A stretch of 50,673 nt of DNA from the NCBI GenBank assembly GCA_028282295.1, contig JANQIE010000255.1, forward strand, positions 1 to 50,673. The letters run 5' to 3'. Source of the DNA: Desulfobacterales bacterium. Its GTDB lineage: Bacteria > Desulfobacterota > Desulfobacteria > Desulfobacterales > JANQIE01. This document shows, piece by piece, positions 1 through 50,673 of the stretch; within the stretch, counting starts at the first letter, position 1, and each line of letters begins with the position of its first letter. The notes beneath the pieces are model-generated. The model was not told where the DNA came from and did not search any database. It saw nothing but the letters and a program-made list of their open reading frames with translations. A program made the position numbers and the translations under genes.

Positions 1-182
1 GGCTTGCTTGAATTTTGAGAATTTTGTTTGGTCCGAGCTTCAAGTTTTTCGGTGCGCTTTTCAAGCTGATCCAATTGCTGTTGTAATTGCATGATCGTAT
101 TTTCAAGCGCAACGATATACTGCCTAACAGGCTCAGGTGTGCAGGACCAATCAAGTTGGGAAAATGGTCTTTTTGATTGCAT
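1..182 (-). CDS. IS66-family transposase (TnpC-like), N-terminal part, cut by window edge
   Basis: Reading leftward from an ATG at 182-180 gives about 60 residues with no stop before the edge. The first half contains SQLDWSCTPEPVRQYI. A glutamine/glutamate-rich heptad stretch (LQQQLDQLEKRTEKLEART) follows, then KQNSQNSSKP at the edge. The pattern 'coiled coil, then T/K-QNSxNSSKPPSSD' is the standard N-terminus of IS66-type TnpC (DDE transposase), which normally runs about 450-520 residues. The coiled coil probably mediates multimerisation, and the zinc-finger-like and DDE domains would lie outside the window. No strong ribosome-binding site is visible before the ATG. Whether the transposase is intact cannot be seen. 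The family call rests on this short stretch alone. Confidence 0.72.
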   Translation of the reverse strand, partial: MQSKRPFSQLDWSCTPEPVRQYIVALENTIMQLQQQLDQLEKRTEKLEARTKQNSQNSSK

Positions 183-233
183 GAAAGAGATATAGCATAC
201 AAAAAAACAAAAATCTAGATTTTTTTACAATTA

Positions 234-289
234 TTTCAAATGGTTACACAACTACATAATTTCTTGATATTTCCAATTGGTTACATAAC
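234..289. repeat. Two direct copies of a 19-20 bp TGGTTACA-containing word
   Basis: TTTCAAATGGTTACACAAC (234-252) recurs as TTTCCAATTGGTTACATAAC (270-289), 36 bp apart in an AT-rich stretch upstream of the IS66-like gene. It could be a pair of operator sites or part of an insertion-sequence end. The 183-385 interval shows no credible gene. Confidence 0.4.
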
Positions 290-385
290 TTGGCGCACCC
301 TCTGAATGTGTACCAAATATCTATTTCTAAAAATCACGATTCCAACATCTTTTTGTGCCTGCTTCTCGAAACCGGGGCTCTACTT

Positions 386-1951
386 CTATTTTACATCTTC
401 CGCGATTTTGGCTACGGATTCGACTACTTCGGCGGTGATGGTTTCGATGTCGTCCTCTTCAAGGTTCAGGAAGGTGAGTACTTCCGGCGCGATTTGGCCG
501 ATGGGGCCGGCACCGGCGCTGATGCCGGCATTGCGGGCGATCATGTCGGCCACATGCAGGGTGTAGGCCAGCCGGTTTTCATTTGACTCGGTGGGCGCAT
601 GGTGAAAGCGGATCGCCTGGGCCTGCATTTCGGGTATTTTCCATTGGTTGCACAGCTCGCTGGCAATTTGCGCATGATCAAAACCCAGGATCTCTTTTTC
701 GATGGTATAAAGTGGTTTGCCGTTGCTCTGGAGCTTGGCGGCAAAGGCTTCTTGCTGTTTTTTTAGATGCTTGTCCAGGATGATTTTGCCGGCATCGTGG
801 ATCAACCCGGCGGAGAAGGCGTCGTTTTCGTCCTTGGCGCTTTTGCGGCCGGCGATGATTTTGGAGGCAAAGGCCACGGCCAGGGAGTGGCGCCACAAAT
901 CGCCTGAATCGAGTTGGTAGCCCTTGAGGGCGGCGCCCAACAGGCTGGAGGTGCCGGCTACGGTGATGAGTTGGCCCAGCGTCTCAAAGCCCAGCACCAC
1001 GGCCGCGTGCTGAATCGAGGACACTTGCCCGCTCAAGCCGTAGTAGGCGGAGTTGGCCATTTTGAGTACGCGCGCGGCAATGGCCGGGTCGGTTTCCAGT
1101 ACCTTGCTGATTTGTTGAAAGCTTGAAGTGGCGCTGCTCATGATCTGCTGCGCTTTTTGCACCACGCGGGGCATGGGAGGCAAGTCGACGATGGACCGCA
1201 AGATACGTTTTTTGAGTTTGTCCGCTTCGGTGATGTCGGCTTCATCCGGCTCGGCCGGCGGTTGCATGACAATGGCGCCGCAGCATCTTAAAATAAACAA
1301 CTGCCTGAGGGCGACGTCCTCGTCGTGTTCAAATTCCGTTATGGTCTGCGCCACCGTGCGTTTGCCGTTGATCATGGCGTAAAGTTTGGTTTCCATGGGT
1401 TCCAGCAGAACGTCATCCGGCAGGGGTTGATCCGCGGGCGCCGGCACGATCTGCCGGTCGGCAAAGGCGCGTTGCCAGGCCGGCGGATCATCGACTTTGC
1501 GGGCGACATCGAGCATGACAGGAACGACTTCCAACTCGTTGGCGACAATACCGCTTAAATCCAACGCCCCGGCTTCAAATTCAAAGCCGCCGACGTTCCA
1601 ACTTAGCAGATTGACCAGGATGGTTTCGGCCTGTTTGCGGATGATGGTGGCGAGCAGGTCCTTGGCCACATATCCTTCATCGATCATCACCTTGCCCAAC
1701 GATTCCCCGCGTGCCTTGGATAGGCCCAGCGCGGTATTTAGTTGCTCGCCGTCAAGAATGCCCTTGCTCTGCAACAGTTTACCCAAACGAAGTTCCTTGC
1801 GTGATCCCATGGCGTATATCAGCCGTCCTTCATTGAGCATGAGCAGGATCGTCTCAACGCCATTGGTGACTTTCAACTGGCCGGTCTGACATGTCAGGCA
1901 CAGTTGCATCAACGCATCGGCAAAAAAATCATTCTTGAAATTACCTCGCAT
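386..1951 (-). CDS. DUF4388-HDOD signalling protein
   Basis: A 521-residue soluble protein. Residues 1-130 match the DUF4388 (PATAN-like) N-terminus found in delta-proteobacterial signalling proteins (FADALMQLCLTCQTGQLKV near residues 10-28). Residues 130-245 are a linker with a second small helical segment. Residues about 255-450 are an HDOD domain, with LPPMPRVVQKAQQIMSS at its start, a TDPAIAARVLKMANSAYYG helix and FSAGLIHDAGKIIL. HDOD domains are HD-phosphohydrolase relatives that mostly lack enzymatic activity and act as adaptors in motility, c-di-GMP or stress signalling. The gene stands alone: the next minus-strand gene upstream ends 167 bp away. The ATG at 1951 is the natural start. 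The partner and signal are unknown. Confidence 0.88.
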   Translation of the reverse strand: MRGNFKNDFFADALMQLCLTCQTGQLKVTNGVETILLMLNEGRLIYAMGSRKELRLGKLLQSKGILDGEQLNTALGLSKARGESLGKVMIDEGYVAKDLLATIIRKQAETILVNLLSWNVGGFEFEAGALDLSGIVANELEVVPVMLDVARKVDDPPAWQRAFADRQIVPAPADQPLPDDVLLEPMETKLYAMINGKRTVAQTITEFEHDEDVALRQLFILRCCGAIVMQPPAEPDEADITEADKLKKRILRSIVDLPPMPRVVQKAQQIMSSATSSFQQISKVLETDPAIAARVLKMANSAYYGLSGQVSSIQHAAVVLGFETLGQLITVAGTSSLLGAALKGYQLDSGDLWRHSLAVAFASKIIAGRKSAKDENDAFSAGLIHDAGKIILDKHLKKQQEAFAAKLQSNGKPLYTIEKEILGFDHAQIASELCNQWKIPEMQAQAIRFHHAPTESNENRLAYTLHVADMIARNAGISAGAGPIGQIAPEVLTFLNLEEDDIETITAEVVESVAKIAEDVK

Positions 1952-2118
1952 GGGATAACTCCACAGGCAATATTATATTGATATTATTTTATTTCAACTA
2001 GTTATGCTCTGATTCATCGGTGCCGCGGCCTCGTTGCAAAACGGCTGGCCGCAGTGCGACCTTTTGTTACACCTAATCGGCAAAATCTTCATTCAAATTA
2101 ATAAAAAACGACATTGGG

Positions 2119-2769
2119 TCAAAGAATTTTGATCAGTGCGCCGGCCAGCTTTTTTTTCTTCAGGCGTGGCGTGTACATCGGGTAGACCGTGCTTGTGTCG
2201 GGATCAAAACCGTTCATGTGCAAGCGTCGAACCATCGGGCTGCCATAGACACTGATCATGATGATCGGCGCGCCGGTCGGATTGCCGGTCTGGTGGATGC
2301 CTTCGTTGAGCGGTTGCGTGATTTCGGTTTCGCCGCAAACCATCCTTCGTTCGGCATTTTTTTCGATTTTTGCAACCCCCTTGGTGCGGCCGTCATCCAG
2401 CCGGCGATATTGCAACACCCCCAGTGTGCCGTTGACGGTGCCTGTAACGCCCCAGGAACTGTGGTCGTGGATCGGCGTGAATTCACCCGGCGCGTACAAA
2501 AACATGCGGATGGAAAAGAAGCGCTTGGGATGCAGGTACAAGATGATCTCCGTTTCGAACGCGGCTGTGGTTTTGATGTCGGGGTAGGGGCGGCCCCTGG
2601 TGATATTCTCAATCAATTGCGTGAACAGCGTCCGGTTTGCAAGAAGCGCAGGGAGTTCGTCCCGCACCATGTTGATGCGGGCGTCGGTCTGTTTTTCGGC
2701 TTCGAAAAAAGTCGACCAGCGTTGCGTCAACGCGTTCAGTTCGGCGGGCATCCATTCGAATCGTGTCAT
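2119..2769 (-). CDS. Cysteine-dioxygenase-like cupin (thiol dioxygenase family)
   Basis: A cupin-fold protein of about 216 residues. Its metal-site pattern is that of type I cysteine dioxygenase relatives: TPIHDHSSWGVTGTVNG supplies H-x-H (H104 and H106 counted from the upstream ATG) and IHQTGNPTG supplies the third His (H162). The family uses a 3-His iron site and O2 to convert a thiol to a sulfinate. The substrate here (cysteine, 3-mercaptopropionate or another thiol) cannot be read from sequence. An ATG at 2778 exists, but AGGAGG (2779-2784 on the complement) directly abuts it. The second ATG at 2769 is 9 nt from that site and is preferred. The gene follows the molybdopterin oxidoreductase by about 30 nt and is probably co-transcribed with it. 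An oxygenase in a presumed anaerobe suggests oxygen-exposure or sulfur chemistry. Confidence 0.75.
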   Translation of the reverse strand: MTRFEWMPAELNALTQRWSTFFEAEKQTDARINMVRDELPALLANRTLFTQLIENITRGRPYPDIKTTAAFETEIILYLHPKRFFSIRMFLYAPGEFTPIHDHSSWGVTGTVNGTLGVLQYRRLDDGRTKGVAKIEKNAERRMVCGETEITQPLNEGIHQTGNPTGAPIIMISVYGSPMVRRLHMNGFDPDTSTVYPMYTPRLKKKKLAGALIKIL

Positions 2770-2801
2770 AACGGGCATCCTCCTGATCTGCCGGTTTCGC
2801 T

Positions 2802-4721
2802 TTAATTCTCAAGCCGGACATACTGTTCATAGTACGGTGCGCCGTTGCCGATGTCCGTTGGGCGCGCCTGGATCAATTGATTGATACCACCGCCGGATTG
2901 AATCCAGTCGCCGCGCCGGTAGACAACCGCTTGCGGATAGAGTCCGGCCATGAGTTCCAGGTTCACCGCCAAACGGCCCAACGGCGACACCAGGTAAATC
3001 TCCCGGTTGCGATCCAGCGTGGCCAGGGCCGGGCAATCCGGTGCCACCCAGACCGTCGGCTTCACCGGATCGGCTACCGGCAGGATTTGTGAATGGATGG
3101 CATCCCGGCGCGCCAGGGACAACAAGCGCAGATTGAAATTCTCTGCAGCCTTTGGTTCGGTGTGCAGCTTGATCGGAAATCGATACAGGCCGTCCGGGTG
3201 GTCGAACTGCAGTCCTTCATAGGCGACCGGCGGTCTTTGGGCGCGAACCGTGTGACAGCGGCGCAATTCGTCCAGAGACGTGTCGAGAAAGACCGAATTC
3301 AAGGATTTTTCAAAACACGTGGTTTTGTCCGGCAAATCGATGGGGGGCTTCAACCGTTGGGCCAGTAGATGCATGATTCTAAAATCGCTTTTGGCTTCAC
3401 CCGGCGCCGGCGCGAGTTTACAGACATACTGGACATAGTCGTGCAGGTAGGAGGCAATGATATCCTCCTGTTCCAGCATCAAGGTGGCCGGCAAAATCAG
3501 GTCGGCGTGCCGGGCGGTATCGGTCATGAAGGCGTCGACCACGACCTTGAACGGGACCGATTGAAACGCCCGGATGATTTGACGGCTGTCGGGCGCCTGG
3601 TTGACGATGTTCGAACCGCTGATCCAGATAAGTTTCACCGGCGGATCGGCGGCATTCAGGATCTCGGCGCCGATGGCCGCCATTTTGAAAGTCCGGCGGG
3701 GTTTTTTACGATTCGCGCGGGCCCAGGACACCTCAAGGTTGCGCAGTGAATGCAAATGATAGTAACTGCCGCCGCCGGTAATGCCGATATTGTTCGATAA
3801 CAAGGCCAGGGCGTTGATAAAGCGGACATTCTCACCTCCGTACCGGTAACGCTGCAAGCCGGTACCGATAATCGTGGCGATCGGTGCCGGTTGAGCGTAA
3901 ACGCGATAAAGTTCCTCGACTTGGGCCAGGGGCACTTCGCACGCCGCGCACAAATCCGCCGGCGTTTGCTTTTGGAGCAGTTTTTCAAAACTGGTCCAGT
4001 TTTTTGTGCGTTGAAGGACGGCGGCGTCAATGCGGCCATGATCCAACAACAGGAGAATGATGGCGGCCGCCAGAAAACGATCGGTACCGGGGCGGATGCG
4101 AATAAAATGGTCGAACCCGTCCCGGTTGTTTTCTGCGCCGGGGGAGATCAAGATATGGCGCGCGCCGTGTTTGCGTGCCCGGCGAACAATCGCGGCCATG
4201 TGGATTGATGTGCGGGTCAGGTCCTTGCCCCAGTTGACGATGGTCTGTGCGTTCAACAGGTCGTGTGCATCATGGTTGTCCCGCGACCCGAAGTCGTGGA
4301 TGCAGGCGAGGTAACCGGCGGCGTCGCACAGTGAACCGCGCGTGCGGCTGCTTTGGAGCAAATCGAAGAACAAAGGGGTGACTTTTTTAAGAATCCCCTT
4401 GGCGCCATCGCCCTGGATCGGCAGGATCGCCGCCGGTTCCCCGCGTAGCGTGTCGATTGCAGCGGCGCACCGGTCAAGCGCCTCGTCCCAGGAAATTCGG
4501 CGCCAACTGTTGCCGTCGCGCAGCAAGGGATGCAGAATGCGCTGGGGGCTGTTGAGACGATCGAAGTGCTTTCGGATTTTGGCGCAGGTGAATCCGGCGG
4601 TAAACGGGTGTAGGGGATTGCCGCGCAGACGCGGTTTGCCCTGGTCGTCCTGATCGACGATGAGCGAACAGGCGTCGGGGCAGTCCATGGTGCACGCGGT
4701 TATGTGGGATGTCGGTGACAT
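2802..4721 (-). CDS. Molybdopterin (Mo/W-bisMGD) oxidoreductase with N-terminal [4Fe-4S] motif
   Basis: A 639-residue catalytic subunit of the DMSO-reductase superfamily. The N-terminus has C10, C14, C18 and C46 (ACTMDCPDAC ... GFTCAK), a C-x3-C-x3-C-x27-C cluster site as in formate-dehydrogenase-like and acetylene-hydratase-like members. The central molybdopterin domain covers roughly residues 50-480 (PLLRDGNSWRRISWDEALD; IWISGSNIVNQAPD). The C-terminal molydop-binding domain covers about 530-639 (REIYLVSPLGRLAVNLE). No Tat signal is evident, so it is probably cytoplasmic. No adjacent iron-sulfur or membrane subunit is visible. The cupin gene lies just downstream. The substrate is unknown. 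No good ribosome-binding site precedes the ATG at 4721, so the exact start is tentative. Confidence 0.83.
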   Translation of the reverse strand: MSPTSHITACTMDCPDACSLIVDQDDQGKPRLRGNPLHPFTAGFTCAKIRKHFDRLNSPQRILHPLLRDGNSWRRISWDEALDRCAAAIDTLRGEPAAILPIQGDGAKGILKKVTPLFFDLLQSSRTRGSLCDAAGYLACIHDFGSRDNHDAHDLLNAQTIVNWGKDLTRTSIHMAAIVRRARKHGARHILISPGAENNRDGFDHFIRIRPGTDRFLAAAIILLLLDHGRIDAAVLQRTKNWTSFEKLLQKQTPADLCAACEVPLAQVEELYRVYAQPAPIATIIGTGLQRYRYGGENVRFINALALLSNNIGITGGGSYYHLHSLRNLEVSWARANRKKPRRTFKMAAIGAEILNAADPPVKLIWISGSNIVNQAPDSRQIIRAFQSVPFKVVVDAFMTDTARHADLILPATLMLEQEDIIASYLHDYVQYVCKLAPAPGEAKSDFRIMHLLAQRLKPPIDLPDKTTCFEKSLNSVFLDTSLDELRRCHTVRAQRPPVAYEGLQFDHPDGLYRFPIKLHTEPKAAENFNLRLLSLARRDAIHSQILPVADPVKPTVWVAPDCPALATLDRNREIYLVSPLGRLAVNLELMAGLYPQAVVYRRGDWIQSGGGINQLIQARPTDIGNGAPYYEQYVRLEN

Positions 4722-4743
4722 TGACGGGTATCCGTACTGTTTT

Positions 4744-4900
4744 TTAGTTAGTGTCCATCCGGAAATAGCATCTTTTGGCGCCTGGCGGCGTTCTCGCTTT
4801 TTTTTGATCCTCGGCAGTAGCCCGCTATGCCTGCGGTTTAAAAAAAGCTCGGGCCTTGCCAGGAACCAAAAGCTGCTATTTCCGGATGGACGCTAGTTAA
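4744..4900. repeat. Long imperfect hairpin element, copy 1 of a dispersed family
   Basis: The two ends are inverted copies: TTAGTTAGTGTCCATCCGG at 4744-4762 against CCGGATGGACGCTAGTTAA at 4882-4900. The arms continue as AAATAGCATCTTTTGG / CCAAAAGCTGCTATTT and CCTGGC / GCCAGG. An internal loop (GGCGTTCTCGC against GGGCCTTG) interrupts the stem. An inner stem of T-run against A-run follows, and then a small tip hairpin (GTAGCCCGCTAT). Nearly the whole 157 nt can fold on itself. The right end includes the stop codon of the neighbouring aldolase gene (4893-4895). It occupies the entire gap between that gene and the molybdopterin oxidoreductase. Related copies lie at 16936, 17820, 18975 and 26779. 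Confidence 0.85.
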
Positions 4901-5540
4901 GGGCGTAAGCTTTGGCCAGATAACGTAACAGGACCGTAGCGGCCGTGTCCAGGGTCTGTCCGAAGGCGAGCACGCCGTCTTCATGACCGCCCATGATCAA
5001 CAGGGGCGGTTTCCGGGCCTGCTGGATTTTTTGCACTTGCGACTGCACGGCGCGCGCCATTGCGGGGGTGCCGTACGCAACGGCGGCGTCCGTCACCGGC
5101 AGTGCCAGCTTGCCGGCCGCGTGCCACAGGTGCGGTGAGTGGGCATGAATGACCGCGGCTGCCGTTTCTTCTTCAAGATAAACAGCCGCGTGGGTCATTG
5201 CTTCGGAAGACGGCCGCACAGGCCCGGCGGCACTTAAGTGATTGCGCGCCGGATCGCACGCGAGCACAATGGCGATATGCCGGGCATCCAACTCAGCCAA
5301 ACCGCCGGTCTGGGTGCCGCTCACGGCGAACATTGCTTTGGCCGGGGTCGCTGTGGGGGCCAGGCGGCAACTGATGTTGCCGAAACCAAGCCCTTCGTAG
5401 CGATCCGGTGATTGTCCGATCAAGCCTGTGTCGACCATGATCCGGCGCCAGGCGCACAGGGCGCGCACCGCTTCGTACGGCAGGGGCGGCGATGCCGTGT
5501 AGCTCAGGTTGAATTTTAACAGACCTTCTTTTTCAGTCAT
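4893..5540 (-). CDS. Class II aldolase/adducin-family protein
   Basis: About 215 residues from the ATG at 5540. Class II (zinc) aldolase hallmarks are visible: GFGNISCRL (residues 52-60, substrate/phosphate region), SGTQTGG (74-80), an acidic residue in PSSE (110-113), VIHAHSPHLWH with zinc ligands H132 and H134, and a third likely ligand in MGGHEDGV near the C-terminus. The family includes fuculose/rhamnulose-phosphate aldolases and ribulose-phosphate epimerases. The substrate cannot be assigned. An upstream in-frame ATG at 5618 would add 26 low-complexity residues inside recX, so it was rejected. The ATG at 5540 has GAGGG about 8 nt upstream and overlaps the recX stop by 8 nt, implying coupled translation. 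Its stop codon lies inside the hairpin element 4744-4900. Confidence 0.82.
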   Translation of the reverse strand: MTEKEGLLKFNLSYTASPPLPYEAVRALCAWRRIMVDTGLIGQSPDRYEGLGFGNISCRLAPTATPAKAMFAVSGTQTGGLAELDARHIAIVLACDPARNHLSAAGPVRPSSEAMTHAAVYLEEETAAAVIHAHSPHLWHAAGKLALPVTDAAVAYGTPAMARAVQSQVQKIQQARKPPLLIMGGHEDGVLAFGQTLDTAATVLLRYLAKAYALN

Positions 5541-6189
5541 TGTCGGCGCCCTCATGACGTTCGGCGGTCGCCTCGATCCGCTCCCAGGCCTGGTCGCAGA
5601 TGGCATAGGCGGTTTCATAATCGAAACCGCGTCGACTCAAGAATCCCAGTACTTTTTGCTTGAAACGGGTTTTATCCAGGCGTTGCCAGCGATACAAACT
5701 CCGCTCAACCGCCATCCAGGCCGACCGGTTGTCGTCGATCCGGTCCAGGGTTTGCGCAATAACAGTGTCATCGATCCCTTTGGCGCGCAGTTCCTGTTTA
5801 AGCGCAAAGGTGCCGCGCGGGTTGTGGCGCAAGCGCTGTTCTGTCCAGAGTCTGGCGAACTGCGTGTCGTCCAGGTATTTCTCCCGGCCCAAGCGCGCCA
5901 GGGTCAGGTCGACGACCTCGGAAGCAAAGCCCTTCTGGTTTAAATGGGACCGCATCTCAAAAACACTGCGGGCCCGGTAGCTCAGATAGCGGACCGCCGC
6001 ATCGTAGGCCCGGTGCGGGGCATCCCGGCCTTTCAACGCGGCAATTTTTTGTTCCGGGAGAAGGTCGCCGGTCACCAGTTCGGCGCCGAGCCGCTGATCG
6101 ATTGAAAAGGCGTACGCCCCGTCCAGGAAAATATTCAGACGCGACCTGTTTCGTTTTTGAAGTGTAATTTGGGTTATGATACGGGACAT
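5533..6189 (-). CDS. recX: Regulatory protein RecX
   Basis: About 218 residues from the ATG at 6189 (an ATG at 6198 is also possible). The longer reading to 6258 adds 23 residues that look non-coding. RecX features: ITQITLQKRNRSRLNIFLDG at the start, three three-helix repeats including AVRYLSYRARSVFEMRSHL, LARLGREKYLDDTQFARLWTEQR and GTFALKQELRAKGID. RecX binds RecA filaments and limits recombinase activity in SOS and recombination. recA is usually next to recX but is not in this window; the downstream partner here is a class II aldolase overlapping by 8 nt. A long repeat-bearing gap (6190-6809) lies upstream and may hold the promoter. Confidence 0.87.
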   Translation of the reverse strand: MSRIITQITLQKRNRSRLNIFLDGAYAFSIDQRLGAELVTGDLLPEQKIAALKGRDAPHRAYDAAVRYLSYRARSVFEMRSHLNQKGFASEVVDLTLARLGREKYLDDTQFARLWTEQRLRHNPRGTFALKQELRAKGIDDTVIAQTLDRIDDNRSAWMAVERSLYRWQRLDKTRFKQKVLGFLSRRGFDYETAYAICDQAWERIEATAERHEGADND

Positions 6190-6470
6190 AAGACGCATAG
6201 CCGTCAGGCGAAGGAAAAAACAAGCGTATTCGCAAAACCGATTGTGCGAAAAGAACACACAAGTTGAATTAGGAGTTAAAAATTTGGAATTGAGAATTAA
6301 GGTATCGTGTCATTTTATGATTGATCTCCATCCACAATCCACAATTTTTAATTCAATGTCATTAACTTAAGGCAGTGGCTCAGGACTTTTGCCTGTAGCC
6401 GGCATTTGTAAAACGCCCTTACGTTGCGGCCGGCCGCCGGAACGCGCAGTTTGCGCATTCAGGGACATTG

Positions 6471-6557
6471 CCTGGATTCCCGCCTGCGCGGGAATGACGA
6501 CGCAGGTTTTGCCCCGTCGTGTTTAGACACTCATTCCCGTGCAGGCGGGAATCCAGG
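6471..6557. repeat. Inverted repeat of the GATTCCCGCCTGCGCGGGAATGA type
   Basis: CCTGGATTCCCGCCTGCGC at 6471-6489 is mirrored by GCAGGCGGGAATCCAGG at 6541-6557, and each arm itself forms a small CCCGC...GCGGG hairpin. This kind of dispersed ATTCCC/GGGAAT repeat is common in proteobacterial intergenic DNA. It lies in the 620-bp gene-free gap 6190-6809, which also holds the next repeat and otherwise no supportable gene. Confidence 0.8.
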
Positions 6558-6690
6558 AGATATTGCAAAGATGCCCAAGTGGTGTTGTCAGGCTTCGATA
6601 TGCAATTGTACTCAATTGTTATTCTTTTTTTCTTCGCTTGACGGCTATGGGCTAAAGCCCTGCGCCACATCTCCTGCGGCTCGTCGGATA

Positions 6691-6758
6691 GTTTTCAGTT
6701 GTCAGTGTTCAGTAAAGGCATACTGACAACTGAATACTGACAACTAATAACTGAAAAC
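6691..6758. repeat. Short imperfect palindrome (CAGTTGTCAGT family)
   Basis: GTTTTCAGTTGTCAGTGTTC (6691-6710) is answered by CTGAATACTGACAAC and AACTGAAAAC ending at 6758. It looks like a small non-coding repeat (MITE- or REP-like) and sits 50 bp from the end of the next minus-strand gene. Confidence 0.7.
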
Positions 6759-6809
6759 CTGTGCGCCGCATCGTGCGCGGTCGGCAGGGTGCGGCGCACA
6801 TGTCCCGGA

Positions 6810-7229
6810 TTAGGGGGTGGTTTCTTCGCTTTCGGTTTTGAATTCAAGGAACAGGTGCTCGTTTTTACCCTCGACCTGGGGTTGATTGTTTTCCCAATCG
6901 TAGATTTTGCACCAGTCGGAATCATCCGACGGCAGGCTGCACCCGATAAACGGCATGCTCGGATCGCCGGCAAAGGATTTGAAATTCAACATCACGGCCA
7001 CATGCGCCGGAAAACGGTCGAACTCCATCAGTTGCACCAGGTAGATGCTGCAGTTGCCCTCAAAGAAATCCTTCTTTTTACGGTATTCGACCAGGCGTTC
7101 CTTGAATTTGCTGATGGCCGTTATTTCGCTATCGGCGTCGACAACAAGGCTGAATTCGCCGTGACGTCGTTCCGATTCGGTGATGTGTTCCTGGTTGGAG
7201 ACATAAAAAAACATTCCAATGTAGATCAT
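6810..7229 (-). CDS. Hypothetical protein, 139 aa
   Basis: An acidic soluble protein that I do not recognise. It starts MIYIGMFFYVSN with GGGATG 5-10 nt upstream, and contains GEFSLVVDADSEITAISKF, NCSIYLVQLMEFDRFP and an acidic tail (EFKTESEETTP). The alternation of short strands and one helix suggests a small alpha/beta domain. No signal peptide or membrane segment is present. It has repeats on its downstream side and Lhr about 200 bp upstream ending at 7433, so it is probably its own transcription unit. Coding status is supported by the start context, the composition and the lack of a competing frame. Confidence 0.7.
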   Translation of the reverse strand: MIYIGMFFYVSNQEHITESERRHGEFSLVVDADSEITAISKFKERLVEYRKKKDFFEGNCSIYLVQLMEFDRFPAHVAVMLNFKSFAGDPSMPFIGCSLPSDDSDWCKIYDWENNQPQVEGKNEHLFLEFKTESEETTP

Positions 7230-7432
7230 TTTTCATCCCTTCAATGATGGCGGAAACGATTTCGATGCAACTTGCGGCAATCGAATCAATTCAAATTGAA
7301 TAACATTCTTCACACCTATTATGTCTGCGCGGTGCCGTCAAGCCGAATTGTCGCGGTGCACGGGTAACGGCGATCTGGTGAGCATGGCCCACCCTGCCGG
7401 TAATGGCGGGCCTTGCCCTCCAACTGCGCGGT

Positions 7433-10400
7433 TTATGCAATCCGTTTGTAGAGGGTAATCGACCGGGGATCGCGCACTACGTCAAAGGCATCCATGAACA
7501 CCGGCAGGTAGGGACTTTCATTGGAAGGCCGGTCATTGATGGACATGATGGTAAGTTGTCGCTGCGGCTGGGCGGCGCGGTCAAGCAGATGGTATAAAAA
7601 CGCCAGGCACGCGCCAAGGTCGGGATCGTCCGGCGGGATATGGAACACGATGTGACGTCCCCGGCGCCGGGAGGTCACCATCAGTTCGGCGCCGCGATAG
7701 ACCAGGTGATTGGAGTCGATGCGCGGGGGCAGTTGCTCTTTCAAAGGGGCCAGACCCAGGCCGCAAAGCGAGGCCGGGTCAAGGGCGTTGAGCCAGAACA
7801 GCGGCGGTGCGGCGGCCGGCCGGGTCAACCGTGCAAGGGCGCTTGGGGCAATAAATTGGAGCCCGGCGATGCCCTGAAAAAAACAGCCGGAATGAATTTC
7901 ACCGGAAAGGTCCATCAGCCGCAATGTCCGCAGCAGGTCGGCCCAGCGAAAGGCCGGCAGTTCCCTGGTCAACAGTTCGCGGAACAGCACGCCATACCGG
8001 TTCAGCAGCAAGCGGATGCGGTCTTTGCGGCGTTCTTGTTGTGTGAGAAGGTCGTCGGCCAATTCCGGGGGCGACACCTTGAACCAGTTGCCGGCCTGGG
8101 GCAGGGCGGCCTTCCAGCGGGAAAAGGCGCTACGCGCGATCCCTCTTCGCAGGCGGACACCGGTGCGGCCCGCGGCCTGCGGGGGCTGGAACCGGTTTGC
8201 CAACCCCTGGCGCAAAGCGGCGAAGGAATCGTTGGAATAGTCGCCTTGCCAGACACCGCGCCAAAGGGTGGCGGTGATCTCGGCCGGGGAAAGTCCGGTC
8301 AGGCGCAACAGCGTGGAAAAATCAAATCGGCCGGCGGAAGACAATACGTTGTCAACGGCGGCATCCGAAGGGGCTGGTACCGTTGCTTGCCGGGTTTCCG
8401 GCGCAACCGGGGTGTCCGGCAGCAGCAGATCGAGATCCGGTTCAAAGCAGAACATGACGTGACGCTTCGCGCGGCCCAGCCATTTCAGATCCGTGGTTTG
8501 CAAGAGCGAATCGAGCCAGGCCGGATCATAATCCGGCATGCGCGCCGGCAGGATGTCGCTTTCCCACAAATGGGCGGCCATGGCATAGCCGGACAGTTGC
8601 TCAATGCGGGCCAGCAGGCGTTCAACCGGCGCCTGGCGATCACCGTCGCCCGGAACCAGTCCCTGGATCGTGGCGAAGAACAGCGCCAGGGCCTCGCAGG
8701 GCAGCGGTTCGATAACCGGCTGGGCCGCCCGGCGTTCCAACCGCAGCAGCATTTCAAAATTACGGGCGTCGCAGTAAACCGTGTCGTTCTCACCCTTGAT
8801 GAGCTTACCGCCGATCAGTTGCCGGTCGTCGACCAGTTGATCCAGGGCCGCAGCCGCACGGGGCGCAGCGACACCCAGGGTGCGGGTGATAAAGTCGATT
8901 CGTACCGGTCCGTAAAACTGCAGCCACTCTCCCAACAGCCAGGCCAAATTGACTTGGCCGGCCAAGGTGTCGCTCAAATCCGGTGCCGGTTCGGGGGTGT
9001 CGGTTACGGTAAGCAAGGGAAGTATTTGGATCGCAACAGATGCTTGCGATAACGCTTCGCAGACGGGGGGGAGCAGTTCGCGCGCCACGACAAGGTCTGC
9101 ACTTGCCTGTGAGAGCCTTAACCGCGTCAACCTGGGCGCCACCGCCGCGGTCAACGCTGTAAATGGCCGGTCATGTGCCTGCCCGATGATATCTCCCAGG
9201 GCTTGCCATTCCGCGGCCGGGATGAGCACCCGTTCTTTGACCCATTCCACCAGTTCATCACCGTCCCCCGGTGCGTACCCGGCCACCAGGCGAAGACTTT
9301 TGGCTTCAAATTGCACCACCGTTGGCCGGGAAACCGAGGGGCGCAACGCCGGGCTGTGGACGATTTCGTGCCAAAGATCACTGCTGAGCCGCGAGGCCTG
9401 ATCGTCCTGGGGGGTGTCATCCCGGTACATGTAGGTGTTGATCTGATTCCAGGCCATTTGGCGGGCCAGGGGGCTGGGCTGGGCGGCATGGACCGCGGAC
9501 CAGGTGATGGCGCCGGTTTCCAGTTCACCCAGCAGGCGGCGCAGGCTTGCCAGATCGAATTCGTCCTGTAGACAGGTGCGCCAGGTTTCAAGTAAAATCG
9601 GAAAGTCGTCGTACTGCCGCACGGCATTGAAGAGTTTCTGGGAACGCAACCGGCTCATCCACAAGGGCATCCGTTTTTTGAAATCTCGGCGGGTCAGCAA
9701 CAGCGCCCGTCCGGCGCACTCGCGGAAGCGGGCGCCGAATATGCCGGACGTCTCCAGCCGCGCGCGCAGTAGCTGGTCCAGGTTGCCGCTGTTGACCAGC
9801 GTCAGGATTTCTTCCGCCGGAACGTCGTGGGGCAGCAACAGGGCGATGGCGTCGTTGCCGGCGAAGATTTCCAGCCGTTGGCCGTACTTTGCGTGCCAGG
9901 CGGCGTCCAGGGCCAGCGCCAAGGGTTGGTTGACTTGGCCACCCCACAGGGTCAGCCAGATGACCTGGTTGCCCGGTGCCGCGCCCGGCGCGCTGTGCAC
10001 CATCTCCACCACCACATGCCGGCGGTGGGGCAGAGTATTGTTCAACGCGGCTTTCTGGCGTTTTAAAAACGCGAACAGTTCTTCGGCTGCCAACGCATCC
10101 AGACAGCAGCGCGCGCGGACCTGGCGCTGCCAGGCTGTGTCCGTCAGGCTGTGATCCGCTTCTTGTAAAAAGGTTAAAATCTTCTCTGAAAAATGCCAGT
10201 CGCGTTGAAATGCTTCGCCTCGCCAAAAGGGGGTCTCCAGGGCGCTCGGATGGCCGGGCACGACCAGTACTTCGCCTGCGGTTATCTTTTCAATCCGCCA
10301 TTTCTGCGCCCCGAGATTAAATGTCTGCCCCACCTTGGCTTCCCACACAAATTCTTCGTCCAGGTCACCGATGCGCGCACCGGTTTGGGCATGCCGCAGA

Positions 10401-11947
10401 TGATAGTAGCCTCTATCGGGAATAACCCCGCCGGAGAGGTAAACCGCCATCAGCGCCCCTTTGCGGGCTTTGACCGTGTTGCGCACCGCGTCGAGGGCCA
10501 CTCTTGGTTTTAAGTCGCGCACCCGCGAAAGGGCGTATTTGCCGGCCAGCATTTGCAGCACCAGGTCGAATTGCTTGCGGGACAGGTGCCGGTAGGCATG
10601 GCAGGTCCTGATGTGGCCGTACAGTTCATCCACATTCCAGGTGTCGACGCCGGTCATGGCGACGATTACCTGGGCCAACACGTCCAACGGCGCCTGGACC
10701 GGCTTTTGGGGGGCGATCGTTTGTTCGGGGACGGCTTGCGCCAACACGGCCGCTGCCAGAAAATCGCGGGCGTGCGTGGGGTATATGCTTGCCCGGCTGA
10801 TCTGCCCCACCTGGTGACCGGCGCGGCCGATCCGCTGGATGGCGGCGGCAAGGGACGGCGGCGACTGCACCAGCAGGACTTCGTCCAAGGGACCGATATC
10901 GATGCCCAGTTCCAGCGAGTTGGTCGCCACAATGGCTTTTAGCCGTCCGGCTTTAAGGTGGGCTTCGACGCTCTGGCGGATCTCGCGGGCCAGCGATCCG
11001 TGATGGGCGTAGGCCAGCGGTTCCGCTTCCTGTTGATTGAGCTTTAACGCGATTTTTTCGCACAGGCGGCGGTTGTTCACGAAAACCAGGGTGGACCGGT
11101 TCTGGCTGATTTTGGATTTAAAGGCGGTCACCAGCGGCTGCCAGATCGATTCACGGCCGGGGCGTTTTGCGGCCTGGCGCGGGTAGCGGACCCGCAGGTC
11201 GTACTGCTTGGCCGTTGGCGAAGAGATGATTTCGACGGGGCGTTGAACATACTCGATTGCGGGCAAAGCACCTTGCAACCGGTAACCGCCGACAAACCGG
11301 GCCACGGTGTCAAGGGGGTTGACGGTGGCGGACAGGGCGATGCGTTGAAACTCACCGGCTTGCAGCACCAGGCGCTCGACGGCCGTCATCAGGTACGTGC
11401 CGCGTTTGCCGGCAAAGACCGCGTGAATTTCATCCAGGATCAGCGTCTTGACCGTATTTAAAATAGTGCGCGCCTGGGGGGAGGTGAGCAGTAAATTCAG
11501 GCTTTCCGGTGTGGTGATCAGTATTTCCGGCGGACGGCGCAGCATTTGACGGCGTTCGGTAAACGGTGTGTCGCCCGAGCGGGTCAGCACGCGGATCTGC
11601 GGCATGGCCGTCCCGGCGCGGCGGAAAACAGTGTCGAGTTCTTCGAGCGGTTGCAGCAGGTTGCGCCGGATGTCGTTGTTCAGGGCCTTGAGCGGGGAGA
11701 CATACAGCACCCTGGTGTGGTCGGTGCTCAGGGTGCCGGAAATCAATTGGTCCATGGCCCACAAAAACGCGGTAAGGGTCTTGCCGCTGCCGGTGGGCGC
11801 GGTTACCAGGACATGCCGGCCCGCCTGGATTTGCCGCCACGCCTGGTGCTGGATGGCGGTGGGGGTTTCATAGCGCGCGCGAAACCATTGGGCGACAAGC
11901 GGGTGGAAGCAATCAAGGGGCTCGGTGGCGGTGTGGTGTCTGGCCAT
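7433..11947 (-). CDS. lhr: Lhr-type DEAD/DEAH helicase
   Basis: A large superfamily 2 helicase of about 1504 residues, close to the length of E. coli Lhr (about 1538). Motifs: Walker A TAPTGSGKT (residues about 51-59), motif Ib TTPESLNLLL, Walker B LDEIHAVF (about 173-180), motif III LSAT, and C-terminal helicase motifs VFVNNRRLCEKIALKLN, ATNSLELGIDIG and QRIGRAGHQ. The remaining roughly 900 residues match the Lhr winged-helix, DEAD/H-associated and C-terminal regions. Lhr is a 3'-5' translocase linked to DNA repair. The long reading starts at a TTG (11953); the ATG at 11947 is preferred. It follows a hotdog thioesterase and a nitroreductase in the same direction, with 14 nt to the former, so it may be co-transcribed. 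The long antisense frames over it are GC-rich shadows. Confidence 0.93.
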   Translation of the reverse strand: MARHHTATEPLDCFHPLVAQWFRARYETPTAIQHQAWRQIQAGRHVLVTAPTGSGKTLTAFLWAMDQLISGTLSTDHTRVLYVSPLKALNNDIRRNLLQPLEELDTVFRRAGTAMPQIRVLTRSGDTPFTERRQMLRRPPEILITTPESLNLLLTSPQARTILNTVKTLILDEIHAVFAGKRGTYLMTAVERLVLQAGEFQRIALSATVNPLDTVARFVGGYRLQGALPAIEYVQRPVEIISSPTAKQYDLRVRYPRQAAKRPGRESIWQPLVTAFKSKISQNRSTLVFVNNRRLCEKIALKLNQQEAEPLAYAHHGSLAREIRQSVEAHLKAGRLKAIVATNSLELGIDIGPLDEVLLVQSPPSLAAAIQRIGRAGHQVGQISRASIYPTHARDFLAAAVLAQAVPEQTIAPQKPVQAPLDVLAQVIVAMTGVDTWNVDELYGHIRTCHAYRHLSRKQFDLVLQMLAGKYALSRVRDLKPRVALDAVRNTVKARKGALMAVYLSGGVIPDRGYYHLRHAQTGARIGDLDEEFVWEAKVGQTFNLGAQKWRIEKITAGEVLVVPGHPSALETPFWRGEAFQRDWHFSEKILTFLQEADHSLTDTAWQRQVRARCCLDALAAEELFAFLKRQKAALNNTLPHRRHVVVEMVHSAPGAAPGNQVIWLTLWGGQVNQPLALALDAAWHAKYGQRLEIFAGNDAIALLLPHDVPAEEILTLVNSGNLDQLLRARLETSGIFGARFRECAGRALLLTRRDFKKRMPLWMSRLRSQKLFNAVRQYDDFPILLETWRTCLQDEFDLASLRRLLGELETGAITWSAVHAAQPSPLARQMAWNQINTYMYRDDTPQDDQASRLSSDLWHEIVHSPALRPSVSRPTVVQFEAKSLRLVAGYAPGDGDELVEWVKERVLIPAAEWQALGDIIGQAHDRPFTALTAAVAPRLTRLRLSQASADLVVARELLPPVCEALSQASVAIQILPLLTVTDTPEPAPDLSDTLAGQVNLAWLLGEWLQFYGPVRIDFITRTLGVAAPRAAAALDQLVDDRQLIGGKLIKGENDTVYCDARNFEMLLRLERRAAQPVIEPLPCEALALFFATIQGLVPGDGDRQAPVERLLARIEQLSGYAMAAHLWESDILPARMPDYDPAWLDSLLQTTDLKWLGRAKRHVMFCFEPDLDLLLPDTPVAPETRQATVPAPSDAAVDNVLSSAGRFDFSTLLRLTGLSPAEITATLWRGVWQGDYSNDSFAALRQGLANRFQPPQAAGRTGVRLRRGIARSAFSRWKAALPQAGNWFKVSPPELADDLLTQQERRKDRIRLLLNRYGVLFRELLTRELPAFRWADLLRTLRLMDLSGEIHSGCFFQGIAGLQFIAPSALARLTRPAAAPPLFWLNALDPASLCGLGLAPLKEQLPPRIDSNHLVYRGAELMVTSRRRGRHIVFHIPPDDPDLGACLAFLYHLLDRAAQPQRQLTIMSINDRPSNESPYLPVFMDAFDVVRDPRSITLYKRIA

Positions 11948-11961
11948 GGCCAATACGACGA

Positions 11962-12435
11962 CTATCCGCTCATCATCATACTTTTGGGAAGTTGCACGGC
12001 AATGACTTCACCACGTGCGCAGACTTCATCCTTGGCGATCAGATCGACTGTCACAACCACTTTGCGGCCCTTGAGTTCCTTTACTTTGCCGCGCAGTTGC
12101 AAGGTGGCGTCGATGGGCGTTGGACGCAGGTAATCGACCTTCAGGGAGGCGGTTACAAAACGGATGGGGGGTTGCGAGTCCATGGGCCGCCCGGCCTCGC
12201 GATACGCCGCGGCGGCGGCGGTGCCGGTGCCGTGACAGTCGATGAGCGAGGCGATCAGACCGCCGTAGACGTAGCCCGGAATGGCCATGTGATAGGGTTG
12301 GGGGGTGAAATGGCAGACACTTTCGTCCTTGTCCCATACGCTTTTGATTTGTAGGCCATGCGGGTTGAGACGGCCGCATCCGTAACAGTGGCTGTAATCG
12401 TCCGGGTAGAAGTCCTGAAACGCTTTGGTGGTCAT
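11962..12435 (-). CDS. Hotdog-fold (PaaI-like) thioesterase
   Basis: About 157 residues from the ATG at 12435, which has AAAGGA 7-8 nt upstream. It begins MTTKAFQDFYPDDYSHCYGC. The C17-x2-C20 motif followed by GRLNPHGL is typical of a PaaI/4HBT subgroup. The hotdog core follows: MAIPGYVYGGLIASLIDCHG is the central helix, and VKVKELKGRKVVVTVDL-like strands follow it. The family hydrolyses acyl-CoA thioesters; the substrate is unknown. A longer frame to 12555 reads through an inverted repeat (12486-12550) and was rejected as the start. It lies between a nitroreductase gene and lhr, all on the same strand. Confidence 0.85.
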   Translation of the reverse strand: MTTKAFQDFYPDDYSHCYGCGRLNPHGLQIKSVWDKDESVCHFTPQPYHMAIPGYVYGGLIASLIDCHGTGTAAAAAYREAGRPMDSQPPIRFVTASLKVDYLRPTPIDATLQLRGKVKELKGRKVVVTVDLIAKDEVCARGEVIAVQLPKSMMMSG

Positions 12436-12485
12436 AAACGGTCCTTTCTGCTTGGGCTTGCGGATAAACGGGTTGTTGTGTCGTC

Positions 12486-12550
12486 GGAACGGCGTCTCGC
12501 CGCGATTCAGGGCGTGTTTCATTATTTTAATCGCGGCGGAACGCCGTTCC
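12486..12550. repeat. 65-bp palindrome between nitroreductase and thioesterase genes
   Basis: GGAACGGCGTCTCGCCGCGA (12486-12505) pairs with TCGCGGCGGAACGCCGTTCC (12531-12550) around a 25-nt spacer. It resembles dispersed GGAACGGCGTTCC repeats. It lies in the 5' region of the thioesterase transcript and could form a stable RNA hairpin there. Confidence 0.8.
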
Positions 12551-12560
12551 CACAAAATGT

Positions 12561-13103
12561 TTACAGGCTTTTATATGTATTGCCGTAAAAGTTAAAAAAG
12601 ATTTTTTCGTATTGCAATGCGGATTCGGGGTGCGGACTGTTTTTGTCGGCCGGGTAACCGATGGCGATGATCGATTCGACTTTCAGATTGTCGGGCAGAT
12701 CCAGCAGCCGGGCGACATAGGTTTCGGCCATTTCACCGTCGGTATGGGCGCGTTTGCGGATCTGCACCCAACAACTGCCCAGGCCCAGTGACTCGGCGGC
12801 CATTTGGACCAAAATGGTGGCGATGGATGTGTCTTCAACCCACACATCGGATTGCGTCTCGTCGGCGCAAACCACGAATCCCAACGCGGCGTTTTTCAAG
12901 AAGGATGAGCCATGGGGTTTGGCCTTGGACAGTTGCACCAGGGTGTCGCGGTCGTTGACCACAATAAACTCCCAGGGATTGATGCTTCGTGATGACGGCG
13001 ACCGTAAGGCGGCCTCGATCAACAGTTCGATTTTTTCCGGTTCGACGGGTTTGTCTTCAAACAGGCGCACGCTACGTCGTTGGCGTATTAAATCTATGAA
13101 CAC
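12561..13103 (-). CDS. Nitroreductase-family FMN protein
   Basis: 180 residues starting at a GTG (13103) with AAGGAAG about 8 nt upstream. The N-terminal IRQRRSVRLFEDKPV is the classic nitroreductase FMN-phosphate/Arg motif. ALRSPSSRSINPWEFIVV, MAAESLGLGSCWVQIRKRA and IAIGYPADKNSPH complete the fold. The family consists of dimeric flavoenzymes that reduce nitro groups, quinones or enones, or act in cofactor fragmentation. The physiological substrate is unknown. It is co-directional with the thioesterase and lhr, from which a palindrome separates it. Confidence 0.88.
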   Translation of the reverse strand: MFIDLIRQRRSVRLFEDKPVEPEKIELLIEAALRSPSSRSINPWEFIVVNDRDTLVQLSKAKPHGSSFLKNAALGFVVCADETQSDVWVEDTSIATILVQMAAESLGLGSCWVQIRKRAHTDGEMAETYVARLLDLPDNLKVESIIAIGYPADKNSPHPESALQYEKIFFNFYGNTYKSL

Positions 13104-13152
13104 GATAATCTTCCTTTTCGTTGAGGTTATGGTTTAATCAGGGCGCAAATAA

Positions 13153-13329
13153 GGTTAATATCGATTTGATTCTGGACCCCGGCTTTCGCCGGGGTGACGC
13201 GAATAAGGTGCCATTTTACCCGACACCCCCTGACCGCGGGCACGGCTGATCCGGGACTCCGAATTAATAGTAAAAAAACAGTCGTCACCCCGGCGAAGGC
13301 CGGGGCCCAGAATCAAATCGATATTAACC
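13153..13329. repeat. 177-bp MITE-like inverted repeat element
   Basis: Near-perfect terminal inverted repeats of more than 40 bp: GGTTAATATCGATTTGATTC at the left end (13153) and the matching GAATCAAATCGATATTAACC at the right end (13310-13329). Each arm contains an inner CCCCGGC...GCCGGGG hairpin. About 70 bp of unique middle sequence separates the arms. The middle part reappears inverted at 18730-18785, and the right arm reappears at 18930-18967. No open frame inside is convincing, so it is a candidate non-autonomous mobile element. Confidence 0.82.
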
Positions 13330-13458
13330 TTTTTTGTCCTCCTAATCTCCAAATGCAGTTACCCTGCCTTCCAGCCCGGTCACGGTTGAATCCTGTTTGC
13401 GGCTATGTTAAAGGATTGCAGCTTGAAAACCCGAACAACCCTACAAGGATATTTTCAA

Positions 13459-13662
13459 ATGGACTGTAATGTAGAAAAAAATCTGAAGAACTGCAACTGC
13501 ACTTACGAACCATGTCCGCACAAAGGCAACTGCTGCGCCTGCCTCAGTTATCACCGCAACGCGCGTCAACTGCCGGCGTGTTGTTTTCCGGCCGAGGCGG
13601 AAAAAACCTATGACCGCTCCTTTGAGCATTTTGCCCGCCTGGTTGCCGCCAAGCAGGTCTAA
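13459..13662 (+). CDS. DUF6485-type small Cys-rich protein
   Basis: 67 residues starting MDCNVEKNLKNCNCTYEPC, with nine cysteines in all, including CNCTYEPCPHKGNCCACLSYH and LPACCFPAEAEKTYDRS. The spacing looks like a metal or iron-sulfur binding site. This small family is common in anaerobic bacteria and its function is unknown. An upstream ATG at 13405 would prepend 18 residues, but AAGGA about 10 nt before 13459 and the family's usual MDC start favour the shorter form. The 3' end overlaps the convergent SDR gene by 4 nt (CTAA). Confidence 0.8.
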   Translation: MDCNVEKNLKNCNCTYEPCPHKGNCCACLSYHRNARQLPACCFPAEAEKTYDRSFEHFARLVAAKQV

Positions 13663-14495
13663 CTCGGGGCGACAAACAAATCGGGCAGCAGGGCGTTCGC
13701 CTTGGACGGGTCCCGGGCGTAGGCCGAAAAATCGGTTACCCCGCGATCGCGCAGCAGGGTTTCATCGATGAGGCAGCGGCCGGTCAGTTGAAGGTCTTTG
13801 GTTGCCAGAATCGCATGGGCCGCGTCGGCCATGATCTGCGGCGTACGCGCATGTTGCAGCATTTTACGATCGCCCACGGCAAATTCGATGGCGGCGGTGG
13901 CGATGATGGTCTGGGGCCACAGGCAGTTCACGGCAATGCCGTAGTTTTGAAACTCGGCGGCCATGCCCAGACTCAACAGGGTCATGCCGTATTTTGAAAG
14001 CGTGTAAGGGGCGTGCCCGGCAAGCCACTTCACATCCGGGTCGATTGGTGGGCAGAGACTCAGGATGTGCGGCTGCGGCGCTTTTTTCAGATGGGGCAGG
14101 GCGGCCTGGGAGCAGAGGAAAACGGCCCGGGCGTTGATGTTTTGCATCAGGTCGTAGCGTTTGAGCGACGTCTTTTCCACCGGGGTCAAACTGATGGCGC
14201 CGGCATTGTTGACCAGGGCGTCGATAGCGCCAAAGCGGTCCATGGTTTGCGTCATCAGGGCGACGACCTGATCTTCGAAGCGCACATCGATTTTGAGCGG
14301 CAGCGCCTGACCGCCGGCAGCCTCCACCTCGGCGGCGGTTTCGAAAATACTCCCTTTGAGTTTGGGATGCGGCTCGGCCGATTTGGCCGCGATCACGATG
14401 TTGGCGCCGTCGGACGCGGCCCGCAACGCAATGGCCCGGCCGATACCCCGGCTGGCGCCGGTGATGATGATGGTTTTTCCTTTCAATCCCGCCAT
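13659..14495 (-). CDS. Short-chain dehydrogenase/reductase (HSDL2-like)
   Basis: 278 residues with a Rossmann fold: TGASRGIG at 12-19 (NAD(P) binding), NNAG at 96-99, a Ser near 146, and Tyr164-x3-Lys168 (APYTLSKYG). KSAEPHPKLKGSIFETAAEV is characteristic of the hydroxysteroid-dehydrogenase-like-2 subgroup, which is often linked to acyl-CoA metabolism. The substrate is not known. The ATG at 14495 has GGGGGAA upstream. It converges on and overlaps the DUF6485 gene by 4 nt. Fragments of two dispersed repeats lie just upstream. Confidence 0.88.
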   Translation of the reverse strand: MAGLKGKTIIITGASRGIGRAIALRAASDGANIVIAAKSAEPHPKLKGSIFETAAEVEAAGGQALPLKIDVRFEDQVVALMTQTMDRFGAIDALVNNAGAISLTPVEKTSLKRYDLMQNINARAVFLCSQAALPHLKKAPQPHILSLCPPIDPDVKWLAGHAPYTLSKYGMTLLSLGMAAEFQNYGIAVNCLWPQTIIATAAIEFAVGDRKMLQHARTPQIMADAAHAILATKDLQLTGRCLIDETLLRDRGVTDFSAYARDPSKANALLPDLFVAPS

Positions 14496-14506
14496 GGGAG
14501 TTCCCC

Positions 14507-14583
14507 CTTTGCGCCTCTGCGCGAAATAAAAAAAAACTGGCGCGTGCTCAGCCCGTTTGAGATGCTATCATTTCCGGACGGCC
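14507..14583. repeat. Fragments of two dispersed repeats
   Basis: GCGCCTCTGCGCGAAA (about 14511-14526) is a half copy of the palindrome at 26879-26944. GATGCTATCATTTCCGGAC (14561-14579) is a half end of the long hairpin family (compare TCCGGAAATAGCATC at 4758-4772). The latter begins directly after the TAG stop of the gene ending at 14585, as copy 1 does at 4893. Confidence 0.6.
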
Positions 14584-14584
14584 G

Positions 14585-15082
14585 CTATTTGGCGGCCCTT
14601 TCCCGATCCAGCTCTTCTTTGTCCATCAGCCAGAACGGCTTGCCGTTGCTGGTCAATCGCACTTTGAACTGGTAAAAATCTCCTTTTTTGACCTTGGCGC
14701 CGATAAACACATCTTCCCCGTCGATTTCGGCCCAGGCACCGTAAACTTTGACACGGTCGCCCTTTTTCAAGCCGATGTCTTTTTTGGTGGCAAACCATTC
14801 CGGGCATAGATGCACGACGATCGGTTCGTCATCCTTGGATTCCTGGACAACCAGGGCCACGCCGGGTGACATGCCGGACATGGGCACCACCCGTTTGAAG
14901 CGAACCACGGTGGCTTTGAATTTTTCCCGTTCCGCGGGGTTGTAGAGACGATTGTAGGCGCTGTCGGCCTGCCAACCGCCCATGTCCTTGGGCGTACCGG
15001 CCCAAACAGTGGCAGCCGTCAAAATCATTGTCAGGATAATGGGCACACAGATCCGGGCAAGTTGTAACGTCGTTCGTTTCAT
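14585..15082 (-). CDS. Exported hypothetical protein, 165 aa
   Basis: The N-terminus MKRTTLQLARICVPIILTMI continues to a probable signal-peptidase site after TVWA (about residue 28). The mature part (about 137 residues) is rich in short strands: KATVVRFKRVVPM, GVALVVQESKDDEPIVVHLC, KKGDRVKVYGAWAEIDGEDV and KGDFYQFKVRLTSNGKP. This resembles an OB-fold or small beta-barrel binding domain in the periplasm, but I cannot name a family. A good ribosome-binding stretch (GCAGGAGG) precedes the ATG. It is co-directional with the SDR, but repeat fragments lie between them. The function is unknown. Confidence 0.72.
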   Translation of the reverse strand: MKRTTLQLARICVPIILTMILTAATVWAGTPKDMGGWQADSAYNRLYNPAEREKFKATVVRFKRVVPMSGMSPGVALVVQESKDDEPIVVHLCPEWFATKKDIGLKKGDRVKVYGAWAEIDGEDVFIGAKVKKGDFYQFKVRLTSNGKPFWLMDKEELDRERAAK

Positions 15083-15186
15083 TCAAAACCTCCTGCAGGC
15101 AATAACGCCGGTTTTTCGCTGATTGCATGGCATCGACAAAACCGGGACAAAATATGTAAATTGTGGCGGCCGTTTTTAACCGGCCG

Positions 15187-16044
15187 TCAGATAACGCCCC
15201 GGTAAAACGCCAGCCTTCGGGCGTGCGGGGCGAAAAGGGCTTCCAATTCAGCCTTTTCCTGTTCATTGAACCGTTGGGTGGTTGAACCGGCCTGCGCCAG
15301 CGTTTGTACGTGGGATGGTTCATAACAGCCGACAATGGCCATGGTGATGTCCCAGGAAAAGGCGTAGCGGATCAACAGGTCGGCGGTCAACGGGCCGTCG
15401 GTTTGAATGTAGTGCGAACCGCCCAACACCTTCATCGCAATCACGGCCAACCCTTTTTTGCGGGCCGTTGGCAGGGTTGAGGTCAGAAAGCCTTTTAAAT
15501 TGGCCTCGGCCGGATTCACCGGCAGCATCACCGCATCCACCGGCCACTGTTTTACCGCCCGGGTCAGGATGGCCGGATCATGATGCCCGGTCACCCCGAT
15601 CCGGCGGACCTTGCCCGCGTCACGGGCCTCCACAAAGGCTTCCAGCGCCCCGCCGGGGGCCGCGATCCGGTTCAGGTCGTCTTCGGTGCGAACATCATGA
15701 ATTTGCCACAGATCGAGGTAATCCGTCTGCAGGCGGGTGAAGGTGTCGGCCAGATCCTGGCGGGCGCCGGCTTTGTCACGGCTCGCCGATTTACTGGCTT
15801 GAAAGATCCGGCGGCGTGTCTCTGGTTGGTCGCGCCACATGCGGCCCAGGTAAACCTCACTGTCCGCGTACACCCGGGCGGAATCGAAATAGGTGATGCC
15901 GCAGTCAAGGGCCGCGGCGATCACGGCCCGGGCCTGGGCGTCATGCCCCACTGTGCGCAGCACCCCTTCGCCGCCTAATCCGACGCGGGTGACCATGCGG
16001 TCGCTTGAGCCAAAACGGGTTTGAGGAATCGGATTGTCCGGCAC
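15187..16044 (-). CDS. Aldo/keto reductase
   Basis: 285 residues from a GTG start (16044) with GGGAG 7-8 nt upstream. The AKR catalytic tetrad is visible: Asp54 and Tyr59 in YFDSARVYADSE, Lys85 in ASKSAS, and His116 in LWQIHDV. The (beta/alpha)8 pattern and the C-terminal NADPH-binding segments are present. The protein is somewhat shorter than canonical AKRs and lacks the ferredoxin-like C-terminal Cys cluster seen in some anaerobe AKRs. It reduces carbonyls with NAD(P)H; the substrate is unknown. The neighbouring genes on the same strand are separated by about 85-100 bp, so it may be monocistronic. Confidence 0.9.
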   Translation of the reverse strand: MPDNPIPQTRFGSSDRMVTRVGLGGEGVLRTVGHDAQARAVIAAALDCGITYFDSARVYADSEVYLGRMWRDQPETRRRIFQASKSASRDKAGARQDLADTFTRLQTDYLDLWQIHDVRTEDDLNRIAAPGGALEAFVEARDAGKVRRIGVTGHHDPAILTRAVKQWPVDAVMLPVNPAEANLKGFLTSTLPTARKKGLAVIAMKVLGGSHYIQTDGPLTADLLIRYAFSWDITMAIVGCYEPSHVQTLAQAGSTTQRFNEQEKAELEALFAPHARRLAFYRGVI

Positions 16045-16129
16045 AGAGATACTCCCTTCCGGTTAAATTCAAAGCATTTAAAAAATATAAGGCGAGCAGG
16101 TTAAAAATGCAAATTTATGTAGGGGGCGG

Positions 16130-16744
16130 TTATACCCGCGCCGCCAGGCAGATGCCGTCTTGCTCCGGGCTATGGCGGGGTAAAAAGCCGAACAGTTGAA
16201 CACTGCGCCAGCCGGCGCGTTCGAAAATCACCCGGTTGAAAGGCCGGGCATCGCGAAAGCCGGTGTTGTCGACCACCAGCAGGCTGCCGCGCCGGGTCAA
16301 CCGCTCGATGTGGGGCAGGGCGTCGGTATAGTACTCCTTGTCGATATCCATGAACACGAGGTCAAACGGCGTATCCATGCCTTGCATGGCGGCATCGGCG
16401 GTGTCGATGCGGATGTCGACATGGTCCGCCAGACCGGCGGCATTGACGTTGTGCCGGGCCCGACGGGCCAGCGCGGGATTCATTTCCACGGTTGTCACGG
16501 CGCCGGATGTTTGGTTACATCCCTGCGCCAGCCAGAGTGTTGAATAGCCGGTGGCCGTACCCAATTCCAGAACGCGGCGCGCGTTGGTGGTTGCGACGAG
16601 GATGTAAAGCAGTTCGCCCACGAGCGGCCCGATGATCGGAATGGCTTGTGCCTCGGCTTCGGCTTCCAGATCGACAAGCAGTTTGCTCCGCCGGGGGACA
16701 AATTCACGAAAGTGGTCATGCGGGTCGGGGATCATACGTTCCAT
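16130..16744 (-). CDS. Class I SAM-dependent O-methyltransferase (OMT3 family)
   Basis: About 204 residues from the ATG at 16744, with CAAGGAA 6-7 nt upstream. The longer frame to 16882 adds 46 residues with no family resemblance. Motif I is VLELGTATGYSTLWLA. VTTVEMNPALARRARHN binds the ribose, and LVFMDIDKEYYTDALPHI holds the metal-binding aspartates. LLVVDNTGF follows, as in caffeoyl-CoA-type O-methyltransferases (Mg2+-dependent, catechol-like acceptors). The substrate is not known. Upstream, a CCCCGA/TCGGGG stem-loop at 16854-16869, followed on the minus strand by TTTAGCTTTTT, could attenuate or insulate transcription. Confidence 0.87.
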   Translation of the reverse strand: MERMIPDPHDHFREFVPRRSKLLVDLEAEAEAQAIPIIGPLVGELLYILVATTNARRVLELGTATGYSTLWLAQGCNQTSGAVTTVEMNPALARRARHNVNAAGLADHVDIRIDTADAAMQGMDTPFDLVFMDIDKEYYTDALPHIERLTRRGSLLVVDNTGFRDARPFNRVIFERAGWRSVQLFGFLPRHSPEQDGICLAARV

Positions 16745-16935
16745 GGTGTTTCCTTGTTTACAGGTTTTACTCTTCGGCCGGATGGCCCATTTGACTTTTT
16801 TGCCGCTACACACTATTATTAAGATGTTTAACAAAAAACTGGAAAAAGCTAAACCCCGAGTAATCGGGGGGCGGAAAGCCATGGGTCCCTAAACGTTAAA
16901 GGGATTGCCAGGTTGCCCAAATTCATCAGAAAACG

Positions 16936-17123
16936 TAGGGCACGCGCAAAAATTATTTCACATTTTATGCATCCCGGCTTCAGGTCATCTTGGCCCGATC
17001 TTCGGTCCCAAAATCCTCACCATCGCTTGCTTGCTATGGCTGCGGTTTTGGCCCCTCAGATCGATCCAACCTGACCTGAAGCCGGGCGTCTAAAATGTGA
17101 AATAATTTTTGCGCGAGCCCTTA
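16936..17123. repeat. 188-bp long hairpin element, divergent subfamily (copy 2)
   Basis: An almost complete hairpin: AGGGCACGCGCAAAAATTAT at the left end and ATAATTTTTGCGCGAGCCCT at the right, then CACATTTTA / TAAAATGTG, CCCGGCTTCAGGTCA / TGACCTGAAGCCGGG and GATC / GATC. The arms differ in sequence from the 4744-type. The tip region is shared: AATCCTCA, a CCATCGC...GCTATGG tip hairpin and CTGCGGTT, with the inner stem CCAAAA / TTTTGG. It fills the gap between the divergent O-methyltransferase and 149-aa membrane-protein genes. Confidence 0.85.
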
Positions 17124-17244
17124 GGCCGGGTTGCCTGTTATGGCGGCCCGGCTTTTTTTGCGGCCAAATCCGGACCTAAACCGAAATGGTAGAATTTTAC
17201 GTCTATCATTTTGATATCTCTACCAAACATGGAGGAGTCGAGCC

Positions 17245-17694
17245 ATGCGAAACTATCTTTTTTGGAAAACACTATGGGTGGTGTACTGCTTATTTGTAAT
17301 ATTGACCACCCTGGTTCTCGCCATTGTTTCCATTTTTGCACCGATCGAGTTGGCAAGCTATATCGTCAGCATGGTCAATGCGGTGGCCCTGTTCGGCCTG
17401 GCGTACAATAAGCATTTGTGGGACCGGCGCATCTGGATCGGCCTATTGGCGGTCAATGGCGTGTTGTTGTTCCAAAAACTGAAGTTGTTCTGGGTGCCGG
17501 CGATACAATCCGGCATGCAGGAACCGGAACTGGTCATCGGCATCTTTGCCAGTGCCCTGAATGGCCTGATTTTATACGGTCTTTTTTTGTATACCTTCAG
17601 ATCGCCCTGGTTATGGAACAAGGCGATGCACAGTGATGATGCAACCGGTATTGAAAACACCGGCGCGCCCTCGGATGCCGGTGCCGTGCATTAA
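17245..17694 (+). CDS. Hypothetical integral membrane protein, 149 aa
   Basis: Four predicted membrane helices: residues about 8-32 (TLWVVYCLFVILTTLVLAIV), 35-55, 62-80 and 95-118. The hydrophilic C-terminal tail is about 30 residues long. A strong GGAGGAG lies 6-7 nt before the ATG. No conserved catalytic motif is visible and I do not recognise the family. A small stem (GGTAGA...TCTACC) at about 17186-17226 precedes the start and may be an operator or leader hairpin. The gene stands alone between two copies of the long hairpin element. Confidence 0.72.
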   Translation: MRNYLFWKTLWVVYCLFVILTTLVLAIVSIFAPIELASYIVSMVNAVALFGLAYNKHLWDRRIWIGLLAVNGVLLFQKLKLFWVPAIQSGMQEPELVIGIFASALNGLILYGLFLYTFRSPWLWNKAMHSDDATGIENTGAPSDAGAVH

Positions 17695-17819
17695 CGCCCA
17701 TCCTGAAATGGAATCTTTCGGTCAAGAGCAGGAATTCTTACCTTAAACGAATCTTCTCACCGCCCAACTGTAGGATTCGTTTACTGCACTAGCCTGGCGG
17801 CAACGCCTCTTGTAAATTT

Positions 17820-17962
17820 GTGTCCATCCGGAAATAGCATCTTTTGGCCCCTGGCGGCGTTCTCGCATTTTTAAAATCCTCGAAATAGCGCGCCATGCCT
17901 GCAGTTTTAAAAATGCCCGGGCCTTGCCAGAAACCAAAATCTACTATTTCCGAATGGGCACA
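17820..17962. repeat. Long hairpin element, copy 3 of the dispersed family
   Basis: Left arm GTGTCCATCCGGAAATAG at 17820-17837; right arm CTATTTCCGAATGGGCAC near 17944-17961. Then TTTTGG / CCAAAA, CTGGC / GCCAG, the conserved internal loop GGCGTTCTCGC / GGGCCTTG, and an inner stem GCATTTTTAAA / TTTTAAAAATGC. The inner stem differs from copy 1 on both sides yet still pairs. Tip: ATCCTCGAAATAGC...CCTGC. It lies between the 149-aa membrane gene and yceI, both on the plus strand. Confidence 0.85.
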
Positions 17963-18112
17963 GGCCGGTTTTGACATACCGGGTGCAATGGCTATTATAA
18001 CAGTTAAACGTTTTTAGATCTGTATGGGTACGTCAGGCATTCGTCTCACTTCTTTTTGTCTCTCCTGCCAATACACAAAACTGCAAATCGCCTTTTCATA
18101 AAGGAGGCCGGG

Positions 18113-18703
18113 ATGAAAACGACGCTGAAAAAATTTGCGGTCCTCGGGTTTGGTTTTTTTGTTTTTTGTTGCACGGCAACGCCACTGGTGTTGGCGGCGG
18201 ATACGTATAAAATCGATCCTGTGCATTCGACGGTTGTTTTTCGTGTTAAGCATTTGAATATTTCGTATTTTCAGGGCCGGTTCAATTCTCCCACGGGGAC
18301 GTTGCGCTTTGATGCCGCCGATGACAACCAGAACTATGTTGCCTGCGCCGTCAATGCCGGCGAGGTCGACACGGCCAACGCCGATCGTGACAAACACTTG
18401 CGCAGCCCTGATTTTTTTGACACCGACAAGTTCAAGACCATTGAGTTCAGAAGCAAACAATTCAAGCGCACCGGCGCGGATACGTTTGAAATAACCGGCG
18501 ATCTGACCCTTCACGGCGTGACGCGGCCGTTAACGCTCCAGGCAGTCAAAACCGGCCAGGGTAAAGGGATGCGGGGCGAGGAGCGGATCGGTTTTACCGG
18601 AGCGTTTACGATCCAACGCAGCCGTTTCGGCATGGATTTTCTCTTAAACGGTGTTGGTGACACGGTTGAACTTACAGTGGCCCTTGAAGCGATTCGGGAG
18701 TAA
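18113..18703 (+). CDS. YceI-family periplasmic lipid-binding protein
   Basis: 196 residues from the ATG at 18113, with AAAGGAGG 5 nt upstream. The signal peptide covers residues 1-27 (KKFAVLGFGFFVFCC ... LVLAA). The mature protein starts DTYKIDPVHSTVVFRVKHL, the YceI signature. NYVACAVNAGEVDTANADRD, HLRSPDFFDTDKFKTIEFRS and ITGDLTLHGVTRPLTL follow. YceI proteins form a lipocalin-like barrel that binds isoprenoid or other lipids in the periplasm. The exact ligand is unknown here. The gene is monocistronic, flanked by repeats on both sides. Confidence 0.9.
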   Translation: MKTTLKKFAVLGFGFFVFCCTATPLVLAADTYKIDPVHSTVVFRVKHLNISYFQGRFNSPTGTLRFDAADDNQNYVACAVNAGEVDTANADRDKHLRSPDFFDTDKFKTIEFRSKQFKRTGADTFEITGDLTLHGVTRPLTLQAVKTGQGKGMRGEERIGFTGAFTIQRSRFGMDFLLNGVGDTVELTVALEAIRE

Positions 18704-18727
18704 ATCCCCCTAACTTCTCCTGCAACT

Positions 18728-18970
18728 GTTTCGGATTCCCGGATCAGCCGTGCACGCGATCAGGGGTGTCAGGTAAAATGGTACCATGTTAACCCGGCAA
18801 TAAAATACCTTTAGAATTGTGATTCCGGCGAGCGCCGGCACCAAACGTCAATTCTGGATGCCGGATCAAGTCCGGCATGATGAAGGCTTACATATTTAGT
18901 CGCCGTTTTAATATCCGCGTCACCCCGGCGAAAGCCGGGGTCCAGAGTCAAAACGATATTAACCTTTATC
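18728..18970. repeat. Rearranged copy of the 13153 MITE-like element
   Basis: TTCGGATTCCCGGATCAGCC at 18730 and the following 35 bp match, inverted, the middle of the element at 13153-13329 (about 50 of 57 positions). CACCCCGGCGAAAGCCGGGG at about 18920 and ACGATATTAACCTTT at 18954-18968 match its right arm. CCGGCGAGCGCCGG and GCCGGATCAAGTCCGGC form extra small hairpins between them. The 646-bp gap 18704-19349 holds only this, the next hairpin and a promoter. Confidence 0.7.
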
Positions 18971-18974
18971 ATCT

Positions 18975-19119
18975 GGTACCTATCCGGAAATAACATCTTT
19001 TGGTCCAGGACGGCGTTCTCGCCCAATTGCGATTCTCGATGCAGCTTTGCTACGCCTGCGGTTGCAATTAGGCTGCGGCCTTGTCCTGAGTCAAAAACTA
19101 CTATTTTCGGATGGATACC
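18975..19119. repeat. Long hairpin element, copy 4 of the dispersed family
   Basis: Left arm GGTACCTATCCGGAAATAA at 18975-18993; right arm TATTTTCGGATGGATACC ending at 19119. The middle stem is CCAGGAC / GTCCTG where copies 1 and 3 have CCTGGC / GCCAGG, a compensatory change. The GGCGTTCTCGC / GGCCTTG internal loop is conserved. The inner stem is AATTGC / GCAATT. The tip TTCTCGATGCAGCTTTGCTA is followed by CGCCTGCGGTT. Confidence 0.85.
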
Positions 19120-19270
19120 TTCTGAATAGTTTCCGAATACGATTGCCCTGCTTGATCCCGCCTCCCTTCTCATAATAACTTCCAGTAGAAAAACAAAAAG
19201 GTGCAGGGATTGCTTTTTTAAAGTCCAAACGGCCGGTGTGCGTCAATCCCGATGATTTTGGGATTCATGG

Positions 19271-19299
19271 TTGACTCAAGGGGGTATATTCCCTATAAG
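19271..19299 (+). promoter_or_regulatory. Putative sigma-70 promoter of the ABC importer
   Basis: TTGACT (19271-19276), a 17-bp spacer and TATAAG (19294-19299), 50 bp before the substrate-binding protein start at 19350. The spacing is ideal, with one mismatch in each box. Confidence 0.6.
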
Positions 19300-19349
19300 T
19301 GGCTGTTTACGGCGTTCGTTTATTTCAAAACTGCACAAGGAGGCACGGG

Positions 19350-20315
19350 ATGAAAAGAATTACAGTGGCGCTGTGCGCCCTCATTATCGCACTGGGTCCC
19401 ACCTTGGCCGTGGCCAAGACCTACCGGATTTCGGTGAGTCAAATCGTTGAACACCCGGCGCTGGATGCCGTTCGCAAGGGGTTTCAGGATTATCTGAAAC
19501 AGAACAATATTGCGGCCGAGTATAGTGTTCACATTGCCCAGGGCAACATCGCCACCGCCAACCAGATCGGCTTCCAGATAATGGGCGAAAAGCCGGACAT
19601 GATTTTGACCATCGCCACCCCCACCTCCCAAGCCTGTGTCCAGGCCCTTAAGAAATCACCCCACATGCAAAAAACACCGCTTTTGTTCACCGCGGTCACC
19701 GATCCGGTCAATGCCGGCCTCGTTAAAAGCCTGGAACGGCCGGGCGCCAATATCACCGGTGTTTCCGATATGCTGCCGGTGGACGAGCATTTAACCATGG
19801 TGAAGACCTTTTTACCGAACATGACGAAACTCGGTTTTCTCTACAATGCCGGCGAGGTCAACTCCAAGATTCTGTTGCCGCGCTTTCGTGAAGAAGGGCG
19901 CAAGCTGGGCATTGAAATTGTCGAGGCAACCGTGTCGAAGTCAAGCGAAGTCTATCAGGCCACGAAAAGTATAGTCGGTCAAGTTGACGCGGTCTTTGTG
20001 CCCACCGACAATACCGTCGTGTCAGCACTCGAATCGGCCGTCAAAGTTTGTGAGCAAAACAAACTGCCGCTTTTCAATGCCGACGTCGACTCGGTAAAGC
20101 GCGGCGCCATCGCCGCGATGGGATTTGATTATTATAAACATGGGGCTCAAACCGGCGCCATGGCGAAACGGATTTTTGAAGGGGCCGATCCCGCCGTCAC
20201 CCCGGTGGAAACCCAGAAAGAGTTGCAGTTGCATATCAATGTCAAGGCGGCTGAAAAAATGGGCGTTACAATTCCGCAGGCCCTTCTGGATAAAGCCGAT
20301 AAACGCTACCAATAA
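19350..20315 (+). CDS. ABC importer substrate-binding protein (ABC_sub_bind/TrpX-like)
   Basis: 321 residues from the ATG at 19350, with AAGGAGG about 8 nt upstream. The signal peptide ends near residue 23 (LGPTLAVAK). The mature protein follows the PF04392 pattern: ISVSQIVEHPALDAVRKGF, GEKPDMILTIATPTSQ, PLLFTAVTDPVNAGLV, RPGANITGVSDMLPV and IAAMGFDYYKHGAQTGAMA. Family members in Gram-positives include the TrpX tryptophan-binding lipoprotein, but many bind unknown ligands, and no lipobox is seen here. It is expected to deliver ligand in the periplasm to the permease and ATPase encoded just downstream. A promoter-like site lies at 19271-19299. Confidence 0.88.
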   Translation: MKRITVALCALIIALGPTLAVAKTYRISVSQIVEHPALDAVRKGFQDYLKQNNIAAEYSVHIAQGNIATANQIGFQIMGEKPDMILTIATPTSQACVQALKKSPHMQKTPLLFTAVTDPVNAGLVKSLERPGANITGVSDMLPVDEHLTMVKTFLPNMTKLGFLYNAGEVNSKILLPRFREEGRKLGIEIVEATVSKSSEVYQATKSIVGQVDAVFVPTDNTVVSALESAVKVCEQNKLPLFNADVDSVKRGAIAAMGFDYYKHGAQTGAMAKRIFEGADPAVTPVETQKELQLHINVKAAEKMGVTIPQALLDKADKRYQ

Positions 20316-20343
20316 TTCGATTGATTTGTAACGCAGATTCTCC

Positions 20344-21231
20344 ATGACTTGGTACGCATTCATCGGCGCCCTGGAACAGGGATTTGTTTACGGAATAATG
20401 GTTCTTGGGGTCTATCTGACCTTCCGCGTGCTCGACTTTCCCGATTTGACCGTGGACGGCAGTCTGCCCCTGGGCGCGTCCGTTTCTGCGGTGGCCATCA
20501 CAAACGGCGTCAATCCGTTTGTATCTCTGGCCCTGGCGGCTCTGGCCGGATTTGGCGCCGGTATGGTCACCGCGCTGCTCAACACCAAACTGAAAATCCT
20601 GCACCTGCTGGCCTCGATTTTGACCATGATTGCGCTTTACTCCATTAACATTCGCATCATGGACGGTCCGAATGTGTCGCTGCTTGGCGTCGATACCATC
20701 CTCGATCCGGTTATGGCGTCGGGCCTGCCGGGGTACCTGGCGGCGCCGATTATGTATGCCGTGATCGCGCTGGGCATCACGCTGGCAATCATCTGGTTCC
20801 TGCACACCGAGTTGGGACAGGCGCTGATGGCCACCGGTGACAACGCGCAGATGATCACCAGCCAGGGGGTCAATACCCACACCATCATTATTCTGGGCGT
20901 GGGGCTGTCCAACGCCCTGGTGGCTTTCAGCGGGGCCCTGGTGGCCCAGAACCAGGGGGCGTCCGATGTCAACATGGGTGTCGGCACGATCATCGCGGGG
21001 TTGGCTTCGGTGATCGTTGGTGAAACCCTCTTCGGTAAAGACGGCATTGCGCGGGCCTGCCTGGCGGCGCTGTTCGGTTCCGTGCTGTATCGATTGGCCA
21101 TCGCCCTGGCCCTGGGAGTAAAATTGGGGCGGTTTTCGTTTACGCCCAGCGATCTGAATCTGATAACGGCCCTGCTGGTTGTCATGGCCCTGGTCGCTCC
21201 GAAGATCAAAGCCCGGTTGCAAGCCCGATGA
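20344..21231 (+). CDS. ABC importer permease (BPD_transp_2 family)
   Basis: 295 residues with eight or so hydrophobic helices (for example FVYGIMVLGVYLTFRVLDFP, IMYAVIALGITLAIIWFLH, GTIIAGLASVIVGETLFG). FRVLDFPDLTVDGSLPLGA is diagnostic of the permease that partners ABC_sub_bind proteins (TrpY-like). It is separated by 28 nt from the binding-protein gene and overlaps the ATPase gene by 4 nt (ATGA), a typical three-gene importer operon. It forms the transmembrane channel, probably as a homodimer. The substrate may be an aromatic amino acid or another small molecule; this is inference from family only. Confidence 0.9.
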   Translation: MTWYAFIGALEQGFVYGIMVLGVYLTFRVLDFPDLTVDGSLPLGASVSAVAITNGVNPFVSLALAALAGFGAGMVTALLNTKLKILHLLASILTMIALYSINIRIMDGPNVSLLGVDTILDPVMASGLPGYLAAPIMYAVIALGITLAIIWFLHTELGQALMATGDNAQMITSQGVNTHTIIILGVGLSNALVAFSGALVAQNQGASDVNMGVGTIIAGLASVIVGETLFGKDGIARACLAALFGSVLYRLAIALALGVKLGRFSFTPSDLNLITALLVVMALVAPKIKARLQAR

Positions 21232-22022
21232 TCGAATTAAAAGCCTTTACCAAATATTTTCACAAGGGCAGTGTCAATGAGGTGCTGGCCCTTGAACAGG
21301 TAGATTTCGCGATTGAGCGGGGTGACTTTATCACCATAATCGGCTCCAACGGCGCAGGCAAATCAACGCTGCTCAATTGTCTGGCCGGGACCTGCAATCC
21401 GGATGGCGGAGAGTTGCTGCTCGATAAAAAAGATATCGCTCACTGGCCCGAATACCGGCGCGCGAAGTTTATCAGCCGAGTGTTTCAGGATCCGCTGCTG
21501 GGCACCTGTGGCTCATTGAGCATCGAGCAGAATATGGCCCTGGCCCTGCGGCGCACCCGCCGTCGCGGCCTGGCCATCGGCGTCAAGGCCGCCGACCGGG
21601 CAACATTCAGACAGGTTTTAAAGAAGCTTGGGCTTGGCTTGGAAAATCGCCTGCGGGACCGCGTGGGGCTGCTGTCCGGCGGCCAGCGCCAGGCCCTGAC
21701 CATGCTGATGGCAACCCTGGTTCGGCCGGAAATACTCCTGCTCGACGAACACACGGCCGCCCTGGACCCCAAAACCGCCCGTCAGATTCTGGCGCTCACC
21801 GAAACGATCGTCGGTGAGCAACAGCTTACCACCCTGATGGTCACCCACAACATGAATCACGCCTTGAAATACGGCAATCGCCTGATTATGCTGCATCGCG
21901 GTCAAATTATCTTCGACATTCAAGGGGAAGAAAAAACGTCGTTAAAAAAAGAAGACCTGATTGCGCGTTTTTACGACCTGAAGAGAGAAGAGTTGGCTTC
22001 GGACCGGATGTTGTTGGGTTAA
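21228..22022 (+). CDS. ABC importer ATP-binding protein
   Basis: 264 residues. Walker A GSNGAGKST (about residues 39-47), Q-loop RVFQDPLLGTCG, signature LSGGQRQALTM, Walker B ILLLDEHTAALDP and the switch His in VTHNMNHALKYG. All catalytic residues are present. It starts within the stop codon of the permease gene (ATGA overlap), so translation is coupled. It energises import by the complex with the two upstream gene products. No terminator hairpin is obvious after the stop at 22022. Confidence 0.92.
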   Translation: MIELKAFTKYFHKGSVNEVLALEQVDFAIERGDFITIIGSNGAGKSTLLNCLAGTCNPDGGELLLDKKDIAHWPEYRRAKFISRVFQDPLLGTCGSLSIEQNMALALRRTRRRGLAIGVKAADRATFRQVLKKLGLGLENRLRDRVGLLSGGQRQALTMLMATLVRPEILLLDEHTAALDPKTARQILALTETIVGEQQLTTLMVTHNMNHALKYGNRLIMLHRGQIIFDIQGEEKTSLKKEDLIARFYDLKREELASDRMLLG

Positions 22023-22060
22023 GGCTTGCGCAAAAAAAATAAACGTCACCCATCAGGTTT

Positions 22061-22222
22061 TTAAATCCAATCCTCGGCCAATTCCTTGTCGTCGACCCGC
22101 ACGTAGCTGACAAGCGCCATGTTGTCCCTCACGTTCTTGGTAAAGGTGTGGCTTGGGCGGCCGGATCGCCCGACACCAGGAAATAACCAGCCGATGACGC
22201 GACGAAGGCAAAATAACTCAGG
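22061..22222 (-). pseudogene. Possible short coding remnant with a frame shift
   Basis: On the minus strand one frame reads LSYFAFVASSAGYFLVSGDP (22222 leftwards) and then stops. A second frame continues with FTKNVRDNMALVSYVRVDDK and a TAA at 22061. Each stretch looks protein-like but neither is a full gene, and I do not recognise the parent family. The 22023-22376 gap otherwise holds the promoter at 22299. Confidence 0.25.
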
Positions 22223-22298
22223 CTAGCTGCCCCTCCCCGTTTTAGAAATGAAGCTTAAACATCAATGTTGGTGTACAACAATTAAGTTGTTCAAACTG

Positions 22299-22327
22299 TT
22301 GACAGCTCGCTCCTGCAAACTTATAAT
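22299..22327 (+). promoter_or_regulatory. Perfect consensus sigma-70 promoter for the paired-ATPase operon
   Basis: TTGACA (22299-22304), a spacer of exactly 17 bp and TATAAT (22322-22327): both boxes match consensus fully. Transcription would start near 22334, 43 nt before the ATG at 22377. This also argues against the longer reading frame that begins at 22248. Confidence 0.8.
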
Positions 22328-22376
22328 GGGAAAAAGTTTTAAAACAAAAATGTTTTATATGATGGGGGAGGGTGTT

Positions 22377-23606
22377 ATGGCAGACTTTATCGTGGGCAGT
22401 CCCGCACGAGATGATGATTTTTACTTTCGAGAGGAATTTCTTGATGACCTTTGGGAGGCATTGAACAAACACAATGTTCTTTTATTGGCACCGCGTCGAA
22501 CCGGAAAAACCAGTGTCATGTATCGAATGCTGGATCAACCACGAGATCAATGGCTGGTTATTCCCCTCAACGTTGAAGACATCAAAACGCCGGGTGATTT
22601 TATAATCTCCTTAATTGACGCCATCAACGAATACCAGCCGGCTTACTTGCGTACCCTGGCAAAGGGGTGGAAATTTTTAACCAGCGTGTTTTCCAGCATC
22701 GAGCGCGTCGAAGTTTCGGAATTCAAATTTCAACTCCGAAAACGTGGGAATCCAGAGCAAAAATGGCAAACTCGTGGCAGTGAACTGATTGAGCGTGTGC
22801 GTAAAAGTGATAAAAAAGTCTTGTTTATCATTGATGAACTACCCGATATGCTCAACAGCATGTACCGAATTTCCCCTGAAGACTTCATTGCCTTTCTCCA
22901 GTGGTTTCGAAAAATCAGGAATCTCTCTTTGAAACACAACCTGCGGTGGCTCGTCGGTGGCTCCGTTAATTTGATTGCAGTTCTTGATAAATTGGGGGTG
23001 GTCAAGCAAGTCAATGACCTTAAAACCGAACCTTTACCCGCATTTACCAACAAAGAAGTGGCGACTTTTGTTAAGAGCATGTTTAACAATCGCGATGTTC
23101 GTTTTGATGACACGGTAATTCCACGAATTGGAGCGTTGCTGGGGACGCCGATACCCCTGTTCCTTCAGATGTTGACGCAGGAGTTGCATCGTCTGTGGAA
23201 AAGAGATCGGGCCAAAATTTTATCTGCCAGCCAGGTTGATGAGCTTTACAACAAGTCCCTTTTAGGTGAGATGGCTCGCGATAAACTTCAACATTACCGA
23301 ACTCGTATTGATGTCCATTATCCCCCGGAAGAGCGTGAGGCGGCCTGCCATTTCCTGGGCCAATTGTCTTTAAGCGACAAGGGGTTGTCGAATAAAACGC
23401 TATTTCAATCATATTGTACTATCGAGGAACGCAGGACGAACGCCAGAACGGGGCAAACCTTAAGCCAGGCCTTTCAACGTCTCATGCTGCATCTTCAAAG
23501 CGATTTTTATATTGAAGCCAAAGAAGATGGTAGGTTTGATTTTTCCAGCCGTTTGCTCAAAAGTTGGTGGAAAAAATATTACAGTTATGAATACGAGGGA
23601 AATTAG
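22377..23606 (+). CDS. STAND/AAA-type P-loop ATPase, 409 aa (first gene of a pair)
   Basis: Starts MADFIVGSPARDDDFYFREE at 22377, with GGGGGAGG about 5 nt upstream; the frame to 22248 lies upstream of the promoter. Walker A is APRRTGKTS (residues 38-46) and Walker B is KVLFIIDELPDM (147-158). WLVGGSVNLIAVLDKLG is a sensor-like segment. A helical lid and a C-terminal domain follow, with FDFSSRLLKSWWKKYYSYEY at the end. The GSPAR...FxxR...LL.APRRTGKTS opening is typical of archaeal-type (ATPase_2) and STAND NTPases. No nuclease, protease or DNA-binding domain is evident. The stop at 23606 is 2 nt before the ATG of a second, larger ATPase, so the two are coupled and probably act together. The block is AT-richer than its flanks, which suggests transfer. 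Confidence 0.82.
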   Translation: MADFIVGSPARDDDFYFREEFLDDLWEALNKHNVLLLAPRRTGKTSVMYRMLDQPRDQWLVIPLNVEDIKTPGDFIISLIDAINEYQPAYLRTLAKGWKFLTSVFSSIERVEVSEFKFQLRKRGNPEQKWQTRGSELIERVRKSDKKVLFIIDELPDMLNSMYRISPEDFIAFLQWFRKIRNLSLKHNLRWLVGGSVNLIAVLDKLGVVKQVNDLKTEPLPAFTNKEVATFVKSMFNNRDVRFDDTVIPRIGALLGTPIPLFLQMLTQELHRLWKRDRAKILSASQVDELYNKSLLGEMARDKLQHYRTRIDVHYPPEEREAACHFLGQLSLSDKGLSNKTLFQSYCTIEERRTNARTGQTLSQAFQRLMLHLQSDFYIEAKEDGRFDFSSRLLKSWWKKYYSYEYEGN

Positions 23607-23608
23607 TC

Positions 23609-26449
23609 ATGATTGCAGCCATCGGTCTCTTCAGGGCGCATGCGACCAGTATTGATCGACTTGTCCAAACCACCGTTGGAAGGTCGGAAATGTTGGAGGA
23701 TCTGCTCGAGCATCTTATCAAAGATGCCGGAAAAAAAAGCGTACAGCACTTTCTATTCATCGGCCCCCGTGGAATCGGCAAAACACATTTTCTAAGCCTT
23801 GTGGAAAATGCCGTGGAAACGCGAAAAGCATTAAACGGTTTTTATTCAGTGATCCGATTTCCAGAAGAAAATAACCGAATATTAGGGTTTGCCGATATTC
23901 TTTTGGAAATTATTTCGAATTTGGACGAAATAGATCCGACTGGAAATTGGGGGGAAACGCATTCGAGACTGTCGAATCTGGATGACGACCAGGATATCAT
24001 CGATATCGCCCTTCCGCGACTGAGACTTTATCGCAAAAAAAGTGGTAAAATGCTGCTACTGCTCATGGAGAATTTGAACACGCTCTTTGGTGAGCAGATG
24101 AAACACAAACAGGATATCCATCGCCTTAGAACCTTTCTAATGGATTCGCCCTGCGCCACTTTGATTGGTACATCGCCGATAACCTTTCCGGGAGTTACCG
24201 ACGTTCGGGAACCATTTTTTGAATTCTTTGATATTCAGGTTATTGAGGATCTTTCGGAAAACCAGACGCTTGACCTTGTTAAAACAAACCTTGAAATCGA
24301 CCAGCGTAAGGATCTGCTTGACGATTTCGATGCGCTGATACCAAAAATCAAAGCACTGCATACCATGACCGGAGGCAATCCTCGACTCGCCATCATGCTT
24401 TATGAGCTCATCGCCTATGACAACATATTAGAAGTAAAAAACCAGTTTCAAAAATTACTGGATCAGGTCACCCCCTTTTATCAGGATCGCATGAGAGACC
24501 TCGCTCCCCAAGAACGGGCATTGCTGGAAACCATGGCGCTCATGCGCACCGAGCCCCGCACGCCTGCCGCTATTGCCGCCCGTATGCGAAAGTCCCCCCA
24601 GCAAACATCTTCTTTACTCAAAAGGATGATCGGTTCCGGATATCTGACCGTTACCCGCAATCCCCAGGATAAACGGTCACGACTTTATCGCATCAAGGAA
24701 GGTTTTTTCGATCTGTGGCTCGCCATGAGCGGTTCGCGTGCAACACGAAAACGTCTTGGTTATCTCGTAAAACTTTTTGAAGTTTGGTATCAAGATCCGA
24801 CAGAAAGAAATAAAAAACGATCAGAGCTTCGACAAGCGATAGAGAAAAAGCAACACAGGTCACATTCAGATGAGAACCAGTACACCTACCTGGATTATTT
24901 GACGGAAATTGGCGATTGCGACGAACGCTGTGAGGCCAAGCTTGAGCTTGCCTTCGATCTGCTAACGGCGAATAAAGCATCGAAGGCCAAGCGATTGCTG
25001 TTGGAGATAAAACCCCTGGCACCAAAGGCGGAAATCTTCACTTGGATGACTCGACAGGTAAATCATTGGGCTGAAAATGAATCCCCCCTTGATGTTTCAA
25101 AGTGGTTTAAAGGGTTAATCGAATATTGGAAAATTCAGCGGAGCGGTGATTTGGAAAACGCCGTGGCTATTGCTCAACGTCTCGGAATGGACCTTTCCGG
25201 CCAAGGGCTTCATAAGATCCGAATCAAACTTCTTCAAGATGCCCTTGTCTTTGCCGACACGCCAAATGATCAGATCCAAATGCATAACCAAATAGCCCAG
25301 AGTCAAAAAATGGATGGGCAATTAGATAACGCCCTTGAGTACCTGAAACAATCCCTGGCCATCTCGCAGGCGATCGGCGACAAGGCCGGTGAAGGGGCGA
25401 CGCTCAACAATATTTCGCAGATTTATCAATCCCGTGGCGACTACGACACGGCCCTTGATTACCTGAAACAATCCCTGGCCATCACACAGGCGATCGGCGA
25501 CAAGGCCGGTGAAGGGGCGACGCTCAACAATATTTCGCAGGTTTATAAAGCCCGTGGCGACTACGACACGGCCCTTGAGTACCTGAAACAATCCCTGGCC
25601 ATTTCGCAGGAGATCGGCGACAAGGCCGGTGAAGGGACGACGCTCAACAATATTTCGCAGGTTTATCAATCCCGTGGCGACTACGACACGGCCCTTGATT
25701 ACCTGAATCAAGCCCTGGCCATCACACAGGAGATCGGCGACAAGGCCGGTGAAGGGACGACGCTCAACAATATTTCGCAGGTTTATAAAGCCCGTGGCGA
25801 CTACGACACGGCCCTTGATTACCTGAAACAATCCCTGGCCATTTCGCTGGAGATCGGCGACAAGGCCGGTGAAGGGACGACGCTCAACAATATTTCGACG
25901 ACTTATCATGCCATTGGCGACTACGACACGGCCCTTGATTACCTGAAACAATCCCTGGCCATCAGACAGGAGATCGGCGACAAGGCCGGTGAAGGGACGA
26001 CGCTCAACAATATTTCGCAGATTTATCAATCCCGTGGCGACTACGACACGACCCTTGATTACCTGAAACAATCCCTGGCCATCACACAGGAGATCGGCGA
26101 CAAGGCCGGTGAAGGGACGACGCTCAACAATATTTCGACGATTTATCTATCCCGTGGCGACCACGACGCGGCCCTTGAGTACCTGAAACAATCCCTGGCC
26201 ATCACACAGGAGATCGGCGATAGCTCCGGGCTTTGTGTCACGCTGTTTAATATCGGCCATATTCACTATGCGAAGGAAGACATACCCAAGGCTGTGCAGG
26301 CCTGGGTGACGGTTTACCGATTGGCAAATTCCATAAATCTGGCACAAGCACTCGACGCCCTTGAAAACTTGTCCGAGCAGTTGGAGTTGCCCGGTGGGCT
26401 GGGTGGATGGGAAACATTAGCGAAGAAAATAAAGGGCGATGATCCGTAG
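23609..26449 (+). CDS. STAND-like ATPase with winged helix and eight near-identical TPRs, 946 aa
   Basis: Walker A GPRGIGKT (residues 52-59), with Walker B-like KMLLLLMENLN near 147-157. A C-terminal NTPase segment (TMTGGNPRLAIMLYEL) is followed by a MarR-like winged helix at about 300-360 (RTPAAIAARMRKSPQQTSSL; NPQDKRSRLYRIKEGFFDLW). A helical linker leads to the TPR region, about residues 571-890. Eight 40-residue units run GDYDTALDYLKQSLAITQEI then GDKAGEGTTLNNIS plus a variable six-residue segment. The C-terminal 60 residues hold a degenerate ninth unit. In STAND proteins such a repeat array usually senses a ligand and releases NTPase-driven assembly. No effector domain is visible, so the partner ATPase or another protein may supply output. 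A defence or signalling role is inference only. Confidence 0.85.
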   Translation: MIAAIGLFRAHATSIDRLVQTTVGRSEMLEDLLEHLIKDAGKKSVQHFLFIGPRGIGKTHFLSLVENAVETRKALNGFYSVIRFPEENNRILGFADILLEIISNLDEIDPTGNWGETHSRLSNLDDDQDIIDIALPRLRLYRKKSGKMLLLLMENLNTLFGEQMKHKQDIHRLRTFLMDSPCATLIGTSPITFPGVTDVREPFFEFFDIQVIEDLSENQTLDLVKTNLEIDQRKDLLDDFDALIPKIKALHTMTGGNPRLAIMLYELIAYDNILEVKNQFQKLLDQVTPFYQDRMRDLAPQERALLETMALMRTEPRTPAAIAARMRKSPQQTSSLLKRMIGSGYLTVTRNPQDKRSRLYRIKEGFFDLWLAMSGSRATRKRLGYLVKLFEVWYQDPTERNKKRSELRQAIEKKQHRSHSDENQYTYLDYLTEIGDCDERCEAKLELAFDLLTANKASKAKRLLLEIKPLAPKAEIFTWMTRQVNHWAENESPLDVSKWFKGLIEYWKIQRSGDLENAVAIAQRLGMDLSGQGLHKIRIKLLQDALVFADTPNDQIQMHNQIAQSQKMDGQLDNALEYLKQSLAISQAIGDKAGEGATLNNISQIYQSRGDYDTALDYLKQSLAITQAIGDKAGEGATLNNISQVYKARGDYDTALEYLKQSLAISQEIGDKAGEGTTLNNISQVYQSRGDYDTALDYLNQALAITQEIGDKAGEGTTLNNISQVYKARGDYDTALDYLKQSLAISLEIGDKAGEGTTLNNISTTYHAIGDYDTALDYLKQSLAIRQEIGDKAGEGTTLNNISQIYQSRGDYDTTLDYLKQSLAITQEIGDKAGEGTTLNNISTIYLSRGDHDAALEYLKQSLAITQEIGDSSGLCVTLFNIGHIHYAKEDIPKAVQAWVTVYRLANSINLAQALDALENLSEQLELPGGLGGWETLAKKIKGDDP
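25321..26280 (+). repeat. Eight tandem 120-bp units encoding TPRs
   Basis: Units begin at 25321, 25441, 25561, 25681, 25801, 25921, 26041 and 26161. Most pairs differ at only a handful of bases, including synonymous sites. Variation is concentrated in the segment coding (I/V/T)Y(Q/K/H/L)(S/A)(R/I) and at the I(T/S/R)(Q/L)(A/E)I position. The second half of the last unit diverges after 26220. The near-identity implies recent duplication or gene conversion. Confidence 0.95.
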
Positions 26450-26499
26450 GATTTTATTTGCCATAGCATCACCTCACTACAAGCCAAGGAGGCTTTGTC

Positions 26500-26673
26500 A
26501 TGCGCGCCTTAAAATTCTATTTTGTTCGCCAAACTATCGAAATGTTAGAATTCAAAAAAATCATTCGGGACGTGACGTATGCTGACGTAACTTTTTGACT
26601 GGATGAGGTTTTGCGCGGCCCTAAAGTCAATTCCGATCTTCTAAAATGGCTAAAAATATCAATCCAAAAATAA
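26500..26673 (+). CDS. Small ORF interrupted by an in-frame TGA, downstream of the ATPase pair
   Basis: A perfect AAGGAGG (26486-26492) lies 7 nt before an ATG at 26500. Thirty-two codons follow (MRALKFYFVRQTIEMLEFKK at the start) up to TGA at 26596. The same frame then stays open for 24 more codons (LDEVLRGPKVNSDLLKWLKI) to TAA at 26671. It could be a 32-residue peptide, a small gene broken by a nonsense change, or, less likely, TGA recoding. No convincing SECIS hairpin was found right after the TGA. It follows the 946-aa ATPase by 50 nt and could be a third operon member. The family is unknown. The rest of the 26450-27071 gap holds two repeats. Confidence 0.35.
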
Positions 26674-26778
26674 GGAATGTTTCATTGTGTGGTTTCAATT
26701 TTTTGATTCCGTTGCCATCTTATACCCCACACAAAGGATTTTCCCTTGAAGTACGCGCTCGGCCGCTACACGTAGCCC

Positions 26779-26878
26779 GTGCCCATTCGCAAATAGCATC
26801 TTTCGCGCGATATCGGCGCTGAGCGGCAGATTTGAATCCTCGAAATAGTGAAAAGCCGGACTTCAAAGAACCCAAAAG
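26779..26878. repeat. Truncated copy of the long hairpin family
   Basis: GTGCCCATTCGCAAATAGCA begins at 26779, as in the other copies. ATCCTCGAAATAG in the tip is identical to copy 3, with an inner stem TTTGAA / TTCAAA. CCAAAAG (26872-26878) is the start of the right arm, which then breaks off at the next repeat (26879). Confidence 0.65.
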
Positions 26879-26944
26879 TTTCACGCAGAGACACAGAGGG
26901 GTGTTATTTGTGCCCCTTTGCGAACTCTGCGCCTCTGCGCGAAA
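26879..26944. repeat. 66-bp palindrome (TTTCACGCAGAGACACAGAG type)
   Basis: TTTCACGCAGAGACACAGAG at 26879-26898 pairs with CTCTGCGCCTCTGCGCGAAA ending at 26944. A half copy lies near 14511-14526. This is a widespread type of dispersed bacterial repeat. It interrupts the right arm of the preceding hairpin element, so it probably inserted later. Confidence 0.75.
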
Positions 26945-27071
26945 CAAAAAATAGTTATCGTTAGTTCAATGTGTCTACCCCGTGAACGGTTACGAAATAT
27001 CTCGCTGTCCCTGCGGCTCAAACTTGCCGCCTGCCTTGATCTCGCGCGAGCTCTCAGGGTGACGATCCCTT

Positions 27072-28061
27072 TTAGAATGAAACCACCGCGCCGATGGACC
27101 ATGCATACGATTGCCAATTGACCTCGTTCAGCCTGGTCTCGCTTATGGTTCCGTTGGAAAAGAAAATCCGGTCGATGCCGTCATCCGTCCACCAGTTTTG
27201 GTAATCAAAACCGAGATTGAAACCTAAATAACGGTTCACGCTAATTCCGAGACTTGCGTTGAAAACAAAGCCATTGGCATCATCCACCTCGTGTTCAAAA
27301 CTTTTCGGGTGCATAAAATCGGTTCTTAAATTCCAATCGGCGACCGCTTCATATTCCGCCCAGTGATATTCAAGTCCGGTTATGAGCGTTACTTCGGGTT
27401 TATTGTTTTTTTCCTTTTTGGACGACCGGAAAATAAGATCAACCCCAATCCACGGCCCATACCATTCGGTATCATAGGAGCTATCCAGGTTGGCAAACGG
27501 TCCGGTTGCCGGTATGGTTTGAACCCCATCGGTGATTTTCAGGTTTTGTTCGTGATACGAGTAGCCAACCATGGGAACGACGCTGAAAAAATCGGATTTG
27601 AAGTTGAACTGAACGCCCAATCCACCGGAAAGGTCCAATACATCCCCATCATCCGTGCTGTTGTTTGAACGCGAGAACTCAAGTGTTCTATCGTTACCCA
27701 AATAGTCGGAATCCTGATTTTCACCTTCGAAAATCCAACCATAGGCGATTTGTCCCTTCAATGCGACAAATTTGCCGATGGTGGTTCTGTTTTTGGCCTT
27801 GAGCTGAAAGATCTCCAGATCTTCCCACGTCAGCTCCGACAAAATGTTGGGCGTTGCCGTGCCGGTGATATCGGCGGCAATGTTCCAATCCAGATCGTCA
27901 ACCCGATAGCTTACGGCGAAATCAAACTCCGTGGTAAAGTGTTTGTTGCCGGAAACATTGGAAGAATCTTTGTTTGCGGCCAAAGATGAAGAAAATGGAA
28001 GAGAAACGATGAGAACGATAATACAGAAAGGGATCAAAACTGCCAAACTGAAACGCGCCAT
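27072..28061 (-). CDS. Predicted outer-membrane beta-barrel protein
   Basis: 329 residues. The signal peptide runs to about residue 29 (LIPFCIIVLIVSLPFSSSLA). After that the sequence is rich in alternating aromatic/hydrophobic strands and ends in ...SIGAVVSF, a terminal Phe as in barrel proteins. PNILSELTWEDLEIFQL resembles a motif in omptin-like and Protochlamydia-type outer-membrane proteins, but I cannot identify the omptin catalytic residues with confidence. AGGAGG lies 7-8 nt before the ATG. Composition is AT-richer than the core genes. It converges with the ATPase operon and is probably monocistronic. Porin, adhesin or protease functions are all possible. Confidence 0.7.
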   Translation of the reverse strand: MARFSLAVLIPFCIIVLIVSLPFSSSLAANKDSSNVSGNKHFTTEFDFAVSYRVDDLDWNIAADITGTATPNILSELTWEDLEIFQLKAKNRTTIGKFVALKGQIAYGWIFEGENQDSDYLGNDRTLEFSRSNNSTDDGDVLDLSGGLGVQFNFKSDFFSVVPMVGYSYHEQNLKITDGVQTIPATGPFANLDSSYDTEWYGPWIGVDLIFRSSKKEKNNKPEVTLITGLEYHWAEYEAVADWNLRTDFMHPKSFEHEVDDANGFVFNASLGISVNRYLGFNLGFDYQNWWTDDGIDRIFFSNGTISETRLNEVNWQSYAWSIGAVVSF

Positions 28062-28266
28062 GGATATTGCCTCCTAAAGATAAAATGTGTCGATTGTAAA
28101 CAAAAGTAAGGTTGATACTCGAGAAGATATGTAATTGCCATTCGCCACAAAGAAAAGTTTAGGACTGCTTAGTTGAAAATTAAAAAAAAGGCAAGAAAAA
28201 AAGAAGATCAGACAGAGCAACCGCATTTGGAGGTTTGGAAATTAACTTCGACGAAAGCAGTTCGAT

Positions 28267-28332
28267 TTGGTGGGCATGGCCCACCCTACAATTCTACCCG
28301 GCGGCAATGGTAGGGTGGGCCGTGCCCACCAA
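28267..28332. repeat. 66-bp palindrome (GGTGGGCATGGCCCACCCTAC type)
   Basis: TTGGTGGGCATGGCCCACCC at 28267-28286 pairs with GGGTGGGCCGTGCCCACCAA ending at 28332, with GTAG/CTAC continuing inward. It lies 14 bp past the stop of the CitE-like gene and could terminate or stabilise its transcript. A decayed relative (GAGCATGGCCCACCCTGCC) sits near 7380. Confidence 0.8.
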
Positions 28333-28345
28333 CAGGACTGGTATT

Positions 28346-29275
28346 TTATGACTTTGATTTGGAGTTGTCGACAAGCCGCAGATGTACCGCCTGGTCGTAA
28401 AGCTGTTGCGCCAGGCGCACGGTTGCCTGGTCGATCATGCGGCCGTTCACGGCAATGGCGCCGTTGCCCTGTGCGCCGGCGTTTGCTTTCAGGATGGTTT
28501 CGGCGCGGGCGATATCTTCCGCGCTGGGAGAGAATACTTCGTTGATGCCGGCGATCTGGTTCGGGTGAATGGCCCATTTACCGTCACAGCCCAGCGCGCA
28601 GGCCATCCGGGCGGCGTGGGTCAAGCCGTGGGTGTCCTTGAAATCGCCGTAGGGGGCATCGATGGCGAGTAGACCATGGGCCTTGGCCGCCGTCACGATC
28701 CGGCTCAAAGTGTAGTGCCAGCGATGGCCCGGATAGACGGCGTCTTCGTTTTCTCCGTGACCGGAAAGAGAGGCCAACCGGGCGCCGATGGAAGCCGCAT
28801 AGTCTGCGACCCCGAAGACCAGCGTCTTTAAGCGTGAACTGCTGCCCGCGATGGTCGTCACCTGTTCCAATCCACGGGCGGTTTCGATGGAGGCTTCAAT
28901 CTTGATTTGTTGTGTAAACTTCTTGTTGAGCACAATGCCGTTGAGTAGACGATCAACGAAATGGATGTCGCCGGGGTGATTTACTTTGGGAACGACAACC
29001 GTATCGACCCGCTGTCCGGCGGCTTCGACGATCGTTAAAACATCACGATAGCCGAAAGGGGTGTCCAGGGCGTTGATGCGCACGGAAACGGTTTTGGCCT
29101 GCCAGTCGCAGTTTTGCAGGCTCGCCACAACCTGGTCTCGCGCTGTTGCTTTGGCATCAATCGGCACACTGTCTTCCAAATCGAGCATGATCACATCGGC
29201 TTGGCTTTCCGCCGCTTTGGCGTGCATTTTGGCTTTGTGTCCGGGAACGGACAGAATTGAACGATTCGGTTTCAT
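28346..29275 (-). CDS. HpcH/HpaI-family CoA-ester lyase (CitE-like)
   Basis: 309 residues. It starts with RSILSVPGH (5-13). LDLEDSVPIDAK (31-42) carries the Mg2+-binding acidic pair. VRINALDTPFGYRD, VVVPKVNHP, IEASIETARGLEQV and CDGKWAIHPNQIAGINEVFSPS are the remaining signature blocks. The family cleaves or forms C-C bonds in CoA esters, for example citramalyl-, malyl- or beta-methylmalyl-CoA. No citrate lyase alpha/gamma partner is nearby, so a stand-alone lyase is more likely than citrate lyase beta. AAGGAT precedes the ATG. It is divergent from a BASS-type transporter gene (106 bp apart). Whether that transporter moves a related carboxylate is speculation. Confidence 0.88.
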   Translation of the reverse strand: MKPNRSILSVPGHKAKMHAKAAESQADVIMLDLEDSVPIDAKATARDQVVASLQNCDWQAKTVSVRINALDTPFGYRDVLTIVEAAGQRVDTVVVPKVNHPGDIHFVDRLLNGIVLNKKFTQQIKIEASIETARGLEQVTTIAGSSSRLKTLVFGVADYAASIGARLASLSGHGENEDAVYPGHRWHYTLSRIVTAAKAHGLLAIDAPYGDFKDTHGLTHAARMACALGCDGKWAIHPNQIAGINEVFSPSAEDIARAETILKANAGAQGNGAIAVNGRMIDQATVRLAQQLYDQAVHLRLVDNSKSKS

Positions 29276-29380
29276 AAAGCATCCTTATTTGTTAGTGGTT
29301 GCATTCGTGACGGTTCGGTTGTAGCCTTGGCGCGAGCCCTTGTCAAAATGATGATGTACCGTTGTTGGTAAAGGATAACA

Positions 29381-30295
29381 ATGCGCCCCAAAGATTATCT
29401 GCTGATCGTGGTCCTGTACGGATCGTTGTTGCTTGGGATCTGCTTGCCGGAATATTCACGCTACGCCGCACCTGTTCTGAAATATTTGATGATGGTGATG
29501 TTGTTTCTTGCGTTCATCAATATCGCTCCGGATGATGTGTGGCATTCCCTGCGCAAAAACCCGCTGAATATTATTGCCGGGGCAGCGGTTCGTTTGATTG
29601 GCGCCCCTATCGCGGTTTATGGCGTGACCCGCCTTGTTTATCCGGAGATTGCACTGCCGATGCTTTTGTTGGCCGGGGTGTCCACGGGGGTGTCCGCGCC
29701 GTTTTTCACCGGCTTGTGCCGGGGCAATATCTCCTTTACGTTGGTGATGGCCCTGTTGACAAGTCTGTTGGTACCGTTTTCACTGCCGCTGATGGTCAGG
29801 TTGCTGGCAGGCACGACCCTCAACTACAACCTGACGGCCATGGCTTTGTTTCTGGCCCTGGTTATCTTCATCCCCTTGACGGCGGCCTTTGCCTTGCGGG
29901 CTTATCTTCCCGGCGCTTTGGACCAGATCAATCGGATTGCGTTTCCGGTTTCACTTGTGGTGCTTGCCGTCATCAATTTCGGTGCGTTGGGCCATTATCT
30001 GCCTTACCTCAAGGCGAACTCGGCGCAGATTACAGGCGCCGTGATATGCAGCAGCCTGATGGCGGTGGCCATGGCCGGACTTGGCTGGAGCACGGCATGG
30101 GGGCGGGGCTGGTCCGAACAGGTGGCATCGGCCGGCAGTCAGGTTTGGCTCAATAATGTCCTGATCATTGTGCTGGCGGTCCATCTGAATGACTCCACCG
30201 CCGCCGTGATCGGGGCCTTTTATTTTGTCCCGTTATATGCCTTTGTTGTTTTTTATCATTTTTTAAGTGGACGGCAAGATGTTTTATCGCGCTAA
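29381..30295 (+). CDS. BASS-type (bile acid:sodium symporter-like) membrane transporter
   Basis: 304 residues with about nine hydrophobic helices (for example YLMMVMLFLAFINIAP, LPMLLLAGVSTGVSAPFFTG, VSLVVLAVINFGALGHYL). The APFFTGLCRGNISFTLVMAL segment and the later QVWLNNVLIIVLAVHLND segment match the two discontinuous, substrate-lining helices of BASS carriers, which move organic anions with Na+. AAAGGATA lies 3-4 nt before the ATG. The substrate is unknown. The downstream Hcp gene begins 33 nt after its stop, but that gene is AT-richer and is probably a separate insertion. Confidence 0.7.
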   Translation: MRPKDYLLIVVLYGSLLLGICLPEYSRYAAPVLKYLMMVMLFLAFINIAPDDVWHSLRKNPLNIIAGAAVRLIGAPIAVYGVTRLVYPEIALPMLLLAGVSTGVSAPFFTGLCRGNISFTLVMALLTSLLVPFSLPLMVRLLAGTTLNYNLTAMALFLALVIFIPLTAAFALRAYLPGALDQINRIAFPVSLVVLAVINFGALGHYLPYLKANSAQITGAVICSSLMAVAMAGLGWSTAWGRGWSEQVASAGSQVWLNNVLIIVLAVHLNDSTAAVIGAFYFVPLYAFVVFYHFLSGRQDVLSR

Positions 30296-30328
30296 ATCGA
30301 TGTTTATTTCAAACTGAAAAGAAAGAAC

Positions 30329-30811
30329 ATGCTTGATGGGTTTGTGAAGATTGATGGTATTGAAGGTGAAAGCACCGACGATAAACATTCAGGAGGGATT
30401 GAGATCTCGTCTTTTTCCTCAGGGGTGGTGCAAAAAAAATCATTCACTGCGAGTAGCGCAGGCGGTGCTAGTGCGGAACGCGCTGATTTTAGAGAATTTG
30501 TAATAACAAAGGAAGCTGATAAATCTTCACCAAAATTGGCTCTGGCTCGCGCCGGCGGCACACATATCGATAGTATTACCGCAGAGCTTTGCAGGGCAGG
30601 TGGAGACAAAGTGAAAATTTTTGAATATAAGATGACAAATTGTCTGATAAGCAGAGTCGCGGCTGTTGGTGGCAGCGGAATTCCTATGGAAACAGTACAT
30701 ATCAATTTTGGAAAAATCGAATGGATATACACCCAGCAGACACGTGAGGGTGGCGGGCCAGCCGGGCAAGTCGCAGCCGGATGGAATCTTGAGAAAAAAT
30801 GTAAAGTTTAA
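30329..30811 (+). CDS. hcp: Hcp-family type VI secretion tube protein
   Basis: 160 residues, the normal Hcp1 length. The start MLDGFVKIDGIEGESTDDKH, then SGGIEISSFSSGV, FVITKEADKSSPKLALA and the C-terminal GQVAAGWNLEKKCKV are the Hcp signature regions. Hcp forms hexameric rings that stack into the T6SS tube and can carry small effectors in the ring lumen. No other T6SS gene (sheath, baseplate, ClpV, VgrG) is in the window, so this is an orphan hcp, a common arrangement for auxiliary effector clusters. The next two genes follow at 15 nt and 1 nt. Composition is AT-richer than the flanks, implying transfer. The ribosome-binding site is weak (AAAGAA). Confidence 0.85.
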   Translation: MLDGFVKIDGIEGESTDDKHSGGIEISSFSSGVVQKKSFTASSAGGASAERADFREFVITKEADKSSPKLALARAGGTHIDSITAELCRAGGDKVKIFEYKMTNCLISRVAAVGGSGIPMETVHINFGKIEWIYTQQTREGGGPAGQVAAGWNLEKKCKV

Positions 30812-30826
30812 TTAGAGGGTGGGGCA

Positions 30827-31324
30827 ATGACCGATTACCAAGAGTTATGGAACCAGTTGCAGCCAGCCGAGCAGCGTTTTATCATGTTCAATCCCCAGTA
30901 TGCGTTTACAATAAAAAACAGTAGGAAAAAAGCGTTTAGTGAGACAAGAAAACGCTTTGGACATAATGGGCGCAACGATATCTCTGACGCTTTTCGCCAT
31001 TGTTTCTGGGCTGCTATTTTATGCAGGGATTTGGGTTATGAAACTGCAAAAGAGTTTTTGACTGCGCACGAAGAAAGAATTGGGAATCCTGTGGCCCAAA
31101 AGGCGATGGACTTGTATCATAACGAGTTAGGGCTTGAGGTTGGTAAGTTGGCGAGAGGAACCGAGTCAGTTGATAGAGTAAGGGGTGTACAACCTCAACC
31201 TTCAAAACCTGATACATGGATTAGCAACTATATTATGAGCAGTTTGTTAGCCAAAGGAAAATTGAAGGATATCTTGCATTTCAGAAATAAAGTTAAGACA
31301 ACCACGAAAGGAAGCACCCCTTAA
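30827..31324 (+). CDS. Putative T6SS effector, DUF6973-like domain
   Basis: 165 residues, no signal peptide. Conserved polar motifs are D54-A-F-R57-H58-x2-W61 (NDISDAFRHCFWAAI), H81-E82 (FLTAHEERIGNP) and D95-x3-N99 (KAMDLYHNELG). This D/RH/W, HE, D-N pattern is what I associate with the DUF6973 group of toxin-associated domains, presumed hydrolases acting on the cell envelope. The family call is from memory of the motif and could be wrong. GAGGGTGGGGCA precedes the ATG. Its place directly after hcp, and before a lipoprotein gene 1 nt further on, fits effector then immunity. An Hcp-loaded effector of about 18 kDa would be compatible with the Hcp lumen. Confidence 0.62.
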   Translation: MTDYQELWNQLQPAEQRFIMFNPQYAFTIKNSRKKAFSETRKRFGHNGRNDISDAFRHCFWAAILCRDLGYETAKEFLTAHEERIGNPVAQKAMDLYHNELGLEVGKLARGTESVDRVRGVQPQPSKPDTWISNYIMSSLLAKGKLKDILHFRNKVKTTTKGSTP

Positions 31325-31325
31325 T

Positions 31326-31715
31326 ATGATAAAAAAAGTTATCTTTATTTCTATATTGTCTGTCTCATTGGTTGGATGCACTGAAAAAACTGACTCGATA
31401 GAAGATTTGAAGATACTGGGGACGAAATCGTTTTCTAAGGATGTTTGGGCGGAATCCTCTCAAGAGGAGCGTGCTTTAATGGTTTATTCGTTTATAGCAC
31501 AGCATGATATCACCGTCATGGCTTATGACGATGTAGTGAACCTTTTGGGCAAACCCACCGCTTACTATAATTACGATGAATATCCGGCCTATTTTGTGGG
31601 GCCGAAAAATATAGAAAGTGAATATGGAAAAGGATATGTTTTAGCTTTTCCAACAGATCGGAAAACCAATAAGGTTAGAAGATATATTATAGTTCCTCAA
31701 ATCTCTTTGAATTAG
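31326..31715 (+). CDS. Putative immunity lipoprotein
   Basis: 129 residues. The lipoprotein signal is MIKKVIFISILSVSLVGC (lipobox LVGC, Cys18) with Thr at +2, favouring the outer membrane. The mature part is about 110 residues, including SSQEERALMVYSFIAQHDIT and MAYDDVVNLLGKPTAYYNYD, the latter resembling SmpA/BamE-like small domains. It starts 1 nt after the effector stop. A periplasm-facing lipoprotein is the expected form of immunity protein when the toxin acts in the periplasm. That function is inferred only from position. The stop codon lies inside a perfect palindrome shared with the convergent UPF0210 gene. Confidence 0.6.
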   Translation: MIKKVIFISILSVSLVGCTEKTDSIEDLKILGTKSFSKDVWAESSQEERALMVYSFIAQHDITVMAYDDVVNLLGKPTAYYNYDEYPAYFVGPKNIESEYGKGYVLAFPTDRKTNKVRRYIIVPQISLN

Positions 31716-31735
31716 AGGCTTTTTTTCTCTAATTC
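31709..31735. terminator. Palindrome spanning both convergent stop codons
   Basis: GAATTAGAG (31709-31717) and CTCTAATTC (31727-31735) flank a loop of GC plus seven T. The TAG stops of both convergent genes fall inside the stem. It could act as a weak bidirectional terminator, though no U-tract follows the stem. Confidence 0.45.
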
Positions 31736-33102
31736 ACCAGGCTCTGGATCGGTGCCGGGATGCGGCCGCCGTGACGAATAAACGGGTTGTTGCCGGTGGC
31801 GTTGTTGACCGCCATGATGGTCGATTGCCCCAGCAGGCCGCCGAAATAGGCACTGTCGCCGGCCTTTTTGCCGGGCACCGGTATCAGGCGGCAGGCTGTG
31901 GTCTTCTTGTTCATGACACCGATGGCCATTTCGTCGGCGATGACAGCGGCGATGGTTTCCGCCGAGGTGTCGCCGGGCAGGGCCACCATGTCGAGCCCCA
32001 CCGAGCAGACGCTGGTGATGGCTTCGAGTTTTTCCAGTGATAGATGGCCGGTCCGGGCGGCTTCGGAAATATTGAGATCTTCGCTCACCGGGATAAACGC
32101 CCCGCTCATCCCACCGACGTGGGAACTGGCAAAGGCGCCCCCTTTTTTGACGGCATCGTTCAACAGCGCCAGCGCGGCCGTGGTGCCCGGCACACCGATG
32201 CTCAGCAGGCCAAGGCTTTGGAAAATCTCGCCCACACTGTCGCCGACGTTGGGCGTTGGGGCTAAGGAAAGGTCGCATACGCCAAAGGGGATTTTGAGAT
32301 TCCGGGCGACCTCGCGGCCGATCAGCTCACCGATGCTGGTAACCTTGAACGCGGTTTGCTTGATAATTGTGGCGATTCTGCCCAGGGTTAAATCCGGATT
32401 CGCGTTAAGGGCGCGATCAATGGCGCTTTTCACCACCCCCGGACCGCTGACGCCCACGTTGATCACGGCATCGGCCTCGCCAACGCCAAGGTAGGCACCG
32501 GCCATGAACGGAATGTCCTGGGGGATGTTGGCAAACACGCATAGTTTGGCGCAGGCCAGACCGTCTTTGTCGGCGGTCAGGGCCGCTGCTTTTTTGATCG
32601 CCTGACCCATCAGCCAGACCGCATCCATGTTGATGCCGGCCCGGCTGGTGGCCACATTGACCGAGGCGCATACCCGGTCGGTGGTTGTCAGGGCTTCGGG
32701 AATCGCCTCGATCAACGCCTGGTCGCCCTTGGTCATCCCTTTTTCCACCAGCGCTGAAAAGCCGCCCACAAAATCGACATTCACGGCCACGGCCGCATCG
32801 TTCAGGGTTTGCGCCACCTGAACCAGTTGTGGCGCCGGGAAAGGGGCGCCGATTACCGCGGCAGGGCTGACGGAAATCCGTTTGTTGACCACCGGGATGC
32901 CGTATTTGTCGCCGATGCGGTCGCAGACATCGACCAGTTCACCGGCCAGGCGTTTGACCTTGTTGAAGATGTTTGCCTGCAAACGGCTCAAGTCGTCACT
33001 GGCGCAATCGGCCAGACTGATGCCCAGGGTAACGGTGCGGACATCCAGGTTTTCATGCTGAAGCATTTCCAGAGTGGAGAGAATTTCATGGTCGCTTAAC
33101 AT
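31729..33102 (-). CDS. UPF0210/DUF711 (PFL) family protein
   Basis: 457 residues with the strong family signatures VRTVTLGISLADCASDD, RISVSPAAVIGAP, GVGEADAVINVGVSGPGVV, DLSLAPTPNVGDSVG, GGMSGAFIPVSED and LDMVALPGDTSAETI. The structure is related to pyruvate formate-lyase folds but lacks a glycyl radical site; the function is unknown. It is classically paired with a small ACT-domain protein, as here (13 nt upstream gene spacing), suggesting amino-acid-responsive control. AAGGATGG precedes the ATG at 33102. The C-terminus overlaps the palindrome 31709-31735. Confidence 0.9.
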   Translation of the reverse strand: MLSDHEILSTLEMLQHENLDVRTVTLGISLADCASDDLSRLQANIFNKVKRLAGELVDVCDRIGDKYGIPVVNKRISVSPAAVIGAPFPAPQLVQVAQTLNDAAVAVNVDFVGGFSALVEKGMTKGDQALIEAIPEALTTTDRVCASVNVATSRAGINMDAVWLMGQAIKKAAALTADKDGLACAKLCVFANIPQDIPFMAGAYLGVGEADAVINVGVSGPGVVKSAIDRALNANPDLTLGRIATIIKQTAFKVTSIGELIGREVARNLKIPFGVCDLSLAPTPNVGDSVGEIFQSLGLLSIGVPGTTAALALLNDAVKKGGAFASSHVGGMSGAFIPVSEDLNISEAARTGHLSLEKLEAITSVCSVGLDMVALPGDTSAETIAAVIADEMAIGVMNKKTTACRLIPVPGKKAGDSAYFGGLLGQSTIMAVNNATGNNPFIRHGGRIPAPIQSLVN

Positions 33103-33115
33103 AGGCCATCCTTAA

Positions 33116-33670
33116 CTATATGCGATTGATCGTTTCGAAGATTTTGCGGTGCTGGATATTGATGTTCAGATCGAGTTCGGCGGCCCTTGCTTTTAATTCG
33201 CGATACAACATGCCGTGATCGACCGCTTTGGGAATATCGACTTCATAGATCATGATGTTGTTGTTCGGGTCGCTGCCGCCCTTGAACACCGCCTGCAAAT
33301 TCGTGACGTTGACGCGATGCTGGGCCAGCACCTGGGTAATACCGGCAACCAGTCCCTTGCGATCCGGTCCCCTGGTGGTGATCACGAACGGATCGGAAGG
33401 TACCTGGGTGGTTTTCGAGAGCGCTTTGCCGGCCTCTTTTACATGCGCCACCATTCCCATCGGTTTTAATTCTTCGTCAAGCAGCCGATTTAGTATTTCA
33501 AGCGACAACTTGGCTGGCACGGAGACGATAAAGGTACCGGCAAATTCGGTCTGCAAAATGGTCTGGCTGATGTTTTCGATATTGCAAGCCTGTTCAAACA
33601 GAATTCGTGAAATAGCTGCGATGATACCGGGCCGATCCTGTCCCAGGACACTGATGATCGCTTTGGGCAT
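33116..33670 (-). CDS. Two-ACT-domain protein (UPF0237/GcvR-like)
   Basis: 184 residues with ACT domains at about 1-80 (ISVLGQDRPGIIAAISRILF) and 95-180 (VITTRGPDRKGLVAGITQVL). ACT domains bind amino acids and signal to a partner. The usual partner is UPF0210, encoded 13 nt downstream. AAAGGATAAACC precedes the ATG. It is 20 nt from the FMN-dependent oxidase gene upstream, so the three form one operon. It may sense the amino acid or alpha-hydroxy acid metabolised by that enzyme; this is inference. Confidence 0.88.
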   Translation of the reverse strand: MPKAIISVLGQDRPGIIAAISRILFEQACNIENISQTILQTEFAGTFIVSVPAKLSLEILNRLLDEELKPMGMVAHVKEAGKALSKTTQVPSDPFVITTRGPDRKGLVAGITQVLAQHRVNVTNLQAVFKGGSDPNNNIMIYEVDIPKAVDHGMLYRELKARAAELDLNINIQHRKIFETINRI

Positions 33671-33690
33671 GGTTTATCCTTTATAAATTG

Positions 33691-34710
33691 CTACAATTGT
33701 TGCTCATATAAAAGTGAGGGGTTGACCGCGCCGACCGAGGGGCAACCGGTAAGCACCATGGCCGACAACAACTCGTCGTGAATCTGATCGATAAATGTGA
33801 CGACACCGTCCTTCAGGCCGCCCATGGTGGCTACGGAAAACGGCCGGCCGATCATCACCGCATCCGCGCCCAGGGCCAGGAGTTTGAGCACATCAACGCC
33901 GGAACGCACGCCGCCGTCGGCCAATACAACGATACTGCCCTTGACCGCCGCCGCCACCTTCGGCAGTACTTCGGCCACGCCCGGCGCATGATCCAGAACC
34001 CGGCCGCCGTGATTGGAAACGACAATGCCGTCAGCCCCCACGTCCACGGCCATCTGCGCTTCGTCGGGGGTCATGATTCCTTTAAGAATGAACTTCATCG
34101 GGGTTCGTTTGATGATTTCACGCAGCTTGGCAGGCGATTTGGGGGACACCGGGCGGCCCATTTTTTTTAATGTCACCAGACCGGCCGCGTCGATATCCAT
34201 ACCGGCAATGGTGGCCCCTGACTGGGCGGCTTTTTCCAGCTTGGCATACAATTCCTCGTCTTCCCAGGGCTTGATAAAAGGGATGCCCCGCCCCTTCAGG
34301 TCCTTGATCGCCGCCAGGCCGGCTTCATGGATAATGTCCGGCACCCCGTCGCCGGTGCATCCCCAAATGCCTCTTTCCAGGCAGCCTTGTAATTTTGAAG
34401 TGATGTATTCTTCTTCCGATAGCGCGCCGCCCATGTTGAAGGACACGCCGCCGATGGGTGCCGCCAGAAAGGGCAGCGTCAGCGTCAATCCGAATATGTT
34501 GGTGCGCGTGTCCGGCTCCTTGACGTTGTGCATCAGGCGCATGTTCAGCCGGACCGATGCGAGTGATTTCATGTTTGCCCTGAATGACGCGCCGGTACCC
34601 AATCCGCCCATGCCCGGAACCTCGCCCATGCACACCTTGCCGTTGCATTCGGGACAGACGCGGCAATAGCCCTTCATTTTGTCTCTGGCGATTTTGCGGA
34701 TTTCTTGCAT
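33691..34710 (-). CDS. FMN-dependent alpha-hydroxy-acid oxidase/dehydrogenase with N-terminal Cys cluster
   Basis: 339 residues of the FMN_dh (glycolate oxidase/lactate dehydrogenase) barrel. KFILKGIMTPDEAQ holds the FMN Lys, GIVVSNHGGRVLDHAPGVAE holds the catalytic His and substrate Arg, and VLADGGVRSGVDVLKLLALG and MIGRPF bind the FMN phosphate. The first 30 residues carry C16-x2-C19-x2-C22-x4-C27 (GYCRVCPECNGKVC), absent from classical members. This could hold a metal or Fe-S centre for electron transfer instead of O2. AAGGAGT precedes the ATG. It is first in an operon with the ACT and UPF0210 genes. The substrate is unknown. Confidence 0.87.
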   Translation of the reverse strand: MQEIRKIARDKMKGYCRVCPECNGKVCMGEVPGMGGLGTGASFRANMKSLASVRLNMRLMHNVKEPDTRTNIFGLTLTLPFLAAPIGGVSFNMGGALSEEEYITSKLQGCLERGIWGCTGDGVPDIIHEAGLAAIKDLKGRGIPFIKPWEDEELYAKLEKAAQSGATIAGMDIDAAGLVTLKKMGRPVSPKSPAKLREIIKRTPMKFILKGIMTPDEAQMAVDVGADGIVVSNHGGRVLDHAPGVAEVLPKVAAAVKGSIVVLADGGVRSGVDVLKLLALGADAVMIGRPFSVATMGGLKDGVVTFIDQIHDELLSAMVLTGCPSVGAVNPSLLYEQQL

Positions 34711-34916
34711 GCCAATACTCCTTAGATCTTGAATCGTTTGAGACGGCTATGTTAGATTATGCCCATTTCAGGACTCGATGCCGGATGCCGAAATAAAATA
34801 AAATTGGCCATTGTGATCATTCCAGCGGGATTCAGGCTGCGCAACACGGTCCAAATCAATTACAAGTCAAAGCCTCATCAAAACAGGCAAATCAACGGGG
34901 CATCAAGGTTGAGCGC

Positions 34917-35729
34917 ATGTCAAAAGTTAAACCCTTACATGTTCTGATAAAAGAAAACAAGACGCTTTTTGTCATCCTGTGCGTCGGGTTATTCCTGGTG
35001 GAATTGGAGATTTTCGCCCTGGCCGCCCTTAAATCAGGCCGTCAATCAAGGCTGCAGGTGATTGATGCCAAGGGCAATGTCATTCATGAATCGGACGGCA
35101 AGCATTTAAGCGACTTCAACAAGTACTATTTTGAAAAAAATTTCGGCCCGCTGGATCAGTACGATGTTCGCTTGCAGAGCGAGGAGAAACCGTTTCCGTT
35201 CAGGGCCTGGTTCACCGCCGCCATCGGTTTGCCGGTGGGGGTGATGCTGCTGTTCGGCTTTATCATCAAGGCCTGGGCGGCTTTGTTTTTTGGCGCGTCG
35301 CAGCGATCCGGTCCCGAACCCGATGGCCCCACGACGTATCAGACCACTTTGGAGAAGATCGTCGGCAGTGTGAGCCGCTTGAACATTTTTACCATCGGGT
35401 TTTTTATGTTCCTGGCGGTTTTCCTATATTGGGTGATACCGAATTTCATTCAATACGTGGGCCGGGTGGGCGTCGAGTCGATTGTCCGCTACAAATGGTT
35501 TTTTCTGACGGTTGCGCTCGTGAGTCTGGCCGTGGTGCTTTGGGTGATCTATCTGCGGTACTTGCTGGCCAAAAAGACCATCGAGACCCGCATGGAAATC
35601 GAGAAGGAGCGTTTGTTGCTCGAGTCCGGTCAGACGTGCCGGGCGCCGCTGCAACTCGATTACCAGCAAAATCCAACCGACGCACCGGTCGGCGAGGATC
35701 GCAAATCCGAACCGATGGGCAATGCCTGA
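34917..35729 (+). CDS. Hypothetical membrane protein, 270 aa
   Basis: Four hydrophobic segments: residues about 16-38 (LFVILCVGLFLVELEIFALA), 99-125 (AAIGLPVGVMLLFGFIIKAW), 158-180 and 192-214. An extracytoplasmic loop of about 60 residues (SRLQVIDAKGNVIHESDGKH) follows helix 1, and a charged C-terminal helix (KKTIETRMEIEKERLLLESG) may form a coiled coil. I do not recognise the family. The ATG at 34917 has only a weak AAGG. The next gene (DHH-CBS) starts 237 bp downstream. That gap contains GTGTCCATCCGGAA (35733-35746), a solo end of the long hairpin family. Confidence 0.72.
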   Translation: MSKVKPLHVLIKENKTLFVILCVGLFLVELEIFALAALKSGRQSRLQVIDAKGNVIHESDGKHLSDFNKYYFEKNFGPLDQYDVRLQSEEKPFPFRAWFTAAIGLPVGVMLLFGFIIKAWAALFFGASQRSGPEPDGPTTYQTTLEKIVGSVSRLNIFTIGFFMFLAVFLYWVIPNFIQYVGRVGVESIVRYKWFFLTVALVSLAVVLWVIYLRYLLAKKTIETRMEIEKERLLLESGQTCRAPLQLDYQQNPTDAPVGEDRKSEPMGNA

Positions 35730-35966
35730 CCGGTGTCCATCCGGAACCGGTTATGCGCCTGTCGATTGGTAAATTGGTAAAAAGGTGGATGTCGCGATAA
35801 AGTCTGAGCCGGATTTGACCGATCTATTGTATTAGCCGGCGTATCAGCTGGTAAAAAATCGCGTGGGCTTCGCAATGAGCTGTAACTTCTGTAGATCGCC
35901 CAGGTTTACGACACTGAGAAGGCACCGGTTGTTCGAAACGCGCGAAATCAACTGTAACAAGACCTC

Positions 35967-37265
35967 ATGCAGATCGTAATCAGTCACAAAAGCACCGACT
36001 TCGATTCCCTGGCCTCGATGGTTGCCGCAACGCTTCTTTATCCCAAAGCCAAAATCGTTCTGCCACGCAACATCAATCCAAACGTCAAGGCATTCATTTC
36101 CATCCATAAAGATATTTTTCCCTTTATCCACACCCGACAGGTTTCGGCTGACAAAGTGACCCGCCTGATCGTCGTCGATACCAGTCAGTGGCGCCGGATC
36201 GAGCGCATTGACGGCTTTGATCGGCGCAGGGACATGGAAATCCTGCTCTGGGATCATCACGATACCGAAGGGGATATCGCCGCAACCTGGTGCTGCAAGG
36301 AAAAGATGGGCGCGACCATCACCTTGATGATTCGCCGGTTGCGCGAGGAAAAGAAAATCCTCACCCCGGTACAGTCGACGCTGTTTTTGGCCGGCCTGTA
36401 TGAGGATACCGGCAATCTTACGTTTCCGTCATCGCAAGCCGAGGATGCCTATGCCGCCGCCTACCTGATGGAGCGCAAGGCCGATCTGACCCTGCTGAAT
36501 TCTTTTTTGCGACCCGCCTACGGTGAGAAACAGAAAACCATTCTTTTTGAGATGCTTCAATCCGCGAAGCGGGAAAAGGTCAACGGTTACAACGTCAGCC
36601 TCAATGCCCATCCCGTCCGGGGCCACGTGCACGGCTTGTCCGTGGTGGTTCACATGTATCGTGAAATCGTCAACGTGGACGCCGCCTTCGGCATTTTCTC
36701 CGATACCAAACGCGATGTCTGTATGATTATCGGACGCAGTCGTCTGGAGGAACTGAACATCGGCACGATTATGCGCAGTCTTGGCGGTGGCGGGCATCCG
36801 GGCGCCGGTTCCGCCCAGTTGAAAGGAATCAATCCCGAAGCGGCCGGGCAGATGATCCGTGACCTGATTATCGGCAACCAGCAGGCCTCGGTTCAAATCA
36901 GTGATTTGATGTCGTTCCCGGTTTTTACCGTGACGCCGGACACCACCATGGAAGAGGTGGCGCTGCTTCTGCGCGCCAAGGGGTGTACCGGTGTGCCGGT
37001 GGTCGACGACGGCAAGGTGGTCGGTATGATTTCAAGGCGCGATTTTACCAAAGTGCGCCAAAATACTTTGGTCACCACCCCGGTCAAAGCCTTCATGATG
37101 CGCGACATCAAAACCATCACCCCCGGCAGCAGCCCCATGCTGGCCGCCCGCCTGATGGTCAAACACGATATCGGCCGTTTACCGGTGGTGGAGGATGGCC
37201 GGATCATCGGCATTGTTTCCCGCTCGGATGTCATGACCTACTTTTATGACTTGCTACCCGACTAA
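35967..37265 (+). CDS. DHH phosphoesterase with two CBS domains (lacks nucleotidyltransferase part)
   Basis: 432 residues. DHH domain: D11 and D13 in STDFDSLAS, D71 in VVDTSQ, D96-H97-H98-D99 in LLWDHHDTEG. The DHHA1 motif is SLGGGGHPGAGSA near 270-285. Two CBS domains follow at about 305-360 and 370-425 (VVDDGKVVGMISRRDF; VVEDGRIIGIVSRSDV). In delta-proteobacteria DHH-CBS-CBS is usually the N-terminal half of a roughly 900-residue poly(A)-polymerase/tRNA nucleotidyltransferase. Here the gene ends after the CBS pair and no polymerase domain follows. It may be a free-standing, adenylate-regulated nuclease or phosphodiesterase. The HAMP gene starts 33 nt downstream. Confidence 0.85.
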   Translation: MQIVISHKSTDFDSLASMVAATLLYPKAKIVLPRNINPNVKAFISIHKDIFPFIHTRQVSADKVTRLIVVDTSQWRRIERIDGFDRRRDMEILLWDHHDTEGDIAATWCCKEKMGATITLMIRRLREEKKILTPVQSTLFLAGLYEDTGNLTFPSSQAEDAYAAAYLMERKADLTLLNSFLRPAYGEKQKTILFEMLQSAKREKVNGYNVSLNAHPVRGHVHGLSVVVHMYREIVNVDAAFGIFSDTKRDVCMIIGRSRLEELNIGTIMRSLGGGGHPGAGSAQLKGINPEAAGQMIRDLIIGNQQASVQISDLMSFPVFTVTPDTTMEEVALLLRAKGCTGVPVVDDGKVVGMISRRDFTKVRQNTLVTTPVKAFMMRDIKTITPGSSPMLAARLMVKHDIGRLPVVEDGRIIGIVSRSDVMTYFYDLLPD

Positions 37266-37298
37266 TCCCGACCAACACAAATCAATGGAATCGATCCC

Positions 37299-37928
37299 AT
37301 GCGATTAAAATCCGGCTATACCTTGCAGCGCACGATGATCATCTATTTTTTACTCATCGGCTTCGCGTCGCTGCTGGTCGGCGTGGAATTCATCGTGGAG
37401 ACCAACAGTGACGCCCTTCGCGGATCCTGGATAGCGCGAATCGAAACGCTTGCCGGTAAACAGATCGACTCGGCGCAAGCCTTGCAGCCGCTGGATCAAC
37501 TGAGGAAAAAAGCTGTCCTGATGATCATCATCATTATGTCGGTGATGGTGATCGTGCTCACCATGTTTATCAAGAACATCACCGAACCCTTGCAGCATAT
37601 GATCGAAAAGTCGCGGGAGATATCCGACGGCGACCTCAGTCAAACCATCCGGCTTGATGCACATAACGAACTCGCCGAATTAGGCGGGGTCATCAACGAA
37701 ATGTCGAGCAACTTGCAGGAGATTATCCACCTGTCGCAAAACACCTGTGCCACCGGCCGGGAATCGCTTGCAATTGTCGATGATATTCTTGTGCGTGAAG
37801 GCGTTGCGCCGCAAGTACTGAACGTGGTCCAGGCTCGTTTGGGAAATTTGGACGCGGATCTGGCGGGTTTGAAGTCGGTGATCGATTGTTTTAAATTCTA
37901 CGCCATCGAGAAGCCGCCCCATGATTAG
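37299..37928 (+). CDS. HAMP-domain membrane protein without an output domain
   Basis: 209 residues. TM1 is at about 12-32 (MIIYFLLIGFASLLVGVEFI), a short periplasmic loop covers about 33-70, and TM2 is at about 72-91 (VLMIIIIMSVMVIVLTMF). The HAMP domain is at about 92-145 (ITEPLQHMIEKSREISDGDL; ELAELGGVINEMSSNLQEI). The last 60 residues are helical, with no kinase, cyclase or methyl-accepting region. It resembles a truncated chemoreceptor or sensor that must signal through a partner. It overlaps the following TauE/SafE gene by 8 nt, so the two are translated together. Confidence 0.8.
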   Translation: MRLKSGYTLQRTMIIYFLLIGFASLLVGVEFIVETNSDALRGSWIARIETLAGKQIDSAQALQPLDQLRKKAVLMIIIIMSVMVIVLTMFIKNITEPLQHMIEKSREISDGDLSQTIRLDAHNELAELGGVINEMSSNLQEIIHLSQNTCATGRESLAIVDDILVREGVAPQVLNVVQARLGNLDADLAGLKSVIDCFKFYAIEKPPHD

Positions 37929-38679
37929 TTTTTGGCCGGCCTTGCCCATCGGAATCCTGATCGCCGCAGTGGTATCCGCGGTCGGCATCGGCGGTGGCAT
38001 CCTCTGGATGCCTTTTTTGTTGCTCGTTGTCAAAATGTCTCCGGAAACCGCGGTCATTACCTCGCTGACCATCCAGTCGGCCGGCATGGGTTCCGGGTGC
38101 CTGGCGTACAAACAGCAAAAAAGGATCGACGGCCGCTTGGCGCTGACCATGCTGGCGGTTACCTTGCCCGGTATCGGACTGGGGGCGTTGATCACCCGAC
38201 AGATCACCTCTCAGCACATTGAGTTGGCGTTGGGCCTGATCACCATGGGAACCGCCTTCTTGTTTGTTTCCGCCAACCAGAAGTACGACGATTTGGGCCG
38301 CACAAAAGCCACCTGGGGACATGCCAAGCCTTACCTCGGATTGATCGGAACCATGGCCGTGGCCAGCGGCATGCTCAGCGTCAGTATCGGCGAGTGGCTG
38401 GTTCCGATCATGCGCAGCAAAATGGCGCTACGCATGAGTATCGCCATTGCCACCAGCATCACCACGATTTTCGGTACCTGCCTGCTGGGCGTGTCCTTTC
38501 ATTTTTTGCTCGGGAGCCGGCCCCATTGGCAAACCATCGTTTGGGCGGTCCCCGGCGTTATCATCGGGGGGCAGCTCGGTCCGCGCATCGCCGGGCACAT
38601 CAACGAACGGATGCTCAAGGAAGTTTTTATCTTCCTGCTGACACTGATCGGAATTCATCTGGTTTATAACGCGGTTTGA
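37921..38679 (+). CDS. TauE/SafE-family (DUF81) membrane transporter
   Basis: 252 residues with about eight membrane helices. The two-fold repeated motif is visible: AAVVSAVGIGGGILWMPFLL in the first half and ASGMLSVSIGEWLVPIM plus AIATSITTIFGTCLLGVSFH in the second. GVIIGGQLGPRIAGHI near the end is typical. The family exports sulfite, sulfoacetate or other organosulfur anions, or imports some of them; the substrate cannot be assigned. It is coupled to the HAMP-only protein by an 8-nt overlap, which hints that the HAMP protein regulates or senses the same compound. It converges with the TPR lipoprotein gene 7 bp away. Confidence 0.85.
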   Translation: MISFWPALPIGILIAAVVSAVGIGGGILWMPFLLLVVKMSPETAVITSLTIQSAGMGSGCLAYKQQKRIDGRLALTMLAVTLPGIGLGALITRQITSQHIELALGLITMGTAFLFVSANQKYDDLGRTKATWGHAKPYLGLIGTMAVASGMLSVSIGEWLVPIMRSKMALRMSIAIATSITTIFGTCLLGVSFHFLLGSRPHWQTIVWAVPGVIIGGQLGPRIAGHINERMLKEVFIFLLTLIGIHLVYNAV

Positions 38680-38686
38680 CCGGGGC

Positions 38687-39142
38687 CTACATCCGCGGAT
38701 GCGCGATACGGCGCTTTTGGTCGAGGATTTTCCGCAGCCAGCCGGAGTGATTCTTTAAATAGGTGTGCGCCTGACGGTTGAATGTCTTGGCCTGGGTCAG
38801 GTTGCCTGTTTTCAACCAGGCTTCGGCCAGATAATAATACGTGGGCCCGTGACCGGGGTGTACGTTCAGGGCGCGCTCGAACGTACGGATAGCCTGTTCG
38901 TAGCGGCCATTGCGCAACTGTTCGCGGCCTTGCACCGTCAGTTCGGCGGCGGCCAGCATCTGGGGCGGGATGCGCCGGGATTCGGGTTCGGGTAATTCCT
39001 CAGGCGTCTGTTCGGGCGGCGGTTCATCGGGGTAGGGCCGCACCGACTGTGCGGCGCATCCGGCAATCAACAGAACCATTACCGCCAGCAACAGGGCGCT
39101 TCGGACCAGTTGGTTGCCGTTATTCAAATTCAAGGACATCAT
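38687..39142 (-). CDS. TPR lipoprotein
   Basis: About 151 residues from the ATG at 39142 (GAAGGA 5 nt upstream; an ATG at 39139 is equally possible). The longer frame lies inside the PBP gene. The lipobox is VMVLLIAGC. A Pro/Glu-rich linker (YPDEPPPEQTPEELPEPE) follows, then about two TPR units (AAELTVQGREQLRNGRYEQA; PTYYYLAEAWLKTGNLTQA). It overlaps the end of the PBP1b gene by 23 nt. A lipoprotein with TPRs coupled to a bifunctional PBP suggests a role like LpoB/YraP-type PBP activators, which is inference from position. Confidence 0.8.
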   Translation of the reverse strand: MMSLNLNNGNQLVRSALLLAVMVLLIAGCAAQSVRPYPDEPPPEQTPEELPEPESRRIPPQMLAAAELTVQGREQLRNGRYEQAIRTFERALNVHPGHGPTYYYLAEAWLKTGNLTQAKTFNRQAHTYLKNHSGWLRKILDQKRRIAHPRM

Positions 39143-41432
39143 CAATTCCTTCCACCAAACGGTTAAAAAGTCCGAAACCGGAATGCACCGGGCATTTTTC
39201 AACCGGTTCGGTACCTGCCAGAAAAAAATCCTCCAAAGTCACCGGGCATCCAAAGCGGCTGGCGCGCTGGCCGGTCAGGGCGCAAATCCGTCGTTTGACC
39301 ACGCCGGGCGGCTGTCGATACCAACTGCCCGACAGTCGATGAGGTATCGCTTTGATCAGCTCCGCCCAAATCGGCAGTGCGGCGCCGGACCCGGTGGTGA
39401 ACAAAGAATCGCCGTTGTCAAAGCCCACCCATACCAAGGCCAGCAGGTCCGGCGTGAACCCGACAAACCAGGCATCGCGGTAATCGTTGGTGGTGCCGGT
39501 TTTTCCGGCTACGGGTACGCTGATGTCATAATCGCGCAACCGGCGGCCGGTTCCGTGCATCACGGCGCTGTGGAGCATGGAATTCAGGATAAACGTTTTT
39601 TCCGGTGAGACCAGTTGCGCCATTTGCATGTGACGCTTCTCCAACGCCTTGCCGTGTTCGTCGAATATTTCCTTGAGCGACAACAGGTGCGGTTGATAGC
39701 CTTCGGCCGCCAGGACGCTGTAGGCCCTGGCCAGTTCCAACGGAATCACTTCGAATGCGCCCAGGGCAATCGATGGAAACGGCTTTAGCGGCGTGCTGAA
39801 ATTAAGCTGGGAGGCGGTGGCGACAATACGATCCAGGCCGGTCTGCATGGCCAGATCGACGGTCGCCAGGTTGGCCGATTGCGACAGGGCCTGGCGCATG
39901 GTGAGGCACAGATCGGCTTCGGGATTGGGATTTCTGGGTTCCCACGGCCTGCCGTCGATCAAATAGGTTTTGGGTTCGTTGGACAGCAGCGTGGCCGGGG
40001 TGAACTGGGCAAGGCTGCTCAGGTAAACAAACGGTTTAAAGGTGCTGCCCGGTTGGCGCCGTGCTTGTGTGATGCGGTTGAACTGGCTTTGGCTGTAACT
40101 GCGGCCGCCCACCAGGGCCAGGATGTTGCCTGTTTTCGGCTGCATGACCACCACCGCCCCTTGAAGCTGTCGCGCCGGTTCGGTCTGCTTGAGTTGCGGA
40201 AGCGTTTCCTCCAGCCGTTGCAGCCCCTTTTGCAGGGCGGCTTCCGCCGCCTTTTGCACCATGGTGTCCAATGTGGTGTGAATTTGCAGCCCCTGGGCGG
40301 CCAGCACGTCTTTGGAATAAATGGCCGGCAGTTGCCGGGCCAGGTAGTCGATAAAATAGGGCGCCTTGCTGCGATAAGCACGATAGCCCACCGGCACGAT
40401 GGCGGTATTGCGCGCCTGTTCAAACGCTTCGGCCGTGATCCATTTTTTTTTCAACATGGCGGCCAGCACGAGATTGCGTCGTTTGCGGCAGCGCTTCCGG
40501 TTGCGGTAAGGCGAGTAGGCATTGGGCCCCTTGATCAAACCGGCCAGCGCAGCCGCATCCGACACATTCAAGGCGGACACGTCCTTGCCGAAATAAAAGC
40601 GGGCCGCCTCGCCAACCCCGTTCACCGCCACCGAGCCTTTCTGGCCCAAATAGATTTCGTTCAGGTACAGTTCCAGAATTTGCGGTTTGGTGTACATCGA
40701 TTCCAGTGTCAGGGCGATGAGCAGTTCCTTGAATTTACGGCTCAGGGTGCGCTTGGGAGTCAGAAAATAATTCTTGGCCAGTTGCTGCGTGATGGTCGAG
40801 CCGCCCTGACGGATGCTGCCGTGACGGAGGTTGGTGAATAAGGCCCGCAGGACACCCTTTGGATCAACACCATGGTGGTTGAAAAACCGATGGTCCTCGG
40901 CCGCCAGCACGGCATGAACCAGATGTTCCGGCACCTGGGCATAGGAGACCAGGTGCCGTTGCTCGCGTTCATGTCCGAAGAAATTCATGATTTCCTCGGG
41001 TTCGAGGGTGATATAAGCCAGCGAGCGGCCGTTGTCGACTCGCCGAATAGAACGAATGACATCAAGATCCCACCGGATGCGGGCGGCAAAACCGCTTTGC
41101 TGCTGATCGCCAAGATTCAGGTCATTAAGAAACAGGGTCCATTGGCCGGGCCGCATCTGCACTTCGCCCTTGCGGCGTGCGGGCCGGGTCAATACGCGAT
41201 AGCCCAGATTTTTCAGCTTTGCAGCGAGAAGGTCCCGGTTAAACTGCTGGCCGGGATAGAGCAAGGTTGCATCGGAATAGACTTTGGAGGGAATACGCCA
41301 GCGCCGGTGGGCAAACCGGTCCTCGATGTGACCGGACAACCACCAGCAATATCCCAGGCCGGTGATGAGGCCCAAGACGGTGATGGCGGCCAAACCGATC
41401 AAGGCACGTTTTAAGGCGGATTGCTTTTTCAT
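39120..41432 (-). CDS. mrcB: Penicillin-binding protein 1B (bifunctional transglycosylase/transpeptidase)
   Basis: 770 residues. TM anchor at about 10-32. UB2H-like region at about 45-125 (IPSKVYSDATLLYPGQQF), which identifies the 1B class. GT51 glycosyltransferase motifs: LAAEDHRFFNHHGVD (catalytic Glu), GGSTITQQLAKN and LYLNEIYLGQKGS. Transpeptidase motifs: PGSTFKPF (SxxK Ser), SQSANLA (SxN) and GKTGTTNDYRDAWFVGFTPD (KTG). It polymerises and cross-links peptidoglycan at the inner membrane. All catalytic residues seen are intact. A TPR lipoprotein gene overlaps its 3' end, and a PocR-domain gene lies 34 nt upstream. Confidence 0.93.
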   Translation of the reverse strand: MKKQSALKRALIGLAAITVLGLITGLGYCWWLSGHIEDRFAHRRWRIPSKVYSDATLLYPGQQFNRDLLAAKLKNLGYRVLTRPARRKGEVQMRPGQWTLFLNDLNLGDQQQSGFAARIRWDLDVIRSIRRVDNGRSLAYITLEPEEIMNFFGHEREQRHLVSYAQVPEHLVHAVLAAEDHRFFNHHGVDPKGVLRALFTNLRHGSIRQGGSTITQQLAKNYFLTPKRTLSRKFKELLIALTLESMYTKPQILELYLNEIYLGQKGSVAVNGVGEAARFYFGKDVSALNVSDAAALAGLIKGPNAYSPYRNRKRCRKRRNLVLAAMLKKKWITAEAFEQARNTAIVPVGYRAYRSKAPYFIDYLARQLPAIYSKDVLAAQGLQIHTTLDTMVQKAAEAALQKGLQRLEETLPQLKQTEPARQLQGAVVVMQPKTGNILALVGGRSYSQSQFNRITQARRQPGSTFKPFVYLSSLAQFTPATLLSNEPKTYLIDGRPWEPRNPNPEADLCLTMRQALSQSANLATVDLAMQTGLDRIVATASQLNFSTPLKPFPSIALGAFEVIPLELARAYSVLAAEGYQPHLLSLKEIFDEHGKALEKRHMQMAQLVSPEKTFILNSMLHSAVMHGTGRRLRDYDISVPVAGKTGTTNDYRDAWFVGFTPDLLALVWVGFDNGDSLFTTGSGAALPIWAELIKAIPHRLSGSWYRQPPGVVKRRICALTGQRASRFGCPVTLEDFFLAGTEPVEKCPVHSGFGLFNRLVEGIDDVLEFE

Positions 41433-41465
41433 AAAAATCCAACATCCCTAACCAATCAATATCGT

Positions 41466-41984
41466 TCAGGTTTTCTCCTGATCGGCATACCGTTGAACGA
41501 TTCGGTCGATTTGTTCCCGGATAAAGGTGATCACCTCCTCGGCTTTGGGTGTGGTCATCGCCTCAATACCGTCGGCAAGTTCCTCCAGCTCGCCTTCATC
41601 GATGCCGGTGGTTTTGTTGATCATCCAGGTGTCGACCTCGCCGTCGCCCAGCAACAGGCCGCAACCGCCTACCACACCTAAAAAGGTATCGTTCATGAAA
41701 ATCGGCACCACCAGCTTCAACAGGCCGCCGTCACATTCCTCGATGACCGGGCCGCGCTGTTTCTCGGCCTGGGTGGCGATATTTTGATGGGCAACAGCAC
41801 AAATGTAGCTTTGTCCCTTTTCGTTGGCCTTGACTTTCGGGCAAAGTTTGTTGGACCATTTTTGGAAATCGGTGATCCGCACCCCGTCCGTCCCGAAAAC
41901 CGACGCGTTCAAACCGGAGCGGTCGACGATCTGTTGTTCCAGTTGTTTCCATTCATCCAAACTCGCCAGGTCGGTTAAATGCAT
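41466..41984 (-). CDS. PocR-domain sensory protein (stand-alone)
   Basis: 172 residues that are almost entirely one PocR ligand-binding domain: LEQQIVDRSGLNASVFGTDG, ITDFQKWSNKLCPKVKANEK, ICAVAHQNI, ECDGGLLKLVVPIF and FLGVVGGCGLLLGDGEVDTW. PocR domains bind small ligands (for example propanediol-like compounds) and often retain conserved cysteines, here in LCP, ICA and EEC. No DNA-binding or kinase domain is attached, so it must act through a partner. It lies between oleD (55 nt upstream) and the PBP1b gene (34 nt downstream) on the same strand. It may therefore belong to the lipid operon, but no functional tie is proven. Confidence 0.85.
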   Translation of the reverse strand: MHLTDLASLDEWKQLEQQIVDRSGLNASVFGTDGVRITDFQKWSNKLCPKVKANEKGQSYICAVAHQNIATQAEKQRGPVIEECDGGLLKLVVPIFMNDTFLGVVGGCGLLLGDGEVDTWMINKTTGIDEGELEELADGIEAMTTPKAEEVITFIREQIDRIVQRYADQEKT

Positions 41985-42038
41985 CTTGGGTTCCCTCTGA
42001 TTTTGACATTTGTCATTTGAATTGGCATTTCCACGTTT

Positions 42039-43049
42039 TTATTTGACATTCTTTTTTTTAAGCCATGCCTTTAACCGTCGCAAGCCCTCCTCGGTGCTGA
42101 CGTGCGGCTGGTACCCCAAATCTTTTTTGGCGGCGCTGATATCAAACCAGTGAGAGGTGGCCAGTTCCTCGGCCACGAACCGGGTCATGGGCGGTTCGCT
42201 TTTTTTATTGAACAGGTTATAGCAAAATTCAAGCGATGCACCCAGTTTGAAGGCCGCCGGCTGTGAGATGGTGCGTGTGATGGGCGGTTTGCCGCCGGCG
42301 TCCAGAATTTTGTTGACCATCTCCCACAGGTTGATCGGCTCGTCGTTGCTGATGAAATAAACCCGGCCGGAAAGCCCGGGGTGTTCCAACAGTTTTTCCG
42401 CGGCCAGGATGTGTGCGTGGGCCGCGTTGTCGATGTAGACGGTGTCCACGACATTGCGGCCGTCGCCCACAATGCGCAAACGGTTGGCGCGCGCGATAAT
42501 TCGCGGCACCAGATGGTTGTCGCGCGGGCCCCAGATCAGATGGGGGCGCAGCATCACGGCGCGCAAGCCGTTGGCCGCGACCATGGCGGCCACTTTTTTT
42601 TCCGCCAGAGCCTTGGTTGCCGGGTAGTGGGCGGCGTAGTGGTCGGGGTAGGGGGCCGATTCGTCGGTCCCCTCCATGTCGGTGCCGTCAAACACCACGC
42701 TGGGGGAACTGGTGTGGATCAGAGCCCTGACCTTGTGGGCTTGACAGGCTGCGACAACATTTTCAGTTCCGGTTACGTTGGTTTTGAAATAGTCTTCGTA
42801 CGGCCCCCACACCCCCGGTTTGGCGGCGGTGTGAAACACCAGCTCAACCCCCTCGCAGGCTTGCTCGACCGCGTCGGGGTCGCTGATATCCCCCTGAATC
42901 TGATGGACCCCCATGGCGTCGAGTTCCGGATAGAACCCGCGGGCCAGGCTGCGCACGGTTTTTTGAAGATCGACCAGTATCCGAACAATGGCCCCGCCTA
43001 AAAAGCCGCCGCCGCCGGTCACCAGGATGTTGTTGGGCAAATTATTCAT
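42039..43049 (-). CDS. oleD: OleD-like 2-alkyl-3-oxoalkanoate reductase
   Basis: 336 residues, extended SDR. NAD(P) motif TGGGGFLG (11-18). IHTSSPSVVFDGTDMEGTDE is characteristic of OleD/3-beta-HSD-like enzymes. Catalytic Tyr142-x3-Lys146 (HYPATKALAE), then RPHLIWGPRDNHLVPRI. OleD reduces the beta-keto acid made by OleA to a beta-hydroxy acid. Its start overlaps the end of oleC by 8 nt. Together with oleC, oleB and oleA upstream this makes the full olefin set. Confidence in the specific role comes from the cluster; the fold alone would also allow a steroid- or epimerase-type function. Confidence 0.88.
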   Translation of the reverse strand: MNNLPNNILVTGGGGFLGGAIVRILVDLQKTVRSLARGFYPELDAMGVHQIQGDISDPDAVEQACEGVELVFHTAAKPGVWGPYEDYFKTNVTGTENVVAACQAHKVRALIHTSSPSVVFDGTDMEGTDESAPYPDHYAAHYPATKALAEKKVAAMVAANGLRAVMLRPHLIWGPRDNHLVPRIIARANRLRIVGDGRNVVDTVYIDNAAHAHILAAEKLLEHPGLSGRVYFISNDEPINLWEMVNKILDAGGKPPITRTISQPAAFKLGASLEFCYNLFNKKSEPPMTRFVAEELATSHWFDISAAKKDLGYQPHVSTEEGLRRLKAWLKKKNVK

Positions 43050-44817
43050 TGTCAGTTCCTATGACCGGTCCGTCGGTGCGTTCCGCATTCAGCTCGTAGT
43101 TCAGTTGCCCTGCCGCCCAGTCAGCCAGTTTCTCTCGGAAAATTTTGGAATTGTGCCGGATATCCACTGGAAATGCTTTGTGGAATAGAACCGTGTCGAT
43201 GGTCCGGGTCAGTTCATTTGCAGCGGCCAAAGCCAGCAGCTCCTTTTTAAGCGTGGCCCGCGGCGTGGGCGTATCAGGTTCGGTTTCGATGCAGATGACC
43301 GGTTGCTGCAATCCCCGGGGACCGATCCCCACCAGGGCGCTGCGGTACACTGCCGAATGGTTGTTGAAAATCGCTTCGCACGGCACGGAAAACAGGGTGC
43401 CGTTGTCGGTCACCACGCGATGGCTCTTGCGACCGCAAAACCAGATTCGCCCCTTGGTGTCCCGCCACCCTAAATCGCCCATGCGATGCCAGAACTGATC
43501 CCCATCGATAATCTTCGCCAGCGCGTCGGCATCCGGCCGGCGGAAATACCGCCGGGTGGCCAGATCACCCTGGACAGTGATTTCGCCGATTTCGCCGTCG
43601 GGCAGAATCAAGTCTTCATCCCATTCGGCAATCGGATCATCGCTGATTTTGATGATGCGAATCCTGATGTCGTCGATGGCCCGCCCCACACACATGCCGT
43701 ACCCTTTTTCACTACGCTGACGGGTTTCGGCCATGATCTCATCGCTGCCGATGGAGGCTACCGGCACGGCCTCGGTGGCGCCGTAAGGCGTATGTACCTG
43801 GGCGTCGCCCACCAGCATGGTGGCGAACTGCTCGATATTGGCCGGCGCCACCGGGGCACCGGCTGAGACTACCCGTTTCAGAGAGGGCAATTTGATCCCT
43901 TTGGCCTTGCCGTAACGCCCCACGCGATTGAGCAAGGCCGGCGAGGCGAACATATTGGTGACCCCCTGGTTGGTGATGGCTTCGATGATTTTCTTGGGGT
44001 TGACCAGGGCCGGTTTGGTGGGGTCCATATCCGGGATGATGGCGGTCATGCCCAGGGCCGGATCGAACAGGGCGAATAGCGGAAAGGTCGGCAGATCGAT
44101 TTCATAGCGCTCGATTTTAAAATGGGACTGGATATGCCGGACCTGGGCGTCGAAATTGCCATGGGTATACACCGCGCCCTTGGCCGGGCCGGTGCTGCCG
44201 GTGGTGAACAGGACCGCGGCGGTTTCATCGCGCCGGGTTTGCGCCATCGGATACGGCTGCCAGGGGACCTGGCGAATCTGTTCCAGGGTGTAGCCGCCCC
44301 AGAACAGGCGACGTCCCACCGTGACCCAGGTCTGCACCTTGGCGAAAAATTTGGGATAAATGCGCCGCAGGACGTGGGCTTTGGGGATGCCGATGAACGC
44401 TGACGGGCGGCTTTCCTTCAGGCAACTCAGCATGCGTTGAATCCCCATGCCCGGATCGACCACCACCGGCACCGCGCCGACCTTGAACAGAGCAAAGGTC
44501 AGGGCAAAAAACTCAAGACTCGGCGTGACCATCAAAATGGTGCGCACGCCGCGCCGGATGCCGACTTTCTCCAACCCGGCCGCCAGGCAATCCGATTCGC
44601 GGTCGAGTTGCAAAAAAGTCAAATGACTGTAAGCCACCCGCCCACCTTTATCACGCCCCACCGGATAAACAACCGCCCGTTTGTACGGTTGGATGCGGGC
44701 CATGCGCTTCAGATGCGTGGCGACATTGACGGTTTGTTCTTCCGGCGGCGCTTCGGCCGGCTTTGCCTCGGAAGATTCGCCAACGGTTTCGTTTGCGGTG
44801 GTGATTTCCTCATCCAT
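43042..44817 (-). CDS. oleC: OleC-like AMP-dependent synthetase (beta-lactone synthetase)
   Basis: 591 residues. An acidic N-terminal extension (about 1-30) precedes the ANL fold. P-loop TTGSTGPAKG at 205-214. FASPALLNRVGRYGKAKG, VVSAGAPVAPANIEQF and HTPYGATEAVPVASI lie in the middle. The C-terminal subdomain has MGDLGWRDTKGRIWFCGRKS. These segments, especially the GAPV and ATEA regions, agree with OleC rather than generic acyl-CoA ligases. OleC adenylates 2-alkyl-3-hydroxy acids and closes a beta-lactone. AAAGGAT precedes the ATG. It is 84 nt downstream of a small membrane-protein gene that separates it from oleB. Confidence 0.9.
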   Translation of the reverse strand: MDEEITTANETVGESSEAKPAEAPPEEQTVNVATHLKRMARIQPYKRAVVYPVGRDKGGRVAYSHLTFLQLDRESDCLAAGLEKVGIRRGVRTILMVTPSLEFFALTFALFKVGAVPVVVDPGMGIQRMLSCLKESRPSAFIGIPKAHVLRRIYPKFFAKVQTWVTVGRRLFWGGYTLEQIRQVPWQPYPMAQTRRDETAAVLFTTGSTGPAKGAVYTHGNFDAQVRHIQSHFKIERYEIDLPTFPLFALFDPALGMTAIIPDMDPTKPALVNPKKIIEAITNQGVTNMFASPALLNRVGRYGKAKGIKLPSLKRVVSAGAPVAPANIEQFATMLVGDAQVHTPYGATEAVPVASIGSDEIMAETRQRSEKGYGMCVGRAIDDIRIRIIKISDDPIAEWDEDLILPDGEIGEITVQGDLATRRYFRRPDADALAKIIDGDQFWHRMGDLGWRDTKGRIWFCGRKSHRVVTDNGTLFSVPCEAIFNNHSAVYRSALVGIGPRGLQQPVICIETEPDTPTPRATLKKELLALAAANELTRTIDTVLFHKAFPVDIRHNSKIFREKLADWAAGQLNYELNAERTDGPVIGTDNE

Positions 44818-44901
44818 TGCTTTATCCTTTTGACGCTCTATCGGCGGGGCTTTGCAGTGAGCTATGCGAGCCCGCCAACAGCTTCAGGTTATGCAAATCC
44901 T

Positions 44902-45255
44902 TTACTTATTTGAATATCTGGCAATGGTATTTTGTGTATAATAATTAACAATTATGGGCAAAACACCAATAGCTGCAAAGACGACCAATATAAAACCTTC
45001 TGTTTGTTTAGGCGAAGTAAATATAAAAAACCTCCCAAAACCATCTATTAAATATGTCGTTAATAACAATAGAAATGAGAGTGTTATTGACTTTAATTTT
45101 ACCTTTAATATCGAGGAAATCCAGAGACTAGAGCACCATGCTGCGATATAAGCATAATTAATATTGTCATTTCTGCGGAATGAAAAACATATAATCAAAA
45201 ACCAAAGGATATAGGCAATAGAATTAATTAAATCTCTATTATTGGGTATTTTCAT
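44902..45255 (-). CDS. Small membrane protein, 117 aa, inserted between oleB and oleC
   Basis: Very AT-rich. Three to four membrane helices: SIAYILWFLIICFSF, YAYIAAWCSSLWISSIL, SFLLLLTTYLIDGFGRFFIF and FILVVFAAIGVLPIIVNYY. The start ATG overlaps the stop of the preceding 66-aa ORF as ATGA. The family is unknown. A multi-helix membrane protein right after a small ORF with a toxin-like motif is the form expected of an immunity protein, but it could also be a subunit helping the hydrocarbon enzymes at the membrane. Composition differs strongly from the ole genes, arguing for recent acquisition. Confidence 0.65.
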   Translation of the reverse strand: MKIPNNRDLINSIAYILWFLIICFSFRRNDNINYAYIAAWCSSLWISSILKVKLKSITLSFLLLLTTYLIDGFGRFFIFTSPKQTEGFILVVFAAIGVLPIIVNYYTQNTIARYSNK

Positions 45256-45452
45256 TTTACCACCTCAAGCAGTATATTATATTTTGCAGACATTATATCC
45301 TGCTTCAGGCGATCTGTTTGCTTATTTCCTAATATCCCGCCGCCAATATCAATGCAGCCGGCAGAGCCTTTAGTTGCAAATACTGTGTACAGGCCACCGT
45401 TATTTGGAAAAACTGACAGCAAACCTTTTGAAATATGGAATACTATCTTCAT
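45252..45452 (-). CDS. 66-aa ORF with a GSAGCIDIGGG motif, directly after oleB
   Basis: The ATG at 45452 follows the oleB TGA without a gap. AAAGGAG inside the end of oleB is 11 nt away, and the stop overlaps the next gene (ATGA), so it looks translated. LYTVFATKGSAGCIDIGGGI resembles the G-x-AGCI(D/G) segment at the C-terminus of some polymorphic and Rhs toxins, possibly an L,D-transpeptidase-like Cys motif. It begins without the rest of such a domain, so it may be a trimmed toxin tail. The resemblance is short and from memory. Alternatively it is an unknown small protein of the operon. Confidence 0.5.
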   Translation of the reverse strand: MKIVFHISKGLLSVFPNNGGLYTVFATKGSAGCIDIGGGILGNKQTDRLKQDIMSAKYNILLEVVK

Positions 45453-46376
45453 TCAATGTAACTCCTTTCTTGCACAACCGTTTGTTGCCCGTGCGAGAAA
45501 TGTCTTAATGTGGGTTACAACTTGGTCCGGCTGGTCCTCCAGCAGGTAGTGGCCGGCGTTTTCCAGAAGATTGGTTTGGGCTTTGGGGAAACGGCGTTGC
45601 CACTCGATCAGGTAGTCCTCATCGAACACAAAGTCGTGCCGGCCCCAAATGAATCGCACCGGATGATCCCGGAACTCCGTCAACCGGTCCGCTGTTTTTT
45701 GAACCAGGGCGTAACTCGGATCGTCCGGCGCCAGAGGGATATCCTGGACAAAACGCAACGTGGCGATCCGATGTTGCCATGAATTATAAGGTGCGACAAG
45801 GCCGCGTTTGACGTCCGGGGCGAGCCGGCCGCGTGCGGCCATCCACAGGGCGGCGCGGGCAAACAGGTTGCCCCCCTGCACCGCAAAGGCGCCGAACGTT
45901 TTGGTGTCCCGAATCAATTTCAAGCGCAGGGGGATCTTTTTGGACGCCGGCGGGAAGAAGGCCGCCGTGTTCATCAACACAAAGCGGGCAAATCTGCCGG
46001 GATGCTCGACCGCGTAGGCCATGCCGATCATGCCGCCCCAATCATGGGCAATCAGGGTGACGTTGTCTTCCAGACCCAGATGATCGAACAGTGCTCCCAG
46101 GTCGTCGACGCGGTGCTGCAACCGGTATCCGTAAAGACCATCGCCGGGCTTGTCGGAAAACCCGCAGCCGATATGGTCGGGAACGATTACCCGGAATTCG
46201 GGGGCCAACGCCTTGACCACCTCGCGGTAAAAAAAAGACCAGGTAGGATTACCGTGCAGCAGCACCACCGGCGGCCCCTGGCCCTCGTCCAGGTAGTGGT
46301 AGGCCAAGCCGTTGCGATCCATGAAATGGGATCGGAAGGGATACAGTTTGCGGAATGTGGTCCAGTTAAAAGCCAT
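45453..46376 (-). CDS. oleB: OleB-like alpha/beta hydrolase (beta-lactone decarboxylase)
   Basis: About 307 residues from the ATG at 46376; the longer frame starts at a TTG. Counting from that TTG: oxyanion motif LLHGNPTWSF (44-53), nucleophile Asp117 in AHDWGGMIG, catalytic His281 in ENAGHYLLED, and WGRHDFVFDEDYL near the acid residue. An Asp rather than Ser nucleophile places it with haloalkane dehalogenases and OleB. OleB decarboxylates the beta-lactone from OleC to a cis-olefin. No strong ribosome-binding site is visible. The gene is 110 bp after oleA, with an AT-rich palindrome in the gap. The cluster context supports OleB over a dehalogenase. Confidence 0.88.
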   Translation of the reverse strand: MAFNWTTFRKLYPFRSHFMDRNGLAYHYLDEGQGPPVVLLHGNPTWSFFYREVVKALAPEFRVIVPDHIGCGFSDKPGDGLYGYRLQHRVDDLGALFDHLGLEDNVTLIAHDWGGMIGMAYAVEHPGRFARFVLMNTAAFFPPASKKIPLRLKLIRDTKTFGAFAVQGGNLFARAALWMAARGRLAPDVKRGLVAPYNSWQHRIATLRFVQDIPLAPDDPSYALVQKTADRLTEFRDHPVRFIWGRHDFVFDEDYLIEWQRRFPKAQTNLLENAGHYLLEDQPDQVVTHIKTFLARATNGCARKELH

Positions 46377-46414
46377 ATATGTTAATTTCAAATTAGAAAG
46401 CTCAGATTACAAAT

Positions 46415-46481
46415 GAATGTCAAATGTCAAATTACAAATGGATTCGAAGTGTTGACCTTTATCATTTTTAATTTGACATTC
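46415..46481. repeat. AT-rich inverted repeat between oleA and oleB
   Basis: GAATGTCAAAT (46415-46425) pairs with ATTTGACATTC (46471-46481). The related word TTTGACATTTGTCATTTG occurs near 42002 upstream of the PocR gene, with ATTTGACATTC again at 42041-42051. It is probably a small dispersed repeat; a regulatory role within the operon is possible. Confidence 0.6.
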
Positions 46482-46486
46482 CCAAA

Positions 46487-47530
46487 CTACCATTCAACCC
46501 CCATGAGCAGGCAATTCAATCCACTGCCGATGCCGAACAGGCCCACGCGGTCGCCGGGTAGCAGAAAGTCGCGCTCCTCGGCGATGGCGGCGGTGATCGG
46601 CATGGAAACCGTGCCGATGTTGCCCAGGTAGGGGTAGGTGCTGAAGTCCTTTTCCGCCGGAATGTCGATGGCCTCCAGCACGGTACGCTGATGGGCCTCG
46701 CCCACTTGATGGCAAATGATTTTATCGGGGGCATCGGCGGGCCAGTCGAATTGTTCCCGAAAGGCCTGGAAGGTCTCCATCCCCAACGTCACCCCGTTTT
46801 GCAACACCCCCACGGAATCGGTTTCCATGATTTGGGGCGCGCTGGCTGGAATGCCGGTGTCGGGCCCCCAACGGCACAGATGGTGATATTCGGTGGCGCT
46901 CTTGGCGACATAACCTAAAAACCGATGCCCCGCACCGGAGGAACCATCGCTGCGGGTCAGGACCACGCCGATGGCCCCTGAACCACCGGTCATGGTGGCG
47001 ATTGTCTTTTTGAAGACCTCCATGGTGGGGGTTTCGATCAGGCGCTGGATGCTCAGCTCCACAATCTGGCGCGCCGACTCGCACGACACCACCAGCCCGG
47101 CCTCGATTTGCCCCAGCTCGATGGCGTTGGCGATTTGCACCATGCCGTTGAGCACTCCAAGACAGGCATTGGAAATGTCGAAAACCAGGGTGTGCGATCC
47201 CAGGTCGAGCCCGTTGGCAACGGCGCAGGCCGTGGCCGGCTCCAGGTTGTCACGGCACACACCGGCGTAAATCAGCATGCCGATGCGGGCGGGATCGATG
47301 GCGGCATTTTCCAATGCTTTCTTACCGGCCTGAGTGGCGCCGGCATGCATGGGATACCCTTTATCCCAGTACCTGCGTTCGCTGATGCCGGTGATTGTCT
47401 CGATCTGGCCTCTGCGGATGTGCAGCTTTTCGTAAACCGGCGCCAACCGCTCTTCCAGATCCTCGGTGGTGATCACGTGCGGCGCAAGTTCGTAACCAAA
47501 GGCTTTAATCGTAACATTCGAATATAACAT
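46487..47530 (-). CDS. oleA: OleA-like thiolase (acyl-CoA/ACP head-to-head condensing enzyme)
   Basis: 347 residues from the ATG at 47530, where MLYSNVTIKAFGYELAPHVI aligns with the known OleA N-terminus. A TTG at 47563 would add 11 residues and overlap the upstream stop. Key residues: Glu in CRDNLEPATA, the nucleophile Cys in DISNACLGVLNG 26 residues later (the same spacing as the OleA Glu/Cys pair), His in IICHQVGEAH, Asn in YLGNIGTVS, and the C-terminal FGIGSGLNCLLMGVEW. OleA condenses two fatty-acyl thioesters to a 2-alkyl-3-keto acid. The gene starts 29 nt after the synthase subunit, so acyl chains from that synthase are the obvious substrate. Confidence 0.93.
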   Translation of the reverse strand: MLYSNVTIKAFGYELAPHVITTEDLEERLAPVYEKLHIRRGQIETITGISERRYWDKGYPMHAGATQAGKKALENAAIDPARIGMLIYAGVCRDNLEPATACAVANGLDLGSHTLVFDISNACLGVLNGMVQIANAIELGQIEAGLVVSCESARQIVELSIQRLIETPTMEVFKKTIATMTGGSGAIGVVLTRSDGSSGAGHRFLGYVAKSATEYHHLCRWGPDTGIPASAPQIMETDSVGVLQNGVTLGMETFQAFREQFDWPADAPDKIICHQVGEAHQRTVLEAIDIPAEKDFSTYPYLGNIGTVSMPITAAIAEERDFLLPGDRVGLFGIGSGLNCLLMGVEW

Positions 47531-47559
47531 GGTTAGTAGGCATACGTTAATGTTATGGT

Positions 47560-50500
47560 TCAAGGCGCGTCGCCCGCCGGGGCAAGGCGAATTCCGAAAT
47601 CACGCAAATCATAAATGAAAAGCCCATCCACCTTGACAAACCCATCGGCCTGGATTTCGGGGATGGGCTGCTCTTGTATCCGGGTGATCATCGCCTCCAC
47701 CTCGACATGCTGATTGGACGGAATAATCTGTCCCCGGTACTCCCAATGATGCGGTATGCCGGTCAGCCATTCGAAAATGCAGGCATTTTCCAAGTCGGGC
47801 CATCGTTTCAGGGCAAACATTTTTAAAAGCTGCAAAAACGATTCGACCCCCAACGATCCGGGACAGACCGGATCCTGATAAAAATGGGCTTTGAAAAACC
47901 ATTCCTCCGGATCGATCTGTTTACCGCCCCGGATGTATCCCAGGCCATGAGGCCCACCGGAGGGCAAGTAGACGTCGACGCGATCGATCATCAACAAGGC
48001 TTTCGACGGCAGGGTCAGGGCCGGTGCAGGTTCACAATCGGTGTCCTCCGGCGTCAACGGCGCCGTGATAGTCGGGGAAAAGGCGGCGCCGGGCGTCAAG
48101 TCGGTGGGTGCCGGTTCGAATACACGCGGTTCAAAATTGCGCAGGCCTTTTTGGTCCGCCAGGGTTTCGGTGGTGAAAAAACCGAAGTAGGTGTCGCCGC
48201 TCAGCACCGGCCGCCCGTTTTGCAGGATCTGCATGTCAAAATGTTCGATGATCATTTCGCCGGCCTCGGAAACCTTGGTCATCCGGGTTCGCATGGTCAG
48301 GGTGCCGCTGGTTGGATCGAGCTGGCGATGGAGCGTGGCGGTGCCGCCCAGGTTTCTGAACTTCAGGTCCTTGTCGCTTTTCAGGGCGGTGCCGGCATAG
48401 GCCGCCAGCCAGCCACAAGGCTGCAAGGCGATTTCGAGCAGCACGCAATAGGGCATGCGGGCGGTCCGGTTCGCCCGGAAATACCAGGCATCGGCACAAA
48501 TGTCATGTTCGGCCTCCACCCAGCCGTCCGGCTTGACTTCCCAGGCCGGTGGCTCGCAGTGTACGATCCGGTCCATGAACAGGTACGGCGGGCCGGGCAG
48601 GCGGGCAATGATCCGGTGGTTATCAAAAGGGGCGTAGGGCGCCCCGAATGCCTCGGACGGGCTGCCGATGGAAAAAGCCAGGATGCGGTCGTGGTCGAAC
48701 AGTATTTTTTTATCCGAAGACGGGGAGGCTGTCGGTTGGCGAGACCGGTTGCGCGCGGCCCAGAAGGATTCGATTGCGCTGCGATCGGCGCCGGTGATTT
48801 TCATCGCCATGTCATTGAATTTAACGATCCGATGCCCGTCGGCGTACATGTGGGCGTCGGCAATGACATAGGGCTCGGGGTTGTAGCCGAGTGCGCGAAT
48901 TTCAACTTCGTAGTGCACATGCCGGGTTTGCGGCGTCACCGGACCACGGCATTTGAGGACACTTTCAACCCCGACCACCGGTTCGTAGCAGGCGTCGGGA
49001 TTGGTCGTGAGCCACCCCATCCGCAACAAAAAGACCCGCAGGGTGTGGGCGCAGCATTCGTACATCAACGTGCCCGGCATCACCATGTCATCCATGAAAT
49101 GGCAGGTCAGAAACCAGTCGTCCGGGTAGATATCGGCCTCGGCGCGGATCGAGCCCAGGCCGTAACGGCCGCCCGCCGGGTCGAGATCCAGAATGCGGTC
49201 GAGCAGTTTCATGCGGCCCCCCGGCAATTTGAGGGCGTCGGGGAGCCGGATGCCGTCAAACAGGTTTCCGAAGCAACCGGCCGGGTCACCCCGGCGCAGG
49301 GCATCGACCTGCGCGGCACTGTAGGTTTCGCGTGTCATCGGCACCAGTTCCCGCCAGTCGGCCGGGCGTTCGCCGGGCAGTGGTTTGGTGTCGTCTTCGG
49401 TCAGGATGATACCGCCGGAATTGCGGACCTCCTCGGCCGTGAAGAACCCGGCACAGCCGCTGTGCATGGTGATCAGATGGCGCGCGCCAATGTAGCCCTC
49501 GAACCGGAAAAAGAACAGGTAGGTATCGCCCTGGCGCACAAAACGGTCGATGGCGATATCGTAGCGGATCACGTCGCCCGGTTGCGGCAGGCCGCCGTGA
49601 AAGCGGACCGTGGCGTCCAGGAGCCGGTAGGCGCGCGTTCCTTTGACTTTTAAATCGATCCCCAGATAGCTGCTTAAAAAAAGGTCGGCCTGACCGGCTT
49701 CCACGGAAATGCAGACCGGGGCACGGCCGCCGTCCAGGTACCACGCGCCCGGCAGCACATCGTGTTCGGTGACCACCGTACCTGCACCCAACGACCCCTT
49801 GGCGCCCGTCACACGGATGATGCGGTCCACCAGCATCAGCGGTTCATCCGGCAGACGCACCCGCACCGGATAGTGGTCCACTTCGGCAAAATCGGGCCCC
49901 AGAACCTTGGCCAGGGACCCGATGGCAAATTCCATGCACAGGTCCCGGTCGAACGCAACCTGTCGGTTCGTTGCAGGCTGCACAGGGTCGGGGTGTTTTG
50001 CAGAGGCCAGTGTCGTGTGGGGTTGCAGGTTTTCAAGTGCCGGTTCATGCCCGCTGGCGATCAGTGCTTCGATCAGTCGATTTTGTAACGCAAAGGTTTG
50101 TCCGTAATTGTGGGTCAGCTCATCGGCCATCCCAAGATAGGTAGCGTGGGTTTTGCCGGTTGCCTCAGTATTTGCGCGCAGGGTGCGGATAAACTCCGAC
50201 ATTGTTGCGGCCGGCGTCCGGCCGGTGGTGTGATCGGTGGTTTGCGCGGGTGCATGCTGCGGCAGGGGCGTGTTCGCAGGTTGGGCAAGGGGCGATATCT
50301 CAGCCGGTGCCGATTCCAATTCTAGCGGTGCGATCCGGGGCCATTGCGGCCGGGGTGCCGGTCCCCCCACCGCACAAGTAAAAGTCTTACTTGATTTAAT
50401 ATCATTCAACACATCATTATCTTTTGAGAAACCGGCATACAGTCCATCCAGGTCCACCGGCACATGATGGGCTGTCAAATTGCCGAGCAATTTCAAAATG

Positions 50501-50673
50501 GTCAGGTATTCGTTTTCGCCCTTTTGTGAGGCACTGAGCGCCAAGTGGGGCTGATCATCGAGGATGCTGCGGATCATGCGTGTGCAGGAGGCGTGCGGCC
50601 CGGTTTCGATGAACACACGGACGCCGTCCTGATAGGCTTGTCTGATGGTGGCCGGATAATCGAAACCCCGCAG
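47560..50673 (-). CDS. PUFA-synthase-like (PfaC-type) subunit: AT end plus two FabA-like dehydratases, cut by window edge
   Basis: At least 1037 residues; the frame is open to the right edge, so the 5' part is missing. Counting from an internal GTG at 50616: residues 1-60 are the end of an acyltransferase (VFIETGPHASCTRM). About 60-220 is a Pro/Ala-rich linker with a helical stretch (FIRTLRANTEATGKTHATYL). Four hotdog folds follow, forming two dehydratases. The first pair covers about 225-640, with catalytic-type His506 in TCHFMDDMVMPGTLMYE. The second covers about 650-1015, with His911 in KAHFYQDPVCPGSLGVE. This is the FabA-like DH-DH tail of PfaC/Pfa3 proteins. A preceding AT resembles the KS-CLF-AT-DH-DH order of some myxobacterial synthases. 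It should dehydrate hydroxyacyl-ACP during polyene chain growth and lies directly upstream of oleA. Confidence 0.9.
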   Translation of the reverse strand: MRGFDYPATIRQAYQDGVRVFIETGPHASCTRMIRSILDDQPHLALSASQKGENEYLTILKLLGNLTAHHVPVDLDGLYAGFSKDNDVLNDIKSSKTFTCAVGGPAPRPQWPRIAPLELESAPAEISPLAQPANTPLPQHAPAQTTDHTTGRTPAATMSEFIRTLRANTEATGKTHATYLGMADELTHNYGQTFALQNRLIEALIASGHEPALENLQPHTTLASAKHPDPVQPATNRQVAFDRDLCMEFAIGSLAKVLGPDFAEVDHYPVRVRLPDEPLMLVDRIIRVTGAKGSLGAGTVVTEHDVLPGAWYLDGGRAPVCISVEAGQADLFLSSYLGIDLKVKGTRAYRLLDATVRFHGGLPQPGDVIRYDIAIDRFVRQGDTYLFFFRFEGYIGARHLITMHSGCAGFFTAEEVRNSGGIILTEDDTKPLPGERPADWRELVPMTRETYSAAQVDALRRGDPAGCFGNLFDGIRLPDALKLPGGRMKLLDRILDLDPAGGRYGLGSIRAEADIYPDDWFLTCHFMDDMVMPGTLMYECCAHTLRVFLLRMGWLTTNPDACYEPVVGVESVLKCRGPVTPQTRHVHYEVEIRALGYNPEPYVIADAHMYADGHRIVKFNDMAMKITGADRSAIESFWAARNRSRQPTASPSSDKKILFDHDRILAFSIGSPSEAFGAPYAPFDNHRIIARLPGPPYLFMDRIVHCEPPAWEVKPDGWVEAEHDICADAWYFRANRTARMPYCVLLEIALQPCGWLAAYAGTALKSDKDLKFRNLGGTATLHRQLDPTSGTLTMRTRMTKVSEAGEMIIEHFDMQILQNGRPVLSGDTYFGFFTTETLADQKGLRNFEPRVFEPAPTDLTPGAAFSPTITAPLTPEDTDCEPAPALTLPSKALLMIDRVDVYLPSGGPHGLGYIRGGKQIDPEEWFFKAHFYQDPVCPGSLGVESFLQLLKMFALKRWPDLENACIFEWLTGIPHHWEYRGQIIPSNQHVEVEAMITRIQEQPIPEIQADGFVKVDGLFIYDLRDFGIRLAPAGDAP

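Follow-up and report, generated by a model that had tools for sequence, protein, structure and literature searches.

A conserved, covarying hairpin core within putative MITEs of a Desulfobacterales genome and of genomes labelled as several bacterial phyla

Hairpins of a single dispersed family occur in the stretch of Desulfobacterales DNA analyzed here (the window, 50,673 nt, which is contig C60 of a 5.46-Mb genome in 326 contigs), and genomes whose labels span several bacterial phyla contain the same folded core, with base changes that compensate each other in the stems. We consider it probable that the elements are MITEs enclosing a conserved core that acts as a protein-bound RNA fold. Its recurrence across these genomes and between the ends of unrelated transposons suggests a role for the fold itself.

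The initial annotation had described three hairpin copies and a truncated one in the window, and all four, designated type A, were recovered. The first (143 nt, GTGTCC..GGACGC, 4751-4893) is bracketed by the target duplication TAGTTA, read directly at 4745-4750 and again at 4894-4899; its folded strand (S), assigned from folding and G-U counts, is the minus strand, and its tip (the gamma module, minus-strand AACCGCAGGCATAGC..GCTACTGCCGAGGAT) was placed at 4807-4838 by a pattern search. Likewise on the minus strand are a 142-nt element that is now without a target duplication (17820-17961), a 143-nt element with diverged stems and flanks CATCTG/CTTCTG that agree at five of six positions (18976-19118), and a truncated element comprising the left arm and the start of the tip (26779-26850). 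The copies contain both the tip and the internal loop that had been noted before, the latter with GGCGTTCTCGC facing GGCCTTG. A fifth, divergent relative, missing from the earlier list, lies at 16938-17120 on the minus strand (183 nt, GGGCACGCG..CGCGAGCCC, flanks GTA/TTA); this type-B element has the tip module of type A and other ends. Directly upstream of it is a c-di-GMP-I-GGC riboswitch (16839-16921, plus strand, 67.1 bits), such that the region 16839-17120 reads riboswitch, 16-nt gap and type-B element, followed by an ORF at 17245-17694. The type-B insertion may lie in or after the expression platform of the riboswitch.

The window holds other repeats as well. Another dispersed palindromic repeat, GTCACCCCGGCGAAAGCCGGGGTCCAG..ATATTAACCTT, is present in inverted and direct copies at 13146-13336 and 18912-18967, and an inverted repeat with 27-nt arms that are 96% complementary (CCTGGATTCCCGCCTGCGCGGGAATGA) is located at 6471-6557. 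The repeat CTYTGCGCCTCTGCGCGAAAYAAAAAA is found at 14507-14533 and 26925-26951, the second copy just downstream of the truncated type-A element. Seven tandem 120-bp repeats (25286-26305, 73-90% identical to the reference copy) are contained in an ORF of 946 aa (23609-26449), possibly encoding a repeat protein of the TPR type.

Further copies abound in the source genome, far more than expected by chance: 119 tip sites were found genome-wide at three or fewer mismatches, against none for the reversed pattern, together with 85 BLAST matches. In a sample of 1.24 Mb, a type-A profile (HMM) recovered 117 loci, of which 75 were full length; this extrapolates to about 300-330 full-length type-A copies genome-wide, whereas another tally of 548 sites counts both arms of the palindrome and has to be halved to give elements. 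Type B is present in at least 30 further copies besides the one in the window. Contigs often start or stop within a hairpin element, and therefore the assembly was probably fragmented by the element itself; the family probably breaks metagenome assemblies.

Aligning the copies by their ends defined a type-A unit, GTGTCC...GGACAC, of 142-143 nt, and a second length class of 163-165 nt. These units are short and non-coding, have perfect 18-bp terminal inverted repeat arms in the consensus, and usually lie between direct 6-bp repeats with the palindromic consensus TAGCTA. The two flanks agreed at five or six of the six positions in 45 of 71 core-bearing copies, as against about 6% when flanks were re-paired. 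Direct 6-bp repeats of this kind are the mark of a DDE-type transposase and not of Y1 enzymes. At one locus (C91:10679) the interval between two identical ends, about 430 bp, contains a degraded fragment of an ISNCY transposase (NF033593, E=5e-8), the sole such match and the sole remnant of the type-A mover in the genome, no intact ISNCY element being found in this assembly. Genomes of the same order do contain intact ISNCY elements of 1.7-1.9 kb, with ends GTGTCC(A/G)TCC.. or GTGCCTGAACG.. and a TAnnTA target (L225, L235, and L224 are the intact relatives with type-A-like ends); they have only their outermost bases in common with the hairpins and the tip motif is absent from them. Judged by these ends and targets, the type-A units appear to be MITEs of an ISNCY-family (NF033593) transposon. 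The initial annotation had named, among its options, a substrate of a REP-type (Y1/HUH) transposase. The hairpin shape and high copy number would suit such a substrate, a reading that we nevertheless regard as very improbable, given the 6-bp target duplications and the match of the ends to the DDE-type ISNCY elements; moreover, the Y1 gene that had been envisaged near the copies did not materialize, as Y1 domains gave only three matches genome-wide, all on a single contig (C120) distant from the listed copies.

Types B and C have different ends, with TTA/TAA flanks in other genomes. In one Selenomonas genome, the type-C locus L105 and an IS5-family element (L347) have the same ends (GGGCGTGTTGATTAA). 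The type-B copies of the source genome also have TTA/TAA flanks, with a 3-bp agreement that was not above the null in the sample, and a DDE_Tnp_1 search of this genome found no autonomous type-B partner; here the IS5 assignment would derive from the flanks and from the similarity of the ends. Types B and C are tentatively interpreted as MITEs with IS5-type ends, the match of the ends being clear in Selenomonas. With ISNCY ends on type A and IS5 ends on type C, one core is therefore associated with two unrelated transposon families, and the folded core belongs to neither of them.

The core is also broadly distributed. Among the matches listed, the exact tip pattern occurs in records labelled Geobacter, Oryzomonas, Geothermobacter, Desulfosarcina, and Desulfobulbaceae, and in others labelled Scalindua, Planctomycetota, Nitrospira, Nitrospinota, Acidobacteria, Selenomonas, and Veillonellaceae, although several of these records come from metagenome bins and may be mislabelled. 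As an estimated few matches are expected by chance, single ones (e.g., Lewinella, Lachnospiraceae) need caution. A covariance model (R1), the kind of search that had been proposed from the window copies, matched all 46 host genomes tested, with from three to at least 86 copies in each, and 53 of 297 sampled genomes of the phylum at E<=1e-6. The exact tip pattern was found in none of 2.9 million viral contigs, and phage and plasmid records gave no BLAST match to the element. Several arrangements seen among the loci may be recorded here: three tandem type-A-like cores with 140-bp spacing in a Desulfobacteraceae bin (L123:1944-2253), elements lying within a common flanking repeat, CATAGCCGTCAAGCTAAG (L004, L019, and L039), and a flank similar to CATAGCCGTCAAGCTAAG that borders a type-B element in the genome of another species (L088).

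On the S strand (ACCGCAGGCGTAGC..GCTACGTCGAGGAT; in the window the minus strand, ACCGCAGGC..GUCGAGGAU) all types form a single long hairpin in which non-canonical modules follow each other in constant succession: alpha (AGAU/AGAU, with tandem G-A), beta (GAUUGA/GAUUGA, or CAAGGCCGCAG/GAGAACGCCG), and, at the tip, gamma (CCGCAGGC/GUCGAGG), the last being almost invariant in 60 sequences from many genera. Covariation was assessed on MAFFT alignments in whose fitting the structure was not used. In the alignment of these 60 sequences (A1), 93.6% of cells were paired, compared with 35-48% when slid, and cells in which both partners had changed numbered 242 versus 76 after shuffling; the corresponding counts were 124 versus 36 for types B and C (A2) and 148 versus 45 for type A and its relatives (A3). 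The covarying stems that had been suspected from a few window copies are thus borne out across many genomes, and selection on a folded single strand is supported. Conservation is not, as had been proposed, limited to the unpaired parts, since the tip stem is conserved too and, within a genome, so are the outer arms, i.e., the terminal inverted repeats.

Could such palindromes be functionless products of MITE decay, in which arm-to-arm gene conversion or template switching keeps the pairing and the loops are simply inherited? The units do seem to be MITEs, and the subfamilies within one genome are young and alike, as this explanation would have it. Correction from arm to arm, however, would erase asymmetric internal loops, and these are conserved both across genomes whose labels belong to several phyla and inside elements whose ends come from two unrelated transposon families; nor does the explanation give any reason for strand-specific G-U pairs. 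We therefore consider it improbable.

The strand specificity is seen both in the energies and in the wobble pairs. The folding energy of S was below that of its complement in 143 of 148 elements. G-U pairs in type B of other genomes averaged 7.7 for S, compared with 2.8 for its complement, with S higher in 33 of 36, and in type A of other genomes 7.8 and 5.1; the type A of the source genome had no S excess (4.6 versus 5.7). When limited to Watson-Crick-dominated pairs, the strand-neutral G-U excess was modest (76 versus 51). One pair of the tip stem stays G-U in 53 of the 60 sequences of A1. The GA motifs of the 3' arm lie 18, 29, 40, and 52 nt from the gamma (tip) module, and in types A and B a distance of 39 nt separates the tip from the outer alpha module of the 5' arm. 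Given that 11 nt correspond to one turn of A-form helix, this spacing would place the motifs on a single face of an RNA duplex. Two properties expected of a functional structured RNA were observed, namely more covariation than chance would produce and pairing that is specific to one strand. Good folding of one strand only, conserved G-U wobbles, and stacked G-A motifs 11 nt apart together favor RNA, and selection on a transcribed RNA fold seems to us rather likely. Of the options named in the initial annotation, a structured RNA is accordingly the one favored for the core, while the units themselves would be MITEs.

The main competitor is a fold selected as single-stranded DNA at the replication fork and recognized there by a transposase or a host nuclease, with insertion or survival depending on orientation. 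In the complete genome of Desulfosarcina alkanivorans (G186, NZ_AP021874), S is on the plus strand between about 1.0 and 4.6 Mb and on the minus strand elsewhere, and when replication halves are set by the sign changes of the GC skew, 75 of 95 copies have S on the lagging-sense strand (p=1e-8). A rough ORF call puts only about 54% of the genes of this genome on the leading strand, which means that the bias of the core cannot be explained by the direction of genes. Copies with a good match were more strongly biased (39 of 45) than weakly matching copies (36 of 50), the pattern that would be expected of a bias arising at insertion. A second complete genome, for which the origin was taken at position 1 and whose skew is shallow and terminus uncertain, has 21 of 26 copies in the D. 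alkanivorans direction (one-sided p=0.001). In addition, DNA energy parameters yield a strand preference identical to that of RNA. The D. alkanivorans bias favors some step at the DNA level, linked to replication, in at least one host, and with it this rival stays in contention. Against it, two further complete genomes with 13 copies each had no significant orientation bias, and neither did the source genome (within-contig orientation agreement 0.54, p=0.18); local GC skew, used as a proxy for the replication strand in draft contigs, gave no signal. Furthermore, it is the weaker-folding strand that is on the lagging-strand template, and the conserved wobbles and 11-nt phasing fit RNA better. 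On this evidence, we regard selection as single-stranded DNA as rather unlikely and return to the RNA fold.

The elements are intergenic: 5 of 84 overlap genes, although coding sequence takes up about 82% of the DNA sampled. They have no preferred orientation relative to neighboring genes (25:14 in this genome, 10:21 elsewhere, and in total 35 same and 35 opposite), and thus a cis-acting role in mRNA is not supported; in this genome there is also no excess of elements between convergent gene pairs. A terminator or a sense mRNA element, considered as a candidate, is unlikely for an intergenic element with neither a preferred direction nor enrichment between convergent genes. Near the tips in other genomes, no recurrent neighboring protein family was found beyond common ones. 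All recurrent length classes retain the core, and the copies without a tip (12 of 83) have scattered lengths; that the amplified classes keep the core suggests that it matters for amplification or persistence, a founder effect being possible.

We envisage the unit as a non-coding, almost fully palindromic MITE that would be moved in trans by a DDE transposase recognizing its outer ends, of ISNCY type for A and of IS5 type for B and C. Between the ends, the core forms on the S strand a long helix broken at fixed places by the ordered alpha, beta, and gamma modules. This fold may act as RNA, transcribed from the element or across it, and a host protein, as a candidate partner, could bind one face of it; such binding might favor the persistence and amplification of elements in which the fold is kept. 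A bolder version, which we put forward as a speculative possibility, has one ancient structured-RNA module, its non-canonical G-A motifs phased by one helical turn, carried into several bacterial phyla within the ends of unrelated DDE transposons and acting in trans via a dedicated or host RNA-binding protein, with its insertion coupled to the replication fork.

The hairpin family is missing from Rfam: no family of Rfam 15 matches it, the best sub-threshold hits having E=0.27 (L106) and 1.3 (window copy). Our literature searches for the motif returned a sole relevant paper, which lists 24 copies of "predicted short RNA elements" in Geobacter metallireducens (Aklujkar et al. 2009, PMC2700814, Fig. 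S1). These elements are multicopy and intergenic, an RNA was suggested for them, and their central palindrome, GRCGTAGCGCTGCTACGCC, is the same tip; in the portion of that account available to us (PMC2700814), they come without transposon ends, target duplications, internal-loop anatomy, covariation or a link to other phyla. The initial statement that no described family has this layout is therefore nearly right: it agrees with Rfam, and the exception is the 2009 description of the central palindrome in the 24 G. metallireducens copies. Several loci of Geobacteraceae, among them L079 and L107, contain the palindrome GRCGTAGCGCTGCTACGCC exactly.

Other dispersed repeats offer partial parallels. 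REP/BIME sequences with their RAYT transposases are also dispersed hairpins with conserved tips; they are shorter, have no target duplication and depend on a Y1 enzyme, features that the hairpins described here do not have. ERIC (IRU) elements of enterobacteria are intergenic imperfect palindromes of about 127 bp; they have TA-type target duplications and fold upon transcription, a likeness to the hairpins in general layout, and ERIC is not known to change ends between IS families. The bcr1-type repeats are confined to one species group, unlike the hairpin core, and we know of no core in them that is shared between unrelated IS families. As intergenic MITE-like repeats that are often in transcripts, bcr1 elements are nevertheless the nearest functional precedent (PMC3446304), about half of the bcr copies in the Bacillus cereus group being within transcripts (PMC3446304). 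Four features appear to be new in comparison with these systems: the way in which ends are exchanged between IS families, the breadth of occurrence, the modular fold supported by covariation, and the replication bias. MITEs are usually regarded as junk defined by its ends; here it is the middle that is conserved and the ends that are exchangeable, which makes the purpose of the fold a testable question.
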